From contig JAJFJT010000027.1 of assembly GCA_021773795.1 (NCBI GenBank), positions 1-64,000 of the forward strand: a stretch of 64,000 nucleotides of DNA. The letters run 5' to 3'. The DNA is from Gammaproteobacteria bacterium. GTDB lineage: Bacteria > Pseudomonadota > Gammaproteobacteria > HK1. The notes beneath the pieces are model-generated. The model searched no databases and was not told where the DNA came from. It worked only from the letters and a program-made list of their open reading frames with translations. The translations under genes and the position numbers were made by a program. Shown here piece after piece: positions 1 through 64,000 of the stretch (the stretch's first letter is position 1; every line of letters begins with the position of its first letter).

Positions 1-227
1 CAAACGGGGTCAGTTCTCGCATTGTTGCATCCTTTCGTTATTACATCCCTTAAGTGAATTCACTCCATTTGCATAAAAGACCAGCCGATGGTGGAACTTG
101 CGGAAACGAGTAGCTGAGTAGGGATTGAGAAACAGGTCCAAAATGATAGCCTCCTTGAATATTCAATTTTCCATGACCCAGGGCAGATTGCCGTATGACG
201 GCTTCGACCCAGGATCTGAACCCGATC
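1..227. other. Left-edge non-coding stretch
   Basis: No convincing gene. On the minus strand an ATG at 22 follows a purine-rich AAAGGA and could begin a gene leaving the window, but only seven codons are visible. Positions 5-32 carry one copy of the dispersed GGGTCAGTTCTCGC-type motif described in the findings. I looked for RNase P RNA, which lies next to rsmI in some gammaproteobacteria, and did not recognise it. Confidence 0.3.
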
Positions 228-1073
228 TCACTCCACACGCTCCTGCAGGCCCAGTGCCAAACGGTATACTTTATTACGCTTCTCCTTGCAAAGCCGGGCA
301 GCCAAGTCTACCGCCCGGCTGAGCGGTAATTCCTCCAGCAACAGTTGCAGGGTTTCCACTACCGCCTCATCGCCAGCCGCCGCCTCTACCGGCGCACCCG
401 CCACCACGATGACAAATTCCCCTCGCTGCTGTTCCGAGGCCTCCCGCAACCACTCGCAAAGCGCCTGCAGCTTGCCATGGCGCAGGGTTTCATAGGCCTT
501 GGTCAACTCCCGCGTTACCGTGGCCAGGCGTTCAGGGCCAAAGACTTTTGCCAACGCCTCCAGGGTGTCCAGCGCCCGGTGCGGGGCCTCGTAGAAAACC
601 AGGGTGCGAGTCTCATGGGAAAGTTGTTGCAGCCTTGTTTCGCGTGCCTGGGACCGGGACGGCAGAAAACCCTCAAAAACAAACCGATCGGTGGGCAGGC
701 CGGCGACCGAGAGGGCGCAAATCACCGCGCTGGCCCCCGGTATCGGCACTATACGTTCACCCTGCCGGGTGAGTTCCCGCACCAATAAAAAGCCTGGATC
801 GCTAATTAATGGCGTGCCTGCATCAGAGATCAATGCCAGCTGTTCACCCACCTGCAAACGCCGGATGAGTTTATCCACGAGGGCAGGCTCATTATGTTCG
901 TGCAAGGCCAACAGGGGGGTACGAATTCCGTAGTGGCGCAATAGTCGCCCACTACGTCGGGTATCCTCGGCAAGCACCAGATCCACCTCGGCCAGTGTAT
1001 CCAGGGCACGCTGAGTGATATCCCCCAGATTGCCGATAGGGGTCGATACGATATAAAGGGCTCCCGCTGTCAT
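228..1073 (-). CDS. rsmI: 16S rRNA (cytidine(1402)-2'-O)-methyltransferase
   Basis: SAM-dependent methyltransferase that 2'-O-methylates C1402 in the 16S rRNA decoding centre. The product is 281 residues, the usual length. The tetrapyrrole-methylase fold is shown by STPIGNLGD near residue 10, AEDTRRSGRLLRHYG after it, and the SAM-loop motif SDAGTPLISDPG in the first third. A GTG two codons upstream is possible, but the ATG at 1073 gives the family N-terminus. It diverges from lpoA, a common gammaproteobacterial arrangement, with only about 35 bp between the chosen starts, so the promoters must overlap the opposing genes. Confidence 0.95.
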   Translation of the reverse strand: MTAGALYIVSTPIGNLGDITQRALDTLAEVDLVLAEDTRRSGRLLRHYGIRTPLLALHEHNEPALVDKLIRRLQVGEQLALISDAGTPLISDPGFLLVRELTRQGERIVPIPGASAVICALSVAGLPTDRFVFEGFLPSRSQARETRLQQLSHETRTLVFYEAPHRALDTLEALAKVFGPERLATVTRELTKAYETLRHGKLQALCEWLREASEQQRGEFVIVVAGAPVEAAAGDEAVVETLQLLLEELPLSRAVDLAARLCKEKRNKVYRLALGLQERVE

Positions 1074-1108
1074 TGACACACTATAGACTGCAACAGATAC
1101 TCGCCGCG

Positions 1109-3013
1109 ATGCTTTATTTCCCCTCTGGCGTGCGCCATCACCTGCCGTTTGTTCCTCTGCTCCTGCTACTGTTACTCAGTGGCTGTGCCGAGCTGCCCTC
1201 ACAGAGGGTACCGGAAAGCGAAGCATCCATTGGCGACGATTACAGCGCACGAACACTCTATGCCGAGGGTGCTTATGCTCGCGCCGCCAAAGCCTGGCTA
1301 CGCCTGGCTGAATCAACACCTGGGCCGACCGGCAACCCTCATCGTCTCGCTGCTGCCGAGGCCTGGCTAGCGGCAGAGAATCTAGCCGGAGCCGAGGGCA
1401 TTGTGCTGGAAATGGATCACCATAGCCTCTCTCGCAGCCAACGGGCCCGCCACCAGATTCTGTCTGCCCGCATCGCTCTCGCTCGCCATCACGCCGAGCA
1501 AGTGCTGCGCCTGTTGAATCCAGAACAGCCCCTCAGCCAGGAACCTTCATACCGGGCATGGTTTCATCGTCTCCGTGCCAATGCCTATGCCGGCACCGGC
1601 AATCACCTGGAAGTTGCTCGTGAGCGGGTGGCGCTGGCGGAATTTCTCCTCAGCCCCGAGGAACGCCGCGAGAATCGGCGCACCCTCTGGGATGCACTTT
1701 CGCGGCTGACGGCCACTGCCCTGCAGTATGCCCAACTGCCACCACCAGATCCCCTGGGTGGCTGGATAGCCCTGGCGAGCATTAACAAGCGCTATGTTGG
1801 TGAGCCGCAAAATTTTGTACAGGCGCTCACCGCATGGGCCAGTGCCTGGCCGGAACACGGTGCCCATCTGGAACTCATCCCTGAGCTTAACCGTGCCAGT
1901 GAAGTGGCGGTTATCTCACGACAGCATGTTGCCCTGCTGTTGCCGCTCACCGGCCCCTTTGCCACCGCAGCGGCGGCAGTACGAGAGGGTTTTTTGAGTG
2001 CTTGGTACGAGGAAACATTCGAGGCCAGACCTGTCATCAGTCTCTACGATACCCACGATAAAGCATTGCCCACGCTCTATGCAGAGGCAAAGGCTGCCGG
2101 GGCTGATTTTGTGGTCGGTCCACTGCGCCGGGAGCGGGTGCAGGAACTGGCAAATTCCCCACCGCTGATGCTGCCAACGCTGGCTCTCAACTATCCCGCT
2201 GCCGGGGGAAAAATGAGTGATGAAGGTGTGTTAGCACCTACCCCTGAAAAACTCTATCTTTTTTCTCTGTCCCCGGAGGATGAAGCCAGGCAGGTGGCTG
2301 AACGCGCCTGGTTTGATGGCCACGGGCGCGCCGCGATCCTGGTGCCCTCCGGCGATTGGGGAAGCCGTGTACATGCCAGCTTCAGTACCGCCTGGACCCG
2401 GCTTGGGGGCATCCTCATCGAAACCCAAAGCTACACATCCAGTGCTCACGATATGTCCACACCAGTGGCGCAGCTGCTCAATATAGATGACAGCGAGCGC
2501 CGCCGACGTGCTCTCCAGAAACTGCTGGGATCGGAACTGAAATATGAGACGCGACCACGCGAGGACATTGATTTCGTCTTCCTCGCCGCCTACCCGGCCG
2601 AGGCCCGCCAATTGCGCCCGCAACTCAAGTTTCACCACGCATCGCGCTTGCCGATCTACGCTACCTCCCATAGCTTTAGCGGGATCAGCGACCCGCGCCT
2701 CGACCGGGATTTGGATGGCATCCGCTTTGGTGACATGCCCTGGGTGCTCCAATCCGGAGACTATCCGCTACACCAGCGCCTGCACAGCACTTGGCCAGAT
2801 ACCTTTCCACCCTTATCCCGGCTCTATGCCTTCGGCGTCGACGCCTACCGCATCATCCCCCACCTGGGACGCCTGCAAGCCCAGTCCGGCGCCGAACTGC
2901 CGGGGCTGAGCGGGCGTCTGCGTGTAGGCCCGGACCGGCGCATCCAACGTGCCCTTTCATGGGCTAAATTCGTCCGCGGCCTCCCCCGCGTTCTGGATGA
3001 CGAAGCCCGATGA
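1109..3013 (+). CDS. lpoA: Penicillin-binding protein activator LpoA
   Basis: Outer-membrane lipoprotein that in E. coli reaches through the periplasm to activate PBP1a. A signal peptide with a run of seven leucines ends in the lipobox LLSGC, Cys at about residue 26. An N-terminal TPR-like helical region follows, then a periplasmic-binding-protein-like domain beginning near VALLLPLTGPFATAA. Length is about 634 residues. A TTG start at 1073 would overlap rsmI and lengthen the signal peptide, so the ATG is preferred, although no strong ribosome-binding site is visible. yraN starts in an ATGA overlap. Confidence 0.9.
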   Translation: MLYFPSGVRHHLPFVPLLLLLLLSGCAELPSQRVPESEASIGDDYSARTLYAEGAYARAAKAWLRLAESTPGPTGNPHRLAAAEAWLAAENLAGAEGIVLEMDHHSLSRSQRARHQILSARIALARHHAEQVLRLLNPEQPLSQEPSYRAWFHRLRANAYAGTGNHLEVARERVALAEFLLSPEERRENRRTLWDALSRLTATALQYAQLPPPDPLGGWIALASINKRYVGEPQNFVQALTAWASAWPEHGAHLELIPELNRASEVAVISRQHVALLLPLTGPFATAAAAVREGFLSAWYEETFEARPVISLYDTHDKALPTLYAEAKAAGADFVVGPLRRERVQELANSPPLMLPTLALNYPAAGGKMSDEGVLAPTPEKLYLFSLSPEDEARQVAERAWFDGHGRAAILVPSGDWGSRVHASFSTAWTRLGGILIETQSYTSSAHDMSTPVAQLLNIDDSERRRRALQKLLGSELKYETRPREDIDFVFLAAYPAEARQLRPQLKFHHASRLPIYATSHSFSGISDPRLDRDLDGIRFGDMPWVLQSGDYPLHQRLHSTWPDTFPPLSRLYAFGVDAYRIIPHLGRLQAQSGAELPGLSGRLRVGPDRRIQRALSWAKFVRGLPRVLDDEAR

Positions 3014-3372
3014 GCACCGCGGCAGAACGTGGTGCCGAAGCGGAAAACCTGGCCCTGGCCTTTCTTGATAAACAAGGGCTAATTCTACTGGAACGCAATT
3101 TCCACTGTCGTCTGGGGGAGATCGATCTTGTGATGAAAGACCAGGAAAGTCTGGTCTTTGTTGAAGTACGCTATCGCCGCCACAGCGGCTTTGGCAGCGG
3201 AGCGGCCAGTGTGGATTACCGCAAGCAACAGAAACTTGCTGCTACCGCAGCCTATTTCCTCCGTGGCCAGGAAGCATTGGCACCGCCACCTTGCCGCTTT
3301 GATGTCGTATCCGTTTCCGGCCTGCTAGAGCACGCCGAAATCGACTGGATCACTAATGCCTTTGAGGCCTAA
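3010..3372 (+). CDS. yraN: YraN family (UPF0102) nuclease-fold protein
   Basis: Small soluble protein of 120 residues with the YraN layout: N-terminal AAERGAEAENLALAFL, then LGEIDLVMKD and LVFVEVRYR, which supply the acidic and Lys/Arg positions of a Holliday-junction-resolvase-like PD-(D/E)xK fold. The cellular role is not firmly established. It overlaps the lpoA stop codon by four bases (ATGA), so translation is probably coupled. In E. coli diaA lies between yraN and dolP; here dolP follows directly. Confidence 0.92.
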   Translation: MSTAAERGAEAENLALAFLDKQGLILLERNFHCRLGEIDLVMKDQESLVFVEVRYRRHSGFGSGAASVDYRKQQKLAATAAYFLRGQEALAPPPCRFDVVSVSGLLEHAEIDWITNAFEA

Positions 3373-3399
3373 AGACGAGAAATGAAGGAGAACGAACTC

Positions 3400-3975
3400 A
3401 TGAGAAATATTCTATACATCGCTATTTTGGGCATTCTGAGCTGGCAATTACAGGGCTGTGCCGCGGGCGCCGCCGGTGCCGCTGGTGGCGGCACAACGGT
3501 AGTCATTGACCGGCGTACCACCGGCACTTTGGTGGATGATCAACTGATCGAATTCAAGGCTATCGATGCCTTTCACGGCGACAAGACACTCTGGCAACGG
3601 AGCCATATCAATGTAACCAGCTACAACAACATCGTGCTGCTAAGCGGTGAAATTCCAGAGGAAAGCCTTAAGGGCCGAGCCGTAGCCCTCGTGCGGAGTA
3701 TCGAGAAGGTTCGTCAGGTTCACGATGAAACAGCCCTTGCGGCCCCCAGCTCCCTGCTTGCCCGCTCCAGCGATACCTGGATTACCAGCAAGCTGAAAAC
3801 CAGCCTGATCCATGCCAAAGCGGTGACGGCCATCCGCGTAAAGGTCGTCACTGAACGGGGCATTGTCTATCTCCTCGGCCTGGTCAGCCACGCCGAAGCC
3901 AAGACAGCAACGGAGCTGGCTCGGCAAATCTCGGGGGTACAACGGGTAGTCAAACTATTCGAGTACCGCGACTAA
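3400..3975 (+). CDS. dolP: BON-domain outer-membrane lipoprotein (DolP/YraP-like)
   Basis: Lipoprotein of 191 residues with signal peptide and lipobox LQGC (Cys 20), followed by two BON domains (about 45-110 and 120-190). DolP supports outer-membrane integrity and BAM function in E. coli. The first in-frame ATG at 3382 is rejected because AAGGAG at 3385-3390 is a good Shine-Dalgarno for the ATG at 3400. It ends the lpoA-yraN-dolP operon; diaA is absent from this position. Confidence 0.88.
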   Translation: MRNILYIAILGILSWQLQGCAAGAAGAAGGGTTVVIDRRTTGTLVDDQLIEFKAIDAFHGDKTLWQRSHINVTSYNNIVLLSGEIPEESLKGRAVALVRSIEKVRQVHDETALAAPSSLLARSSDTWITSKLKTSLIHAKAVTAIRVKVVTERGIVYLLGLVSHAEAKTATELARQISGVQRVVKLFEYRD

Positions 3976-4084
3976 CTCCAAGGATGGAGTATATGCCATA
4001 CACCTGTCGGGAACAGGTGCGGCGAAACTCCAGGGATGGGATGTCCGTCGGGAACGGATGCGGCGAAATCCCAAGGATATCCTC
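3976..4084 (+). repeat. Tandem hairpin repeat, about two and a half units
   Basis: Two consecutive units share CTCCARGGATGG, a small hairpin around GTCGGGAAC, and TGCGGCGAA; a third unit is cut off after CCCAAGGAT. In unit 1 ACCTGT pairs with ACAGGT; in unit 2 CCGT pairs with ACGG. Flanking GGAGT/ACTCC and GGGAT/ATCCC can close each unit into a longer stem. It fills the gap between the convergent dolP and macrodomain genes. Confidence 0.7.
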
Positions 4085-4576
4085 TCAGGCCATTGCCTGC
4101 CGATAAAGCTCCGTATCTCCCTCACTAAAACAGCAGGCGGTAATTGATCGAAACCGGGCCTGATATTTATTCATCACAGCACCGGCTATGGCCGCGGCTA
4201 ATGCTTTTGGATAACCATACACACCGGTACTAATGGCAGGAAAGGCAATGGTTTCTGCACTGTTTTCCAAGGCCAGCTCAAGGCTGTTGCGATAGCAGTT
4301 TTCCAGCAGCTCAGCCTCGCCTTGCTGCCCGCCGTGCCATACAGGTCCTACCGTATGGATCACCCAACGTGCGGGAAGTTTGAAAGCCGGCGTGATTTTG
4401 GCTTCACCGGTAGCGCAGCCGTGCAGAGCCCGACAGGCCTTGAGTAACTCCGGCCCCGCAGCCCGATGAATCGCCCCGTCCACACCACCGCCACCCAACA
4501 GCGAGCTATTGGCCGCATTGACGATGGCATCCACACGCAGAGTCGTAATATCGGCAACCAGAACTTCAATCATCAT
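4085..4576 (-). CDS. Macrodomain protein, ADP-ribose binding or deacetylase
   Basis: Single macrodomain of 163 residues, similar to YmdB/Af1521-type O-acetyl-ADP-ribose deacetylases. Visible motifs are [20 protein letters not shown] (adenine and ribose binding with the glycine loop), VIHTVGPVW, and [13 protein letters not shown] (phosphate-binding loop). Start at MMIEV; the second Met is equally possible. It stands alone, convergent with dolP and downstream of sspB. Substrate (acetyl-ADP-ribose or ADP-ribosylated protein) cannot be read from sequence. Confidence 0.88.
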
Positions 4577-4675
4577 GCTTCTCCGCGGAACTCATACCGT
4601 GAGAGAACCTAACATTAGAACAGAAGGCGGGATAGTAGCGGGGAGCCGCGAAAATACAGCGGACTACGAAGAAGG

Positions 4676-5065
4676 TTATTTCACCACTCGAAGATGCGAT
4701 GGGGCAACGCGCTTATCGGGCTGCGGAGTCTCGGGAGGCGGCTCATCATCGTTGAAATCCTCTTCCTTGAATTCCAGCCCACGACCGTTTTCCCGGGCGT
4801 AGATAGCAAGTACCGCACGCATGGGGATATCGATGGGATAGGGCTTGCCACCAAAGCGAGCGCGGAAACACACGCCCTCATTGGACAATTGCAGTCCCTC
4901 GGTAGCACCGGTGGAAACATTGAGAACGATCTTGCCATCGACCGCATAACCGGGCGGGATACGTACCCCCTCCACTTCGGCATCAACGATGAGCTGTGGA
5001 GTCAGTCCGTTGTCCAGGATCCACTCGTGAATTGCCCTAAGAAGATAGGGTCGATTGGGAGTCAT
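4676..5065 (-). CDS. sspB: ClpXP protease specificity-enhancing factor SspB
   Basis: Adaptor that binds ssrA-tagged proteins and delivers them to ClpXP. The product is 129 residues: a conserved N-terminal domain starting TPNRPYLLRAIHEWILDNG, with VNVSTGAT-like core as LNVSTGATEGLQL, an acidic proline-rich linker, and the short C-terminal tail RVAPSHLRVVK that matches the ClpX-binding tail. A GTG nine codons upstream is open, but the ATG matches the family start. It follows sspA by 36 bp on the same strand. Confidence 0.93.
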   Translation of the reverse strand: MTPNRPYLLRAIHEWILDNGLTPQLIVDAEVEGVRIPPGYAVDGKIVLNVSTGATEGLQLSNEGVCFRARFGGKPYPIDIPMRAVLAIYARENGRGLEFKEEDFNDDEPPPETPQPDKRVAPSHLRVVK

Positions 5066-5101
5066 ATAGGCCAACCGAGGGCGGGTGAGCACAACTTCAG
5101 A

Positions 5102-5749
5102 CTAATCGAGCTCCAGCCCGTATTCCTCACGCATCTCCGCCTCATCAATACTCACGCTGCTGCGAAAAGCCGGACGCTCGAACAAACGCTCTGCGTACTC
5201 AAGCACGGAATCGGCCTCCGCCGGCAGGCTGACGCCAAGGTGTGGCAAACGCCACAGTACCGGGCCAAGCAAACAATCCACCAGGGAATAATCCTCACTC
5301 ATGAAGTAAGGGGTCTGACTGAAGATCGGGGCAATCGCCGTGAGCTGATCACGCAACTCCTTGCGCAAGGCCGTCGCTTCCTTGTCTTTCGCTCCTTCCA
5401 GAGCCAGCGCAAGATCACAAATATCCCGCTGAATTCGATAACGATAGAGCCGATTGCGTGCCCGCGTCACCGGGTCTACCGGCATCAACGGGGGATGAGG
5501 AAAACGCTCATCCAGATACTCCATGATGATCTGGGGTTCGTACAGCACCAGCTCCCGATCCACCAACGTGAGCACCGCGTTGTAGGGATTCAAATCCAGC
5601 AGATCTTCCGGCCGTTCATCACCTTCGACCTGGTGAATCTCCACCTTGATAGCCTTTTCGGCGAGAACGAAACGTACCGCATGGCTCGATGCCCCAATGG
5701 GGTCCGAGTACAGGGTCATCATGGAACGACGATTAGCCAAGAGGGCCAT
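5102..5749 (-). CDS. sspA: Stringent starvation protein A
   Basis: RNA-polymerase-associated, GST-fold protein of 215 residues. The thioredoxin-like N-terminal half (MMTLYSDPIGASSHAVRFVL) lacks the catalytic Cys/Ser motif of true GSTs, and the helical C-terminal half follows. The open frame runs 59 codons further upstream into petC, but the ATG at 5749 has AAGG six bases upstream and matches the family. The petABC-sspAB order is common in beta- and gammaproteobacteria. Confidence 0.94.
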   Translation of the reverse strand: MALLANRRSMMTLYSDPIGASSHAVRFVLAEKAIKVEIHQVEGDERPEDLLDLNPYNAVLTLVDRELVLYEPQIIMEYLDERFPHPPLMPVDPVTRARNRLYRYRIQRDICDLALALEGAKDKEATALRKELRDQLTAIAPIFSQTPYFMSEDYSLVDCLLGPVLWRLPHLGVSLPAEADSVLEYAERLFERPAFRSSVSIDEAEMREEYGLELD

Positions 5750-5810
5750 AAAAAACCTTAGAGCAATACAAACAGGGTAAGAAAGCTTCTGTTTCGAACT
5801 GGAAATTAAA

Positions 5811-6554
5811 CTAATGCAGATCTTTCCAGTATTCCTTGTACAGAAGACGCGTGAGCAAAAAGAAGCCCGCCAGGAACAACAATACCCAGAAACCGATTCC
5901 GTAGCGCACCAGCTTCGCCGGCTCACCTACGTAGACCAGAAAATTGGTCAGGTCCCGCATGGCACGACGGTACTCATCCGCACTCAGGGTGCCAGGCTCC
6001 TTCAACTCCAGACGCTCGATATGCTTGTTACCGTGGGCATCCTCTGCATACACGGGAACCTGCCGCCCCTGAAGCTTCCACAGCACATGGGGCATGCCCA
6101 CATCCTTGAAAACCAGATTATTAACGCCAAAGGGACGCGAAGGATTGGAGTCCTCATAGAAAGAGAGGAAGTAGGTGTATAACCAGTTCGCACCACGGGA
6201 GCGGGCAATAACCGAAAGATCGGGCGGCGCCACGCCAAACCAGCGCGCTCCGTCCTCAATGGACATGGCCACCTTCATCACTTCACCACTTTTTTCGCTG
6301 GCAAACATCAGATGCTCTTGCAGCAGTTCTTCACTGATGCCGAGATCACGGCCCACGCGGTTATAGCGCATGAAATGGGCGCTGTGACAGCTAAGGCAAT
6401 AGTTGACAAAAAGCTTCGCCCCACGCTGCAAGGATGCGGTGTCCGAGAGGTCCACGTGGGCATTCTGGAGTGGTACCCCCCCGCCCGACGCAAGCACCGT
6501 TCCACTGCCAGCAAGTAGCAGAATCAGACTAGCGATACCGAGGAAATTTTTCAT
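5811..6554 (-). CDS. petC: Cytochrome c1 of the bc1 complex
   Basis: Haem subunit of ubiquinol:cytochrome c oxidoreductase, 247 residues. It has a signal peptide, haem-c motif CLSCH (residues 53-57), the loop GVAPPDLSVIARSRG, and one C-terminal membrane anchor (GFWVLLFLAGFFLLTRLLY). The ATG at 6554 overlaps the cytochrome b stop codon as ATGA, favouring it over a GTG two codons upstream. Last gene of petABC. Confidence 0.96.
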   Translation of the reverse strand: MKNFLGIASLILLLAGSGTVLASGGGVPLQNAHVDLSDTASLQRGAKLFVNYCLSCHSAHFMRYNRVGRDLGISEELLQEHLMFASEKSGEVMKVAMSIEDGARWFGVAPPDLSVIARSRGANWLYTYFLSFYEDSNPSRPFGVNNLVFKDVGMPHVLWKLQGRQVPVYAEDAHGNKHIERLELKEPGTLSADEYRRAMRDLTNFLVYVGEPAKLVRYGIGFWVLLFLAGFFLLTRLLYKEYWKDLH

Positions 6555-7951
6555 TTCCACACCACCCTTTCCGGCACCGGCCGGGACTCATTGAGACGGG
6601 TAAACGCCGGCCCCAGCAGAAACACTGCCAGGTAGGCCAGCGGTAGCAATGCACTACCCATGATCAGCGAACTCTTGACCGGGTCGAAGCGCAAGAAGTC
6701 GATGACCACCAGCGCGCCAGCCAGCACCACAAACCAGCTGATATAGGCACCGGCCCCACGATCTTCACGACTGTAGATGGCCAGGATCAGGAAGAAGGTG
6801 AAATACAGCTCCGCCAAGCGAAAGCCCGTCTCGGTGAACACCATCGTGGCCGGCTGAGTACCCAGATAACCCAGGATAACGAAGCACAGGATAAACACCG
6901 TGATGAGCCAGAAAAACAGCGGGCTCCTATAGCGAATGGACTTCACCGGATGACGATCGATCCACGGCAGCAGGAACAGGCAACCAATGGAACCGCCCAT
7001 AGCCATTACCCCAAGCAGCTTGTCTGGAATGGCCCGCAAAATCGCGTAGAAGGGAGTGAAATACCATACCGGCGCAATGTGCTCCGGGGTCTTCAGCGGG
7101 TTAGCCGGCACAAAGTTGGCGTGCTCCAGGAACCAGCCCCCCATCTCGGGCACAAAGAACACCACGAAGGCAAAGAAGAACAGGAAGGCAACGACTCCCA
7201 TGATATCCTTTACGGTGTAATAGGGATGGAAGGGAATACCGTCCTTGGGAATGCCATCACTACCCTTCACCTTCTTGATTTCCACCCCGTCCGGGTTGTT
7301 GGAACCCACCTCATGCAGCGCCATCACATGAGCCGCCACCAGCCCCACCAGCACCAGCGGCAGGGCAATTACATGGAGTGAGAAAAAGCGGTTAAGGGTG
7401 GCATCGGAAACCACATAGTCACCACGAATCCACAGCGACAAGGCCTCACCAATACCGAAAGGCAGGGCCCCAAATAACGAAATGATGACCTGCGCGCCCC
7501 AGAAGGACATCTGTCCCCAGGGCAAGAGATAGCCCATAAAGGCCTCAGCCATCAGCAGCATGTAGATGAGCATGCCAAACAGCCAGATCAATTCCCGCGG
7601 CTGCTTGAAAGAGCCGTAGACCAGCCCCCTGAACATGTGCAGATAAACCACCACGAAAAAGGCCGAAGCACCAGTGGAATGCAGGTAGCGAATGAGCCAG
7701 CCCCAGTCCACATCGCGCATGATGTATTCCACCGAGGCAAAGGCACGCTCGGCATCTGGCTTGTAATGCATCGTCAGCCAGATTCCGGTGAGCAGCTGCA
7801 TCACCAGCACCAGCAGTGCGAGGGAACCGAAGAAGTACCAGAAGTTAAAATTCCGCGGGGCGTAGTATTTGGCCAGGTGCTCGTTCCACAACTTGGTCAG
7901 CGGGAAACGATCATCCACCCAGCCGAGCAGACATATGAGGATGTTTTTCAT
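6551..7951 (-). CDS. petB: Cytochrome b of the bc1 complex
   Basis: Full-length bacterial-type cytochrome b of 466 residues carrying both haems b and both quinone sites. Haem-ligand histidines fall in RYLHSTGASAFFVVVYLH (helix B) and FSLHVIALPLVLVGLVAAH (helix D). The Qo-site signature reads PVWY rather than the PEWY of alphaproteobacteria and mitochondria; PVWY is typical of beta/gammaproteobacteria. The start overlaps the Rieske stop by one base. Confidence 0.97.
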   Translation of the reverse strand: MKNILICLLGWVDDRFPLTKLWNEHLAKYYAPRNFNFWYFFGSLALLVLVMQLLTGIWLTMHYKPDAERAFASVEYIMRDVDWGWLIRYLHSTGASAFFVVVYLHMFRGLVYGSFKQPRELIWLFGMLIYMLLMAEAFMGYLLPWGQMSFWGAQVIISLFGALPFGIGEALSLWIRGDYVVSDATLNRFFSLHVIALPLVLVGLVAAHVMALHEVGSNNPDGVEIKKVKGSDGIPKDGIPFHPYYTVKDIMGVVAFLFFFAFVVFFVPEMGGWFLEHANFVPANPLKTPEHIAPVWYFTPFYAILRAIPDKLLGVMAMGGSIGCLFLLPWIDRHPVKSIRYRSPLFFWLITVFILCFVILGYLGTQPATMVFTETGFRLAELYFTFFLILAIYSREDRGAGAYISWFVVLAGALVVIDFLRFDPVKSSLIMGSALLPLAYLAVFLLGPAFTRLNESRPVPERVVWK

Positions 7952-8547
7952 CAGGCGGCCCCTTGGTCTACGCCGATCACGATACGGGTATCGCTGAGGA
8001 AACTATGTGGTGGCACCACCAGATTGGTCGGCGCCGGGACACTCTTGTACACCCGCCCCGCAAGGTCGAACGTGGAGCCGTGGCAGGGGCAGAAGAAACC
8101 GCCCGGCCAGTCATCACCCAGGGCATGGGGATCGGAAGATTTGACGTATTGGGGGGAGCAGCCCAGATGGGTGCAGATTCCCACCAGCACCAATATCTCG
8201 GGCTGAATGGAGCGATGTGCGTTCTGCGCATATCCCGGTTGTTGAGCTGCCACCTCGGAATCCGGGTCGCGCAAAAGCTCGGCCTGCTTCTCCAAGGCAC
8301 TCAATGTTTCCGCACCACGACGCAAAACCCATACCGGCTTGCCGCGCCATTTGACCCGGAGCATCTGCCCCTTTTCCAGCTTGCCAAACTCCACCTCTAC
8401 CGGCGCACCGATGGCCTTGGCCCGCTCGCTCGGCTGCCAGGAAGCGACAAACGGCACGGCAACAAAAGCCGCACCCACGCCACCGACCACCGATACCGAG
8501 GAGGTGAGAAACCGGCGTCGCCGCAGATCCACTTCCTTATCACTCAT
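7951..8547 (-). CDS. petA: Rieske iron-sulfur protein of the bc1 complex
   Basis: 198-residue [2Fe-2S] subunit. The N-terminus has a Tat-type signal anchor (RRRRFLTSSVSVVGG) and a membrane segment. Cluster motifs CTHLGC and CPCHGS are intact. The open frame continues about 50 codons upstream, but the chosen ATG follows a GGGAG ribosome-binding site and begins MSDKEVD, typical of the family. First gene of the operon; the 190 bp upstream should hold its promoter, though I could not identify one confidently. Confidence 0.96.
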   Translation of the reverse strand: MSDKEVDLRRRRFLTSSVSVVGGVGAAFVAVPFVASWQPSERAKAIGAPVEVEFGKLEKGQMLRVKWRGKPVWVLRRGAETLSALEKQAELLRDPDSEVAAQQPGYAQNAHRSIQPEILVLVGICTHLGCSPQYVKSSDPHALGDDWPGGFFCPCHGSTFDLAGRVYKSVPAPTNLVVPPHSFLSDTRIVIGVDQGAA

Positions 8548-8738
8548 TGGGGGGGAAACTCCCGGAGATATATCTGAAACCGTATGCAGGCATACCCGTT
8601 GGCGGCCCGCACTTGTCTTAAAATATTGGCCCTTCCAACCACGCATACGGAAAGGCCCCACAAAGCGCGATAGCTTCCTATAACTGGGGTTTGAGGTCAA
8701 GCTTGCAGCAGGGTTTCAGGGGGGCGTAACCAAAGCCA

Positions 8739-9110
8739 TCAATTGTTTTTTGCGCCTTGGTCAATCCAGGTTTTCAAGCGCTCAATCTGAGCCTGATCGA
8801 TGCGACTCTTGCGGTTGTGCGGCATCTTCAGAGAAGCGTCAACGCGGTGCTCCACAAGCATCACCAGAGCACTGGTGAAACTGTCTCCGGGCTTCACCAC
8901 AGGGCCGTAATGGGTGCCCTTCATGAGTCCTTCGTAACTCCCCAGTTCGAGCCCGCTTTTTAGCAAACCCTGACCCGCACCCGTATGGCACTCAATGCAG
9001 TGCATCTTGAGAATGGGCAGCACATCATGACTGTAGCTTAGCGACTGTTCACAGCCCGCGAGCAAGCCTGAGAACAGGAGTAACACAGCGATCTTTAGAT
9101 AGTCTTTCAT
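8739..9110 (-). CDS. Small c-type cytochrome lipoprotein
   Basis: 123-residue predicted lipoprotein: signal peptide with lipobox LLAGC (Cys 20), then one haem-c motif CIECH (residues 38-42) within HDVLPILKMHCIECHTGAG. This resembles 'Planctomycete-type' cytochrome c domains, and a Met in ASLKMPH could be the distal ligand. The ATG is preceded by GGTGG. It may pass electrons near the bc1 complex, but that is inferred from its position upstream of petABC only. Confidence 0.8.
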   Translation of the reverse strand: MKDYLKIAVLLLFSGLLAGCEQSLSYSHDVLPILKMHCIECHTGAGQGLLKSGLELGSYEGLMKGTHYGPVVKPGDSFTSALVMLVEHRVDASLKMPHNRKSRIDQAQIERLKTWIDQGAKNN

Positions 9111-9173
9111 CGCATCCACCCCTGCATTCAAGTGTAGCAAAGGAGAGCGAAATTGCTGGGCCCAGCTAGCCGA

Positions 9174-9932
9174 CTAGACCGGGTTATCAATATCCACTGA
9201 GATATGTTCCAGCTCATAACGCTCCGCCAGATGCTCCCCCAGGGCCTGCACACCGTAGCGCTCAGTGGCATGGTGGCCGGCAGCAAAATAGTGGATTCCC
9301 GCCTCCCGCGCGAGGTGTACCGTGGGTTCTGAAATCTCGCCGCTAACGTAGGCATCCAAACCCAGCGCGGCGGCGGTCTCAATGCCCTCCTGTGCGGCAC
9401 CACTGCACCAGCCCACCCGGCTAATCGTGGCAGGGCCACCAGCAATATGGAGCGGGACACGCCCAAGATTCGCGGCAATGCGATCAGCGAATGCTGTGAC
9501 GTCCAGTGGCGTATCCAGCGTGCCGTGGCAGGCGATGCCCGCAAGGGAACCCTGCTCAAAGCGCCCGGTGGTGGTTAATCCAAGGTGTGCTGCCAGCTGG
9601 GCATTGTTGCCGAGCAATGGATGGGCATCCAAGGGTAGATGATAGGCAAGTAGGCTGATATCCGCCGCCAACAGGGTCGCCACGCGCTGGCGATGTAAAC
9701 CGGTAAGGCAAGGCGATGCCCCCCTCCAGAAGTAACCGTGATGCACCAGGATGGCATCGGCCTTGAGTTCCCGTGCCCGTTCCAGCAGTGCGTAGCAGGC
9801 GGTCACCCCGCTGACGATGCGCCGAATCTCACCACGACCCTCGATTTGCAGTCCATTGGGACAGTAATCGCTGAATCGCGCTACCTCAAGATGGCTATCG
9901 AGATAGGCCACGACCTCATTTAAAGTCACCAT
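9174..9932 (-). CDS. Nif3-like dinuclear metal centre protein
   Basis: YbgI/Nif3 (DUF34) family protein of 252 residues, a hexameric metal-binding fold linked in the literature to GTP cyclohydrolase-like activity or metal handling. The metal ligands ILVHHGYFWRG and, near the C-terminus, AAGHHATERYG are intact. The ATG at 9932 has GGAGG six bases upstream, clearly better than the longer frame. It diverges from the degS-like gene. Confidence 0.93.
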   Translation of the reverse strand: MVTLNEVVAYLDSHLEVARFSDYCPNGLQIEGRGEIRRIVSGVTACYALLERARELKADAILVHHGYFWRGASPCLTGLHRQRVATLLAADISLLAYHLPLDAHPLLGNNAQLAAHLGLTTTGRFEQGSLAGIACHGTLDTPLDVTAFADRIAANLGRVPLHIAGGPATISRVGWCSGAAQEGIETAAALGLDAYVSGEISEPTVHLAREAGIHYFAAGHHATERYGVQALGEHLAERYELEHISVDIDNPV

Positions 9933-9990
9933 GCGGCAGCCTCCGGTTTTCAGTAACATGCAAATATCGAAGCTTGCGGCAGTTCCCCCC

Positions 9991-11148
9991 ATGCGTCCAG
10001 GCAAAACCCTCCACTTTATCTTTCAGTCCGTTACTGCAGGCCTTGCCGCCGCGCTGGTGGTACTGTTGTTTTTTCCGGGCATATTGCAACGTCCGGCAGT
10101 GGTGGAGATTCGTGAGGGTACGACTCCCGTGGAACCAGCACGGGTAACCAAGCAAACGTTGGGGATGGTTTCCTACGCCCGCGCAGTGGCGCAAGCGACC
10201 CCTGCCGTGGTCAACATCCACACTGCCAAACGCATACCTCAGCGCCTGCATCCACTGCAAGACGATCCGGTCTACCGACGCTTTTTCGGTGAAACCCGGG
10301 ACTCACCCCGACCCCAGCTGGAAACCAGCCTGGGTTCTGGCGTCATTATCAGCCCCGAGGGATACATCCTCACCAATAATCACGTCATCGCTGGTGCCGA
10401 CAAGATCTCGGTGATGCTCAAGGACGGACGAGCTGCAACCGCACAGCTGGTAGGCAGCGATACCGATACCGATCTGGCAGTCCTGCGCATTCAGCTCGAT
10501 GGCCTACCCGCCATTACCATCAATCGCTCCGATGGCCTCCAGGTAGGTGATGTGGTGCTCGCCATCGGCAACCCTTTCGGTATTGGCCAAACCGTCACCA
10601 TGGGGATCGTCAGTGCCACCGGTCGCAGCCAGCTGGGAATAAATACCTTCGAAGACTTTATTCAAACCGATGCCGCCATCAATCCCGGCAACTCCGGCGG
10701 CGCCCTGATTAATCCTTATGGGCAACTCGTAGGTATCAATACCGCGATCTTCTCGCGCTCCGGCGGCTCCCAGGGGATTGGCTTCGCCATCCCGGTAAGT
10801 CTTGCCGGCAAGGTGATGGAGGAGATCATCGAGCACGGCTACGTCGTCCGCGGCTGGCTCGGCGTGGAGGTACAGGAGCTGACACCCATGCTGGCCCAGT
10901 CTTTCGGTATAAAGGAACTGGTAGGAGTCGTCGCCTCTGCCGTCGCCCGCGATGGCCCTGCCCATCGCTCAGGCGTGGAGCCCGGCGATGTCATTACCCA
11001 AGTCGATGGAGTGGAAATCGACACGCCGCGGCACCTGATGGAACACATTACCCAAGTTCCCCCAGGCAATCGTGTGGCGCTGAAAATCCTGCGTGAGGGG
11101 CAGGCGCTGGACCTCCAGGTTGCCGTCTCCCAACGACCAAATGGATAA
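9991..11148 (+). CDS. degS: DegS/AlgW-type periplasmic serine protease
   Basis: Membrane-anchored HtrA-family protease that in related bacteria senses misfolded porins and starts RseA cleavage. About 385 residues: one N-terminal membrane anchor (TAGLAAALVVLLFFPG), then a trypsin-like domain with His in TNNHVIAGA, Asp in DTDTDLAVL and Ser in NPGNSGGALIN, and one PDZ domain (GWLGVEVQEL to the end). A single PDZ domain points to DegS/AlgW rather than DegP. Starts at 9931 or 9958 are open, but 9931 overlaps the divergent gene. Convergent with hisC. Confidence 0.9.
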   Translation: MRPGKTLHFIFQSVTAGLAAALVVLLFFPGILQRPAVVEIREGTTPVEPARVTKQTLGMVSYARAVAQATPAVVNIHTAKRIPQRLHPLQDDPVYRRFFGETRDSPRPQLETSLGSGVIISPEGYILTNNHVIAGADKISVMLKDGRAATAQLVGSDTDTDLAVLRIQLDGLPAITINRSDGLQVGDVVLAIGNPFGIGQTVTMGIVSATGRSQLGINTFEDFIQTDAAINPGNSGGALINPYGQLVGINTAIFSRSGGSQGIGFAIPVSLAGKVMEEIIEHGYVVRGWLGVEVQELTPMLAQSFGIKELVGVVASAVARDGPAHRSGVEPGDVITQVDGVEIDTPRHLMEHITQVPPGNRVALKILREGQALDLQVAVSQRPNG

Positions 11149-11170
11149 CGACGAGGGGTTAGGGGACGAC

Positions 11171-12259
11171 TTAGAGGAGTGGCTTCAGGGCCTCAAGAAA
11201 ACAGCTATTTTCTTCCGGGCTACCCACCGTCACCCGCAGGCAATCAGTCAAGGCCGGGTGACTACCATGGAGTTGTTTTATCAGCACACCGGCATCACGG
11301 AGACCCGTGTGGATAACGATTGCGCAACCCGCTGGTACGCGGAATAGCAGGAAGTTGGCGCGGCTGGGCCAGACGTGAATACCGTCCAATTCGGCCAGCC
11401 GAGTGAAGAGCACTTCCCGGTCGTGACGAATGCGCGCGGTCTGCTGCTCCAGGATGTCGTAATGCTCGAGCAAGCATTGGGCGCTGGCCTGGGTCAGCAC
11501 GTTGATGTTGTAGGGCAAACGCAGTTTTTCCAGTTCACCGATCCACGCCGGCGCACCCGTCAGCAGACCGAGGCGCAACCCCGCCAGACCCAGCTTGGAT
11601 ACGGTGCGCATCACCAAAAGATTGGGGTAATCCGCTAGGGAGGAAAGAAAGCTGGCCTCGGCGAAGGGGGCATAGGCCTCATCGATCACCACTAGCCCGG
11701 GGGCGGCCTCGATGAGTCGTCGCAGATCCGCCTCGGGGTACAAATTGGCGGTGGGATTATTGGGATAGGCGATAAAGATGACCGCAGGCTGGTACTGCTC
11801 GCAGACGGCTAGCATGGCCTCAAGGTCGAGGGAGAAATCATCGCTTCGCAGCGGCACGCCCTGGTAACGCAAGCCGGTGGCCAAGGCGATCATACGGTAC
11901 ATCACGAAGGAGGGTTCCGGGGCCAATAGCACCCGGTCGGTGCCCTGCAGTGCCAGGGCGATGAGCTGAATCAACTCATCGGAACCATTGCCCAGCAAGA
12001 TATCCATGCTTTCCGGAATGGCCATTACCTTGCGCAGGCTTTTCTTTAGCGCGCCACAAGCCGGGTCTGGATAACGGTTGAGCTCCACCTCACGCAGGCA
12101 ATCGAGCCATGTCCCAGTCAACGCCTCGGGCAGTGCATAGGGATTTTCCATGGCATCGAGCTTGATGAGCCCGGCGGCCGGAGGGACATGGTAGGCAGCC
12201 AGCTCACGCAGTTCGGGACGAATCCACTGACGTACCAGTTGGCCAATTTTCTCGTTCAA
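11171..12259 (-). CDS. hisC: Histidinol-phosphate aminotransferase
   Basis: PLP enzyme of histidine biosynthesis converting imidazole-acetol phosphate to histidinol phosphate. 362 residues, fold-type I, with the PLP lysine in [15 protein letters not shown] and the phosphate-binding [10 protein letters not shown]. The start overlaps the hisD stop by four bases (ATGA). Last gene of hisG-hisD-hisC. Confidence 0.95.
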
Positions 12260-13590
12260 GACGATTCTTCCTCCGCCGCCCCCAGGCGCAGCTCAGCGGA
12301 GCGGGCGTGGGCGGTCAGTCCCTCACCGCGTGCCAGCGTCACCGCCACCCTGCCGAGGCGATCCGCCCCCTGTGGTGAACATTGAATCAAACTGGTGCGC
12401 TTCTGAAAATCGTAGACTCCCAGCGGCGAGGAAAAACGCGCGGTGGATGCAGTGGGGAGAACATGATTGGGGCCCGCACAATAATCCCCCAGCACCTCGG
12501 CGGTGTGGCGACCGATGAAGATAGCCCCGGCGTTACGCACCTGCGGAGCCAGGGAGTCGGCGTCCTCAAGGGCCAGTTCCAGATGCTCCGGAGCCATGCG
12601 GTTAACCAGCTCCAGCCCTTCATCCACATCCCGAACCTTTAGCAGCGCCCCATTGGCCGCCAGCGAGGCGCGGATAATGCCAGCACGCTCCATACCCGGC
12701 AGCAGGCGCTGTATTTCAGCCTCCACCCGGTCGAGATAGTCCGCATTGGGAGAAATCAGGATGGCACGTGCAGCCTCGTCATGTTCCGCCTGGGAAAAGA
12801 GGTCCATGGCGATCCAGTCCGGCGGCACGCTACCGTCGGCGAGAATGAGTATCTCCGAAGGTCCGGCCACCATGTCGATGCCCACGGCACCAAAGACCAG
12901 GCGCTTGGCGGTGGCAACAAAACGGTTTCCCGGCCCCACCACCTTGTCCACTCGCGGAATGGTTTTCGTTCCATAGGCCAGTGCCGCCACGGCCTGGGCA
13001 CCACCCAACGTATAAACCCGGTCAACGCCGGCGATACCAGCCGCCGCCAGCGCAAGGTCATTGGCCTCGCCACCGGGGGTGGGCATTACCATGATGATCT
13101 CACCAACGCCCGCAACTTGTGCCGGAATAGCCCCCATAAGCACCGAAGAGGGATAAGCGGCCTTGCCACCTGGCACATAGACACCGACCCGATCTAGCGG
13201 GGTAATCTGCTGACCGAGCATCGTGCCATCAGCCTCGGTATAGGACCAGGAGGTCTGTTTTTGATGTTCGTGGAAGGCACGGATCCGCGCCGCAGCCTCA
13301 GTGAGGGCGTCACGCTCATTGCCCGCTATAATCGCCAGCGCCTCATCCAGACGCGCCTTGGGCAATATTAGTTCTGTCGCCGAACGCAGCTTGCGCTTAT
13401 CGAAGTGGTTGGTGTACTCCACCAGCGCCTTATCACCCCGACGGCGCACCTCATTGATGATAGCCCGCACCGTCTGCTCCAAACTATCGTCAGCGGGCAG
13501 ATCCCAAGCCAACAACGCATCAAGCTCCCGTAAAAAGTCAGGAGCCTGACTATCGAGCCGACATAGAGAGAATTTTTCTGAAACTGCCAT
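12256..13590 (-). CDS. hisD: Histidinol dehydrogenase
   Basis: Zn-dependent NAD enzyme performing the last two oxidations of histidine synthesis. 444 residues, near the family norm, with [27 protein letters not shown], the metal/base region [10 protein letters not shown], and GPNHVLPT near the C-terminus. A 121-bp palindromic element separates it from hisG upstream. Confidence 0.96.
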
Positions 13591-13615
13591 TTATCGGAGC
13601 GGCCTATAGATGATT

Positions 13616-13736
13616 GAAAAAGTTTCAGGGGAGTGCCAGACAAGGCAAAAGCTGGCGAAAAAGCGGCGCTTACATTTAGTAAGTGAGCATTTTGAGCCAG
13701 TTTTTAACGCAGTATGGCGCCGCATGGGGCTTTTTC
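13616..13736. repeat. Palindromic element with GAAAAAG ends
   Basis: Fills the hisG-hisD gap. The ends GAAAAAGTTTCAGGGG and CCCCATGC-like GGGGCTTTTTC are imperfect inverted repeats. Inside, CTGGC pairs with GCCAG and the centre is the hairpin CTTAC-ATTTA-GTAAG. The right end runs into the hisG stop codon (TAG, 13736-13738). It has the layout of the three elements at 22464, 44661 and 55533 but a different sequence. Confidence 0.65.
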
Positions 13737-14380
13737 TAGCGGCGGGCGGCGACGGCCGCAGTAAGCTGAGAAATAAGCTCTGTCACTGGCGCATGTTTCA
13801 TCTTCATGGCCGCCCGGTTAACCACTAAACGCGAGCTGATATCGGTAATGTGTTCCAGGGGCGCCATTCCATTAGCGCGCAGGGTATCGCCACTCTCCAC
13901 CAGATCGACGATGCGATCCGCTAGGCCGACCAAAGGGGCTAACTCCATAGCACCATAGAGCTTGATGATCTCCACCTGCTGGGATTTCTGGGCAAAGAAA
14001 CGACGGGCGGTGTGTACAAACTTGGTGGCCACGCGCATGCGACCCCGTGGTTCAGGCTCTCCCACCCGACCGGCAACCATCAGGCTACAACACGCAATCT
14101 CGAGGTCCAGGGGTTCGTACAGCGCCGCGCCCTCATGTTCGAGCAACACATCCTTGCCTGCCACCCCAAGATCCGCCGCGCCATGTTCCACAAAGGTAGG
14201 CACGTCGGTGGCCCTGATGACCAGCAAGCGGACATGATCATGATTGGTTCGGAGTATCAGTTTGCGACTGGTATCCGGGTCATCCAGCGGCTCAATGCCG
14301 GCCTCCGCCAGCAAAGGCAAGGTCTTGCGATAAATGCGCCCCTTGGACAGGGCGATAGTAATACGGTCTGCGGTGTTCAA
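13736..14380 (-). CDS. hisG: ATP phosphoribosyltransferase, short form
   Basis: First enzyme of histidine biosynthesis, joining ATP and PRPP. At 214 residues it is the short form lacking the C-terminal regulatory domain; in known cases this form needs HisZ, which is not in this window. Motifs include [15 protein letters not shown] at the N-terminus, [16 protein letters not shown], and the PRPP loop near [14 protein letters not shown]. It follows murA by 12 bp. Confidence 0.95.
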
Positions 14381-14392
14381 TCGACTACCTCC

Positions 14393-15658
<1,266 letters not shown>

Positions 15659-15895
15659 CTAGCCCCCGGGGGCCTCCTCCGGGGTACAGGTTTTCAGCGA
15701 AACGGCGTGCACGGCATCGGTCTGAAAACTATCACCCAGAGCCGCATAGACGCTGCGATGCCGTTGCAAGGTGCCCTTGCCCGCGAAGTCGGCACTAATA
15801 ACCAGTACCTCGAAGTGCCGACCATCACCGCGCACCCTGGCTTCGCTGCCTGGCATCGTTTCTTCAATCAAGCTTTTTAGTACTTCTGGCTCCAC
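15659..15895 (-). CDS. ibaG: BolA family protein IbaG
   Basis: 78-residue BolA-fold protein with the conserved VRGDGRHFEVLVISADFAGK and the histidine in LQRHRSVYAALG. BolA/IbaG proteins bind monothiol glutaredoxins through [2Fe-2S] clusters. It lies between mlaB and murA, the usual position of ibaG (yrbA). Confidence 0.92.
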   Translation of the reverse strand: MEPEVLKSLIEETMPGSEARVRGDGRHFEVLVISADFAGKGTLQRHRSVYAALGDSFQTDAVHAVSLKTCTPEEAPGG

Positions 15896-15907
15896 GTTCC
15901 TACCTCT

Positions 15908-16213
15908 TTAAGACCCGTTCAGATTGAGCAACTCATCCATCCGGCTGGTGCGGGCAATCACCTGCAATTGTTGCGGCACGTTACGCAGCTCCAAGCGACC
16001 CTTGGCCCGCTGTAGCACACACACCCACTCAACCAGCAGCGCCAGGCCCGCACTATCGGTATGTGTCACTTCCTTGAGATCAAGGTGAATCGCCGCGCCC
16101 TCATGGAATAGTTCCTGTCCCCGTTGCCACAGGCCACGCACCGAAGTGAAGGATAGCGGACCACTTAGCACAAACTGATTGTCGCCCACGGCCTGAATAC
16201 CGACTTCGCTCAC
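15908..16213 (-). CDS. mlaB: STAS-domain protein MlaB
   Basis: Cytoplasmic STAS subunit of the MlaFEDB phospholipid transporter, 101 residues. The STAS signature region reads VTHTDSAGLALLVEW, with the conserved Thr-Asp-Ser-Ala-Gly. The ATGA overlap with mlaC places it as the last mla gene. Confidence 0.9.
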   Translation of the reverse strand: MSEVGIQAVGDNQFVLSGPLSFTSVRGLWQRGQELFHEGAAIHLDLKEVTHTDSAGLALLVEWVCVLQRAKGRLELRNVPQQLQVIARTSRMDELLNLNGS

Positions 16214-16824
16214 TTTCCCTGTGCCTTATTGCGCTCGGCCAACTTGTTGATCAGACCATCCAGACCCTCTCGCCTGATCTGTGAGTTGAAGGAAGCCCGA
16301 TAGTTAATCACCAGGCTAACGCCATCAATGGATACGTCATAGACCTTCCAGTCCTTACCACCGTCATACATGGCGTAGCCGATGGGAATCGGCATGCCTC
16401 CGGGAGGCCGCACCTCGGTACGAATCACCGCCTCGCTCGCGCGTGAACCTTTGCGGACTGGCAAATAGGCGATCTTCTGATCAGAATATTCCAACAACGC
16501 AGTGGCGTAGGTGCGCACCAGCAGCGTCTGGAATTCCTGCGCAAAACGTGAACGTTGATCGGAATTTGCCTTGCGCCAATGTTTCCCCAGCACCCGCCGT
16601 GACATCCTCTGAAAATCGAAATGGGTCAGGACCGTATCATTTACCAGGGCGTAGAGTTTGGACAGATCCTTGCGGATACCCAGGGCCTCGTCATCCAGCG
16701 CGTTGAACACCTGTGTGGTGGTGTCCCGCACCACCTGCTCTGCCGGGTGCACAGGCATCGCTGTCAATGTGGCACTCCAACACAGGACCACCAACCCCGC
16801 CAGGACATTTTTTATTCGGTACAT
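16210..16824 (-). CDS. mlaC: Periplasmic phospholipid carrier MlaC
   Basis: 204-residue exported protein of the Tol-tolerance-protein Ttg2 family, which shuttles phospholipids between the outer-membrane MlaA complex and MlaFEDB. It has a Sec signal peptide (NVLAGLVVLCWSATLTA) followed by the lipid-binding domain containing FDFQRMSRRVLGKHWRKA. The ATG at 16824 has AAGGAG seven bases upstream, deciding against the longer frame. Confidence 0.94.
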   Translation of the reverse strand: MYRIKNVLAGLVVLCWSATLTAMPVHPAEQVVRDTTTQVFNALDDEALGIRKDLSKLYALVNDTVLTHFDFQRMSRRVLGKHWRKANSDQRSRFAQEFQTLLVRTYATALLEYSDQKIAYLPVRKGSRASEAVIRTEVRPPGGMPIPIGYAMYDGGKDWKVYDVSIDGVSLVINYRASFNSQIRREGLDGLINKLAERNKAQGK

Positions 16825-16897
16825 TTGCAGTCTCCTTCTTTCAGTCAGGCACATCCTTGGCTAGGACCCGTATCGTTGCAGCTTGTTCATCAGGAGC

Positions 16898-17368
16898 TTA
16901 CTTGTCCTCGCCCTCAGATGCCTTGCTATACAGAAACTGACCAATAATCTGCTCCAGCACCACCGCCGACTGGGTCATGCGAATCTCATCATCCGCTCCC
17001 AGAAAGGCCTCCTCCCCGCCCGGCTCCAGCCCCACGTACTGCTCGCCTAGAAGCCCCGCAGTAAAAATACTGGCAGAGGTATCTTTAGGCAGTCGATTAT
17101 ATTGTGGCTCAATAGCAAAGCGCGCCACCGCCTCGTAAGTCTCGTTGTCAAAACTGATTTCGCTCACCCGTCCTATACGCACCCCTGCCATGGTGACCGG
17201 AGAACGCACCTTGAGGCCACCGATATTGTCGAAGCGAGCAGTCAGTTCATAACCGCCATCGGCGGACAGGGCACCGAGATTGCTCACCTTCATGGCCAGC
17301 ATCAGCAGTGCGGCCAGACCCAGCGCGACAAACACACCAACGCCAATTTCAAGGGTTCTGTTGTGCAT
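16898..17368 (-). CDS. mlaD: MCE-domain protein MlaD
   Basis: 156-residue inner-membrane-anchored MCE protein. One N-terminal membrane helix (IGVGVFVALGLAALLMLAMK) is followed by an MCE domain containing GGLKVRSPVTMAGVRIG and SIFTAGLLGEQYVGL. MlaD hexamers form the periplasmic lipid channel of MlaFEDB. Same strand, between mlaC and mlaE. Confidence 0.95.
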   Translation of the reverse strand: MHNRTLEIGVGVFVALGLAALLMLAMKVSNLGALSADGGYELTARFDNIGGLKVRSPVTMAGVRIGRVSEISFDNETYEAVARFAIEPQYNRLPKDTSASIFTAGLLGEQYVGLEPGGEEAFLGADDEIRMTQSAVVLEQIIGQFLYSKASEGEDK

Positions 17369-17384
17369 CTCCGTTATTCCTTTT

Positions 17385-18164
17385 CTAACCGTTAAACATA
17401 AGTGCGGTCAGCACGAAATCCAGGCCAAGCACTGCGAGGGACGAATGGACCACGGTACGGGTTGTGGCCCGGCTAACGCCCTCGGAGGTAGGCACCGTAT
17501 CGTAGCCCTCAAACACCGCGATCCAGGTCACTGCAAGACCGAACACTACGCTCTTGATGACCCCATTGAGAATGTCATCATTGAGGTCGACCTTGGCCTG
17601 CATCTGGGACCAGAAGGCGCCATCGTCAACCCCCAGCAGACCAACACCCACGAAATAACCACCAATCACCCCCAGCGCACTGAACAGTGCGGCCAGCAGA
17701 GGCATGGCCAGAATACCACCCAACAAACGTGGCGCAACGATGCGGCGTAGCGGGTCTACCGCCATCATTTCCATGCCAGCCAGCTGTTCTGTGGCCTTCA
17801 TCAAACCGATTTCCGCCGTCAACGCGGAGCCCGCACGACCGGCAAACAACAGTGCCGATACCACCGGCCCCAGTTCCCGCACCAGTGACAGGGCTACCAG
17901 CACCCCAAGGGAGTCCTCGGCCCCAAAATCGACCAGGGTGTTATACCCCTGCAGGCTCATCACCATGCCTACAAAGGTGCCGGCCACCATGATGAGCAGT
18001 AAGGAGCGAACGCCCACTGACCATAACTGCACCACCACCAGGTGAAAACGTCGGATCAGATCAGGAAAGCCGAGCAGCACCTGGAAAAGGAACAGGTTGC
18101 CCCGTCCCAAACGCTGGAAGGCGCTCAAACCTGCGTGGCCCAGCAGTTGCAGCCAATCCATCAC
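17385..18164 (-). CDS. mlaE: MlaE family permease
   Basis: 259-residue permease of the lipid ABC transporter, with several membrane segments and the family motif [22 protein letters not shown]-type region ([16 protein letters not shown] visible) followed by [13 protein letters not shown]. The start overlaps mlaF by four bases (ATGA). Confidence 0.95.
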
Positions 18165-19000
18165 AGCTTGGCTCCGTGCATCAATTCATCAATAAATTTT
18201 GGCGCTGGATAATCAAAGGAGACCGGACCATCGGGCAGACCCTGAACAAACTGCTCCACCCAGGGAGAATCGGTTTTGGAGATGGCCTCCGGCGTGCCAT
18301 GGCCCACCACCTTGCCGTGACCAATGACATAGACATAATCAGCGATGGCAAGGGTCTCCCGCACATCGTGGGAAACCACGATGCTGGAAAGACCCAGAGC
18401 ATCATTCAGCTCACGAATGAGCTTTACCAGCACCCCCATGGAGATAGGATCCTGGCCGGTGAAGGGTTCGTCATACATCACCATCTTGGGATCCAGCACG
18501 ATGGCCCGCGCCAGTGCGACTCGCCGCGCCATGCCCCCGGAAAGCTCTCGCGGCAGCAGACCGTGGGCACCGCGCAATCCCACCGCCTCCAGTTTCATCA
18601 ACACCAAATTTCGCAGCACGCTTTCTGGCAGATCCGTATGCTCACGTAGCGGAAAAGCAACATTCTCAAAAACCGTAAGATCGGTGAGCAATGCGCCACT
18701 TTGAAACAACATGCCCATGCGTTTGCGCAGTTGGAACAGATTCTCCCGGGAAAGCTTATGCACCACCTCACCATCCACCTCGACGGTGCCTTGGTCGGGA
18801 CGAATCTGACCGCCAATCAGGCGCAACAAGGTGGTCTTTCCAGTGCCACTGGGACCCATGATGGCAGTCACCTTGCCACGCCTGATCTCAATATCCACGC
18901 CATCGAAGATGGTGCGCCCGGCACGGGAGAAATGCAGGTCACGAATGGAAACCAGGGGCGTTCCCTCAGCTGCCTCCGGACTCACGCCGACACCCCGCAT
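18161..19000 (-). CDS. mlaF: ATP-binding protein MlaF
   Basis: 279-residue ABC ATPase powering MlaFEDB. Walker [12 protein letters not shown], signature [14 protein letters not shown], Walker [14 protein letters not shown] and switch His in IVVSHD are intact. Start MRGVGVSP; a later start cannot be excluded. It follows secF by only 12 bp on the same strand, so secDF and mla may share transcripts. Confidence 0.95.
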
Positions 19001-19012
19001 TCAAGCGGAGCT

Positions 19013-19954
19013 TCAGGGGCGCGCATCCACTTCCTCTCCGTCCTCTTTCTTCACCGGCATCAGATCAGTCTTGCTGATACCCAGCGCCAGTACCGCGGTG
19101 CTGGCCACGTAGATAGAGGAGTAAGTACCTACCACGACGCCGGCAATCAGTGCGGTAGCAAAGCCGTGAATGAGTTCCCCACCAATAAAAAACAGCGCCA
19201 GCAGTACCAGCAAGGTGGTCAGCGAGGTGGTGAGGGTTCGGGCCAGGGTCTGGTTGAGGGAGACATTGACGATTTCCACCGCCTCACCTTTGCGCAGCTT
19301 GCGAAAGTTCTCGCGAACGCGGTCATAGACCACGATGGTGTCATTCAGCGAATAACCGATGACCGCCAGCACCGCGGCAAGCACGGTGAGATCAAAATCG
19401 AGTCCAAGAATGGAAAACAGGCCAAGAGTCAGGATCACGTCATGGGCCAGAGCGGCCACCGCACCCAGGGCAAAGCGGTACTCAAAACGCAGACCGACAT
19501 AAATCAAGATCCCGAACAGGGCAATGAGCATAGCCAGACCACCGTCCTCGGTGAGCTCCTCTCCCACCTGGGGACCCACAAACTCCACCCGACGCAGATC
19601 CAGGGCTCCCCCACTCAGAGCCTCCAGCCCGCGTACCACGCGGCTACTCAGCTCCGCCTTGCTCAAACCCTCGCGTGGGGCAATGCGTATCAGCACCTCG
19701 CGGGTGGTCCCAAAATGCTGCACCACGGCCCCGGGGAAACCGTCGGCCTCCAGCGTCTTACGAAGCCCCGCCAGTTCCACTGACTCTGGATAGCCTAGCT
19801 CAATCAGGGTGCCACCGGTGAAATCAATGCCGAGGCTGAGGCCACGCGCACCCAAGGCGCCCAGAGACAACACCAGCAAAACGCCGGAAAATATCAGGGC
19901 AAAACGCCGACGACCCATGAAATCAAAGTGGGGGAGCTTGGCTAATAAACGCAT
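19013..19954 (-). CDS. secF: Protein translocase subunit SecF
   Basis: Inner-membrane partner of SecD, using proton motive force to assist export. 313 residues, six membrane segments, with the N-terminal periplasmic signature LGIDFTGGTLIELG and the loop YSLNDTIVVYDRVREN. It follows secD by about 40 bp. Confidence 0.96.
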   Translation of the reverse strand: MRLLAKLPHFDFMGRRRFALIFSGVLLVLSLGALGARGLSLGIDFTGGTLIELGYPESVELAGLRKTLEADGFPGAVVQHFGTTREVLIRIAPREGLSKAELSSRVVRGLEALSGGALDLRRVEFVGPQVGEELTEDGGLAMLIALFGILIYVGLRFEYRFALGAVAALAHDVILTLGLFSILGLDFDLTVLAAVLAVIGYSLNDTIVVYDRVRENFRKLRKGEAVEIVNVSLNQTLARTLTTSLTTLLVLLALFFIGGELIHGFATALIAGVVVGTYSSIYVASTAVLALGISKTDLMPVKKEDGEEVDARP

Positions 19955-19995
19955 ATTCCGTTCTCTTCGTTGTTTCCGGTACTAAACCGGGGGGA

Positions 19996-21855
19996 CTATA
20001 GGGGGAGCGCCCTTGCCTGCTTCCCGCCGTAGACCAGATTGATCACCGCGCGAGTGCCCATCAGTGCAGTGAACATGGAGGTCAGGATGCCTATGGACAA
20101 GGTGATGGCAAATCCCTTTACTGGCCCGGTGCCAAAGCCAAACAGTACCACCGCCGCTATAAGGGTCGTGATATTGGCGTCGGCAATGGTCGAAAAAGCC
20201 TTCTCATAACCCGCATGGATGCTCGCCTGCGGCGAGTTTCCATTGGCAAGCTCCTCACGAATACGCTCGAAGATCAGCACGTTGGCATCCACCGCCATAC
20301 CCACCGTCAGGACGATGCCGGCGATACCGGGCAGGGTCAGGGTTGCTTGCAACATGGACAATACCGCGACGATCATCACCAGATTTACCGCCAGTGCCAG
20401 ATTGGCCACCATGCCAAAGCCACGGTAGTAGAGCGCCATGAAGGCCAGCACCAGGCAGAAACCGATAATCACCGAGCGGAAACCGAGATCGATGTTTTCC
20501 TGGCCGAGGCTCGGACCGATGGTGCGCTCCTCGATGATCTCAATGGGGGCCGCCAAGGCGCCCGCACGCAGTAACAGGGCAAGGTCACGCGCCTCGGTAG
20601 AACTGTCCAGACCGGAAATCTGAAAGCGCTTGCCGAGACGGTCACGAATCACCGCAACATTGATGACCTCCGCAATGATTCGCTTCTGCCGCACCAGCTT
20701 GCCATTCACCCGGCGAGTCTCGATCTTGTTCTCGATGAACACCACGCCCATGCTCTTGCCAATGGCGTTCTTGGTACGGTTGGAGAAGATCCGCGCGCCC
20801 TTGCTATCCAGGGTGATAAATACCGCCGGCGTACCGGTCTGCTGCTCAAACCCCGAGGCCGCATCAGTAATGTAATCACCGGTGAGCATCACCTGCTTCT
20901 TGAGCAGAATAGGCCGGCCGTTACGCTCCCGAAAGAGCTTGGCGCCAGGTGGAACCCGCCCGGTCTGTGCAGACTGAACATCGTGGTCCTCGTCTACCAT
21001 GCGAAATTCGAGGGTCGCGGTGGCGCCGATGATCTCCTTGGCGCGCACCGTATCCTGCACCCCGGGCAACTGCACCACGATGCGAGTCTGTCCCTGCTGC
21101 TGAATAACCGGCTCGGCTACCCCCAGTTCATTCACCCGGTTACGCAAGGTGGTGATGTTCTGCTGCAGGGCAAACCGACGGACCTCCTCCACCGCAGTGG
21201 GATTGAGGTAAGCGCGCAGACGAAACTCCGCGCCGTCATCCTGTGATTCGAATAGCAGTGCAGGATATTCCCGCTGGGCCACACTCCTGGCCTGATCACG
21301 GACGGCTGCACTGCGGAAACTCAGTTTGATACCACTGCCACGCTGGAGGGATATGGACTTGTAGCGCAGCTTCTCGGAACGCATCAGGGTGCGCAGGTCT
21401 CCGGTATAGCGAGCCTCCGCCTGGCTCACCGCCGCCGCCATATCCACTTCCATAAGAAAGTGCACACCACCGCGCAGATCGAGCCCGAGATACATCGGCC
21501 GGGGGCCCAGTTGTGCCAACCAGCCAGGCATGGCTGGTGCCAGATTGAGCGCCACCACATAATCACCACCGAGCTTTTCGCGCAGCAGGTCGGCTGCCCG
21601 TAATTGGGTTTCAGTGTCCGTAAAGCGCAGCAGCAAACGGCTCTCGCCCTGCTCCGTTGCCTTGGCAGTAATCCCCGCCACACTGAGGATCTCCCCCAGC
21701 CGGGCTTTCAGGTCCACTTCTACCGGTGCACCGCGGGAGAGCGATACCTGCACCGCCGGGTCTTCCCCAAAAACATTGGGCAGGGCGAAGAACGCCCCCA
21801 CCAGCAGCACCCCGAGGATGAGTAAATTCTTCCACAATGGATATTGATTCAGCAT
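19996..21855 (-). CDS. secD: Protein translocase subunit SecD
   Basis: 619-residue export motor subunit: N-terminal membrane helix, large periplasmic P1 domain with GLDLRGGVHFLMEVD, and five C-terminal helices with GMAVDANVLIFERIREEL. Length matches the gammaproteobacterial form. It follows yajC by 40 bp. Confidence 0.97.
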   Translation of the reverse strand: MLNQYPLWKNLLILGVLLVGAFFALPNVFGEDPAVQVSLSRGAPVEVDLKARLGEILSVAGITAKATEQGESRLLLRFTDTETQLRAADLLREKLGGDYVVALNLAPAMPGWLAQLGPRPMYLGLDLRGGVHFLMEVDMAAAVSQAEARYTGDLRTLMRSEKLRYKSISLQRGSGIKLSFRSAAVRDQARSVAQREYPALLFESQDDGAEFRLRAYLNPTAVEEVRRFALQQNITTLRNRVNELGVAEPVIQQQGQTRIVVQLPGVQDTVRAKEIIGATATLEFRMVDEDHDVQSAQTGRVPPGAKLFRERNGRPILLKKQVMLTGDYITDAASGFEQQTGTPAVFITLDSKGARIFSNRTKNAIGKSMGVVFIENKIETRRVNGKLVRQKRIIAEVINVAVIRDRLGKRFQISGLDSSTEARDLALLLRAGALAAPIEIIEERTIGPSLGQENIDLGFRSVIIGFCLVLAFMALYYRGFGMVANLALAVNLVMIVAVLSMLQATLTLPGIAGIVLTVGMAVDANVLIFERIREELANGNSPQASIHAGYEKAFSTIADANITTLIAAVVLFGFGTGPVKGFAITLSIGILTSMFTALMGTRAVINLVYGGKQARALPL

Positions 21856-21895
21856 GAGCTTCCCTGCGCGGGGATAGGGTTAGAAGGGAGTTGCC

Positions 21896-22231
21896 TCACG
21901 AGGCCAGGGACTTGATCGTGCCCTTGGGCATTAAGGTACTCACCGCCTGGCGCTGTACCTTGACCTCCATCCCCTTGGCAAGTTCCAGGGTGACGAAGTT
22001 GTCATCGACGCCAGTGATACGTCCCAGTAAGCCGCCATTGGTAACCACCTCATCACCCTTGCTGAGGCCCGCAGCCATCTGCTTGTGTTCCTTGGCCCGC
22101 TTCTGCTGCGGCCGGATAAGGATGAAATAGAACACCACAAAGAGGATAACGAGGAACGCCAGGTCCCCCATTCCGGGGCCTGCGGGGCCCCCGCCCGTCT
22201 GTGCATAAGCATTGGCGATAAAAAAGTCCAT
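21896..22231 (-). CDS. yajC: Preprotein translocase subunit YajC
   Basis: 111-residue single-pass membrane protein: helix LAFLVILFVVFYFILI, the charged RPQQKRAKEHK, then a small domain with DEVVTNGGLLGRITGVDDNF. First gene of yajC-secD-secF. In most gammaproteobacteria tgt lies immediately upstream; here tgt is 10.8 kb away. Confidence 0.95.
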   Translation of the reverse strand: MDFFIANAYAQTGGGPAGPGMGDLAFLVILFVVFYFILIRPQQKRAKEHKQMAAGLSKGDEVVTNGGLLGRITGVDDNFVTLELAKGMEVKVQRQAVSTLMPKGTIKSLAS

Positions 22232-22463
22232 AAATACTTCCCGTGAGGATTTTGGTTAAAGGGCGCGAGTATACATGGGAAGCTGGAAAACTGTCTTCCG
22301 CACGAGCGGCTGGTTTCAAGCGTGCGCGGTCATTAGCTGCCTGGGCAGTGAATGGCAACCAAGTGAGCTTCCCCGAGGAGATCGGGGATACGATTCTCAC
22401 CCACCACCTGGGCCTGCCCAGAGTTATCGATGACCACCCCGTGAACTGAGGTTATGGCTTAAT
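22232..22463. other. Gap upstream of yajC with a protein-like remnant
   Basis: No firm gene. On the plus strand a frame ending at 22449 contains FPEEIGDTILTHHLGLPRV, which looks protein-like, but it has no convincing start and I do not recognise a family. It could be the tail of a gene lost when the accessory block was inserted between tgt and yajC. The yajC promoter should also lie here but I could not identify it. Confidence 0.3.
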
Positions 22464-22604
22464 GGGTGCCTCTAGAAATTCAAGTTTCCAGGCAAGACAA
22501 GGTATGAGTAAAAAAGTTGAGCGCAGCATATGTTTGATATGTGAGCGAAACTTTCTTACGAGAAACGCCGTATTGCGACGAAAATTGGATTTTTAGAGGG
22601 GCCC
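22464..22604 (+). repeat. Interspersed palindromic element, copy 1
   Basis: 141 bp with imperfect terminal inverted repeats (GGGTGCCTCTAGAAATTC and the complement of GGATTTTTAGAGGGGCCC). Inner arms AAAAAAGTT and AAACTTT flank a central hairpin CATAT-GTTTG-ATATG. The right end supplies the last codons and TAA stop of the adjacent old-yellow-enzyme gene. Related copies are at 44661 and 55533. Confidence 0.85.
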
Positions 22605-23684
22605 ATAAGGCGGATAGTCCCCATACCCTTCAGGGCCCGATGTATACCAGAGCGACATATCGTCAGCCGCATTCAGGGGCCAATCGTTTCTGTATCTTTC
22701 GGGTAGGTCAGGGTTTGTTATAAAAGGCCGACCAATAGCGATAATATCGGCATTTCCCTCGGCAATTCTCTCTTCAGCGCTCTCCTTGGTATAACCGCAG
22801 TTGCCCATAATAACGCCTTGAAAAATCGCCCGAAATTCCGCCAGGGTCATCGGCGTGCCTTTTTCATGAAAACCAAAGGCTAAACCATCCATGATGTGCA
22901 GATAACCAAGCTCAAATTTGTTTATCTCTTTAGCAACATAAATATAGAGTTCCCGATAGTCATCGCAGCCCATATCATTAAAAACCCCGTTGGGTGAGAT
23001 ACGCGCCCCAACCTGCTCTGCCGGCCATGCCTCAAGGACGGCCTCAAGCACTTCCCTGAAAAAACGGAACCTGTTTTCAAAGCTGCCGCCGTATTGATCG
23101 TCACGGTGATTGGTAGTCGTATCAAGAAATTGATTAATCAAATAGCCATTGGCGCCATGCACCTCTATCCCAGAAAAACCAGCGGCCTTGGCATTTTCTG
23201 CCGCTCTCCGATAATCATCGACCGTTGCCTTGATTTCACTAATGGTCAGTGGATGTGGGGTTTCGTAGGGCTTACTGCCTAGAGGCGTATTAATATGATC
23301 ACCGTTTAACTTCACGGCAGAAGCAGAAACAGGCTTGTTTCCACCATGGAAATCACTGTGCGATGCCCTGCCACAATGCCAAAGCTGCAGGAAGATTGGA
23401 GTGCCTGTCGGTTTAACTTTCTCCGTGACCTTTCGCCAACCATCAACCATTGCTTCCGTAAAAATCCCCGGAGAATCAATCCACCCTACGCCCTGTCTTG
23501 AAACCACCGTTGCCTCGGTTATCAAAAGCCCGGCACTGGCTCTTTGGAAATAATACTCGGCCATAAGGTCATTAGGTACACGTTCCGTTCCAGCACGCCC
23601 CCGGGTCATCGGCGCTAATGCAATTCGATTTTTCAGTTGATGTTTGCCAATAACTAACGGCTCAAACATTTTGCTTTCTTTCAT
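22593..23684 (-). CDS. NADH:flavin oxidoreductase, old yellow enzyme family
   Basis: FMN-dependent ene-reductase of 363 residues, nearest to NemA/pentaerythritol-tetranitrate-reductase types. Motifs: LKNRIALAPMTRGRAG, FLQLWHCGRASH, the catalytic His/Asn-type pair in GIEVHGANGYLINQFLD, and ADIIAIGRPFITNPDLPERY. Length is normal. Its stop codon lies inside the repeat element, so the extreme C-terminus has probably been replaced. Same strand as the PhzF gene, 57 bp downstream of it. Confidence 0.88.
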   Translation of the reverse strand: MKESKMFEPLVIGKHQLKNRIALAPMTRGRAGTERVPNDLMAEYYFQRASAGLLITEATVVSRQGVGWIDSPGIFTEAMVDGWRKVTEKVKPTGTPIFLQLWHCGRASHSDFHGGNKPVSASAVKLNGDHINTPLGSKPYETPHPLTISEIKATVDDYRRAAENAKAAGFSGIEVHGANGYLINQFLDTTTNHRDDQYGGSFENRFRFFREVLEAVLEAWPAEQVGARISPNGVFNDMGCDDYRELYIYVAKEINKFELGYLHIMDGLAFGFHEKGTPMTLAEFRAIFQGVIMGNCGYTKESAEERIAEGNADIIAIGRPFITNPDLPERYRNDWPLNAADDMSLWYTSGPEGYGDYPPYGPL

Positions 23685-23740
23685 ATCACCTCATCCTCCT
23701 AATTCACCAAATTACAAACTAACGGCTGCCCAGAGTTTGG

Positions 23741-24613
23741 CTAGATTGCAACAGATCTGAGCTCGCTAACTGCCGCCTTTCCCCCCGCCATGAGACTGCC
23801 GATAGAGCCATTTTCAGTTTGAAGCCTTACGGCGATCACACTGGGAGAGGGCGGAGACATTAAATGGCCTTGTTCGATTAGATATTCGCCCTTATCGCTC
23901 TTTAGCTTGTCGTACAAATAGCAGGCTAGTGGCCCCGCAGCCATCCCGGTGGCCGCTTCCTCATCAATGCCATAACGTGGTGCAAACATACGAGCGCCCG
24001 CATCACGGCCCCCTTTCATGGCTTGCGGCGAGAAGACGTAATACCCGATAAGGTCATATTCTTCGCTCATTGCAGAAACGAGTTTCATAGTCGGGCTGAT
24101 GGATGTGACAACAGCCGCGCTCCGAAGTGCCATCACCAGAAATGAATTGCCGGTATTAACCACACATGGCCGCGAATCCGCCAATAGGTCCGATGGCTTG
24201 AGGCCGAGGGAATCCATTGCTCGCAGCTGCTCCGCTTGGCTCAATTCAATATATCGGGGCGCCAATTGCTCCATGTAGGCAGCATCGCCTTCCATGAGAA
24301 TTTCACGGCGACCATCAATGGTCTCCTTCGACGTTTGATCATTTGGCAACGCACCGGTCTGCCGCAAATAGCTAAACGTCGCAATCGTGGCATGACCGCA
24401 ATGAGCAATCTGGCGAGTAGGCGTAAAAAACTCAAGTTTGAAATCCGCCGTGGCCGAGGGCGAGACAAACGCAGTTTCTGAAAGGCCGACGGCTACAGCA
24501 ATTCGCCGCTTTTGATCCTGAGAATATTGCTCGGCATCCAACACAACCCCAGCGGCGTTGCCACCGACATTCTCGTCAACGAAGGCATTAACGATGGGGA
24601 CTTCAATTTTCAC
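23741..24613 (-). CDS. PhzF family isomerase/epimerase-like protein
   Basis: 290-residue member of the PhzF/diaminopimelate-epimerase fold. N-terminal VPIVNAFVDENVGGNAAGVV, the catalytic-region motif LSETAFVSP, and CGHATIATFSYL in the first half, with a second glycine-rich half containing GIDEEAATGMAAGPLACYLY. Substrate unknown; nothing nearby suggests phenazine synthesis. Codon use is less GC-rich than the neighbouring sec genes. Confidence 0.85.
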   Translation of the reverse strand: MKIEVPIVNAFVDENVGGNAAGVVLDAEQYSQDQKRRIAVAVGLSETAFVSPSATADFKLEFFTPTRQIAHCGHATIATFSYLRQTGALPNDQTSKETIDGRREILMEGDAAYMEQLAPRYIELSQAEQLRAMDSLGLKPSDLLADSRPCVVNTGNSFLVMALRSAAVVTSISPTMKLVSAMSEEYDLIGYYVFSPQAMKGGRDAGARMFAPRYGIDEEAATGMAAGPLACYLYDKLKSDKGEYLIEQGHLMSPPSPSVIAVRLQTENGSIGSLMAGGKAAVSELRSVAI

Positions 24614-24725
24614 ATCAATACTCCTGCTTGAAATCCAAGGTCTCGTGTCATCTGCCTTTTAGAACAGAGCCGAACGAAACAACGCAGAAAAAAGCCAGGG
24701 GGATTGTATTGTTGGCAGCGTACTT

Positions 24726-25205
24726 CTAAAATTTATATCCATGCGAACCTGCCATTGCACCAATAATTGCAAGCAGGCTTAAACACAGTAAAACAATATG
24801 CATAATTTGAAGCACGGAAAAGGCCCTTTCGCTATCCTTGGTTGCTTGTTGGTGGAACCATCTATGGAGAAACAATGGCTCTAAGACAAACAAGACGATG
24901 GAAAAGATTGCCCAAACTAGCGTCATAAGATGAAGCCACCAGAATTGCATGTCCGTATATCTTGACCATGCATCCATCACCTCCAGCATATATGCGCCTG
25001 ACAAACCCGTTATTAAGGTAGTCACTTTCGCCTGAAAGCCAAACTTCCCTTCCAACCCTTCAAATACTTTCAAGCGATTTTCAGGGATTTTATCTCTTCT
25101 GATAGAAGGGATTAGCACCGTAGTAACAAATGCAACACCCCCAATCCAAAGCACTACGGCGAGGATATGGATAATTCTTGCGATAACAAACTCGTTGTAA
25201 TTCAT
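24726..25205 (-). CDS. Integral membrane protein, CopD-like
   Basis: 159-residue protein with four likely membrane helices. The first (IARIIHILAVVLWIGGVAFV) carries the His-Ile-Leu...Trp-Ile-Gly-Gly pattern of CopD/DUF2269-type membrane proteins. Further helices are around WWLHLMTLVWAIFSIVLFVL and LLCLSLLAIIGAMAG. Histidines in helices could bind haem or copper, but this is not shown. Function not assigned. Confidence 0.65.
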   Translation of the reverse strand: MNYNEFVIARIIHILAVVLWIGGVAFVTTVLIPSIRRDKIPENRLKVFEGLEGKFGFQAKVTTLITGLSGAYMLEVMDAWSRYTDMQFWWLHLMTLVWAIFSIVLFVLEPLFLHRWFHQQATKDSERAFSVLQIMHIVLLCLSLLAIIGAMAGSHGYKF

Positions 25206-25390
25206 GAATCTTTCCCACTGACATCAATGAATACAAACAGCGAAAACAGGGTCAGGCCTCCTATTGTAGCGTCGAAAGTATCAAAGTTAGCTGGCTCGCT
25301 TTGCAAGGGCCATGTCCTCTTACAGCCACATGTGACAATGAGAGACTTAATCCCATGCCTTTCTTTTATGGCCGACGTTGAATTGCCTTG

Positions 25391-25975
25391 TTAGATTGTG
25401 TTTTCTCCAACCATATTCACAAACGTTCCAAGTAATGCTAAGAACCAAAACAATACCCCTGCAATAATTAATAAAACATTATGCCAACTATATTTCGAGT
25501 TCCTAAAGCCAAATGGGTCATTGTTTATTAGATTTACTGCATCCTGCGCTTCTTGTAGTGGATATACGCTAAGCAACAAGGAAACAAAAAATGATGCTTG
25601 CAAATAATTAGGTGCGTCAGGCATCTCACCAATTTTTGAACCTAAATTACCAACGACCAGTAGAACAACAAAAATAGTTGCCATTAATTTAGGGTTGAAT
25701 GTACTTGAAACACCCTTTTCTCTTATGCTTTCAGATATACAGTTGAATAACGAATGGGTGTAAAACACTGCGAATATTGATCTTGGTATTGGCATAACAT
25801 CCATGCCTTTTAACTCTTTTTGTATTTTCCAATTTTTATAAAACCAATAAATTCCATAAATACCTAAAGTTGCAATGTATAACCTCGACAACTTGGACGG
25901 AGATACGGAAAAATACAGATCTTTATCTTCCATAGCATTTTCGGGTAAATCCTTATTTATATTTGCATCTTCCAT
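25391..25975 (-). CDS. AT-rich membrane protein of unknown function
   Basis: 194-residue protein with about four hydrophobic segments. The N-terminal LYIATLGIYGIYWFYKNWK resembles DUF4234-type membrane proteins. The gene is clearly more AT-rich than its surroundings and favours A/T third positions, which suggests recent acquisition. It lies between the CopD-like gene and a dead integrase. No function can be assigned. Confidence 0.6.
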   Translation of the reverse strand: MEDANINKDLPENAMEDKDLYFSVSPSKLSRLYIATLGIYGIYWFYKNWKIQKELKGMDVMPIPRSIFAVFYTHSLFNCISESIREKGVSSTFNPKLMATIFVVLLVVGNLGSKIGEMPDAPNYLQASFFVSLLLSVYPLQEAQDAVNLINNDPFGFRNSKYSWHNVLLIIAGVLFWFLALLGTFVNMVGENTI

Positions 25976-26039
25976 TTTTATCCCTTTTTATCTAACAACC
26001 AATATACGAATCCGGATAAGACACCTTTACTTTGCTGGG

Positions 26040-26351
26040 TCACAGTTCATCTACCGGGCTGCAAACTTCAGATGGACCTCGGTTCAGAACATAGGTGTAT
26101 ATCATCGTGGTCTTGACATCGTTATGCCCGAGTAGCTCCTGTACCATTCGGATATCGCAGCCACTTTCCAGCAAGTGGGTAGCGAGGGAATGCTGGAAAG
26201 TGTGGCATGTTGTGTGTTTGCTCAGATGGGGGCTGGCGACGGCAACGTGTGCCTGAAATGACAGGCTTTCCGCCCGGACGACGGGCACAGGACTCAGATA
26301 CCGCTGAAAGCGGGTCAAGGAGATGGCGTTTGCGGATTCTAGTAATGCCAT
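26040..26351 (-). pseudogene. Tyrosine integrase remnant, integron-integrase type
   Basis: The last 58 codons match the C-terminal catalytic region of IntI/Xer recombinases: [29 protein letters not shown] and the tyrosine in [11 protein letters not shown]. The catalytic arginine of the usual RHSxATHL box is replaced by Gln (TFQHSLATH), and the N-terminal two-thirds is missing or scrambled, so it cannot be active. The ending [13 protein letters not shown] resembles integron integrases more than XerC/D. It marks the boundary between the AT-rich genes and the prp genes. Confidence 0.75.
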
Positions 26352-26434
26352 GGCGGGTCTTCCTGTGACCTCATCTGGCGATAACGGTAACGCCGGTCTC
26401 TCAGTTTTGTAAAGGACTGGGGAAGTCTTGGTTG

Positions 26435-26506
26435 GTAGGGCGCACCGTGTGCGCCGTTCATAAGGTGGCCAAAATCAGGGCGGTTGGCGCACATGGTGCG
26501 CCCTAC
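26435..26506. repeat. REP-like hairpin with GTAGGGCGCACC ends
   Basis: Two 21-bp arms, 26435-26455 and 26486-26506, are inverted repeats differing at one base, with 30 bp between. Each arm contains the small palindrome GGCGCAC/GTGCGCC. Hairpins of this sequence type are widespread in proteobacterial genomes between genes. It lies downstream of prpD and beside the integrase remnant. Confidence 0.8.
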
Positions 26507-26550
26507 GAGACCGGGTTCAGTGGGGCTCTTCGTAGCCCTTAGCTGCTGAA

Positions 26551-27999
26551 TCAGATCACCATCATGTCGACAAACTCGTTGACCGGGGTAGCGTGTAATT
26601 TGTCGGTGTCGAGGCAGAGGTCATAGACTGCCTCGGCCTGGCCTTTAGGAAAGCGGGTTTCGAGGGCGCCCCTGAACTTGACCTGCAATAACGGAATGCC
26701 CTCTACCCGGCGCCGGCGGTGGCCGATGGGGTAGTCAATCGAGACCTTGTCGGTACTGGTGCCATCGTTGAAGAACACCTGCACCGCATTGCCGATGGCG
26801 CGCTTGCCCGGGTCGTAGTACTCAGTACTAAAGCGGGCATTCTCGGTGACCCGCATCTTCTCGCGCAGGACATCGATGCGTGGATCGGCGGCGAAGCCGT
26901 CCTCATAGCACTCGGCGTTAAGATCACCGTAGATCAGCGGCACGGCGACCATGTACTGCAGGCAGTGGTCGCGGTCGGCCGGGTTGTTCAGCGGACCGTC
27001 CTTGGAGATGATCCGCACCCCCGGTTCCTGGGTCTCCAGCTCCACATAGTCAATGTCATCAAGTCTGCCCTTAACCTCATCATGGAGCTGGCAGGCGCAC
27101 TCTACGGCGGTCTGGGAATGAAACTCCGCCGGATAAGAGATCTTAAACAGGACCTGCTCCATGACGTAGCTGCCATAGGGGCGCTGGAATGTGAATGACT
27201 TGCCTTTAAACAGAACATCGTAGAAGCCCCAGCCCTTGGCCGAGAGCACAGTGGGTATACCCATCTCACCCTTGGAAACCATCAGCGCCAGGCGCACGCC
27301 ACGGCTTGAGGCATCGCCGGCGGCCCAGCTTTTGCGCGAGCCAGCGTTGGGAGCGTGGCGGTAGGTGCGCAGACTCTGGCCATCGACCCAGGCCTGGGAA
27401 ACACTGTCTACGATCTGTGCATGGCTCTGGCCGAGCAGCTGCGCGGCAACTGCCGCCGAGGCCACCTTGACCAGCAACACATGATCGAGACCGACCCGGT
27501 TGTAGCTGTTCTCCAGTGCCAGCACCCCCTGGATCTCATGCGCCTTGATCATAGCGGTCAGCACATCGCGCATGGTCAGCGGGGCCTTGCCCTCGCTGAT
27601 GTTCTTGCGACTCAGGTAATCGGCAAGCGCCAGGATGCCGCCAAGATTGTCCGACGGATGGCCCCACTCGGCCGCCAGCCATGTATCGTTAAAGTCCAGC
27701 CAGCGCACCATGGTACCGAGGTCGAAGGCGGCCTTGACCGGGTCCATCTGGTACGAGGTACCGGGTACTTTGGCACCGTTCGGCACCATCGTTCCCGGAA
27801 CGATTGGTCCGAGGTGTTTGGTGCACTCGGGAAAGCGCAGGGCGAGAAAGCCGCAGCCGAGGGTATCCATCAGGCAGTGACGGGCGGTGTCGTAAGCCTC
27901 GTCGCTATCTATAACGTAGTCGGCTACATAGTTGGCGATATCGACCAGCTCCTGATCCGGGTCCGGTCGCACGCTGGAATTGGCCAGGTGTCCACTCAT
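26551..27999 (-). CDS. prpD: 2-methylcitrate dehydratase PrpD
   Basis: Iron-sulfur-independent dehydratase of the methylcitrate cycle, turning 2-methylcitrate into 2-methylaconitate. 482 residues, the PrpD norm. Conserved blocks include [55 protein letters not shown] and [16 protein letters not shown]. It follows prpC by four bases and ends the operon. The alternative AcnD/PrpF pair is absent here. Confidence 0.95.
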
Positions 28000-28003
28000 A
28001 GGC

Positions 28004-29167
28004 TCAACCGCGCTGGTCGATGGTTATGAACTTCTTGTTCTCCGGGCCGGTGTAGTTGGCAGCCGGACGGATAATCTTTTTGTCGATGCGTTGCTCAATA
28101 ATGTGGGCGGCCCAGCCGGAAGTCCGCGCAATGACGAACAGCGGGGTAAACATCGCGGTGGGCACCCCCATCATGTGGTAGCTGACAGCACTGAACCAAT
28201 CGAGGTTGGGAAACATCTTCTTGAGGTCCCACATGACGCTCTCGAGCCGGTCGGCAATGTCAAACAGCTTGCGGTTGCCAGCCTGCCCGGAGAGCTGCTC
28301 GGCCACCCGTTTGATCACTTGGTTACGCGGATCGCTAATGGTGTAGACCGGGTGGCCAAAGCCCATCACGATCTCCTTATTGGCAACGCGCTCGCGGATG
28401 TCGGCCTCGGCCGCATCAGCATCAGCGTAGCGCGACTGGATAACGAACGCGGCCTCATTGGCACCGCCGTGTTTGGGACCACGCAGAGCGCCAATGGCCC
28501 CGGTGATGGCCGAATAGATATCCGTACCGGTGCCGGCAATAACGCGCCCGGCGAAGGTCGAAGCGTTGTACTCGTGCTCTGCATAGAGATTCAGCGAGGT
28601 GTGCATGGCACGTACCCAGGACTCATCGGCCTCATGACCGTGCAGCAGGTGCAGGAAGTGGCCGCCGATAGACTCATCGTCGGTCTCCACCTCGATGCGC
28701 TTGCCGTTGAGGGCGTAGTGATGCCAGTAGAGCAGCATCGAACCGAGGCTCGCCATCAAGCGATCGGCGATATCACGGGCGCCGGCGGTCGGCTGGCTGT
28801 CGTGTTCCGGCAGGCAGGTGCCGAGCACCGAGACCCCGCTACGCATCACGTCCATGGGGTGCGCCGAGGGCGGAATGGTCTCGAGCGTAGCCTTGACCGG
28901 CGCGGGCAGCCCGCGCAGTGCCTTCAGCTTGGCCTTGTACTGGCGCAGCTCGGCGTAGTTAGGCAGGTGACCGTGGACCAGCAGGTGGGCGACCTCCTCG
29001 AATTCGCAGGTCTCGGCGATATCGAGAATATCGTAACCGCGATAGTGCAGGTCATTGCCGGTGCGGCCAACGGTGCAAACCGCCGTATTACCCGCGACGG
29101 TGCCCGACAGGGCGACGGACTTTTTCTTCTTCTTGGACAGGTCTTCGGTGACAGTTGTGGTGCTCAT
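28004..29167 (-). CDS. prpC: 2-methylcitrate synthase PrpC
   Basis: Condenses propionyl-CoA with oxaloacetate. 387-residue citrate-synthase-fold protein with [33 protein letters not shown], the catalytic-region [15 protein letters not shown], and [15 protein letters not shown]. The operon context with prpB and prpD favours methylcitrate over citrate synthase. It follows prpB by three bases. Confidence 0.94.
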
Positions 29168-29170
29168 GCC

Positions 29171-30061
29171 TCAATCCTCCTGCGTGTTCGTAAATAGCTC
29201 ATCGAGTTTCTGCTCGAAGGCGTGGTAGCCGAGATATTCATAGAGCTCGGCGCGGGTCTGCATGATGTCGATGACATTCTGCTGCGTCCCTTCCGCGCGC
29301 AGCGTGCGGTAGACCTGCAATGCCGCGGCATTCATGGCGCGAAATGCCGACAACGGATAGAGCGCCAGACTAACCCCGGCCCCGGCCAGCTCTGCCGTGC
29401 TAAACAGCGGCGTGGAACCGAACTCGGTAATGTTGGCCAGCACGGGAACCCGAACCGCCTCGACAAACTGGCGATACTGCCCCAGCTCGGTCATCGCCTC
29501 GGGGAAAATCATATCGGCACCAGCCTCAACACAGGCACAGGCACGGTCGATCGCCGCCTGCATGCCCTCAACGGCAAGGGCATCGGTACGCGCCATGATC
29601 ACGAAGTCGGGGTCGAAGCGAGCATCCACCGCAGCCTTGATCCGATCCACCATCTCCTGCTGAGAAACCAGCGCCTTGGACGGGCGATGACCACAGCGTT
29701 TCTGCGCTACCTGATCTTCCATGTGGATACCAGCGGCACCGGCGCGAATCATCGAGCGGATGGTGCGGGCAATGTTAAAGGCGCCGCCCCAGCCGGTATC
29801 GATATCCACCAACAGCGGCAACTCGGTGACGTCAGTGATCCGACGCACATCAATGAGCACATCCTCCAGGGTGGTGATACCCAGGTCCGGGATACCGCAG
29901 GAGCCGGCGGCCACGCCACCACCGGAAACGTAGAGGGCCTTGAAGCCGCTGGCCTCGGCCAATCGCGCATGGTAGGCGTTGATCGCACCGACCACCTGTA
30001 GCGGTTGCTCGGTTTCCACGGCCTGCCGGAGGCGCGCACCGGGAGTCTTTCGGTCTGTCAT
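29171..30061 (-). CDS. prpB: Methylisocitrate lyase PrpB
   Basis: Cleaves 2-methylisocitrate to succinate and pyruvate. 296 residues of the isocitrate-lyase/PEP-mutase superfamily. Metal and substrate motifs [30 protein letters not shown] (catalytic Cys) and [14 protein letters not shown] are intact. The ATG at 30061, four bases after the gntR stop, is preferred over the longer frame reaching into gntR. Confidence 0.95.
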
Positions 30062-30065
30062 GCCT

Positions 30066-30755
30066 TCATTCCTCACGCTCGGCCAGCCGGCGTTCAACAT
30101 TTTTACGCGCGGCACGGATATGGTGGCGCATCAACAACTCGGCGAGTTCGCCATCACCTTCAGCGATGGCATCAACGATATGCTGATGCTCATGGAAGGC
30201 GCGGGTGGCACGCAAACTGGCCATGCCGAACTGGTAACGGTACATCCGTACCAGGTGATAGAGATCGTTACAGAGCAACGCGATCATCCGGCTATTCTTG
30301 CTGCCCTGGACAATGCGGTAGTGAAAATCGAGATCGTGCTCCTTCTGAAAGTAGGCCAGTCCCTGCTGCTGCTCGATCTGCGCCTGATGCTGCTCTAGCA
30401 GTTCACGCAAGCCATCGATCTCGGTCTCACTCATATGCTCAGCGGCTAACCGGGCTGCCATACCCTCCAGAGCCTCACGCACCCGGTAGATCTCCAGCAA
30501 CTGCTCGCTGGACAGGGTCACCACCCGGGCGCCAACGTTAGGCCGGCGGGTCAGTAGACTGCGTGCCTCAAGCTGACCCATGGCCTCACGCAGCGGCCCG
30601 CGGCTAATGCCGTAGGTACGCGCCAACTCCGGCTCGCTCAACTTGCTACCCGGCGCTATCTCACCCTCGACGATGGCCTTCTGGATCTGGGCGAAGACCC
30701 GCTCGGCAATGGTCACGGGTCCATCCTCCGTGTACAGCGATAATGGCCTGTTCAT
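30066..30755 (-). CDS. GntR/FCD-family regulator of propionate genes
   Basis: 229-residue transcription factor: N-terminal winged helix ([20 protein letters not shown], then [18 protein letters not shown] as recognition region) and a C-terminal helical FCD ligand-binding domain with likely metal ligands in [17 protein letters not shown]. It sits between prpE and prpB on the same strand. A GntR-type operator overlaps the start region of the prpE promoter, so it probably represses the unit until a methylcitrate-pathway metabolite binds. The ATG is chosen over a GTG four codons upstream. Confidence 0.88.
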
Positions 30756-30800
30756 GTTGCTAACCACTTTCTGTAAAGCATCGTCATTCGCTGAAATACC

Positions 30801-32702
30801 TTAGCTCTTCGGATAGCCAAGACCCGCCAGGGCCTCGGTAACCTCGTCGAGAATCGCCGTGTCATCGATAGTCGCTGGCATCTTCCAGGCACTGCCATCG
30901 GCGATCTTCTTCATGGTACCGCGCAGGATCTTGCCGGAACGGGTCTTGGGCAGTCGCTGCACAGGGGTCACCAGCTTGAACGCAGCCACCGGACCGATTC
31001 TTTCGCGTACCAGGGCAATCAGTTCCTTGCGTAATGCCTGCACCCCTATCTCGGATCCCGATTTGAGCACCACCAGACCCAGCGGCAGTTCACCCTTAAG
31101 CGTGTCAGCCACTCCGAATACCGCACACTCGGCCACCTCCGGGTGAAAGGCCAATACCTCCTCCATGCCGCCGGTGGAGAGCCGATGACCGGCAACGTTA
31201 ATAACGTCATCGATACGGCTCATGATCCAGAGGTAGTCGTCCTCATCCTTGTAGCCGGCGTCACCGGTCAGGTAATAACCGGGGTATTGGCTCAGGTAGG
31301 CATCGATATAACGCTGGTCGGCATTCCACAGCGTCATCAAGGTACCCGGAGGCATGGGTAGCTTGAGCACGATGGTGCCAATCTCGCCACCGGTGACCTC
31401 GGCACCCTGTTCATCAAGCACCTGAACGTTGTAGCCCGGAACCACCTTGGTCGGGGAACCCGGCTTGACCTCAAGCGGCTCGATGCCCATGCAGTTGGCC
31501 GCGATGGCCCAGCCGGTTTCGGTCTGCCACCAATTATCGATCACCGGCACCTGGAGCTGATCCTGGGCCCAGAACAGGGTATCGGGATCACAACGCTCAC
31601 CAGCCAGGAACAGGGTGCGGAACTTCGTGAGGTCATACTTCTTGATATAGACGCCGTCCGGATCCTCTTTCTTGATGGCGCGGAAGGCGGTGGGCGCGGT
31701 GAACATGACGCCCACCTTGTGTTCGCTGATGATGCGCCAGAAGGTGCCGGGATCAGGCGTTCCAACCGGCTTGCCCTCGAAGATGATGGTGGTACTGCCA
31801 TTCAGCAGGGGTCCGTAGACGATATAGGAATGGCCCACGACCCAGCCGAGATCAGAAGCCGTCCAATAGACATCCCCCGGCTCCACGCCGTAGACGTGCT
31901 GCATGGACCATTTCATCGCCACCGCGTGACCACCGTTGTCGCGCACTACCCCCTTGGGTTCACCGGTGGTCCCCGAAGTGTAGAGGATATACAGCGGGTC
32001 GGTAGCGGCGACTGGTACACAGTCCGCCGGCTCCGCCTTCGCCACCGCCGTTATCCAGTCGACATCCCGCCCCTTGTTCATTTCTGCCACCACCTGCGGC
32101 CGTTGCAGGATGATGCAGTGGTCTGGCTTGTGGGCCGAGAATTCGATTGCCTGATCCAGCAGTGGCTTGTACGAGATCACCCGATTGGGCTCAATGCCAC
32201 AGGAGGCCGAGACGATAATCTTTGGCCTGGTGTCGTCGATCCGGGTTGCCAATTCCCGGGCTGCAAAGCCACCGAACACCACCGAGTGGATAGCCCCGAG
32301 TCGGGCGCAGGCCAGCATGGCAACAGCGGCCTCGGGGACCATCGGCATGTAGATGATGACCCGGTCACCCTTGGCAATGCCGTATTGGTGTAGCAGGCCG
32401 GCAAAACTGGCGACCTGGGACTGTAGTTCACGATAGCTGATGCTTCGCTGCTGGTCGGTCACCGGGCTATCGTAGATGATTGCGGCCTGCTCTCCCCGGC
32501 CATTCTCAACATGCCGATCGACGGCGTTGTAGCAGGTATTTAGCTCGCCGCCACTGAACCAATGGTAGAAGGGTGCGTTATCGTCGTCGAGGACTCGGTC
32601 CCACTTCCGATACCAGTCAATCCCCTCGGCAGCTTCGGCCCAGAAACCCTCCGGATCGTCGAGAGAACGCTGATAGATCTGCTCGTAATTGCTCACTGAC
32701 AT
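30801..32702 (-). CDS. prpE: Propionyl-CoA synthetase PrpE
   Basis: AMP-forming ligase activating propionate to propionyl-CoA. About 633 residues of the acetyl-CoA-synthetase family. Visible: adenylate loop YILYTSGTTGEPKGVVRD, WWQTETGW, YLTGDAGYKDEDDYLWIMSR, and the acetylatable lysine region RLPKTRSGKILRGTM. Starts at 32720, 32702 (ATG) or 32696 (GTG) are all possible; GGAGG at about 32705-32709 sits too close to the ATG but well for the GTG. First gene of prpE-gntR-prpBCD. Confidence 0.93.
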   Translation of the reverse strand: MSVSNYEQIYQRSLDDPEGFWAEAAEGIDWYRKWDRVLDDDNAPFYHWFSGGELNTCYNAVDRHVENGRGEQAAIIYDSPVTDQQRSISYRELQSQVASFAGLLHQYGIAKGDRVIIYMPMVPEAAVAMLACARLGAIHSVVFGGFAARELATRIDDTRPKIIVSASCGIEPNRVISYKPLLDQAIEFSAHKPDHCIILQRPQVVAEMNKGRDVDWITAVAKAEPADCVPVAATDPLYILYTSGTTGEPKGVVRDNGGHAVAMKWSMQHVYGVEPGDVYWTASDLGWVVGHSYIVYGPLLNGSTTIIFEGKPVGTPDPGTFWRIISEHKVGVMFTAPTAFRAIKKEDPDGVYIKKYDLTKFRTLFLAGERCDPDTLFWAQDQLQVPVIDNWWQTETGWAIAANCMGIEPLEVKPGSPTKVVPGYNVQVLDEQGAEVTGGEIGTIVLKLPMPPGTLMTLWNADQRYIDAYLSQYPGYYLTGDAGYKDEDDYLWIMSRIDDVINVAGHRLSTGGMEEVLAFHPEVAECAVFGVADTLKGELPLGLVVLKSGSEIGVQALRKELIALVRERIGPVAAFKLVTPVQRLPKTRSGKILRGTMKKIADGSAWKMPATIDDTAILDEVTEALAGLGYPKS

Positions 32703-32854
32703 ATCCTCCGGTTTATACACATCACTAGCGGGGCATGATCGCGGATGGAGACGCGGTGGCAGCGCTCATCCCGTCATGCGATCGAATCAGTTGGCTACGC
32801 TCTCCTGCGATATTCCGGGCCGAAGCCCAAAGGGCAACTCAGTACTCAGGAGAT

Positions 32855-32866
32855 ATTGTCAACAAT
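32855..32866. promoter_or_regulatory. Putative GntR operator of the prp unit
   Basis: ATTGTCAACAAT: inverted half-sites ATTGT/ACAAT around a 2-bp centre, resembling FadR/FCD-type operators (TNGTNNNACNA core). It lies about +12 to +23 relative to the start predicted from the promoter at 32885-32912, a position suited to repression. The regulator would be the product of 30066-30755. Not tested. Confidence 0.5.
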
Positions 32867-32884
32867 AGTTGAGGATGCCGTCAG

Positions 32885-32912
32885 TTTATAGTCGTTTTTC
32901 GGCTAACGTCAA
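32885..32912 (-). promoter_or_regulatory. Putative sigma-70 promoter of prpE
   Basis: On the minus strand, -35 TTGACG (32912-32907), 16-bp spacer, -10 TATAAA (32890-32885). It points at prpE, whose start is about 180 bp downstream, leaving a long 5' leader. It is the best promoter-like sequence in the tgt-prpE gap. Confidence 0.55.
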
Positions 32913-32996
32913 TACGTTAACGATAAATATGTCGACACTTATTGCAGTAGGGGAAGGGCTGGCAGTTCTATGCCGACACTACAGCGAGGGGCTGCT

Positions 32997-35128
<2,132 letters not shown>

Positions 35129-35248
35129 GGGGCGCGGATGGTAGCAGATGGACCGCCACACACAAGGAAAAGGGCGCGCAAAAGGCTTGCCGCGGAAGGA
35201 CGATTACTGAATACTAGCGCCGCTTGGCAACACTGCATAACAACCCGT

Positions 35249-35335
35249 GCCGGGGTGGCGGAACTGGTAGACGCGCCAGATTCAAAATCTGGTATCCGTG
35301 AGGGTGTGCGAGTTCGAGTCTCGCTCCCGGCACCA
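35249..35335 (+). tRNA. tRNA-Leu (anticodon CAA)
   Basis: 87 nt with encoded CCA. Acceptor GCCGGGG pairs with TCCCGGC (one G-T), discriminator A. The anticodon stem CCAGA/TCTGG encloses TTCAAAA, giving CAA (reads TTG). A class II variable arm follows and the T-loop is GTTCGAGTC. It lies between queA and the antiporter gene. Confidence 0.97.
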
Positions 35336-35376
35336 AGCATGCTTTTCAGCACTTCCCGCAACACCCACCATTTCCA

Positions 35377-35559
35377 TTAACAAGCACTTACCATGCAGTG
35401 GTCGTATTCACGTGACGACAAGGCACGGAACAAGACCTGACCCCGGATGTTTTGCACTATCTCATCCACCTGACGCTGCATCTCACGAAGAGTCTTTTTG
35501 TTCATCTCCGTTTGAATGCGACGTTCTATGATTTCCTCTATTTCTTCCTCGCTTTGCAT
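35377..35559 (-). CDS. Possible small protein with helical N-terminus
   Basis: 60-codon frame preceded by GGAAGGGG four bases before the ATG, an unusually good ribosome-binding site. Residues 1-40 are highly charged and likely helical or coiled coil (EEEIEEIIERRIQTEMNKK). The remainder crosses a copy of the dispersed CAAGACCTGACCCC motif at about 35431-35444, so the C-terminus may be junk read-through. No family recognised. Confidence 0.35.
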   Translation of the reverse strand: MQSEEEIEEIIERRIQTEMNKKTLREMQRQVDEIVQNIRGQVLFRALSSREYDHCMVSAC

Positions 35560-35613
35560 CTGGCCCCTTCCTTTTGTTTCGTTCTCACACAGGCCTAACT
35601 TGTGCCAGCCGCC

Positions 35614-37302
35614 TTATGATTCGCTATCGCTGCTGTCTCGCAGTTTATCGTAGTAAGTATTTCGCAAATCACCCAGCAGGTGATCGACCTCCTCGCCAGC
35701 AATCCCGTTGGCTCGGAGAATTGCCCCGCCCAGCTGAAAGCCCGCCTCTCGCGTTTCTGAAACCACATAGTGCGCACCGAGCCCGTATAGCTGCTCCACG
35801 TGTGCCTGATCCCGGGCACGAGTGTAAATCGGCGTCTCTGGATAATGCTGGTGCATAATTTTCACCAGTCGCCCGGTGACCTCGGGCTTATCCAGGGTAA
35901 CCACCAACATCTCTGCCCGCTCAGCACCCGCCGCATGCAACACTGCCGCCTGACTGGCATCACCATAAAAAACCTCAAAGCCCTCGGCTCGAGCCCGGGC
36001 CACGCAATCCGGATCGCTATCTACCGCCAGATAGGGAATTTCACGAGCCGCCAGGACCTTGGCCACATTCCGCCCCATTCGCCCAAAACCGGCAAGCACC
36101 ACGTAATGTTCCGCACTCACCATCGACGCATGTTTGATGTGATTTGGATGGACATGCTGTGCGCCAGACAGTTCTCCTTCGAAACGAAGATGCACACGAA
36201 CCAGTAGTGGGGTAAGGGCCATGCTCAGCGCGATAATCAGGGTGAGCATCTGGAACAACTCCATTACCATCACCCCTTCTGCGACCGCCAGGGCGAATAT
36301 CACAAAACCAAATTCACCACTTTGTGCGAGCAACAGCGAAACCCGCAAGCTATGTTCCCGCTCGATTTTAGCCACGCGGCATAATCCCCAAAGCACTACC
36401 GCCTTGAGGCACAACAAACCCGCAACCAGCACGATAACCAGCAGCACCCGCTCTGTCAGCAAACCAAAGTTGATCGACATGCCCACGGCCATAAAAAACA
36501 ACCCCAATAGACTGCCGCGAAAAGGCTGAATATCGGCGATGATCTGATGGCGAAAATGGGAATCTGCAAGCATCATCCCGGCAAGAAAGGCACCAAGCGC
36601 CATGGAAAGTCCCACCGCATCCATTAACCAGGCAGTCCCCAATACCACCAACACCGCTGCCGCGGTAAACACCTCGCTGTTGCGGCTGGTTGCCACATGA
36701 TGGAGCAAGGGGCTGAGTAGAAAACGGCCAAACAGGAGTACGGCCACAACCACTAGGACGGTATCGAGCAGGGCAAATTCCAAGCCCTCAACTAGAGAAA
36801 CAGGCTGGGCAAGTAGTGAAACCAGCGTCAGCAAGGGCACCACAGCGAGATCCTGCAACAACAAGATGGAGAATGCGGCACGGCCCGAATGAGTCCCCAA
36901 TTCACCCCGCTCGGTCAGAAACTGCAGGCCAAAGGCAGTGGAGGACAATGCCAATCCAAAGCCAACGATAACCGCTGTCCTGGCATCCAGTTTGAAGAGC
37001 AGGGCCAACCCCGTGAACAACAGACCGGTCACCATGACTTGGGCCGTACCTAAGCCAAAAACCGTCCGCCGCATGACCCACAGACGTGCGGGCTTCGATT
37101 CTATGCCAATGATAAACAGCAGGAAGACCACACCAAATTCGGCGATATGGCGAATCTCTTCCAGCCGATCAATGAGCCCCAGCCCCCAAGGGCCGACCAA
37201 CACGCCGGCCATGAGATAGCCGAGCACCGAACCCAGGCCCAACCGCTTGGAAAGCGGCACCAAAAGAACCGCAGCCGCCAGTAATACCAGCACTTCAACC
37301 AT
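35614..37302 (-). CDS. CPA2-family K+/H+ antiporter (KefB/C-like)
   Basis: 562-residue monovalent cation:proton antiporter-2. The N-terminal membrane domain has about 12 helices, beginning with LGLGSVLGYLMAGVLVGP and including GFGLALSSTAFGLQFLTE. A cytosolic TrkA-N/RCK domain starts at YVVLAGFGRMGRNVAKVL (Rossmann GxGxxG). It probably effluxes K+ under electrophile stress or pH change, but the gating ligand is unknown. Downstream of the tRNA-Leu on the opposite strand. Confidence 0.9.
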   Translation of the reverse strand: MVEVLVLLAAAVLLVPLSKRLGLGSVLGYLMAGVLVGPWGLGLIDRLEEIRHIAEFGVVFLLFIIGIESKPARLWVMRRTVFGLGTAQVMVTGLLFTGLALLFKLDARTAVIVGFGLALSSTAFGLQFLTERGELGTHSGRAAFSILLLQDLAVVPLLTLVSLLAQPVSLVEGLEFALLDTVLVVVAVLLFGRFLLSPLLHHVATSRNSEVFTAAAVLVVLGTAWLMDAVGLSMALGAFLAGMMLADSHFRHQIIADIQPFRGSLLGLFFMAVGMSINFGLLTERVLLVIVLVAGLLCLKAVVLWGLCRVAKIEREHSLRVSLLLAQSGEFGFVIFALAVAEGVMVMELFQMLTLIIALSMALTPLLVRVHLRFEGELSGAQHVHPNHIKHASMVSAEHYVVLAGFGRMGRNVAKVLAAREIPYLAVDSDPDCVARARAEGFEVFYGDASQAAVLHAAGAERAEMLVVTLDKPEVTGRLVKIMHQHYPETPIYTRARDQAHVEQLYGLGAHYVVSETREAGFQLGGAILRANGIAGEEVDHLLGDLRNTYYDKLRDSSDSES

Positions 37303-37361
37303 TCAAGTGTAGCCTCTCGCACTAACTCTCTACCCAGTAACGCGGGCAAGATTACCGAAGC

Positions 37362-38216
37362 CTAAGCCTGTGGACCAATACTGAGATTATCAATCAGCCG
37401 TGCTTTCCCGAGCCAGGCGGCAGCCAGCACCACCAGTTCCACATCATCCTCCCCCGGTGGCATAAGCGCCGAGGCCGTACGTACGGTGAAGTAATCCGGT
37501 CTGAATCCAGCTTTTTTCAAAGCCTGAATGGCGGCCACTTCCAGGATTGCAAAATTCTGTTCTCCCGCCTGAATGGCATCCCGGACTATACAAAGCTGGA
37601 GGTAGAGTTCCGGGGCAACGGTGGTCTCAGCTACGTTCAGGTAAGCATTGCGCGAACTCATAGCCAACCCCGAGGACTCCCGCACCGTGGGCACTTGAAT
37701 GATGTCGATGGGGAGATGAAGATCCTGAACCATGCGCTGCACTATCAGTAGCTGCTGAAAATCCTTCTCGCCGAAAAGGGCCAAATCAGGGGCCACCAGA
37801 TTAAAGAAAATACCGAGCACCGTGGCGACACCCCGGAAAAAACCTGGCCGATGTTCACCGCAGAGCACATCCCCCAGGGCAGGAACCTCGATAGCCGTCG
37901 CGTGTTCGGCACCACGTGGATAAATCTCGCTCACTTCCGGCAAAAACAATAGATCGGCACCGCTCTCCACCAGTTTTTCCAGGTCTGCATCGAGGGTACG
38001 TGGATAGGCTTCGTAGTCCTCCCCAGGGGCAAACTGGAAGGGATTTACAAAAATACTAACCACCGTGAGATCGGCCAGCTCCACAGCGCGTTTCACCAAG
38101 GCGAGGTGTCCAGCGTGGAGGTTCCCCAGGGTAGGCACGAAGGCAATGCGTTTGCCCCGGGCGCGTGCGTTAGCGAGAGTGCCGCGTAGCTCCGCACATT
38201 CCCGTACTGACTGCAT
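37362..38216 (-). CDS. panC: Pantothenate synthetase
   Basis: Joins pantoate and beta-alanine with ATP. 284 residues with the nucleotidyl-transferase HIGH-like motif LGNLHAGHLALVKRA, FGEKDFQQLLIVQRMV, and the KMSKS-equivalent loop GLAMSSRNAYL. It starts on the last base of panB, so the genes are coupled. Confidence 0.97.
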   Translation of the reverse strand: MQSVRECAELRGTLANARARGKRIAFVPTLGNLHAGHLALVKRAVELADLTVVSIFVNPFQFAPGEDYEAYPRTLDADLEKLVESGADLLFLPEVSEIYPRGAEHATAIEVPALGDVLCGEHRPGFFRGVATVLGIFFNLVAPDLALFGEKDFQQLLIVQRMVQDLHLPIDIIQVPTVRESSGLAMSSRNAYLNVAETTVAPELYLQLCIVRDAIQAGEQNFAILEVAAIQALKKAGFRPDYFTVRTASALMPPGEDDVELVVLAAAWLGKARLIDNLSIGPQA

Positions 38217-39034
38217 TATTCGAAACCGTGTTCCGGGGTGGGAAAACTGCCATCCTTGACGGCACCCACATAAGCAGCCACAGCAGCAGCTACCGATCCC
38301 GTATCCACCAGAAAATCATGGGTGAAGCGCAGCCGCTTGCCCGGTGCAATACCGAGCATGTCGTAGAGCACCAGGATCTGGCCATCGCAGGCCGGGCCAG
38401 CACCGATACCTATCACCGGCACTGAAGTGGAGCTGCTAATCCGATCAGCCAGTTGTGACGGTACGCACTCCAGCAACAAGGCCGCGGCACCCGCTTGTTC
38501 CAACCGTGCAGCATCTTCCAGCATGGCCTGCGCTGCTGCTTCCTCTCGCCCCTGTACCCGATAGCCACCCAATTGATGGATGGATTGGGGCTGCAAGCCC
38601 AGATGGGCACAGACCGGCACGCCACGTTCTGAGAGATATTCCACCGTGGATAACTGGATGGCACCCCCTTCCAACTTGACCATGTGTGCACCACCCTCTT
38701 GCATCAGCCGTGCGGCATTGGTCGCCGCCTCTGCCGGCGAGGCAAAACTCATGAAGGGCATATCAGCCATGAGCAGTGGGCGCTCACAACCCCGAGCCAC
38801 GAGGCGCGAATGGTAGACCATGTCATCCATGCTCACCGGCACGGTAGTTGCCCGCCCCTGCACCACCATGCCGAGGGAGTCGCCCACCAGAATGACATCG
38901 ATCCCAGCCTTGTCCAGTATCCGCGCGAAGCTCGCGTCGTAGGCCGTCAGACAGGCAACTTTTTCACCCGCCTGCTTGGCCTCTAGTAAGGTGCTGATGG
39001 TGACTTGGGAAGCCTTATTTGTTTGGCTACTCAT
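38216..39034 (-). CDS. panB: 3-methyl-2-oxobutanoate hydroxymethyltransferase
   Basis: First committed step of pantothenate synthesis. 272 residues with the TIM-barrel motifs CLTAYDASFARILDKAG, LVGDSLGMVVQG and GIGAGPACDGQILVLYDMLG. The ATG at 39034 is preceded by AGGAAG at a workable distance; the frame is open 11 codons more. It lies between the deoxynucleoside kinase gene and panC. Confidence 0.97.
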   Translation of the reverse strand: MSSQTNKASQVTISTLLEAKQAGEKVACLTAYDASFARILDKAGIDVILVGDSLGMVVQGRATTVPVSMDDMVYHSRLVARGCERPLLMADMPFMSFASPAEAATNAARLMQEGGAHMVKLEGGAIQLSTVEYLSERGVPVCAHLGLQPQSIHQLGGYRVQGREEAAAQAMLEDAARLEQAGAAALLLECVPSQLADRISSSTSVPVIGIGAGPACDGQILVLYDMLGIAPGKRLRFTHDFLVDTGSVAAAVAAYVGAVKDGSFPTPEHGFE

Positions 39035-39063
39035 GAGGTTCTGTCTTCCTTTTACCCACTCAT

Positions 39064-39756
39064 TCAAAAAAATGAGGGGTTGAAAAAATAACGTCCGCTA
39101 CGTAACTGTCCGAGGCGTTCCACCAATAATTCGAAACCCTCAGCACCGTGTGCCAGGTCGATCTCGGCGGCATTGACGATGAGTAGAGTCGTTGCGTTGT
39201 AATTATAGAAAAAACGGGTGTAGGCATCTGTCAGCCGCTGCAAATAATCCGCGCCCATGCGCTGTTCGAAGTTGATACCGCGGGCGCTGATACGCTCTCT
39301 TAGCACCCGCGCCGGTGCCTGCAGATAGATCACCAGGTCCGGCACGGAAACCGGAGGCGTCATCTGTGCATAAAGCTGCTCATAGACCTCAAACTCATCA
39401 GGCGCCAAGGTAAGTTCAGCGAATAGGCGATCCTTTTCAATCAAGTAATCAGCCACCCGCACCCCGGCAAACAGATCCGGGCGCGCGAGATCATCGGCCT
39501 GGCGTACCCGCTGCAGTAAAAAGGAAAGCTGGGTGGCCAGCGCCCAGGTAGCAGGCTTGCGATAAAAGCGTTCCAGAAAGGGATTATCTGCCGGCGCCTC
39601 AAGAATAAGCTGGCCGCCAAAACACTCTGCCAGACGTCTGGCAAGGGTGGTTTTTCCCACCCCGATAGGCCCCTCCACCACGATGTGCTGAAAAGGGCTC
39701 TCAATTACGCTACTACCCGGTTCAACTGTTCGGGGCTCTGTTTGCATCAGCATCAA
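39064..39756 (-). CDS. Deoxynucleoside kinase family protein
   Basis: 230-residue P-loop kinase of the dNK/dGK family: VVEGPIGVGKTTLARRLAE at the N-terminus, a DRLF motif after the central helix, and the LID arginine RERISARGINFEQRM. Genes of this family occur between folK and panB in many gammaproteobacteria. It may phosphorylate deoxynucleosides; the exact substrate is not evident. It overlaps the folK stop by four bases. Confidence 0.88.
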   Translation of the reverse strand: MMLMQTEPRTVEPGSSVIESPFQHIVVEGPIGVGKTTLARRLAECFGGQLILEAPADNPFLERFYRKPATWALATQLSFLLQRVRQADDLARPDLFAGVRVADYLIEKDRLFAELTLAPDEFEVYEQLYAQMTPPVSVPDLVIYLQAPARVLRERISARGINFEQRMGADYLQRLTDAYTRFFYNYNATTLLIVNAAEIDLAHGAEGFELLVERLGQLRSGRYFFNPSFF

Positions 39757-40253
39757 GGCAAGGCCACCACCCGCAACCCTACCCGACTGATCGCATCCAG
39801 TAGCTTTGTGACCAGGCCGTGGCCGGGTATTTCCAGTGCCGAGGCGACCTCTCGCAAGGGCACCAGCACAAAGGCACGTTGGTGCATTTCAGGATGGGGT
39901 AGCTTGAGCCTGGCACTGCTTTGCTCCTGCCTACCCCAGAGCAGAAGATCGAGATCCAGGGTGCGCGCTCCCCAACGCAACCCACGGGACCGCCCCTGAG
40001 CATCTTCAATACCCTGTAGCGCATCCAGTAAATCCAGGGGAGATAAACGAGTCTCCAGCTCCGCCACCGCATTCAGATAATCTGGCTGCCCGTCAGGCCC
40101 CTCAGCGGGAGAGCTATACAACGAGGAATAGCTCAGTAGACAAGTATCGGGCAATTGCGCCAATGCTTTGATGGCCCGGCGCAGTTGGGTCAAGGGATCA
40201 GCCAGATTACTGCCCAGGCCCACGTAGGCCCGTTCGTAGGCAGCCGTGCTCAT
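39753..40253 (-). CDS. folK: HPPK, folate pathway pyrophosphokinase
   Basis: 6-hydroxymethyl-7,8-dihydropterin pyrophosphokinase, 166 residues. Motifs VGLGSNLADPLTQLRRA, the pterin/ATP region RWGARTLDLDLLLWG, and LPHPEMHQRAFVLVPL are intact. Coupled by a four-base overlap to pcnB upstream and to the kinase gene downstream. Confidence 0.96.
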   Translation of the reverse strand: MSTAAYERAYVGLGSNLADPLTQLRRAIKALAQLPDTCLLSYSSLYSSPAEGPDGQPDYLNAVAELETRLSPLDLLDALQGIEDAQGRSRGLRWGARTLDLDLLLWGRQEQSSARLKLPHPEMHQRAFVLVPLREVASALEIPGHGLVTKLLDAISRVGLRVVALP

Positions 40254-41611
40254 TCCGCGGCCTTGCGAGTCCGCGGGCGTCGGCGCCGCCGGCGAGGACG
40301 CTTGCTCGGCCGATGCACGGCCTTGAGGGAAAGTGCGCGTGCCTCTTCGTCACTTTCCAGAAAATCCGTCCACCACTCGGCCAACTCTCCAACTGGCTCA
40401 CCGGCCTCGGCACGCAGCAGCAAAAAGTCGTAGCCAGCGCGAAAGCGCGGATGCTCTATGAGGCGCAGTGGCTGGCGCCCACGGCGGCGCTCAAGGCGTG
40501 GTTGCAGGCTCCAGATCTCACGGCTCACGGTACTGAAACGGCGCGGAATCGCCACCCGCTTCACCTGCTGTGCCAGCACCCCACCACTGGCATGTTCGAT
40601 AGCCTGCAACGGGGTCATGCCATCGGCCTGGTATACCTTCGCAGCACGCTGCAAAGGCCCCCAAAGCAAAGCTGCGAACAAAAACCCTGGGGTCACGTGT
40701 TTGTCGCCAAGAATCCGGCTATCCGTATTGAGAAAGGCACGTGACAGCAACAACTTACGATCGCCCCCCTCATCTTCCAGGCTCTCTGCCACCTCTGGAA
40801 ACAATTGCTCGAAGATGCCGTATTTATCCATCAGGCGGAAAACCGAGGCTGCGTGACCACTGAGGAACAGCTTGAGCACCTCTTCATAGAGCCGGGCCGC
40901 GGGCACTTCCGTCAGCAGATAGGCGAGTTCCTGGATAGGAGCCGCTGTCTTTGCCTCGATCTGGAAACCAAGCTTGGCGGAAAAACGCACCGCGCGCAGC
41001 ATGCGCACAGGGTCTTCCCGATAACGCTGTTCGGGATCACCGATGAGGCGCAGCAACCCCTTTTTGAGGTCCGCCATGCCGCCAGTGCAATCCACCACCG
41101 AGAAATCACGAATATCGTAATACAGGCTGTTTACGGTGAAGTCACGGCGCCATGCATCCTCCTCAAAGCTGCCGTAGACATTATCCCGCAGTACCCGTCC
41201 CTCATTGCTAACGGCAGCGCCCTCAGGGGTCGCCCCATGACCGGCACGAAAGGTAGCCACCTCAATAATCTCGCGGCCATAGCGCACGTGCGCAAGGCGG
41301 AAACGCCGACCGATCAGACGACAGTTGGAAAACAGTTTACGGATTTGTTCCGGGGTCGCATCGGTAGCGACATCGAAATCCTTGGGTTCGTGGCCAAGCA
41401 GTAAATCGCGTACTCCGCCGCCCACCAGATAGCCCCGATATCCGCCCCGTTTGAGACGATAGAGCACCTTCAGGGCACTCTCGCTGATATTGGCCCGCGA
41501 AACGTTGTGGGCCGAACGAGGAATAACCACGGGCTCCGGAAGGGTCTCAGACTGTTGTTTTCCCGAAGGAAATACTGAGGAAACAGCGCGTTTAATTAAA
41601 CGTGAAATCAT
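40250..41611 (-). CDS. pcnB: Poly(A) polymerase I
   Basis: Adds 3' poly(A) tails that promote RNA decay. 453 residues with the nucleotidyltransferase motif YLVGGGVRDLLLG, the metal-binding DFDVATDATPEQIRK and RRDFTVNSLYYDI, and a basic C-terminal tail (KRPRRRRRRPRTRK) for RNA binding. The open frame extends through the opposite-strand tRNA-Glu to 41812, but that part is antisense tRNA; MISRLIKRAV at 41611 is the realistic start. Confidence 0.95.
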   Translation of the reverse strand: MISRLIKRAVSSVFPSGKQQSETLPEPVVIPRSAHNVSRANISESALKVLYRLKRGGYRGYLVGGGVRDLLLGHEPKDFDVATDATPEQIRKLFSNCRLIGRRFRLAHVRYGREIIEVATFRAGHGATPEGAAVSNEGRVLRDNVYGSFEEDAWRRDFTVNSLYYDIRDFSVVDCTGGMADLKKGLLRLIGDPEQRYREDPVRMLRAVRFSAKLGFQIEAKTAAPIQELAYLLTEVPAARLYEEVLKLFLSGHAASVFRLMDKYGIFEQLFPEVAESLEDEGGDRKLLLSRAFLNTDSRILGDKHVTPGFLFAALLWGPLQRAAKVYQADGMTPLQAIEHASGGVLAQQVKRVAIPRRFSTVSREIWSLQPRLERRRGRQPLRLIEHPRFRAGYDFLLLRAEAGEPVGELAEWWTDFLESDEEARALSLKAVHRPSKRPRRRRRRPRTRKAAE

Positions 41612-41624
41612 ATGGATCCAGCCC

Positions 41625-41652
41625 TTGAGCCCGCACCGGGCGCGCGTATAAT
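41625..41652 (+). promoter_or_regulatory. Putative promoter of tRNA-Glu
   Basis: TTGAGC (41625-41630), 16-bp spacer, TATAAT (41647-41652), followed by a GC-rich discriminator (ACCGGGC) and the tRNA 13 bp after the -10. A GC-rich discriminator is typical of stringently controlled stable-RNA promoters. The divergent pcnB ATG is at 41611. Confidence 0.6.
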
Positions 41653-41664
41653 ACCGGGCTCGCC

Positions 41665-41740
41665 GCTCCCTTCGTCTAGTGGTCCAGGATACCGCCCTCT
41701 CACGGCGTAGACAGGGGTTCGAGTCCCCTAGGGAGCGCCA
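41665..41740 (+). tRNA. tRNA-Glu (anticodon CTC)
   Basis: 76 nt with encoded CCA. Acceptor GCTCCCT pairs fully with AGGGAGC, and the T-arm AGGGGTTCGAGTCCCCT is standard. The anticodon loop CTCTCAC gives CTC, reading GAG only. The outermost anticodon-stem pair (27-43) reads C-T, a mismatch. Base pair 2-71 is C-G, whereas E. coli tRNA-Glu has U-A. Confidence 0.93.
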
Positions 41741-42002
41741 TTTTCCCCCCTTGTTTTGCGACGTAAACAGCGCCGCATTCAAGCGAGATAAAATCTTCGA
41801 TAGTCGTGTCACCCATAGACCCCGACATCTCCTGAAAGGCCCCTATGGCGTGCTCGACACCGATCTTGTAGCCACCGGATAATTGCCGTTGCAATGGCCC
41901 GTTTATTTGCTGATATCCAGCTCCCACGCTATCTCCTCCAAGCTCCTCAATCATCGCGAAAGCGTATACTTTTCTAACCGTTAAATCATCAGGATCGACG
42001 TC
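41741..42002. other. Gap between tRNA-Glu and cysG
   Basis: Holds a possible cysG promoter: TATACT at 41965-41970, without a clear -35. On the minus strand a frame from 41956 reads protein-like (MIEELGGDSVGAGYQQING) but continues through the tRNA gene to 41700, so I do not call it a gene. No terminator hairpin is evident after the tRNA. Confidence 0.3.
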
Positions 42003-43400
42003 GTGGAATTTTTCCCCCTGTTTCTTCGCCTGGAAGGTGAACACTGCCTGATAGTTGGCGGTGGTCAGGTTGCAGCCCGCAAGGCTGAGCTGTTGCTCAA
42101 GGCCAATGCCCAGATAGTGATCGTGGCTCCCGAAACCAGCCCGGATATGGCCGCGCTGGAAGAGGAAAACAGCGTGCAAGTCCTGCATCGTGCCTTCGTT
42201 GACGAAGATCTTGATGGCTGCCGTATCGTCATCGCCGCCACGGCCGATAGTGAACTCAATCACCGCGTCGCAATTGCCGCCCGCGAGCACAATACCCTGA
42301 TCAACGTAGTGGATGATCCCAAAGCCTGCAGCTTCATTATGCCCGCCATACTGGATCGCTCCCCCATCGTTGCGGCGATCTCCAGTGGTGGCGCCTCGCC
42401 CCTACTGGCCCGCGCCCTGCGGGCTCGTATGGAAAGCATTATCCCGGCCAGTTACGGCCGTCTCGCCCGCCTCGCCGGAGACTTCCGCGACGCAGTTAAA
42501 GCACGCTTGCCCGAAGAGCTGGCACGACGGCACTTCTGGGAACAAGTGCTGGAAGGACCCATCGCCGAACTGGTACACGGAGGACGCGAAGACGAGGCCC
42601 GGGAGCAACTCGGGCAAGCCCTTGCGAATACCAACGATCTCCCTGGGGGCGAGGTCTATCTGGTAGGGGCCGGGCCGGGGGATCCGGACCTGCTCACCTT
42701 TCGTGCACTACGCCTGATGCAAAAGGCCGATGTGGTACTCCATGATCGTCTGGTTTCCCCCGCCGTGCTGGAACTGGTGCGCCGGGATGCGGAACGGATT
42801 TATGTAGGCAAGGCCCGCGCCTGTCACACCCTGCGCCAAGAGGAAATCAACGCACTGCTGGTAAAATTGGCCCGTGAAGGAAAACGTGCGCTACGCCTCA
42901 AGGGCGGTGACCCCTTCATCTTCGGGCGCGGCGGTGAGGAAATAGAAACCCTCGCAGAAAACGACATCCCCTTCCAGGTGGTCCCCGGTATCACCGCAGC
43001 CTCGGGATGTGCTGCCTACGCCGGCATCCCACTGACCCACCGCGACCATGCGCAGTCCTGCGTCTTTGTCACCGGTCACCTCAAGGATGGCAAGGTCAAT
43101 CTAGCTTGGGAGCGCCTGGTCGCCCAGGATCAGACCCTGGTCTTTTATATGAGTCTGGTTGGGTTACCCGTCATCGCCAAAAAGCTGGTGGCATACGGTC
43201 TATCCGAGAACACCCCGGCGGCCCTGATAGAGCAAGGGACCACGCCGCAACAACGAGTGCTGGAAGGCACCCTGGCAACGTTACCGGACATTGCCGAACA
43301 GGCCGAGGTACACGCACCGACCCTGCTTATAGTCGGTGGCGTGGTGAAATTGCGTGAGCGGCTACGCTGGTTTGAGGGCACGGATCGGAATTCAATGTAG
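42003..43400 (+). CDS. cysG: Trifunctional siroheme synthase
   Basis: Makes siroheme from uroporphyrinogen III by methylation, dehydrogenation and iron insertion. 465 residues: N-terminal CysG-A/B part with [18 protein letters not shown] and [18 protein letters not shown], and C-terminal SUMT domain with [36 protein letters not shown] and [20 protein letters not shown]. The start is GTG, with AGGA upstream. Siroheme is the cofactor of sulfite reductases, including DsrAB, so the place beside dsrEFHC is meaningful. A second divergent copy of its 3' end follows. Confidence 0.96.
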
Positions 43401-43446
43401 GGGGCGCCATGCACACCGTTTAACGGTGGACATGGTCCACCCTGCT
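43396..43446. repeat. Imperfect hairpin between the two cysG ends
   Basis: The sequence from GTAGGGGGCGCCATG to CATGGTCCACCCTGC is an imperfect inverted repeat, with an inner perfect hairpin ACCGTT/AACGGT at about 43414-43426. It resembles the GTAGGGCGCACC hairpin at 26435. The cysG stop TAG is part of its left end. Confidence 0.55.
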
Positions 43447-43519
43447 TATCTTTGGTGGGGTAGTGAAACTGCGTGAGCGCTTGCGCTGGTTTGAAGGCGC
43501 TGACCGAAACCCAAGGTAG
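43440..43519 (+). pseudogene. Second, divergent copy of the cysG 3' end
   Basis: These 80 bp align without gaps to 43321-43400 at an offset of 119 bp. By eye, 63 of 80 bases match and most differences are silent: both encode a tail through [15 protein letters not shown] and both end in TAG. It has no start codon. A silent-site pattern indicates a related cysG allele rather than a fresh duplication. Confidence 0.85.
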
Positions 43520-43546
43520 GCGAACGGGGACTAGAAGCGCGGTATG

Positions 43547-43565
43547 CGGCGGACCGTGTCCGCCG
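43547..43565. repeat. Short perfect hairpin
   Basis: CGGCGGAC-CGT-GTCCGCCG: eight-base arms with a three-base loop, in the gap between the cysG tail copy and the end of dsrC. No T-run follows, so it is not a classical terminator on either strand. It resembles other GC-rich REP-like hairpins in the window. Confidence 0.6.
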
Positions 43566-43591
43566 ATCAAATGGTGCTTTTAAGATCTGGG

Positions 43592-43924
43592 CTAGACGCA
43601 ACCCGTGGGTTTGGGCAAACCCGCCAATCGACACCCCTGCCGCACCGGACCAAAGGGAAATAGCTGATACAGAAAACGGGTGTTGGCTTTGTCCTTGCCC
43701 AATTGCTTGCCCACCAGCTTGGTCAATAAACGCACCGCAGGCGCCATTTCGTATTCAGCGTAGTGGTCACGCAGGATGTTCAGCACCACCCAGTGCTCCT
43801 CCCCAAGCTCATTGTCCTCCACGGCCGCCATTACCTCGGCCACCCGGGGGCTCCAGTCTTCGAGACTTTCCAGATAACCCTCATCGTCAGTCTCAAGGGT
43901 CTTGCCATCTACCACTACGCTCAT
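43592..43924 (-). CDS. dsrC: DsrC sulfur-carrier protein
   Basis: 110-residue DsrC/TusE-family protein. The C-terminal arm GPVRQGCRLAGLPKPTGCV has both conserved cysteines, Cys98 and penultimate Cys109, 11 residues apart. True DsrC has both; TusE keeps only the last. This points to redox chemistry with DsrAB or sulfur trafficking rather than only tRNA thiolation. Last gene of dsrE-dsrF-dsrH-dsrC. The ATG is chosen over a GTG three codons earlier. Confidence 0.93.
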   Translation of the reverse strand: MSVVVDGKTLETDDEGYLESLEDWSPRVAEVMAAVEDNELGEEHWVVLNILRDHYAEYEMAPAVRLLTKLVGKQLGKDKANTRFLYQLFPFGPVRQGCRLAGLPKPTGCV

Positions 43925-43978
43925 TCTTTCCACTCACGCTCCGACTGCGGCTACTAATCGGCGGATTATAACCAAGTG

Positions 43979-44284
43979 TTACAACCAGGACTGCACAGGT
44001 TCATGGGCTACTGCCAAGTCCACGAAGCCGTCATAATCCACCAGCTGTACTCCGGTAACCAGCGCCTCCGGTCCAAAACCGCGGGCACGCAAATCTTCTA
44101 CCAGCACGTATCTCTGTTGCTCCGTTGCCTGCTCCAGGCAATCTCCCGGAGCCGTTCCCCGCAAGGCTCCGTAGATCCCGTCCTCAATCAGCAACACCGC
44201 ACTACCGGGCAAGGCATGGCGCAGACAACTGTCGAATGCGTCCTTCTCAAAGGGTGATTTATTGATGAGATGGAGGGTACTCAT
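43979..44284 (-). CDS. dsrH: DsrH, subunit of the DsrEFH sulfurtransferase
   Basis: 101-residue DsrH/TusB-family protein starting STLHLINKSPFEKDAF. Cys20 (FDSCLRHALPG) is at the position reported as conserved in DsrH of sulfur oxidisers such as Allochromatium vinosum. DsrE, DsrF and DsrH form a hexamer that passes persulfide sulfur to DsrC. It lies two bases after dsrF. Confidence 0.92.
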   Translation of the reverse strand: MSTLHLINKSPFEKDAFDSCLRHALPGSAVLLIEDGIYGALRGTAPGDCLEQATEQQRYVLVEDLRARGFGPEALVTGVQLVDYDGFVDLAVAHEPVQSWL

Positions 44285-44286
44285 GA

Positions 44287-44658
44287 TCAGAAGCTCAGCA
44301 CCAGATCCTGTTCGGCCATCAACTGCGAAAGCTCTACCCGTGGCAGCACTTTCCCCGCTAACACCAATTGACCAGGCTCCAGATTGCGCTCGACCAGAGA
44401 TTCCTGTTCCACATAAATGCCTTCCAGATCATGGAGTTCCAGTGCTCGCACCATGCGCCCGGAATTCTTCATGCCCAGTGCGCCCGGAGTTTGCTCGGCC
44501 TTGAGCTGAAACACCCCATCATCGAGAAAGGCAATGCCGACCCGCTGACCGAAGGCCGCGCCCATCGACAACATCTCCAGCGCCTCCTGAGCATAGAGGG
44601 TGCCGTAGGGTGCACGGCGCTGCACATAGAGAATGCGTTTTTTGTTTGCGGCCGCCAT
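44287..44658 (-). CDS. dsrF: DsrF, subunit of the DsrEFH sulfurtransferase
   Basis: 123-residue DsrF/TusC-family protein with KRILYVQRRAPYGTLYAQEAL and the structural loop AFLDDGVFQL. No active-site cysteine is seen, as in known DsrF. The apparent ribosome-binding site, GAGGTG five bases before the ATG, lies in the terminal repeat of the element at 44661-44801. The element therefore separates dsrE from dsrF but supplies the signal for translating dsrF. Confidence 0.92.
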   Translation of the reverse strand: MAAANKKRILYVQRRAPYGTLYAQEALEMLSMGAAFGQRVGIAFLDDGVFQLKAEQTPGALGMKNSGRMVRALELHDLEGIYVEQESLVERNLEPGQLVLAGKVLPRVELSQLMAEQDLVLSF

Positions 44659-44660
44659 CA

Positions 44661-44801
44661 GGGCACCTCTATAAACACAATATTCGCCGCAATACGGCGT
44701 TTCTCACAAAAAAGTTTCGCTTGCCTATCAAACATAGGCTGCGCTCAACTTTTATACTCATGCCTTGTCTTGCATGGAAACTTGAGTTTTTAGAGGCACC
44801 C
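44661..44801 (-). repeat. Interspersed palindromic element, copy 2
   Basis: 141 bp, inverted relative to the copies at 22464 and 55533. Ends GGGCACCTCTATAAACAC and GAGTTTTTAGAGGCACCC are inverted repeats. In the family orientation the central hairpin is CCTAT-GTTTG-ATAGG, against CATAT-GTTTG-ATATG in copy 1: both members of one pair have changed. It fills the dsrE-dsrF gap, one base after the dsrE stop and two bases before the dsrF start. Confidence 0.85.
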
Positions 44802-44802
44802 A

Positions 44803-45195
44803 TTAGTCACCAAATACCAGCAGGCGATCAGCCTCAATGCCGGATTCAATCAGCTGCCCCAAACCGCCGATGCGGAAACCCTCGGCAAGATTGTCCGCAT
44901 CTTTGCCATGGCGACGACCCTCCGCCGCATCGAGAATCCCCCGACGCTGGGCGGCGGCAACGCAGATCACCAGATCCACGCCGTGCTCCTTGGCAAGCAA
45001 GGCCCAACGCTCCGGAATATGGCGCTCATCCTGCGGCACCACCCCGAGGCGGGTGCCGTTATAGACCCCATCGTGGTAAAAAAAGACCCGCGAGATCCCA
45101 TGCCCCTTGGCCAGTGCCGAACGGGCAAAATGCCAGGCGCTATCCGCCGCCTGATGCTGGTAGGGACCTTCGTTGACGAGCAGGGCAAATTTCAC
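44803..45195 (-). CDS. dsrE: DsrE, catalytic subunit of the DsrEFH sulfurtransferase
   Basis: 130-residue DsrE/TusD-family protein: KFALLVNEGPYQHQAADSAW, VFFYHDGVYNGTRLG, and the persulfide-carrying Cys78 in LVICVAAAQRRG. Position 78 is that of the active cysteine in A. vinosum DsrE. A GTG start at 45195 is required for this alignment; the open frame to 45330 overlaps the divergent glutaredoxin gene and shows no homology. First gene of dsrEFHC. Confidence 0.92.
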   Translation of the reverse strand: MKFALLVNEGPYQHQAADSAWHFARSALAKGHGISRVFFYHDGVYNGTRLGVVPQDERHIPERWALLAKEHGVDLVICVAAAQRRGILDAAEGRRHGKDADNLAEGFRIGGLGQLIESGIEADRLLVFGD

Positions 45196-45314
45196 TTCGG
45201 AGCTTTCCGGAAAAGATGGCGCTATTGTAAGGCTGGTTGTAGCGTTTAAAAGCTGAACTTCCCGATAGTCGCGAACTCCTATACGGGCAACCAGACACAC
45301 AGTGAAAGCAAAGC

Positions 45315-45575
45315 ATGGCTGAAGTAACACTATACGGCACCCTCCTGTGCCCCTATTGCATCGGTGCCCGCACCCTGCTGCGGCAGCTCAACATACCCTA
45401 TCGCAGCGTTTGGGTCGGCTGGGGTGGGCAACGCGCACGAGAGATGTTGGAGCGTTCCGGACGCACCAGCGTGCCGCAAATCTTCATCGGAAAACATCAT
45501 GTCGGCGGCTATGATGAACTGGAAAACGCGGCCTCTGGCCCGCTGCTTCAGCGTCTGTTGAACGAAGTATCCTGA
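45315..45575 (+). CDS. Glutaredoxin
   Basis: 86-residue dithiol glutaredoxin of the GrxC type: active site LLCPYCIGAR, the cis-proline TSVPQIFIG, and the GSH-binding GGYDEL. It diverges from dsrE with about 120 bp between starts and is followed 11 bp later by the aldo/keto reductase gene. It may reduce glutathionylated or persulfidated proteins. Confidence 0.93.
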   Translation: MAEVTLYGTLLCPYCIGARTLLRQLNIPYRSVWVGWGGQRAREMLERSGRTSVPQIFIGKHHVGGYDELENAASGPLLQRLLNEVS

Positions 45576-45586
45576 GGAGATAGATA

Positions 45587-46633
45587 GTGGAATACCGCAA
45601 ACTGGGACGCACCGATCTCGAGGTCAGCGAACTCTGTCTCGGCAGCATGACCTGGGGTGAACAGGCAGATGAGACCGAGGCCCACGCCCAGCTTGACGGG
45701 GCTCTGGCCACCGGGATCAACTTCATCGACACCGCAGAGATGTATCCGGTCGCGGTACGGGCCGAGACCTATGGTGATACCGAGCGCTTTATCGGCAGCT
45801 GGCTTGCGGCACGCGGCAATCGCGATCAGGTCATTCTCGCCACCAAAGTGGTTGGCCCGGGCAGTGGCTGGCTGGAATGGATCCGTGGCGGTCAGCCGCG
45901 TTTGAACCGCAGTCACATCGAGTCCGCCATCAATACCAGCCTCAAGCGCCTGCAAACTGATTACATCGACCTCTACCAACTGCATTGGCCAGACCGCGAG
46001 ACCAACTACTTCGGCAAACTGGGCTACGTACACCCGTCAACCGAATCCACCATCCCACTGGAAGAGACCCTGACCGTTCTTGCCGATCTGGTTCGCGCCG
46101 GCAAGGTGCGCCACGTGGGTATCTCCAACGAGACCCCCTGGGGGGCCATGCGCTATCTGCAGCTGGCCGAGTCAAACTCGGAACTCCCACGCATGGTGAG
46201 CATCCAGAACCCCTACAATCTCCTGAACCGCAGCTTCGAAATCGGCCTCGCCGAGATCGCGCACCGCGAGGACCTGGGGCTACTGGCCTACTCACCCATG
46301 GCCTTCGGGACACTGAGCGGCAAATACCTCAATGGCGAAAAACCGGTGGGCTCGCGCCTAAGCCTGTTTTCCCAATACACCCGTTACAGCAACCCCGAAG
46401 CACTGGCCGCCACGGCCGCCTATGTACGCCTGGCGCGGGAATACGGATTGTCACCCGCGCAGATGGCACTCGCTTACGTCACCAGCCGTCCCTTCGTTAC
46501 CAGCAACATCATCACCGCCACCAATCTGGAGCAGCTGGACGAGGACATCGCCAGTGCAGAGCTTGAACTGCCAGAGGAAATCATTCGCGGTATCGACGCC
46601 ATCCATACCCGCCACCCCAACCCTGGACCCTGA
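45587..46633 (+). CDS. Aldo/keto reductase, Tas-like
   Basis: 348-residue NADPH-dependent reductase. Catalytic tetrad candidates are Asp/Tyr in FIDTAEMYPVA, Lys in ILATKVVGPG and His in LYQLHWPDRE. Length and the N-terminal EYRKLGRTDLEVSELCLG fit the Tas group. GTG start with GAGGAG six to seven bases upstream. Natural substrate unknown. Confidence 0.92.
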   Translation: MEYRKLGRTDLEVSELCLGSMTWGEQADETEAHAQLDGALATGINFIDTAEMYPVAVRAETYGDTERFIGSWLAARGNRDQVILATKVVGPGSGWLEWIRGGQPRLNRSHIESAINTSLKRLQTDYIDLYQLHWPDRETNYFGKLGYVHPSTESTIPLEETLTVLADLVRAGKVRHVGISNETPWGAMRYLQLAESNSELPRMVSIQNPYNLLNRSFEIGLAEIAHREDLGLLAYSPMAFGTLSGKYLNGEKPVGSRLSLFSQYTRYSNPEALAATAAYVRLAREYGLSPAQMALAYVTSRPFVTSNIITATNLEQLDEDIASAELELPEEIIRGIDAIHTRHPNPGP

Positions 46634-46645
46634 GGAACCTTAAGC

Positions 46646-47116
46646 ATGAAACAGGAAATAGCGACTTTTGCAGCGGGCTGTTTTTGGGGCGTTGAAGCGA
46701 TGTTCCGCCGCCTTGACGGCGTGCTGGATGCCGCCGTCGGCTACACCGGCGGCCAGACGGCCGACCCGGACTATAAGGCCGTGTGTCAGGGTGATACCGG
46801 CCACGCCGAGGCGGTGGAAGTCTGCTTCGACCCGGCCCGCATCAGCTACGAAGAGCTGCTCACAGCCTTCTGGGAATGCCACAATCCCACCACCCGCAAC
46901 CGCCAGGGTCCCGATGTCGGCAGCCAGTACCGCTCCGCGATCTTCTGCCACGGCCCGAAACAGCGAACGACCGCCGAGGCCTCCCGCGAGCAGCATCAAC
47001 TAAAAATAGGTTTACACCATCCCATCGTCACCGAGATCGTTGCAGCAGACGCCTTCTACCAGGCAGAGGAATACCACCAGCGCTACCTGGAAAAACACGG
47101 GCGTGCCCACTGCTGA
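46646..47116 (+). CDS. msrA: Peptide methionine-S-sulfoxide reductase
   Basis: Repairs oxidised methionine. 156 residues with the catalytic GCFWGVEAMFRRLDGV motif near the N-terminus, GHAEAVEVCFDP, and a C-terminal resolving-cysteine region ending GRAHC. It follows the aldo/keto reductase by 12 bp, forming an apparent grx-AKR-msrA redox repair operon. Confidence 0.95.
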   Translation: MKQEIATFAAGCFWGVEAMFRRLDGVLDAAVGYTGGQTADPDYKAVCQGDTGHAEAVEVCFDPARISYEELLTAFWECHNPTTRNRQGPDVGSQYRSAIFCHGPKQRTTAEASREQHQLKIGLHHPIVTEIVAADAFYQAEEYHQRYLEKHGRAHC

Positions 47117-47209
47117 AATGCAGCGATAGTTCGTTCCAATAAAATGATGCTATGTTGCGTTGTGAGAACTGATGTTCCCCTGATTACCACTAACTTGGTG
47201 GATAAACCG

Positions 47210-47794
47210 TTATTTTCTAAACCTTCTCCTTGAAAAACCCATTCCAACCAGACCACTGCCGATCAACAGCAGGATTGAAGGTTCAGAAACACCTTGCGAC
47301 GAGATTCTAAGCGGGGAAACCGTAAAGGAATTAGCGACATACTGGGGCATATTTACACTAAATTGTTGATTGAAGATATCGGGGCTTAACCAGGTATCGA
47401 TCTGCGCTGTATCTATCGGAAGCAAAGCAAAGTCAGTCGAGAGATCAAGCCCTATTATTGGTTGCAGAAAATCGGCAAGAGTAGCCCAGGAAGAACCATC
47501 CAGAAATTGACCTATCACTGGATCAAAACTGGAACAGCCGGATAACGTATGATTATCCTTACACCTATTGTAACGCCGGTTGATATCTGCGATCACGTCA
47601 TGAATGCTGAAACTAAAGGTCTCCAATGGGCCGATAGAGACATCCGGGATAAAGTTCAAAAGGCCTTGGAAATCAACCCCAAACTCCATGACCTGCCCGG
47701 CAACACCCACGTCAAATACAATTTCGGTAAGGTTAGTAAATGTGCTGTCCGGCAACGAGAATGTAAGAGCAATTAGAAGAGCAATTAGGGTCAA
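47210..47794 (-). CDS. PEP-CTERM sorting-domain protein, 5' end disturbed
   Basis: 194 codons from a TTG. The C-terminus SEPSILLLIGSGLVGMGFSRRR has the PEP-CTERM layout: Glu-Pro motif, membrane helix, arginine cluster (Ser replaces the first Pro). Such proteins are processed by exosortase, not seen here. The N-terminal LIALLIALTFSLP may be part of a signal peptide. An exact 32-bp tandem duplication begins within the first codons, and no ATG is available, so the true start may be lost. Confidence 0.6.
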   Translation of the reverse strand: MTLIALLIALTFSLPDSTFTNLTEIVFDVGVAGQVMEFGVDFQGLLNFIPDVSIGPLETFSFSIHDVIADINRRYNRCKDNHTLSGCSSFDPVIGQFLDGSSWATLADFLQPIIGLDLSTDFALLPIDTAQIDTWLSPDIFNQQFSVNMPQYVANSFTVSPLRISSQGVSEPSILLLIGSGLVGMGFSRRRFRK

Positions 47795-47839
47795 GTCTTG
47801 TCCTGTGGAAGAGCAATTAGGGTCAAGTCTTGTCCTGTG
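47776..47839. repeat. Exact 32-bp tandem duplication
   Basis: Two abutting identical 32-bp units, 47776-47807 and 47808-47839, each containing GGGTCAAGTCTTGTCCTGTG. A partial third, AAGAGCAATTA, lies just to the left. The unit is not a multiple of three and overlaps the 5' end of the PEP-CTERM gene. Confidence 0.9.
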
Positions 47840-47946
47840 CCTTTCCTCAGGCGAATTCGCCGCAAACTACACCGCAGGTACCGAGGAATAAAGTTTGCGC
47901 TGGCTTCGTTCCCTGGATTATCCGCCTCCGCGGGTTGAGCTTCATT

Positions 47947-48501
47947 TCAATCATCGATTAATAGATGCCCAAAGTAGGAAAAAACCCCAATTGCTACGCC
48001 TGTAATAAGTTGCGCGTGAACAAAGTACGACCATTTTCGCAGGTCTCGAGGCATACGACGCCAAGTTAAAAATATGCCAAATAGCACTTGCCACAATATG
48101 AGCGCAAGAACTATCGGGAAAAATAGAATATCGGGTCGGAGTCCCATGAATGCGATGTGAATAAGGGCGAGGGCAACTGCGACACTGCCAAAGTAGACGT
48201 GACTTCGATCCAGGTAAACGACGAGCTGTTCAAGGTAGCTCATGCTAGCTGGAGCCGAATAGTCTGGTAAGAGACGATGCGCTAGCGGACCCTTCCCCAT
48301 AACAAGCTTCATTGCCGTGCGCATGTAGATAAAAACAAAGACCCAAAGAGCAATCTCACCAAAGCCTTCACCAATTTCCGTAAGAAAGGTCTCTCTTTCG
48401 GATAATTGTGGATGCGATACCAGTACATAGACATAGTAAGCGACCGATAACAGCAGTACAGCCACAATATATGCAAGAAACCTCTTCAGACCTTTACTCA
48501 T
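47947..48501 (-). CDS. Integral membrane protein, possible haem-b binding
   Basis: 184 residues with about five membrane helices: FLAYIVAVLLLSVAYYVYVL, GEIALWVFVFIYM, FGSVAVALALIHIAFMG, FFPIVLALILWQVLFGIFL and ITGVAIGVFSYFGHLL. Histidines are in helix-like contexts (DRSHVYFG, LIHIAF, YFVHAQL, FGHLL), as in ferric-reductase or cytochrome b561-like proteins. No family firmly recognised. Confidence 0.6.
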   Translation of the reverse strand: MSKGLKRFLAYIVAVLLLSVAYYVYVLVSHPQLSERETFLTEIGEGFGEIALWVFVFIYMRTAMKLVMGKGPLAHRLLPDYSAPASMSYLEQLVVYLDRSHVYFGSVAVALALIHIAFMGLRPDILFFPIVLALILWQVLFGIFLTWRRMPRDLRKWSYFVHAQLITGVAIGVFSYFGHLLIDD

Positions 48502-48611
48502 GTCATTCAGTTTCTCAGTGGCCTATGAATAAATGTACGGGTCTGCATTAAGACACCGCGCCCTTGTCGGCTCATGTCCATCGACAAGGGGCCAGTGGAA
48601 AAGCCATCCCT

Positions 48612-50465
48612 TCAGACACCCGCCTCCACCGCAATTTCAGCCAACTTCTCGGCTTGTCTATGCTGCCGCTGTTCCTGCTGCAAGGCCCACATACGGGCAT
48701 AAAGTCCCTGTTTTTCCAGTAGCGCGCGGTGGTCACCGCGTTCACTGATACGACCTGACTCCATTACCAGGATTTCATCGGCATCTACCACGGTGGATAA
48801 ACGGTGGGCGATCACCAGGGTGGTGTGATTGGTGGCTACTTCGCCGAGGGCGGCCTGGATGGCCTGTTCGGAATGGCTGTCCAAAGATGACGTTGCCTCA
48901 TCGAAGATGAGTATTTTAGGATTCTTGAGAATTACCCGGGCGATGGCGACGCGCTGCTTTTCACCACCGGAAAGCTTAAGCCCGCGCTCCCCTACCACGG
49001 TGTCATAGCCCTGCGGCAGGGAAGCAATGAAGTCGTGGATGTGCGCCAGCCGTGCCGCCTGTTCCACCTCTTCCTGGGACGCTCCCGGCCGTGCATAGAC
49101 GATGTTGTAATGGATGCTTTCATTGAACAACACGGTGTCCTGGGGAACGATGCCAATAGTCCCGCGCAGGCTCTGCTGGTTGACCTTGCGAAGATCTTGG
49201 CCATCAATGGATATGCTGCCTTCAGTAACCTCGTAAAAGCGAAACAGCAATCGCGCCAGGGTTGATTTCCCGGCGCCGCTTGGCCCGACAACTCCGGTCT
49301 TCTTGCCTGCGGGAATGCGAAAATCTACCGCGTGCAAAATAGGTCGGTCCGACTGATAGGCGAAATGCACATTCTGGAAGTGCACCTCACCGCCAGCAAT
49401 CGCCAGGTCCGCCGCCCCAGGTGAGTCCTTGATCTCCACCTCTTCAGCAAGCAGGCGGGCCACCAGCTCGATATCGGTAAAGGCGTATTTTATCTGCCGA
49501 TAAACAATGCCGAGCATGTTGAGCGGAATGAAGAGTTGCAATAAAAAGGCATTAACCAGAACCAAATCACCCAGGCTCAACTCTCCCGCTATCACCCCCT
49601 GAGTGGCAAGAAACATGATGAGAGTGACCCCGGCCGCGATAATCGCACCTTGGCCAAAGTTGAGCGCGCACATAGATGTCTGGGTCTTCACCGCCAAACC
49701 TTCCCAGCGCCCTAGAGTTTTATCGTAGCGGTCGGTCTCCAGCGCTTCGTTGCCGAAGTATTTCACTGTCTCGTAGTTGATCAGACTGTCTACCGCCTGA
49801 CTGTTGGCCTCGGAATCCAGGGCATTCATTTCCTGACGGTAATGGATGCGCCATTCGGTAACTGCAAGGGTAAAGAGAACGTATACGACCACGGTGCCAA
49901 AGGTGCTCACCGCGAATTGCCACGGATAGCCGCTAAACAGAATGCCGCCCACCAACAGAAACTCCAGTGCCGTCGGAAAAATGCTGAAGGCCAGGTAGTT
50001 GAGCAACGAACTCAGACTACGGGTGGCACGCTCAAGATCCCGGGAGATGGCACCGGTTTTACGCTCCAGATGGTAACGCAGCGCCAGGGTATGAAGGTGC
50101 GTAAGCACCTTGCCCGAAAGGCGGCGCATGGTGTGGTAACGCACCTTGGCGAAAATCGCATCACGCAGTTCGTTAAACAACGAGCTGGCGAGGCGCAAAG
50201 CGCCGTAGCCAAGCACCAGCACGACCGGCAATAGCAACATCTCCTGCTCTCTACCCTCCAGCATCTCCACGATCTGCTTGAGCAACAGGGGCACACCCAC
50301 GCTGGCCAGCTTGGCGAGAATCAGGCAGGCAAGGGCGATAAACACGCGCCCGCGAAACTCCCATAGCAGGGGCAAAAACTGGCGCAGATTATTCCAGTCC
50401 GAGCGCAGGCCCGGGCTGGGCCCAGCGGAATCCTGTCGGTGGTGTGGGGTAGGACGGTAGACCAT
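48612..50465 (-). CDS. Atm1-type ABC exporter (fused permease-ATPase)
   Basis: About 617-residue half-transporter. Six membrane helices precede an ATPase domain with Walker A GPSGAGKSTLARLLFRFY, signature LSGGEKQRVAIARV and Walker B ILIFDEATSSLDS. The sequence SLINYETVKYFGNE in the membrane domain is typical of Atm1/HMT1 exporters of glutathione-linked sulfur or heavy-metal complexes. The frame is open to 50576, but a TATAAT at about 50482-50487 lies just before the candidate ATGs at 50477 and 50465, so the long start is unlikely. Confidence 0.88.
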   Translation of the reverse strand: MVYRPTPHHRQDSAGPSPGLRSDWNNLRQFLPLLWEFRGRVFIALACLILAKLASVGVPLLLKQIVEMLEGREQEMLLLPVVLVLGYGALRLASSLFNELRDAIFAKVRYHTMRRLSGKVLTHLHTLALRYHLERKTGAISRDLERATRSLSSLLNYLAFSIFPTALEFLLVGGILFSGYPWQFAVSTFGTVVVYVLFTLAVTEWRIHYRQEMNALDSEANSQAVDSLINYETVKYFGNEALETDRYDKTLGRWEGLAVKTQTSMCALNFGQGAIIAAGVTLIMFLATQGVIAGELSLGDLVLVNAFLLQLFIPLNMLGIVYRQIKYAFTDIELVARLLAEEVEIKDSPGAADLAIAGGEVHFQNVHFAYQSDRPILHAVDFRIPAGKKTGVVGPSGAGKSTLARLLFRFYEVTEGSISIDGQDLRKVNQQSLRGTIGIVPQDTVLFNESIHYNIVYARPGASQEEVEQAARLAHIHDFIASLPQGYDTVVGERGLKLSGGEKQRVAIARVILKNPKILIFDEATSSLDSHSEQAIQAALGEVATNHTTLVIAHRLSTVVDADEILVMESGRISERGDHRALLEKQGLYARMWALQQEQRQHRQAEKLAEIAVEAGV

Positions 50466-50657
50466 AAGGGCGGGCATTATAGCCGTGAAGTCAGGGAGCC
50501 TCTGATTTATTCTGGACGAAGTTGATTGTGATTCAAAATGTTCAACTTTGAGGCGCTGATCGCGCGTAATAGGCAATTATTGCGAAGATCATTAACAAAA
50601 AAGATGGGCATTTTGGGCACAAAATACGAGTTCATGAATGGATTAGAGATTCCCTTA

Positions 50658-51362
50658 CTAAGCCGGCGGGAAAAAGCGTGCGCTCATGCGTTCGCAATAA
50701 GCGACTAGATTGGCCTGGTCGAGGGTGTAAGCCTTCAGTTTTGACTCCACCGGCGGTTGCATGATGTTGGCCAGTATCCCGTAGGCACAGCAGTCCACCC
50801 GCACCGGTTCCTCGCCCATGAGAAAGGACTTTTCACCCATCAGGGTGGAGAGTGCATCGATATCACGACAACCGAGGGCGTAGACCTCATCGCGTGGCCG
50901 TTCGGCAAGGCCCTGGGCTTGTAGCATGCTGCGTACCTGGCGCTGGGCTATACCGGGCAGATAGGCCGACAGCGGAAAGCCCAGATCGCCGAAAAAGGTG
51001 CGGCGCACCACTCGCCAATTGGCGGGCACCATCCAGCGGCTGTAGAGTATGATCCCGTACAGATGATCCTCCAACAAACGCTCAATAGCCTCGCACACCG
51101 CGCCCTGCTCGGCGGACAGGCCGGCATCCATATCCAGCCGAAACTGCTGCTCCAGGTAACGGATAGCCGCCGAAGAATCCGTTAACGTCTTGCCGTCCAC
51201 CACCAGCGAGGGCAACTTGGCGCCAGGGGCTTTGCCCGGGCTGGAGACAGTTCGCACGGCGTATTCAAGCCCGGCAAAACGCAAGAAAGTTTCCAGCTTC
51301 ATACAAAAGGGGCTGGGATTGGGGAGACCAAAGGCCGGGGGAAATTGGTAAAGCTCTATCAT
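50658..51362 (-). CDS. Glutathione S-transferase family protein
   Basis: 234 residues: N-terminal thioredoxin-like domain with NPSPFCMKLETFLRFAG and LPSLVVDGKTLTDSSA (cis-Pro and Ser-Ser GSH contact), then a helical C-terminal domain. It resembles the metaxin/failed-axon-connection GST subgroup. It overlaps the ROK kinase start by four bases and is the last gene of that pair. Substrate unknown. Confidence 0.88.
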   Translation of the reverse strand: MIELYQFPPAFGLPNPSPFCMKLETFLRFAGLEYAVRTVSSPGKAPGAKLPSLVVDGKTLTDSSAAIRYLEQQFRLDMDAGLSAEQGAVCEAIERLLEDHLYGIILYSRWMVPANWRVVRRTFFGDLGFPLSAYLPGIAQRQVRSMLQAQGLAERPRDEVYALGCRDIDALSTLMGEKSFLMGEEPVRVDCCAYGILANIMQPPVESKLKAYTLDQANLVAYCERMSARFFPPA

Positions 51363-52279
51363 GCTTTATTCATCCGGGCATGATCCGCGGGCCATAACCA
51401 GGCCGCACCGCGTACCCCACTGGAATCTCCAAAACGTGGTGGTGTTAGCCGCGTATCCATGTGGTCGGAAAAAACAAAATTGCCCCACAGCCCGGGCACA
51501 TTTCCGTAAAGTCGTTTGATATTGGACATACCACCGCCAAGCACGATGACCTCCGGGTCGAAGATGTTGATCACGTGCGCCAGTGCCCGGGCCAGGCGTT
51601 CCTCGTAACGATCGAGGGCGGCAGCAGCAGCTGCATCTCCGCCATCGGCCAGCGCGACAATCTCCTTGGCGGTGAGGGTTTGCCCCGTGGCTTCGTCAAA
51701 TTCACGGGCAAATCCCGGCCCTGAGAGAAAGGTTTCGAGGCAGCCCATACGCCCACAATAGCAGCGCACACCGGGCCACTCTTCGGGCCGTGGCCACGGC
51801 ATGGGGTTGTGGCCCCACTCCCCGGCAATGGCATTGGGGCCGGTGAGCACCTCGCCACGCACCACCAGGCCACCGCCGGTGCCGGTGCCGATGATCACGC
51901 CGAATACACTTTCCGCGCCCGCCGCTGCACCATCCACCGCCTCGGAAAGGGCAAAGCAATTGGCATCATTGGCGGTGCGTACCGGCCGCCCAAGGGCGTT
52001 AGCGAGATCGCGATCCAGAGGGTGTCCAATGAGGCGGGTGGAGTTGGCGTTCTTGATGAGGCCGCTGGCGGGCGAGATGGCCCCCGGCGCCGCCACCCCT
52101 ACCGATCCCTGGCACCCAAGCTTTGTTTCGATGCCCGCCACCAGGCCAGTGATGGCGTCGAGGGTATCCTGATAGCTGCTTTGTGGCGTCGGCACCCGCT
52201 GCCGTGCCAGTTCCTCGCCCTGTTCTGACAGGGCAATGGCCTCGATCTTGGTGCCTCCGAGATCTACTCCTATACGCAT
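51359..52279 (-). CDS. ROK-family sugar kinase (fructokinase-like)
   Basis: 306-residue ROK kinase. N-terminal phosphate loop IGVDLGGTKIEAIAL, catalytic Asp in TANDANCFALSEA, second loop IGTGTGGGLVV, and zinc motif CYCGRMGCLETFLSG are intact. Length and motifs fit Mak-type fructokinase or N-acetylglucosamine kinase; the sugar cannot be decided. Diverges from the membrane protein gene at 52421. Confidence 0.9.
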   Translation of the reverse strand: MRIGVDLGGTKIEAIALSEQGEELARQRVPTPQSSYQDTLDAITGLVAGIETKLGCQGSVGVAAPGAISPASGLIKNANSTRLIGHPLDRDLANALGRPVRTANDANCFALSEAVDGAAAGAESVFGVIIGTGTGGGLVVRGEVLTGPNAIAGEWGHNPMPWPRPEEWPGVRCYCGRMGCLETFLSGPGFAREFDEATGQTLTAKEIVALADGGDAAAAAALDRYEERLARALAHVINIFDPEVIVLGGGMSNIKRLYGNVPGLWGNFVFSDHMDTRLTPPRFGDSSGVRGAAWLWPADHARMNKA

Positions 52280-52420
52280 GTGCTTCCGTCCTTATCCATG
52301 TGGCGAGCATCTGCACCGCCGTCCCCGCACATGATCCCAACGTGCCCCCGCCGGTGCAAGTTCCCCATCGTTGATCGCGTACACTATCCACCTACGGCGC
52401 GTTTAACCGGAGACCTTCAT

Positions 52421-52936
52421 TTGTACGCCCTGATTCGACCCTTTCTGGAGCTATGCTGGCTGCGTAGCGGCCCCCAGCATCTGCCAACCTCGACCCTGCT
52501 CATGGAGCTCACGCTCACGGCCCACGCCCTGGCCGCCTTTTTGCTCTCGTTAGCCTATCTGGCCCCAGCCCGAGCCTTGGCCGCCGGACTGGCAGAAACG
52601 GCGCTACTCGCAGTCTTCGTCACCATAGTGCTCTATCTCCCAGGCCACCTACCGCGCTATCGCCAAACCCTCACGGCACTCGCCGGCACCGGCGCCATGC
52701 TCAGTCTGCTGGCCATCCCCGTCACCCACTGGCTACACACCGCCAAGGCGGCCGCCGATCCCACTGGTGCGCCCGCATTATTACTGCTGGGACTGGTAGG
52801 CTGGAGTCTGGCCATCACTGCCCATATCCTGCGCCACGCCCTCAATTGTGTGTTCACCCGGGGGTTAGTGCTTGCAGTGGTATTTTCCTGGCTTTCCATC
52901 ATTATCATGAACCAGTTATTTCCACTGGCCAGCTGA
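52421..52936 (+). CDS. Four-helix membrane protein upstream of mpl
   Basis: 171 residues from a TTG with GGAG nine bases upstream. The N-terminal YALIRPFLELCWLRSGPQHLP precedes four likely helices, from LTAHALAAFLLSLAYLAPA to VLAVVFSWLSIIIMNQLF. An ATG at 52505 would cut the conserved-looking N-terminus. mpl follows nine bases downstream. Function unknown. Confidence 0.7.
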   Translation: MYALIRPFLELCWLRSGPQHLPTSTLLMELTLTAHALAAFLLSLAYLAPARALAAGLAETALLAVFVTIVLYLPGHLPRYRQTLTALAGTGAMLSLLAIPVTHWLHTAKAAADPTGAPALLLLGLVGWSLAITAHILRHALNCVFTRGLVLAVVFSWLSIIIMNQLFPLAS

Positions 52937-52945
52937 TCCTAGAAC

Positions 52946-54313
52946 ATGCACATTCATATACTCGGCATCTGCGGCACCTTCATGGCGGGAGTTGCCACCC
53001 TGGCACGCGAATTGGGACATCGAGTCACCGGTTCCGATGCGCATGCCTACCCGCCCATGAGTACGCTGCTGGATGGGCTCGGCATTGAAGTCACCGAGGG
53101 CTACGACCCGGCACAACTGGATCCCGCGCCGGATCAGGTGGTCATCGGCAACGCCCTGTCACGCGGCAATCCGGCGGTGGAATATGTACTGAACCGCGGG
53201 CTGCGCTACACCTCCGGCCCCGCCTGGCTGGCGGAAAACCTGCTGGCTGATCGCTGGGTGCTGGCGGTATCCGGCACCCACGGCAAGACCACCACCGCCA
53301 GCCTCATCGCCTGGATACTGGAATACGCAAATCTGAACCCCGGCTTTCTCATCGGCGGCGTGCCCGGCAATTTCGGCCTCTCCGCCCGCCTTGGCGATGC
53401 GCCCTTCTTCGTAGTGGAGGCGGACGAATACGACACCGCCTTTTTCGACAAACGCTCCAAGTTCGTCCACTACCATCCGCGCACCCTGGCGATTAACAAC
53501 CTTGAATACGACCACGCCGATATCTTTCCGGATCTCGCGGCCATCAAGACCCAGTTTCACCATCTGGTCCGCACCGTTCCCGGCAACGCGAAAATAATTC
53601 ACCCTGCCGAAGATCCGTCCGTAGCCGAGGTACTGGAAATGGGCTGCTGGACCCCGCGCGAAGACTTCGGCCTGGGTGCCGGTCAGTGGCAGGCACGGTT
53701 GCAAGCGGACGATGGCAGCTGCTTCGAAGTGTGGCTGGAAGGCCAATGTGCCGGCACCGTGAACTGGCCCCTCATCGGCAACCACAATGTACTCAATGCG
53801 CTGGCGGCCATCGCATCAAGCCGCCATGCTGGTGTACCGGTCGCCGTTGCCTGTGAAGCATTAGCGGAATTCCAGGGCATCAAACGCCGCATGGAGGTAC
53901 GCACCAGGGTGGCCGATATCACCCTCTACGATGATTTCGCCCATCACCCCAGCGCCATCGCCACCACCGTGGCTGGCCTTCGCCAGCACATTGATAACGG
54001 ACGTATCCTCGCCATCCTCGAACCCCGTTCCAACACCATGCGCCTTGGGGTACATCGCGATACCCTGGGCCCTGCTCTGGCCAAAACCGATCTTGCCTGG
54101 CTCTACCAACCTCCGAAACTCGGGTGGGACCTCGGCACCGTGGCGGCAGGAAGAGAAAACGAGATTCAAATTGTCGAACAACTCGATACCCTGATCGATA
54201 CCATTGTCCAGGAGGCCCGTCCTGGGGATCACCTGCTCATAATGAGTAATGGTGCCTTTGGTGGCCTTCATGATCGACTTGAAACGAGCCTGAGGAAACA
54301 TCATGACTGCTAA
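52946..54313 (+). CDS. mpl: UDP-MurNAc:tripeptide ligase (murein recycling)
   Basis: Reattaches the recycled tripeptide L-Ala-gamma-D-Glu-meso-DAP to UDP-MurNAc. 455-residue Mur ligase: [22 protein letters not shown] loop [34 protein letters not shown] and [18 protein letters not shown]. The [14 protein letters not shown] stretch separates Mpl from MurC. It overlaps ubiX by 11 bp. Confidence 0.96.
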
Positions 54314-54923
54314 CTCTGCTATCGCGTTGGCCATGACCGGCGCCTCCGGCGCCGCCTATGGCCTGCGACTATTAGAGCAGTTACTTGGGGCTGGAGAACA
54401 AGTGTATTTCATGCTCTCTGACCCGGCTCGCATGGTGCTGGATATGGAACTGGGGCTAAAGCTGCCCACCCGCCCGCGTGCCATCCAGAAGATTCTCGGC
54501 GAACGCTACGGTGCCCAGCCGGGCCAATTCACTGTGTTTGGCCGCGAGGAATGGATGGCCCCGGTGGCAAGCGGCTCCAATCCACCGCGCGCGCTGGTGG
54601 TCTGCCCCTGCACCAGTGGCACGCTGGCTGGCATCGCCGCGGGACTGAGCAGCAACCTCATCGAACGCGCTGCCGACGTGGTACTCAAGGAACAACGGCA
54701 ACTCATCCTGGTACACCGCGAAACCCCGCTCTCGGAACTGCATCTGAAAAACATGCTGCAGCTCGCCCGCATGGGCGCGGTGATCATGCCCGCCAATCCG
54801 GGCTTCTATCAAAAACCAAAAGAAATCGCCGACCTGGTGGATTTCATGGTGGCGCGCATCCTCGACCATCTGGAGATCGAACACGCGTTACTGCCGCGCT
54901 GGGGGGAACCCGATGGCGACTGA
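54303..54923 (+). CDS. ubiX: Flavin prenyltransferase UbiX
   Basis: Makes prenylated FMN for UbiD decarboxylases of ubiquinone synthesis. 206 residues with [40 protein letters not shown] and the C-terminal [20 protein letters not shown]. It overlaps mpl upstream and the LON-domain gene downstream by 11 bp each, so all three are probably translated together. Confidence 0.96.
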
Positions 54924-55500
54924 GGCGGAATTTCCGCTATTTCCACTCAACACCGTGCTGTTTCCCGGTGGTCTGCTACCACTGCAAATCTTCGAGCCGC
55001 GCTATCTGGATATGGTCAGTGCCTGCATGCGCGAGGAAACGGGCTTCGGGATCTGTCTGATTCGTGAAGGTAGCGAAGTAGGTTATGCGGCACAGACCTT
55101 TGATATCGGCTGCTACGCCCGCATCGTTGACTGGCAGCAGGGCGAGAACGGTCTTCTGGAGATCACCGTACACGGGGAACAGCGCTTCCAGCTGTTTTCC
55201 ACCCACGTAGACAAAAACCAGCTCATACAATGCCGGGCGGGTTTTCTTGAGCAAACCCCACCGACGCCGCTACCAGCCCGCTTCCAGGATCTGACTATGC
55301 TGCTAAAACAGATCCTCGCTGAACTATCACCCGACTATGAAATTCCCACCCATTATGATGATGCCCAGTGGGTGACCTCCCGCCTCACAGAATTCCTGCC
55401 GCTACCGTTACCACGCAAACAGGAGCTGCTGGAGACCGACGATGTCGTCCGCAAACTGCATTTCCTGGAACGCCTGGTACATGGCTCGGTACGGCACTGA
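54913..55500 (+). CDS. LON substrate-binding-domain protein
   Basis: 195-residue protein consisting of the Lon N-terminal (substrate-binding) domain only: [20 protein letters not shown] and [18 protein letters not shown], without ATPase or protease parts. Such stand-alone domains are common in gammaproteobacteria and of unclear function. Last gene of mpl-ubiX-LON. Confidence 0.9.
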
Positions 55501-55532
55501 ATTCAGAAGAATATCGCCGTAAATGAGCTTCA

Positions 55533-55671
55533 GGGTGCCTCTAAAAATTCAAGTTTCCAGGCAAGACAAGGCATGTTAAAAAAGTTGAGCGCAGCATGTA
55601 GTTGATATGTAAGCCTAACGTTTTTGCGAGAAACGCCGTATTGCGACGATAGTGTATTTCTAGAGGTACCC
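55533..55671 (+). repeat. Interspersed palindromic element, copy 3
   Basis: 139 bp, same orientation as the 22464 copy. Ends GGGTGCCTCTAAAAATTC and GTGTATTTCTAGAGGTACCC are inverted repeats. The central hairpin CATGT-AGTTG-ATATG keeps pairing through one G-T wobble. The right end stops one base before the stop codon of the AEC transporter gene (55673). Confidence 0.85.
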
Positions 55672-55672
55672 T

Positions 55673-56620
55673 TCAGCCAATCCCCGCACCGCCGAGCAGT
55701 GTTAACCACAGGGTAATCGTCGCAATAGACAGCACAGTGGAAAGCAGCAGTGCACCGGCGGCAAGCCCGGTAGCACGGTTGTACATCGCCGCAAAAATAT
55801 AGATATTGAGCCCCGCTGGCATGGCCGCCGTCACCACCGCCGCGCGGACAAATTCAGGCGACAACTCGAAGACATGCTGCGACAACACATAGGCAATGCC
55901 CGGATGTACCAGCAGCAACAGTACCGAGACCATCAGTGCCTCACTCGCCTCCGCCCGCATCCGGTATCGCGTCAATGCAGCGCCGATGCTGAACAGGGCC
56001 GTTGGCAAGGTGGCGGCGGCCAGCATCACCAGGGCGGCGGCAATGGGCTCAGGTATCTGGATCTCCAGCACATTGAGTGCCAGACCGGTCAGGATGCCGA
56101 TCATCAGCACATTCGAAAACACGCCGCTCAGCGTCCGGCGCGCGGTGGTCTTCATATCCGCCCCGTCCCGGCGGGCAATCTCCATGCAAATCATGCCAAT
56201 GGTGTAGAGCAGGGGCGCGTGCAGAGCAATGATCCCGAACATCGGCTGGGTCGCTTCCTCACCATAGGCGCGGGTCATGATAGCCAGCCCCACCAGCACC
56301 GTGTTTGAGAACAAAGCAGAAAAACCCACCGCCACGGCCTCACCAGCCGTACGTTTCCAAAACTTGCGGGCCAGGATCATTCCCAGCACGAAGCAAGTGA
56401 GTGCACCCGTGTAAAAAGAGACCAATATCCGCCACTCAAAGGCCATGGCGAGATCGATGCGGTACATGGCATTCAATAACAAAGCCGGGATGGCGAATTT
56501 GATCACGAAGGCGATCAACCCGTCGATGCCGGCATCGGGAAAAAGCTTGGTGCGGGTCGCCACGTAACCGGTTGCGATAATAAGAAAAACCGGCAGGACG
56601 ACGTTCAGAACGGCAAGCAT
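55673..56620 (-). CDS. AEC-family transporter (auxin/malonate efflux type)
   Basis: 315-residue membrane protein with about ten helices in two five-helix halves, as in the AEC family: LAVLNVVLPVFLIIATGYV, then VGFSALFSNTVLVGLAIMTRAYG, and the second half FSNVLMIGILTGLALNVL. The family exports dicarboxylates, auxin-like acids or other organic anions; substrate unknown. The ATG at 56620 is preferred to a GTG at 56653. Confidence 0.88.
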   Translation of the reverse strand: MLAVLNVVLPVFLIIATGYVATRTKLFPDAGIDGLIAFVIKFAIPALLLNAMYRIDLAMAFEWRILVSFYTGALTCFVLGMILARKFWKRTAGEAVAVGFSALFSNTVLVGLAIMTRAYGEEATQPMFGIIALHAPLLYTIGMICMEIARRDGADMKTTARRTLSGVFSNVLMIGILTGLALNVLEIQIPEPIAAALVMLAAATLPTALFSIGAALTRYRMRAEASEALMVSVLLLLVHPGIAYVLSQHVFELSPEFVRAAVVTAAMPAGLNIYIFAAMYNRATGLAAGALLLSTVLSIATITLWLTLLGGAGIG

Positions 56621-56752
56621 GGAAAGCCTTTTTCCGAGAGGAGCTGAAGACACACGTAAGCATTAGACCCTGCGAAGTGTAGCCGACGCATGGCGGCCAG
56701 CTCCTATTCGGTCACATCAGCGAATGGTTATATGGTTTGGGATTTTAACCGC

Positions 56753-57706
56753 TCACTTTTCCATGGCCACCCTTCCCCGCGCTTGCGGGTTGTGGGGAGA
56801 ATAGTCGAGCAGCTCCCAGCGAAACTGGCGTGGCAAGGAGGTCTCCACCCAGTGCTCGATTTCAAGCTCCCAATAGCGACCAGTGCCACCGGTCTCATCG
56901 TCTGGATCATTTTGGTTCCATTGGATTTTCGCACGCCCCGAGAGTTGCAGAACACGATCACCTTCGAAGTCCACAAACACCACACCGGCATGAGGATAGG
57001 CGGCAAAGTTTCCAAGCGTATTGAACATGCTATTGCCGGCATAGTCGGGAATGCGCAGATGATGCTTGTCCAGCGTACGAACAAATCCCGGTTGACCGCC
57101 CCGATGTGAGGCATCGACCCCATGCCCGGGGTTAGCACTGGCGACAAAAAACGTGTCCGCTGAGGCAATCAATGCGCTCTGTTCTTCCGTTAGCGCAACC
57201 CCGCGGCTCGACTCATTCGCGAGCACCGGGTCCGATGTACCGGGTTTAGAGAGATGACGACGCTGTATATATTTGGGGCAGTTCGGGTAGGCCTGTTCCA
57301 CTGCCAGTTCAAATCGAGAATCATCAACCTTGTGGATACGCCCGCTGATACGCAACCGGCGGCGGGTCGCCAAGTCGATGACTAATACGCCTATCTGGTT
57401 GTCCGTCTCGATGTTAATCCACAGAGGATCCGCCTGTGCAGAGCGACGTTCTGTAACATTCAACTCCACGCTACGTTCATCCGGGGCGGTCAGAAACCCG
57501 GGTTCACCCATCAGGACAGAAGCCCATACGTTGCCGTCAACATCAAGGCTGCCGATAACAGCTATCGACTGCTGGGCAATGAATCGCACCGCACCTTTGG
57601 GGATGGTATCGGCAATCACGGCACCATTACGTTGCGCCCACTCCGCCTCATTCGCACTTCGTTGTGCGAGCAATTCACCTTCGTGGTAAGGGTTATCTAT
57701 TTTCAT
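56753..57706 (-). CDS. Pyridoxamine-5'-phosphate-oxidase-like FMN protein
   Basis: 317 residues with two split-barrel segments: AVRFIAQQSIAVIGSLDVDG and FFVASANPGHGVDASHRGGQ, followed by NSMFNTLGNFAAYPHAGVVF. This is the layout of the larger PNPOx-like flavoproteins, some fused to ferredoxin domains, though none is fused here. Function unknown; it lies 60 bp from the DsrE-like gene on the same strand. Confidence 0.85.
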   Translation of the reverse strand: MKIDNPYHEGELLAQRSANEAEWAQRNGAVIADTIPKGAVRFIAQQSIAVIGSLDVDGNVWASVLMGEPGFLTAPDERSVELNVTERRSAQADPLWINIETDNQIGVLVIDLATRRRLRISGRIHKVDDSRFELAVEQAYPNCPKYIQRRHLSKPGTSDPVLANESSRGVALTEEQSALIASADTFFVASANPGHGVDASHRGGQPGFVRTLDKHHLRIPDYAGNSMFNTLGNFAAYPHAGVVFVDFEGDRVLQLSGRAKIQWNQNDPDDETGGTGRYWELEIEHWVETSLPRQFRWELLDYSPHNPQARGRVAMEK

Positions 57707-57766
57707 GGCTATAGCTCCCGATCAGAAGGGGCCGGGAAAAGGGAAACAGCACCCGGCCCCTAGGCC

Positions 57767-58141
57767 TCAAAACGTCAATACTGTGTAGCCGTCTGCCACC
57801 AGACTTTGCAGGCTAGGCAGGCCGCTGGTACCTGGAATCGGATTGTCCTTGATGAGATCAAAACCCGACCTCTCTACCTCCTCAGTCGCACCGAACACAT
57901 CCGCACAGCCGCAAGACACCCCCGCAACCACATCCTTAACCTGCTCAAACAACTCATGGACTGGATGATCCGGATTAACCACCTCGCCGACCCATCGCGT
58001 CCCGGCGCCATGGAACAGGATGGTCACTTCGTCACCATGCTGCTTAAAGTCATAGGCTGCGGCCAAGGCATTGAACACCCGTCCCAACGCCTCATCTGAT
58101 CCGGACTTAGGGTCCGAAAGAATCAAGATTGCTGCTTTCAT
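57767..58141 (-). CDS. DsrE-family small protein
   Basis: 124 residues of the DsrE/DsrF-like fold: KAAILILSDPKSGSDEALGR at the N-terminus, VTILFHGAGTRW, and a cysteine pair in VSCGCADVFGATE that may carry persulfide. It differs from the dsrE at 44803. The open frame reaches 58453, but the ATG at 58141 has GGAG nine bases upstream. It diverges from the LysR gene and is a candidate target of it. Confidence 0.85.
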   Translation of the reverse strand: MKAAILILSDPKSGSDEALGRVFNALAAAYDFKQHGDEVTILFHGAGTRWVGEVVNPDHPVHELFEQVKDVVAGVSCGCADVFGATEEVERSGFDLIKDNPIPGTSGLPSLQSLVADGYTVLTF

Positions 58142-58248
58142 CGCTTGTATCTCCTTCAGTAGAAAAGTTTGTAAATCACGGCGGTGCCGCGTGAAATAAA
58201 TACTGGAAGATTCGCTCATCGGAATAAATGCATAAATATTCATTTCAC

Positions 58249-58267
58249 TACTCCGATAAACGGAGTA
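58249..58267. promoter_or_regulatory. Putative LysR operator
   Basis: TACTCCG-ATAAA-CGGAGTA: perfect seven-base arms and a five-base spacer, containing a T-N11-A LysR box (T58252 to A64 of the same stretch, 58264). It lies 11 bp before the LysR ATG and overlaps its GGAG ribosome-binding site, and is about 110 bp from the divergent DsrE-like start. It fits autoregulation plus control of the divergent gene. Confidence 0.6.
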
Positions 58268-58277
58268 ATGTTTCGAA

Positions 58278-59192
58278 ATGGATAAGCTACTGGCGATGAA
58301 AACCTTTGTGCAGATCGTGAACCACGGAAGCCTGACCGCGGCCGCAGAGGTGCTCGACAGATCGTTACCTGCCGTAGTCAGGTCCCTGGCATTACTGGAA
58401 GAAGTGTTGGGCATCCGGTTACTGAACCGCACCACCCGCCGAATCGCCCTCACCGACGAAGGCCGGCATTACCTCGAACGGTGTCGCGGGATTCTCGCCG
58501 ATATCGAAGAAGCAGAGCTGGCCCTCACCGCGCAACAACGTGAACCCAGCGGCCATTTGCTCGTGACGGCACCGGTGACCTTCGGCCAGATGCATGTCAC
58601 ACAAGGCGTCACCAGTTTCCTGGAGCACTTCGAACGGGTGCAGATCGAGCTCCTGCTCCTGGATCGCGTCGTGAATATGATGGAAGAAGGAATCGATGTA
58701 GCGATACGCATCGGTCACCTTAATGATTCATCCATGATCGCAACATCCGTTGGGCAGATCCGCCAAGTGGTCTGTGCCAGCCCAGAGTTGCTCAAAAACG
58801 CCGGCATACCCGAGCGACCGGAGGATCTCTCCCATCACGATTGTGTGCGTTTTACCGGTATTGCGCCGGGGACAAAGTGGCACTTCGTTGAGAAAGGAAA
58901 GCCTTTATCGGTTCAAGTCAATGGACCCTTCACGTGCAACCAGGCGATTGCCGCAACCAAAGCCTGCGCGACGGGTATCGGCTTTGGCCTTTTTCTTTCA
59001 TATCAGGTGGAACCACTGGTGAAAGAAGGGAAGCTGAAAACCGTGCTCCCGGATTTTGAGCCGCCACCCATGCCGGTGAGCGTGGTCTACCCCCATGCCA
59101 AACTCATGTCGACCCGGGTCCGGGTTTTCGTTGACTGGATGACACAAGAATTACGGCGGGCACTTGGGAATGCGAACCCAGATCGTATGTAG
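58278..59192 (+). CDS. LysR-family transcriptional regulator
   Basis: 304 residues: N-terminal winged helix (LLAMKTFVQIVNHGSLTAAA, LDRSLPAVVRSLALLEEVLG) and a C-terminal periplasmic-binding-like effector domain with PSGHLLVTAPVTFGQ and DVAIRIGHLNDSSMIA, in the CrgA/DsdC-like branch common near oxidoreductase genes. Divergent from the DsrE-like and PNPOx-like genes, its likely targets. Confidence 0.92.
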   Translation: MDKLLAMKTFVQIVNHGSLTAAAEVLDRSLPAVVRSLALLEEVLGIRLLNRTTRRIALTDEGRHYLERCRGILADIEEAELALTAQQREPSGHLLVTAPVTFGQMHVTQGVTSFLEHFERVQIELLLLDRVVNMMEEGIDVAIRIGHLNDSSMIATSVGQIRQVVCASPELLKNAGIPERPEDLSHHDCVRFTGIAPGTKWHFVEKGKPLSVQVNGPFTCNQAIAATKACATGIGFGLFLSYQVEPLVKEGKLKTVLPDFEPPPMPVSVVYPHAKLMSTRVRVFVDWMTQELRRALGNANPDRM

Positions 59193-59335
59193 CGCATTTT
59201 GTCCTCCAGAATTAAGAAAGACACAAATTTAAAATTGGCGCCAGTGCTTGTACGAAAGTGGAAGCAAATAAATCTGTTCCCCGTCACACGCCATCTGATG
59301 CCCCGGATGGAGTCCTGCTTTTCCAACATCGTGCG

Positions 59336-60142
59336 CTACAGAATCTCCACCGGGTCCCCAACCCACAGCGTACCCGTACCACGCGGGATCAGGTTTTTCC
59401 CGAAGGCAATGCCGCGCTCGGTACGCCGATAACCGCCCAGGGTGCGCAGCGGTTCCATCTCAGGATGTTTCTCCGAGGTATCCGGATCAACGGTGGTGAG
59501 CACACAGCGCGTGCAGGCTTTAACCGCGGCGAATTCCACCGCTCCGATGCGCAACCGCTGCCAGCCATCTTCGGCATAGGCCTCGCAACCGGAGATCACC
59601 AGATTGGGCCGGAAACGGCGCATGCTGATCGCCAAAGGCGTACGCGTATTCAAATCGTCAAGAGAGGCTTTGCTAATCAACAGGCAGGGAAAACCATCGG
59701 CGAAACTCACCCTGTCGCCGTGCAGGGAATAGTCCGGGTCACTGGCACGTTCACACTGCTCATCCATGTACACCAGTCGACAGCCAAGGCCAAGATACTC
59801 GCTACACCAGACATCTGCCGTGACCGGCATGGCAGCGGCATTAAGTTGGTCACGCCAAACAGTCACATCCAGCCGTAGCCCCCCATCGGGTCTGGCCTCA
59901 TCCAGCTCCAGCACCGGCATCCCGGGAGCGCTCAGCGTCAGGGCCTCAGCATTAAACCCGGCCTTAATCTGTAACAGTTGCGGATGTTCCCGGGCGGTAA
60001 GGAAACGCCCATGGACGTCCACCAGCATCCAGCGGCGATCATCCTTGAGCCCACGAGGCTCCACATCGGTCTGGCGGGTATTGATACCGGCAGTGGATTT
60101 TAGCGGGTAGTAGCTAATCTGAGTCAGTGTGAGTTCAGGCAT
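59336..60142 (-). CDS. MOSC-domain protein, YcbX-like
   Basis: 268 residues: an N-terminal MOSC_N beta barrel (LTQISYYPLKSTAGINTRQT) and a C-terminal MOSC domain with FADGFPCLLISKASLDDLN, RRFRPNLVISG and the molybdenum-cofactor cysteine region KACTRCVLTTVDPDT. There is no C-terminal ferredoxin domain, unlike E. coli YcbX. Related proteins reduce N-hydroxylated compounds. The ATG at 60142 follows AAGGAAATGG. Confidence 0.88.
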   Translation of the reverse strand: MPELTLTQISYYPLKSTAGINTRQTDVEPRGLKDDRRWMLVDVHGRFLTAREHPQLLQIKAGFNAEALTLSAPGMPVLELDEARPDGGLRLDVTVWRDQLNAAAMPVTADVWCSEYLGLGCRLVYMDEQCERASDPDYSLHGDRVSFADGFPCLLISKASLDDLNTRTPLAISMRRFRPNLVISGCEAYAEDGWQRLRIGAVEFAAVKACTRCVLTTVDPDTSEKHPEMEPLRTLGGYRRTERGIAFGKNLIPRGTGTLWVGDPVEIL

Positions 60143-60461
60143 TTTTCCATTTCCTTGCTGGCAGCCTACCAGGCTCACTAATTGTGTCGCTTGTTCCCGG
60201 TGCAGGAAGAACCATTACAATGGAAAACTTGATACGCAGCGGTCTTGCCCTGCTAAAGACCACGCCGTCATGACGCGGATGTTACAACGTTATAAAGCGA
60301 GAACTGACCCTCATTGCCCAGCTAGCCGTCATCCCGGCCAAGCGCAGCACGAGCCGGGATCCAGGGAACGGAGGGCTAACAATCAATCGAATCTGACCCC
60401 ATTAATTCGGGGCATCAAGCTCAGAAACAACATGCAGCTCAGGAGAGTCCTGTTTGCATGC
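60143..60461. other. Intergenic stretch with repeat debris
   Basis: No gene supported. It holds two copies of the dispersed TGACCC motif (60297-60311, 60386-60400) and the hairpin at 60331-60360. The sequence reads like accumulated intergenic repeats rather than a decayed gene. Confidence 0.5.
60331..60360. repeat. Hairpin repeat ATCCCGGC ... GCCGGGAT
   Basis: Perfect eight-base inverted repeat with a 14-bp loop, flanked by GTC on the left and CCAG on the right. Sequences of the form GTCATCCCGG...CCGGGATCCAG are a common dispersed intergenic repeat in many proteobacteria. Confidence 0.7.
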
Positions 60462-61025
60462 CTACCCGCGCTTAAATATAACCGACTCAAGCCGCGTTCG
60501 CTCCATACCAATAGCATCCCACCGATCATCGACTGCGTAATAAGAAAAGCTCACCACTAAAATCATGAGACTCACACCACCCAACTTGATTAGAATCTCG
60601 TCACCCTCCTCCCCAATCTCGCTTAAACGCTTGCCGGCGGCCACAAGCACGAGAAAAATCGCGGCAAACCACAACGAGCACCCCCAACCGTAGCCATAGA
60701 TTGTATCTTTGCCCCCACCTCCTGTTGGAATGTAGTCAAAACTACAGGTGTTTAACGATAGAATAGTGGCCACAATCGCGGACTTGGTTGCAGTAACCCG
60801 ACGCATCCAGAGACTCGGTACCGCCACTAAAAAGAGGATATTCGCATACCAGGCGAAATTTCCGTCAAGAGGCCCTAGCCACCCCATCTGAAGTATGTGG
60901 TAACCACGATAGGGATCGAGGCGTCCATCGAAGACAAATACAATAAGCCAGAGCGAGCAAAACCAAAGTCCGAAAGCTACCAGTGAAAGTGTTTGTGCCG
61001 AAGGAAGCCTGAAGATATTTTTCAT
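60462..61025 (-). CDS. Membrane protein of unknown function
   Basis: 187 residues with five likely membrane helices, from SLVAFGLWFCSLWLIVFVFD to LMILVVSFSYYAV. A central loop has a glycine run and aromatic residues (YIPTGGGGKDTIYGYGWG). No family recognised and no neighbour on the same strand suggests a role. It could belong to the accessory material with the toxin-antitoxin genes. Confidence 0.55.
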   Translation of the reverse strand: MKNIFRLPSAQTLSLVAFGLWFCSLWLIVFVFDGRLDPYRGYHILQMGWLGPLDGNFAWYANILFLVAVPSLWMRRVTATKSAIVATILSLNTCSFDYIPTGGGGKDTIYGYGWGCSLWFAAIFLVLVAAGKRLSEIGEEGDEILIKLGGVSLMILVVSFSYYAVDDRWDAIGMERTRLESVIFKRG

Positions 61026-61240
61026 ACAAAATCTCGTCCTTGAGTAAACCCTTAGTTATCAACCAAAAACCATGCTTATGTCACGGCGCATAAATAGAGC
61101 TGCAGCGGATCACATCCGGGGCCACACATCCGGGGCCAGGTCTCGCTTTGTAGCATCCGGTGCCAATCCCTTACACCGAATAACTCAATACTTAGCTGTC
61201 CTGCCATGCTCACGACCCAGCACCACCTTTATAATCGTAA
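61026..61240. other. Gap with GGGGCC motif copies
   Basis: No gene seen. It contains two tandem-like CACATCCGGGGCCA segments (61111-61137) running into GGTCTCGCTTTGTAGCATCC, a copy of the dispersed motif. Confidence 0.4.
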
Positions 61241-61541
61241 CTATGCCGCATGGCTAATGAAATCCAGTTGAATTCTTAACCGACCGCCTAGTGCGTGAGC
61301 TGCACTTTGAAGTGTCTGCAACGTCACTGATTCATTCTCTGGATCTAACAATCGATCGAGTGCTGAGCGGCTTGTCTCCATACACCTTGCCATTTCTGAC
61401 TTGCTCAAGGCCTTTCTCGCTCATTTCCTTGACCAGTCGAAATGCGATGATTCACTTAACCGCGACCGCAGTTGCGTCCACCAGAAGAGCTTCCTCTTCC
61501 AGGAACTCATCGAACTGACTGCCCGGGTTTCGCTTACTCAT
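61241..61541 (-). pseudogene. XRE/HigA-type antitoxin, nonsense and frameshift
   Basis: From ATG 61541 the frame reads SKRNPGSQFDEFLEEEALL ... AVAVK, then TGA where the family has Arg (CGA to TGA fits one change), then IIAFRLVKEMSEKGL. A +1 shift after GGCCTT moves to the frame SKSEMARCMETSRSALDRLL, then DPENESVTLQTLQSAAHALG and a TAG at 61241. This is a typical antitoxin helix-turn-helix domain split by two lesions. GAGGG precedes the ATG. No partner toxin is recognisable. Confidence 0.8.
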
Positions 61542-61691
61542 CAACTTGCCCTCAACTTAGATAGTCGTCGCTTCGCTAAAACCAACCATCACCTTCACCG
61601 AAAATCCTTGTTGAAGGTACTAACTCCCAGCTACACTGCCGCTATACGCATAGGATATGCGCATCCCCGATGTGTTGGAAGGCAAACTACA

Positions 61692-61937
61692 ATGATGCAA
61701 CCTTATAATCTCTCCGCGCCTAAAAGGCCTACAAACTTAAGTATCAACCGTGACTTACTAGCTAAAGCCCGTAGGCTGAACTTGAATCTCTCGGCAACCC
61801 TGGAAAGCGCGCTCGCTGATGAAGTACGCAAGGCGGAGCGCCATCAATGGCTTAAAAAGAACAAGCAGGCCATGGAGTCGGCCAATAGACTGGTCGAGAA
61901 AAGTGGTCTGTTTGCAGATTCCTACCGGACCCTCTGA
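61692..61937 (+). CDS. ccdA: CcdA-family antitoxin
   Basis: 81-residue antitoxin: an N-terminal ribbon-helix-helix DNA-binding part (KRPTNLSINRDLLAKARRLN) and a C-terminal toxin-binding tail ending LVEKSGLFADSYRTL, close to the CcdA pattern (FIEMNGSFADENR in F plasmid). The ATG follows GGAAGG at nine bases. Its TGA overlaps the ccdB ATG (ATGA). Expected to repress its own operon. Confidence 0.9.
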   Translation: MMQPYNLSAPKRPTNLSINRDLLAKARRLNLNLSATLESALADEVRKAERHQWLKKNKQAMESANRLVEKSGLFADSYRTL

Positions 61938-62254
61938 TGGCCCAATTCACTTTGTACGAAAATCAAAATCTGGAGTCAAAGAATACCTACCCGTATTTTG
62001 TTGATGTTCAGAACAATCTTCTTGATGCATTGAATTCCCGTCTCGTTATTCCACTTGCCCCACTTGGATCATTGGGTGAATCGAATATTACGAACCTGTG
62101 TCCGAAAGCCGTGGTTAATGGCGAGGCCTGTGTACTGTTAACCCATCAGATGACCAATGTTCCACTCTCCGCATTGAAGGAGCCGCTTGATTCACTTGAG
62201 CATCTGCGCGATGAGATTATTGCGGCGATTGATTTTCTGATTACGGGTATCTAA
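61937..62254 (+). CDS. ccdB: CcdB-family gyrase toxin
   Basis: 105-residue CcdB: QFTLYENQNLESKNTYPYFV, LVIPLAPLG and the C-terminal helix ending IDFLITGI. In F-plasmid CcdB the last residues Trp-Gly-Ile contact gyrase; here they are Thr-Gly-Ile, so potency against GyrA may be altered, as in several chromosomal homologues. Translationally coupled to ccdA. Confidence 0.9.
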   Translation: MAQFTLYENQNLESKNTYPYFVDVQNNLLDALNSRLVIPLAPLGSLGESNITNLCPKAVVNGEACVLLTHQMTNVPLSALKEPLDSLEHLRDEIIAAIDFLITGI

Positions 62255-62350
62255 CTCTTTCTGGATTATTCGCTTTGCTCACCCTGCGGGCCGCCCTTTG
62301 GGCGTTCAACGCGCTATGCGCTTTTGTCCCGTTTCCACGAGAATGACTAG

Positions 62351-63250
62351 CTAATTGGAATTTGTTGTCTCGTGTCGACTGCGGGCCAGAATCGCCCGCG
62401 CTCTCCGCACTACCGGTAGGTCAATCATTCGCCCATCCAGTGCCGCGACACCCTCTCCTTTCTGCCGGGCTGCGTTATAGGCATCCATTACCCGCCGAGC
62501 CCAGTCACGCTCCTCGTCCGTGGGACTGAATATCTCGTTAAGTATGCCCACCTGGTGCGGGTGAATGCAGAGGGCGCCCGTATAGCCGAGGGCGCGCGCG
62601 CTGGCGACCTGTTCATGCAATGTGCCTTCATCATCAAAATTGGCGATGGAGCCGGGAAAGCCGAGGGCGACCACGCCTGCAGCGCGGGCCGAGAGCAACA
62701 GGTGCCGGCAGGGGCCGATCATTGACTCGTAAGTCGGTGCACAACCCATGTCGGTGGCGAGGTCCTCGGGGCCGAGTGCGAGTGCTGCCATGCGTGGACT
62801 TGCAGTGGCGATGGAGTGAGCACTGATTATGCCTAGCGCACTTTCGAGCATCGCGATGAGACGTATTCTGCCCACCGGCAAGCCACCCTTTTCTTCACAC
62901 CCCGTCAACGCCTCGTCAATGGTCTGAATCTGAGCTGGGGTTTCTACCTTTGGCACGACGATAGTGGCCACACCGGGATGCGCGGCTGCCTCGATATCCT
63001 GCAGGGCAAGTGCCGGTTCCACGTTGATGCGCACGCCCACCGGCTGCTCGTGATCGGTAAGATGTTCGACTGCCTGCGCGAGCCCACTGCGTGCCAGAGC
63101 TTTGGCATCGGATGGCACAGCATCCTCAAGGTCGAGAATGACTGCATCCGCTCCGCGGCTATCGGCCTTTGCCACGAAGCGCTCTTTGTGGACGGGCACA
63201 AAGAGCAGGGAACGCCACATGGCAACAGGGCTTTCGCCAGAGAAGTTCAT
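62351..63250 (-). CDS. CoA-ester lyase, CitE/HpcH-HpaI family
   Basis: 299-residue TIM-barrel lyase: WRSLLFVPVHKERFVAKA, metal/CoA motifs AVILDLEDAVPSDAK and VPKVETPAQIQT, LIAMLESALGII, and ALALGPEDLATDMG. Family members cleave citramalyl-CoA or malyl-CoA, or hydrolyse malyl-CoA. The four-base overlap with the upstream dehydratase gene suggests one pathway, for example a mesaconyl/citramalyl-CoA route; this is inferred. Confidence 0.88.
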   Translation of the reverse strand: MNFSGESPVAMWRSLLFVPVHKERFVAKADSRGADAVILDLEDAVPSDAKALARSGLAQAVEHLTDHEQPVGVRINVEPALALQDIEAAAHPGVATIVVPKVETPAQIQTIDEALTGCEEKGGLPVGRIRLIAMLESALGIISAHSIATASPRMAALALGPEDLATDMGCAPTYESMIGPCRHLLLSARAAGVVALGFPGSIANFDDEGTLHEQVASARALGYTGALCIHPHQVGILNEIFSPTDEERDWARRVMDAYNAARQKGEGVAALDGRMIDLPVVRRARAILARSRHETTNSN

Positions 63251-64000
63251 GTTTCCATCCTTGAACTGAGCCCGGCGGTTGCTTCCATCGCCAGCTCACC
63301 GCTTTCGTTCAGCGCCCACAACCGGACGCTATCACCGTCGATACGGCCATGAATGCTTAAGCTTTCAGTATCGAAGATGGGGCTCACGGCCCGGAAGTCG
63401 TAGGCCCGAACTATGGCCTCGGGATGCTGGTCCCGCAGGCCTTCCAGCAGCAAGGTCGCAATCAGCGGCCCATGCACCACGAGTCCCGGGTAGCCTTCCT
63501 GCTCCAGACAATAGCTGCGGTCGTAATGGATGCGGTGGCCATTGAAGGTGAGTGCTGAATAACGAAACAGCAGCACCGGGTCGGGGGTGATGTCTCGCGA
63601 CCACTGCGCTTCGGCCGGTGCGGCCCGGGATGGCGCCTTGGGCGCGCCCGGATCGGGCCGCTCGCGGTAGACGATGTCGTGTTCCTCGGTAACCTCACCC
63701 CCCAGGGCTCCCTGGATGAGGTGGCGCACGCGCACGAAGACCAGTGCCCCGGATTTGCCCTGCTTGAGTTGAATATCCTCCACCGTGGAATGCCGCTCGA
63801 CGGCTTCACCGACGCGTAGCGGCTGCTCGAAGCACAGCCGTCCGCCAGCCCACATGCGGCGCGGCAAGGCCACAGGAGGCAGGAAGCCCCCACGCCGGAC
63901 ATGCCCATCGGAACCCAACTCCGATGCACGCGGGCGCGGCAGAAAATACAGCCAGTGCCACAGTGGCGGCAGCCCATCACCTGCCTTGCAGGGGCGTGCA
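63247..64000 (-). CDS. FAS1-like/MaoC dehydratase, 5' end outside window
   Basis: The frame is open to the edge, giving at least 250 residues. Visible: PPLWHWLYFLPRPRASELG, SDGHVRRGGFLPPVALPRR, MWAGGRLCFEQPLRVGE, and the C-terminal hot-dog core RYSALTFNGHRIHYDRSY with VVHGPLIATLLLEGL. This is the layout of HTD2/mesaconyl-C4-CoA hydratase-type enzymes. It precedes and overlaps the CitE-type lyase gene, as in clusters degrading C5-dicarboxyl-CoA compounds. Confidence 0.85.
   Translation of the reverse strand, partial: ARPCKAGDGLPPLWHWLYFLPRPRASELGSDGHVRRGGFLPPVALPRRMWAGGRLCFEQPLRVGEAVERHSTVEDIQLKQGKSGALVFVRVRHLIQGALGGEVTEEHDIVYRERPDPGAPKAPSRAAPAEAQWSRDITPDPVLLFRYSALTFNGHRIHYDRSYCLEQEGYPGLVVHGPLIATLLLEGLRDQHPEAIVRAYDFRAVSPIFDTESLSIHGRIDGDSVRLWALNESGELAMEATAGLSSRMET

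Follow-up and report, generated by a model that had tools for sequence, protein, structure and literature searches.

A MITE-like element inserted between dsrE and dsrF supplies a Shine-Dalgarno-like sequence to dsrF and is predicted to mask it

Among the described systems closest to the locus presented here are the Correia repeat enclosed elements (CREE) of Neisseria, small non-autonomous repeats that lie in operons or before genes and whose RNA undergoes RNase III processing at their terminal inverted repeats (TIRs). The effects described for CREE act via promoters, IHF and RNase III, whereas at this locus a Shine-Dalgarno sequence (SD) resides within the TIR. PMC2649163 records one CREE that contributes its final A to an ATG; neither 'ribosome' nor 'Shine' appears in the text of that paper. 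CREE carry 26-bp inverted repeats (PMC3049150) and promoters at their ends; the present element, with 11-bp TIRs, 4-bp duplications and no promoter-like site found, is not a Correia element. ERIC elements of Yersinia and the enterics are likewise intergenic miniature inverted-repeat transposable elements (MITEs), for which ribosomes have been proposed to change the RNA conformation and so expose an RNase E site (PMC2229807). There the ribosomes are proposed to expose a cleavage site, whereas here the masked item would be the TIR-supplied SD. Similarly, MITEAba12, QMITE1/2, RUP and BOX are non-autonomous, possess TIRs and target duplications, and alter the ends of open reading frames or transcripts; unlike the present case, the excerpts of those reports consulted deal with gene fusions, promoters or sRNAs and not with SDs in register before existing genes. 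A review (PMC10969869) names sRNAs as well as cleavage by RNase III and by RNase E among the effects of MITEs, and its main text does not contain the word 'ribosome'. In the literature searched, outside which most subscription papers fell, we found no report of SDs being provided in register by a MITE. The other arrangement to be considered is the TGATG stop/start overlap, which provides translational coupling in operons and is the ancestral dsrE-dsrF arrangement in both relatives examined below; the element, in contrast, sets 144 nt between stop and start, a distance too great for simple re-initiation.

The locus lies on the minus strand of the window, by which we mean the whole stretch of 64,000 nucleotides that was analysed. 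Four genes in the order TusD, TusC, TusB and TusE/DsrC match their respective protein families above the cut-off in each case, and thus belong to the TusBCD-TusE / DsrEFH-DsrC type of sulfur relay. The initial annotation had labelled them dsrEFHC, a name that agrees with the DsrE, DsrF, DsrH and DsrC family matches; yet dsrA (TIGR02064) gave 0 matches in the 99.34% complete genome, which places the genes outside the dissimilatory dsr system, and they are therefore better named tusDCB-dsrC/tusE. The features of the locus, together with two further copies of the element, are as follows.

44803-45195, minus strand: dsrE/tusD, with an inferred GTG start (TIGR03012, 153 bits)
44802-44805, minus strand: left target-site duplication TAAT, holding the dsrE stop TAA (a single TGAT in relatives)
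44661-44801, minus strand: MITE-like element of 141 bp between dsrE/tusD and dsrF/tusC (49 copies in the genome; site empty in the same-genus genomes G001 and G002)
44791-44801, minus strand: left TIR GGGTGCCTCTA, the predicted SD-masking arm, beginning 1 nt past the dsrE stop
44661-44671, minus strand: right TIR TAGAGGTGCCC
44664-44669, minus strand: the Shine-Dalgarno-like GAGGTG, 5 nt ahead of the ATG of dsrF (not at the empty site of the two relatives)
44657-44660, minus strand: right target-site duplication TGAT, giving the AT of the dsrF ATG
44287-44658, minus strand: dsrF/tusC (TIGR03010, 103.7 bits), its start conserved in relatives
43979-44284, minus strand: dsrH/tusB (TIGR03011)
43592-43924, minus strand: dsrC/tusE-like gene (TIGR03342) with two C-terminal cysteines
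22464-22604, plus strand: second copy of the element in the window
55533-55671, plus strand: third copy in the window, with the stop codon of a neighbouring gene inside its duplication

Read on the minus strand, the end of dsrE is GGTGAC-TAA (stop at 44805-44803), followed by T (44802), the element GGGTGCCTCTA...TAGAGGTGCCC, TG (44660-44659) and the dsrF ATG (44658-44656). The initial annotation had a repeat filling the gap exactly, with GAGGTG five bases ahead of the dsrF ATG. The second point holds, at 44669-44664, and 141 of the 144 nt in the gap are indeed element, although the interval assigned to the repeat overshoots it by 6 bases. There is no in-frame ATG, GTG or TTG upstream of the dsrF ATG.

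As a MITE we counted any short repeat (<500 bp) that has TIRs and a target-site duplication, occurs dispersed in many copies and lacks a transposase gene. The element is 136-142 bp long, ends in the 11-bp TIRs, carries no transposase gene and is dispersed over its own genome, where scored BLAST returned 40 copies and a 23-base core with at most 3 mismatches was found at 48 places (0 for the reversed-pattern control), a repetition well above chance; one diverged copy (L082) was added to the 48 tabulated ones to give the 49 that were aligned. Target duplications of exactly 4 bp flank 29 of the 48 copies and duplications with one mismatch another 7, as with the TAAT/TGAT of the window copy, while exact 3-bp flanks occur in 2 and exact 5-bp flanks in 0 of the 48. 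The target consensus is palindromic and C-TTAA-G-like around the 4-bp duplication. A MITE derived from the IS5 family would go with an IS5-like transposase that has matching ends and a YTAR duplication; the 4-bp duplication here fits that family, but the target is C-TTAA-G and no partner transposase with matching ends was found in the genome, and the element is not assigned to IS5. An autonomous relative with the same ends is typical of a MITE though not strictly required, and none turned up in this genome with the right-end pattern, among the five unmatched ends that were read or at the 3 PF01609 places; these searches yielded the diverged copy L082 and a 35-bp derivative (L078). Such a partner may be lost, lie outside the assembly or belong to another transposase family.

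The comparison with relatives is central to the interpretation of the junction. DsrF was matched in 26 of the 55 genomes searched, and the more distant relatives have other dsrE-dsrF spacers, whose length varies between a few and about 300 nt. Both same-genus relatives are without the element and read TTTGGTGAC-TGATGGC and TTTGGCGAC-TGATGGG, in the context GGTGAC-TGATGG or GGCGAC-TGATGG, so that the dsrE stop TGA overlaps the dsrF ATG; that ATG is conserved, and GAGGTG is absent. Since the relatives read a single TGAT, the TAAT/TGAT flanks represent a duplicated TGAT with one later change that preserved the stop. As read from the DNA of full and empty sites, the element is inserted into the TGATG overlap of dsrE and dsrF, and the GAGGTG before dsrF comes from the element, not from ancestral sequence. 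It had been proposed beforehand that the terminal repeat places GAGGTG before dsrF, a view that relatives with the same GAGGTG would have contradicted; two of two lack it. The accompanying view, that dsrE and dsrF are normally almost contiguous and are parted by the insertion, is directly visible in the loss of the contiguous stop/start against these relatives. Empty sites were also seen in G001 or G002 for most of the 17 copies, among the 48, whose joined flanks were searched there; at a few sites a relative carries the same element (L027) or a different insert (L062, L004). The latter is another repeat, of about 165 bp, located in the relatives at the operon junctions of L062 and L004 (L116, G001:C28 about 104489-104656; L121, G002:C42 about 40817-40990), and one of its ends also has AGAGG.

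The arrangement at dsrF recurs in the family. With starts taken from a simple home-made codon-based caller and a target matrix built from 29 sites, 9 of the 48 copies have a gene start exactly 2 nt beyond one of their ends, against 2.15 expected among gene-sparing, matrix-weighted sites, or 1.19 if the sites of these copies are left out of the matrix (binomial p 2.5e-4); when the caller is given no SD bonus, 8 of the 48 remain (L023 is lost; p 8e-4). An ATG stands at +2 of 15 element ends, and the 9 of these that are gene starts compare with a background of 0.179 (p 3e-4). Other distances are near expectation, with observed and expected numbers under the first matrix of 0 and 0.53 at 0-1 nt, 0 and 1.63 at 3-6 nt, 2 and 2.02 at 7-13 nt, 3 and 2.20 at 14-20 nt, 7 and 5.77 at 21-40 nt, and 8 and 4.78 at 41-60 nt. 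For eight of the nine, all but L023, a start codon occupies the matching position in one or more relatives. The nine copies are:

the window copy: dsrF (start conserved)
L002: ABC-2 permease (start conserved in G001; TTG in G002)
L012: hexapeptide transferase (start conserved in G001)
L013: protein kinase (start conserved)
L014: AIRS-domain protein (start conserved)
L023: 55-aa ORF without Pfam match, not between co-directional genes
L029: response regulator (start conserved in G001)
L030: malonyl-CoA decarboxylase (start conserved)
L062: branched-chain amino acid permease (start conserved)

The clearest exchange of SDs is that of L029, where the relative and the joined site read GGAGTGAC-CA-ATG and the filled site reads GAGGTGCCC-CA-ATG, the native SD being displaced by about 144 nt. 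SDs supplied by left ends are GAGGCA, GAGGCG or GAGGTG, and some therefore amount to GAGG alone. Before 154 starts called without the SD bonus, such motifs are enriched (27 GAGG and 27 GGAG, compared with 10 and 3, respectively, in a control stretch); an exact search of the assembly for the 16S tail gave 0 matches to the 16S 3' end, and the anti-SD of this host is our assumption. The simplest reading of the enrichment of surviving copies at +2 would be that the TIR can make up for the lost SD at no other position.

It could be argued that target preference alone suffices, with short TA-rich targets flanked by C and G falling at stop/start overlaps, the SD being coincidental and dsrF tolerated at reduced expression. 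The palindromic target consensus is in keeping with this, as is the stop codon found within the duplication of 9 of the 48 copies (about 0.08 expected per copy, p about 0.014), and a 4-bp target with a bias for TA-rich sites bounded by C and G is alone enough to make ATG at +2 more frequent. Nevertheless, we consider it unlikely, given that matrix-weighted gene-sparing sites predict 1.2-2.2 starts at +2 where 9 are observed and that the fraction of ATGs at +2 expected to be starts is 0.18. The window copy has both the stop inside its duplication and the start at +2. The enrichment could also reflect targeting rather than selection, if the transposition complex preferred translation-start DNA or operon junctions regardless of later selection. 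The +2 peak is very sharp, but from a distance of 3 nt onwards starts are as frequent as expected at random, so that there is no general pull to start regions; active targeting is improbable. Strand-specific selection was rejected as well, as the copies between co-directional gene pairs (14 sense, 16 antisense) show no orientation bias.

The supplied SD is at the same time predicted to be masked. The RNA fold of the window element has a z of -6.09, with 0 of 200 shuffles as stable, and is closed by the TIRs; GAGGUG falls wholly within that helix, each of its bases pairing with the left TIR, the arm that comes right behind the dsrE stop. As the SD is predicted to pair with the other TIR, its supply does not equal free access. 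In all nine start copies the probability that GAGG is unpaired is 0.00, and opening the start region is computed to cost 1.2 to 17.8 kcal/mol more than at the joined empty site, the figures for the window copy being 22.1 kcal/mol with and 14.1 kcal/mol without the element. Blocking the upstream TIR over its first 9 nt brings the predicted probability of an unpaired SD to 0.48 for the window copy and to values of 0.03-0.85 for the other start copies. In the alignment of all 49 copies, 93.0% of the cells in the TIR helix are paired, and in the whole structure 28 cells are changed on both sides against a shuffle mean of 12.4 (nine such cells each at columns 25/141 and 75/89), a count made on the window's own fold and leaning towards it. 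The RNAalifold consensus is poor (-4.79 kcal/mol), and pairing alone is no proof of an RNA function, the DNA of a MITE being palindromic anyway. The two TIRs of the window copy differ at two positions, which give U-G/G-U wobbles when one strand is transcribed and A-C mismatches when the other is.

The same helix could instead serve RNA processing, RNase III cutting it, or an RNase E site being unmasked, so that dsrE is split from the dsrF-H-C mRNA and the subunit ratio is set. The helix is long and near-continuous, and PMC10969869 and PMC2229807 describe how RNase III cuts Correia elements at their TIRs and how ERIC acts through RNase E; stable folding is, however, common to MITEs according to the former, and we regard processing as possible but doubtful. 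A promoter or terminator carried by the element might also outweigh its SD. Promoter-bearing MITE ends are known (PMC2649163, PMC6382973), but no sigma-70-like promoter was detected in 44600-44860 and the one weak terminator-like match compares with 0.4 expected. With nothing above chance, such a role was rejected and is very improbable.

The reading that we consider likely is one of insertion, substitution and masking. A non-autonomous MITE-like element transposed into the overlapping TGATG of dsrE-dsrF (tusD-tusC), the 4-bp duplication leaving a stop codon upstream and an intact ATG downstream, and the TIR substitutes a GAGG(TG) SD at normal spacing for the displaced native context, such that dsrF would remain translatable. 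In the mRNA, the TIRs would pair and hide this SD. The supply of an SD to dsrF is seen in the nucleotide sequence itself, and its use by ribosomes is presumed; the insertion breaks the stop/start coupling and probably renders initiation of dsrF weaker or conditional. Such a history would provide a testable survival route for a non-coding transposon in operons, in which the target keeps the stop and start and the element end replaces the ribosome-binding site, and a fixed translational coupling would become a start controlled by RNA structure, a change that can be followed through full and empty sites in sister species.

Upon termination at the dsrE stop, a ribosome would lie over the left arm, and the SD of dsrF might thereby be released. 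A distance of 1 nt between upstream stop and TIR is peculiar to the window copy; for the remaining copies in operons it is 4-27 nt, and such release is therefore not a family-wide geometry. Extending the idea, the MITE might be a portable, conditional translation-initiation module, with an outward SD at each end, set by the 4-bp target at its proper spacing from an ATG, and an anti-SD arm at the opposite end, and with the terminating dsrE ribosome freeing the SD of dsrF. This is speculative and rather unlikely; were it true, several host genes would have exchanged their native initiation signal for a mobile one, and re-initiation coupling would have been swapped for a switch at the stop/start overlap.

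Regarding the distribution of the family, the element was present in 2 of the 17 genomes of the family set, namely its own and G001 with 3 copies, and G002 has none. It was absent from viral contigs (exact 20-mer) and from PLSDB plasmids, and a collection of genome contigs held one carrier record, the MAG OFTM67. Two copies occupy the same site in its own genome and in G001 (L027/L076 and L058/L074), and the family was therefore active before these genomes split; despite this, G001 has 3 copies against 49 here. Moreover, at L059:1505-1644 the left flank ends in further left-TIR-like sequence (GGGTGCCTCT), suggestive of a nested insertion, and at L078:1680-1714 (G000:C21 about 8179-8213) a 35-bp derivative consisting of just the two element ends lies after hslV and upstream of hslU, the gene names being read from the ORFs.
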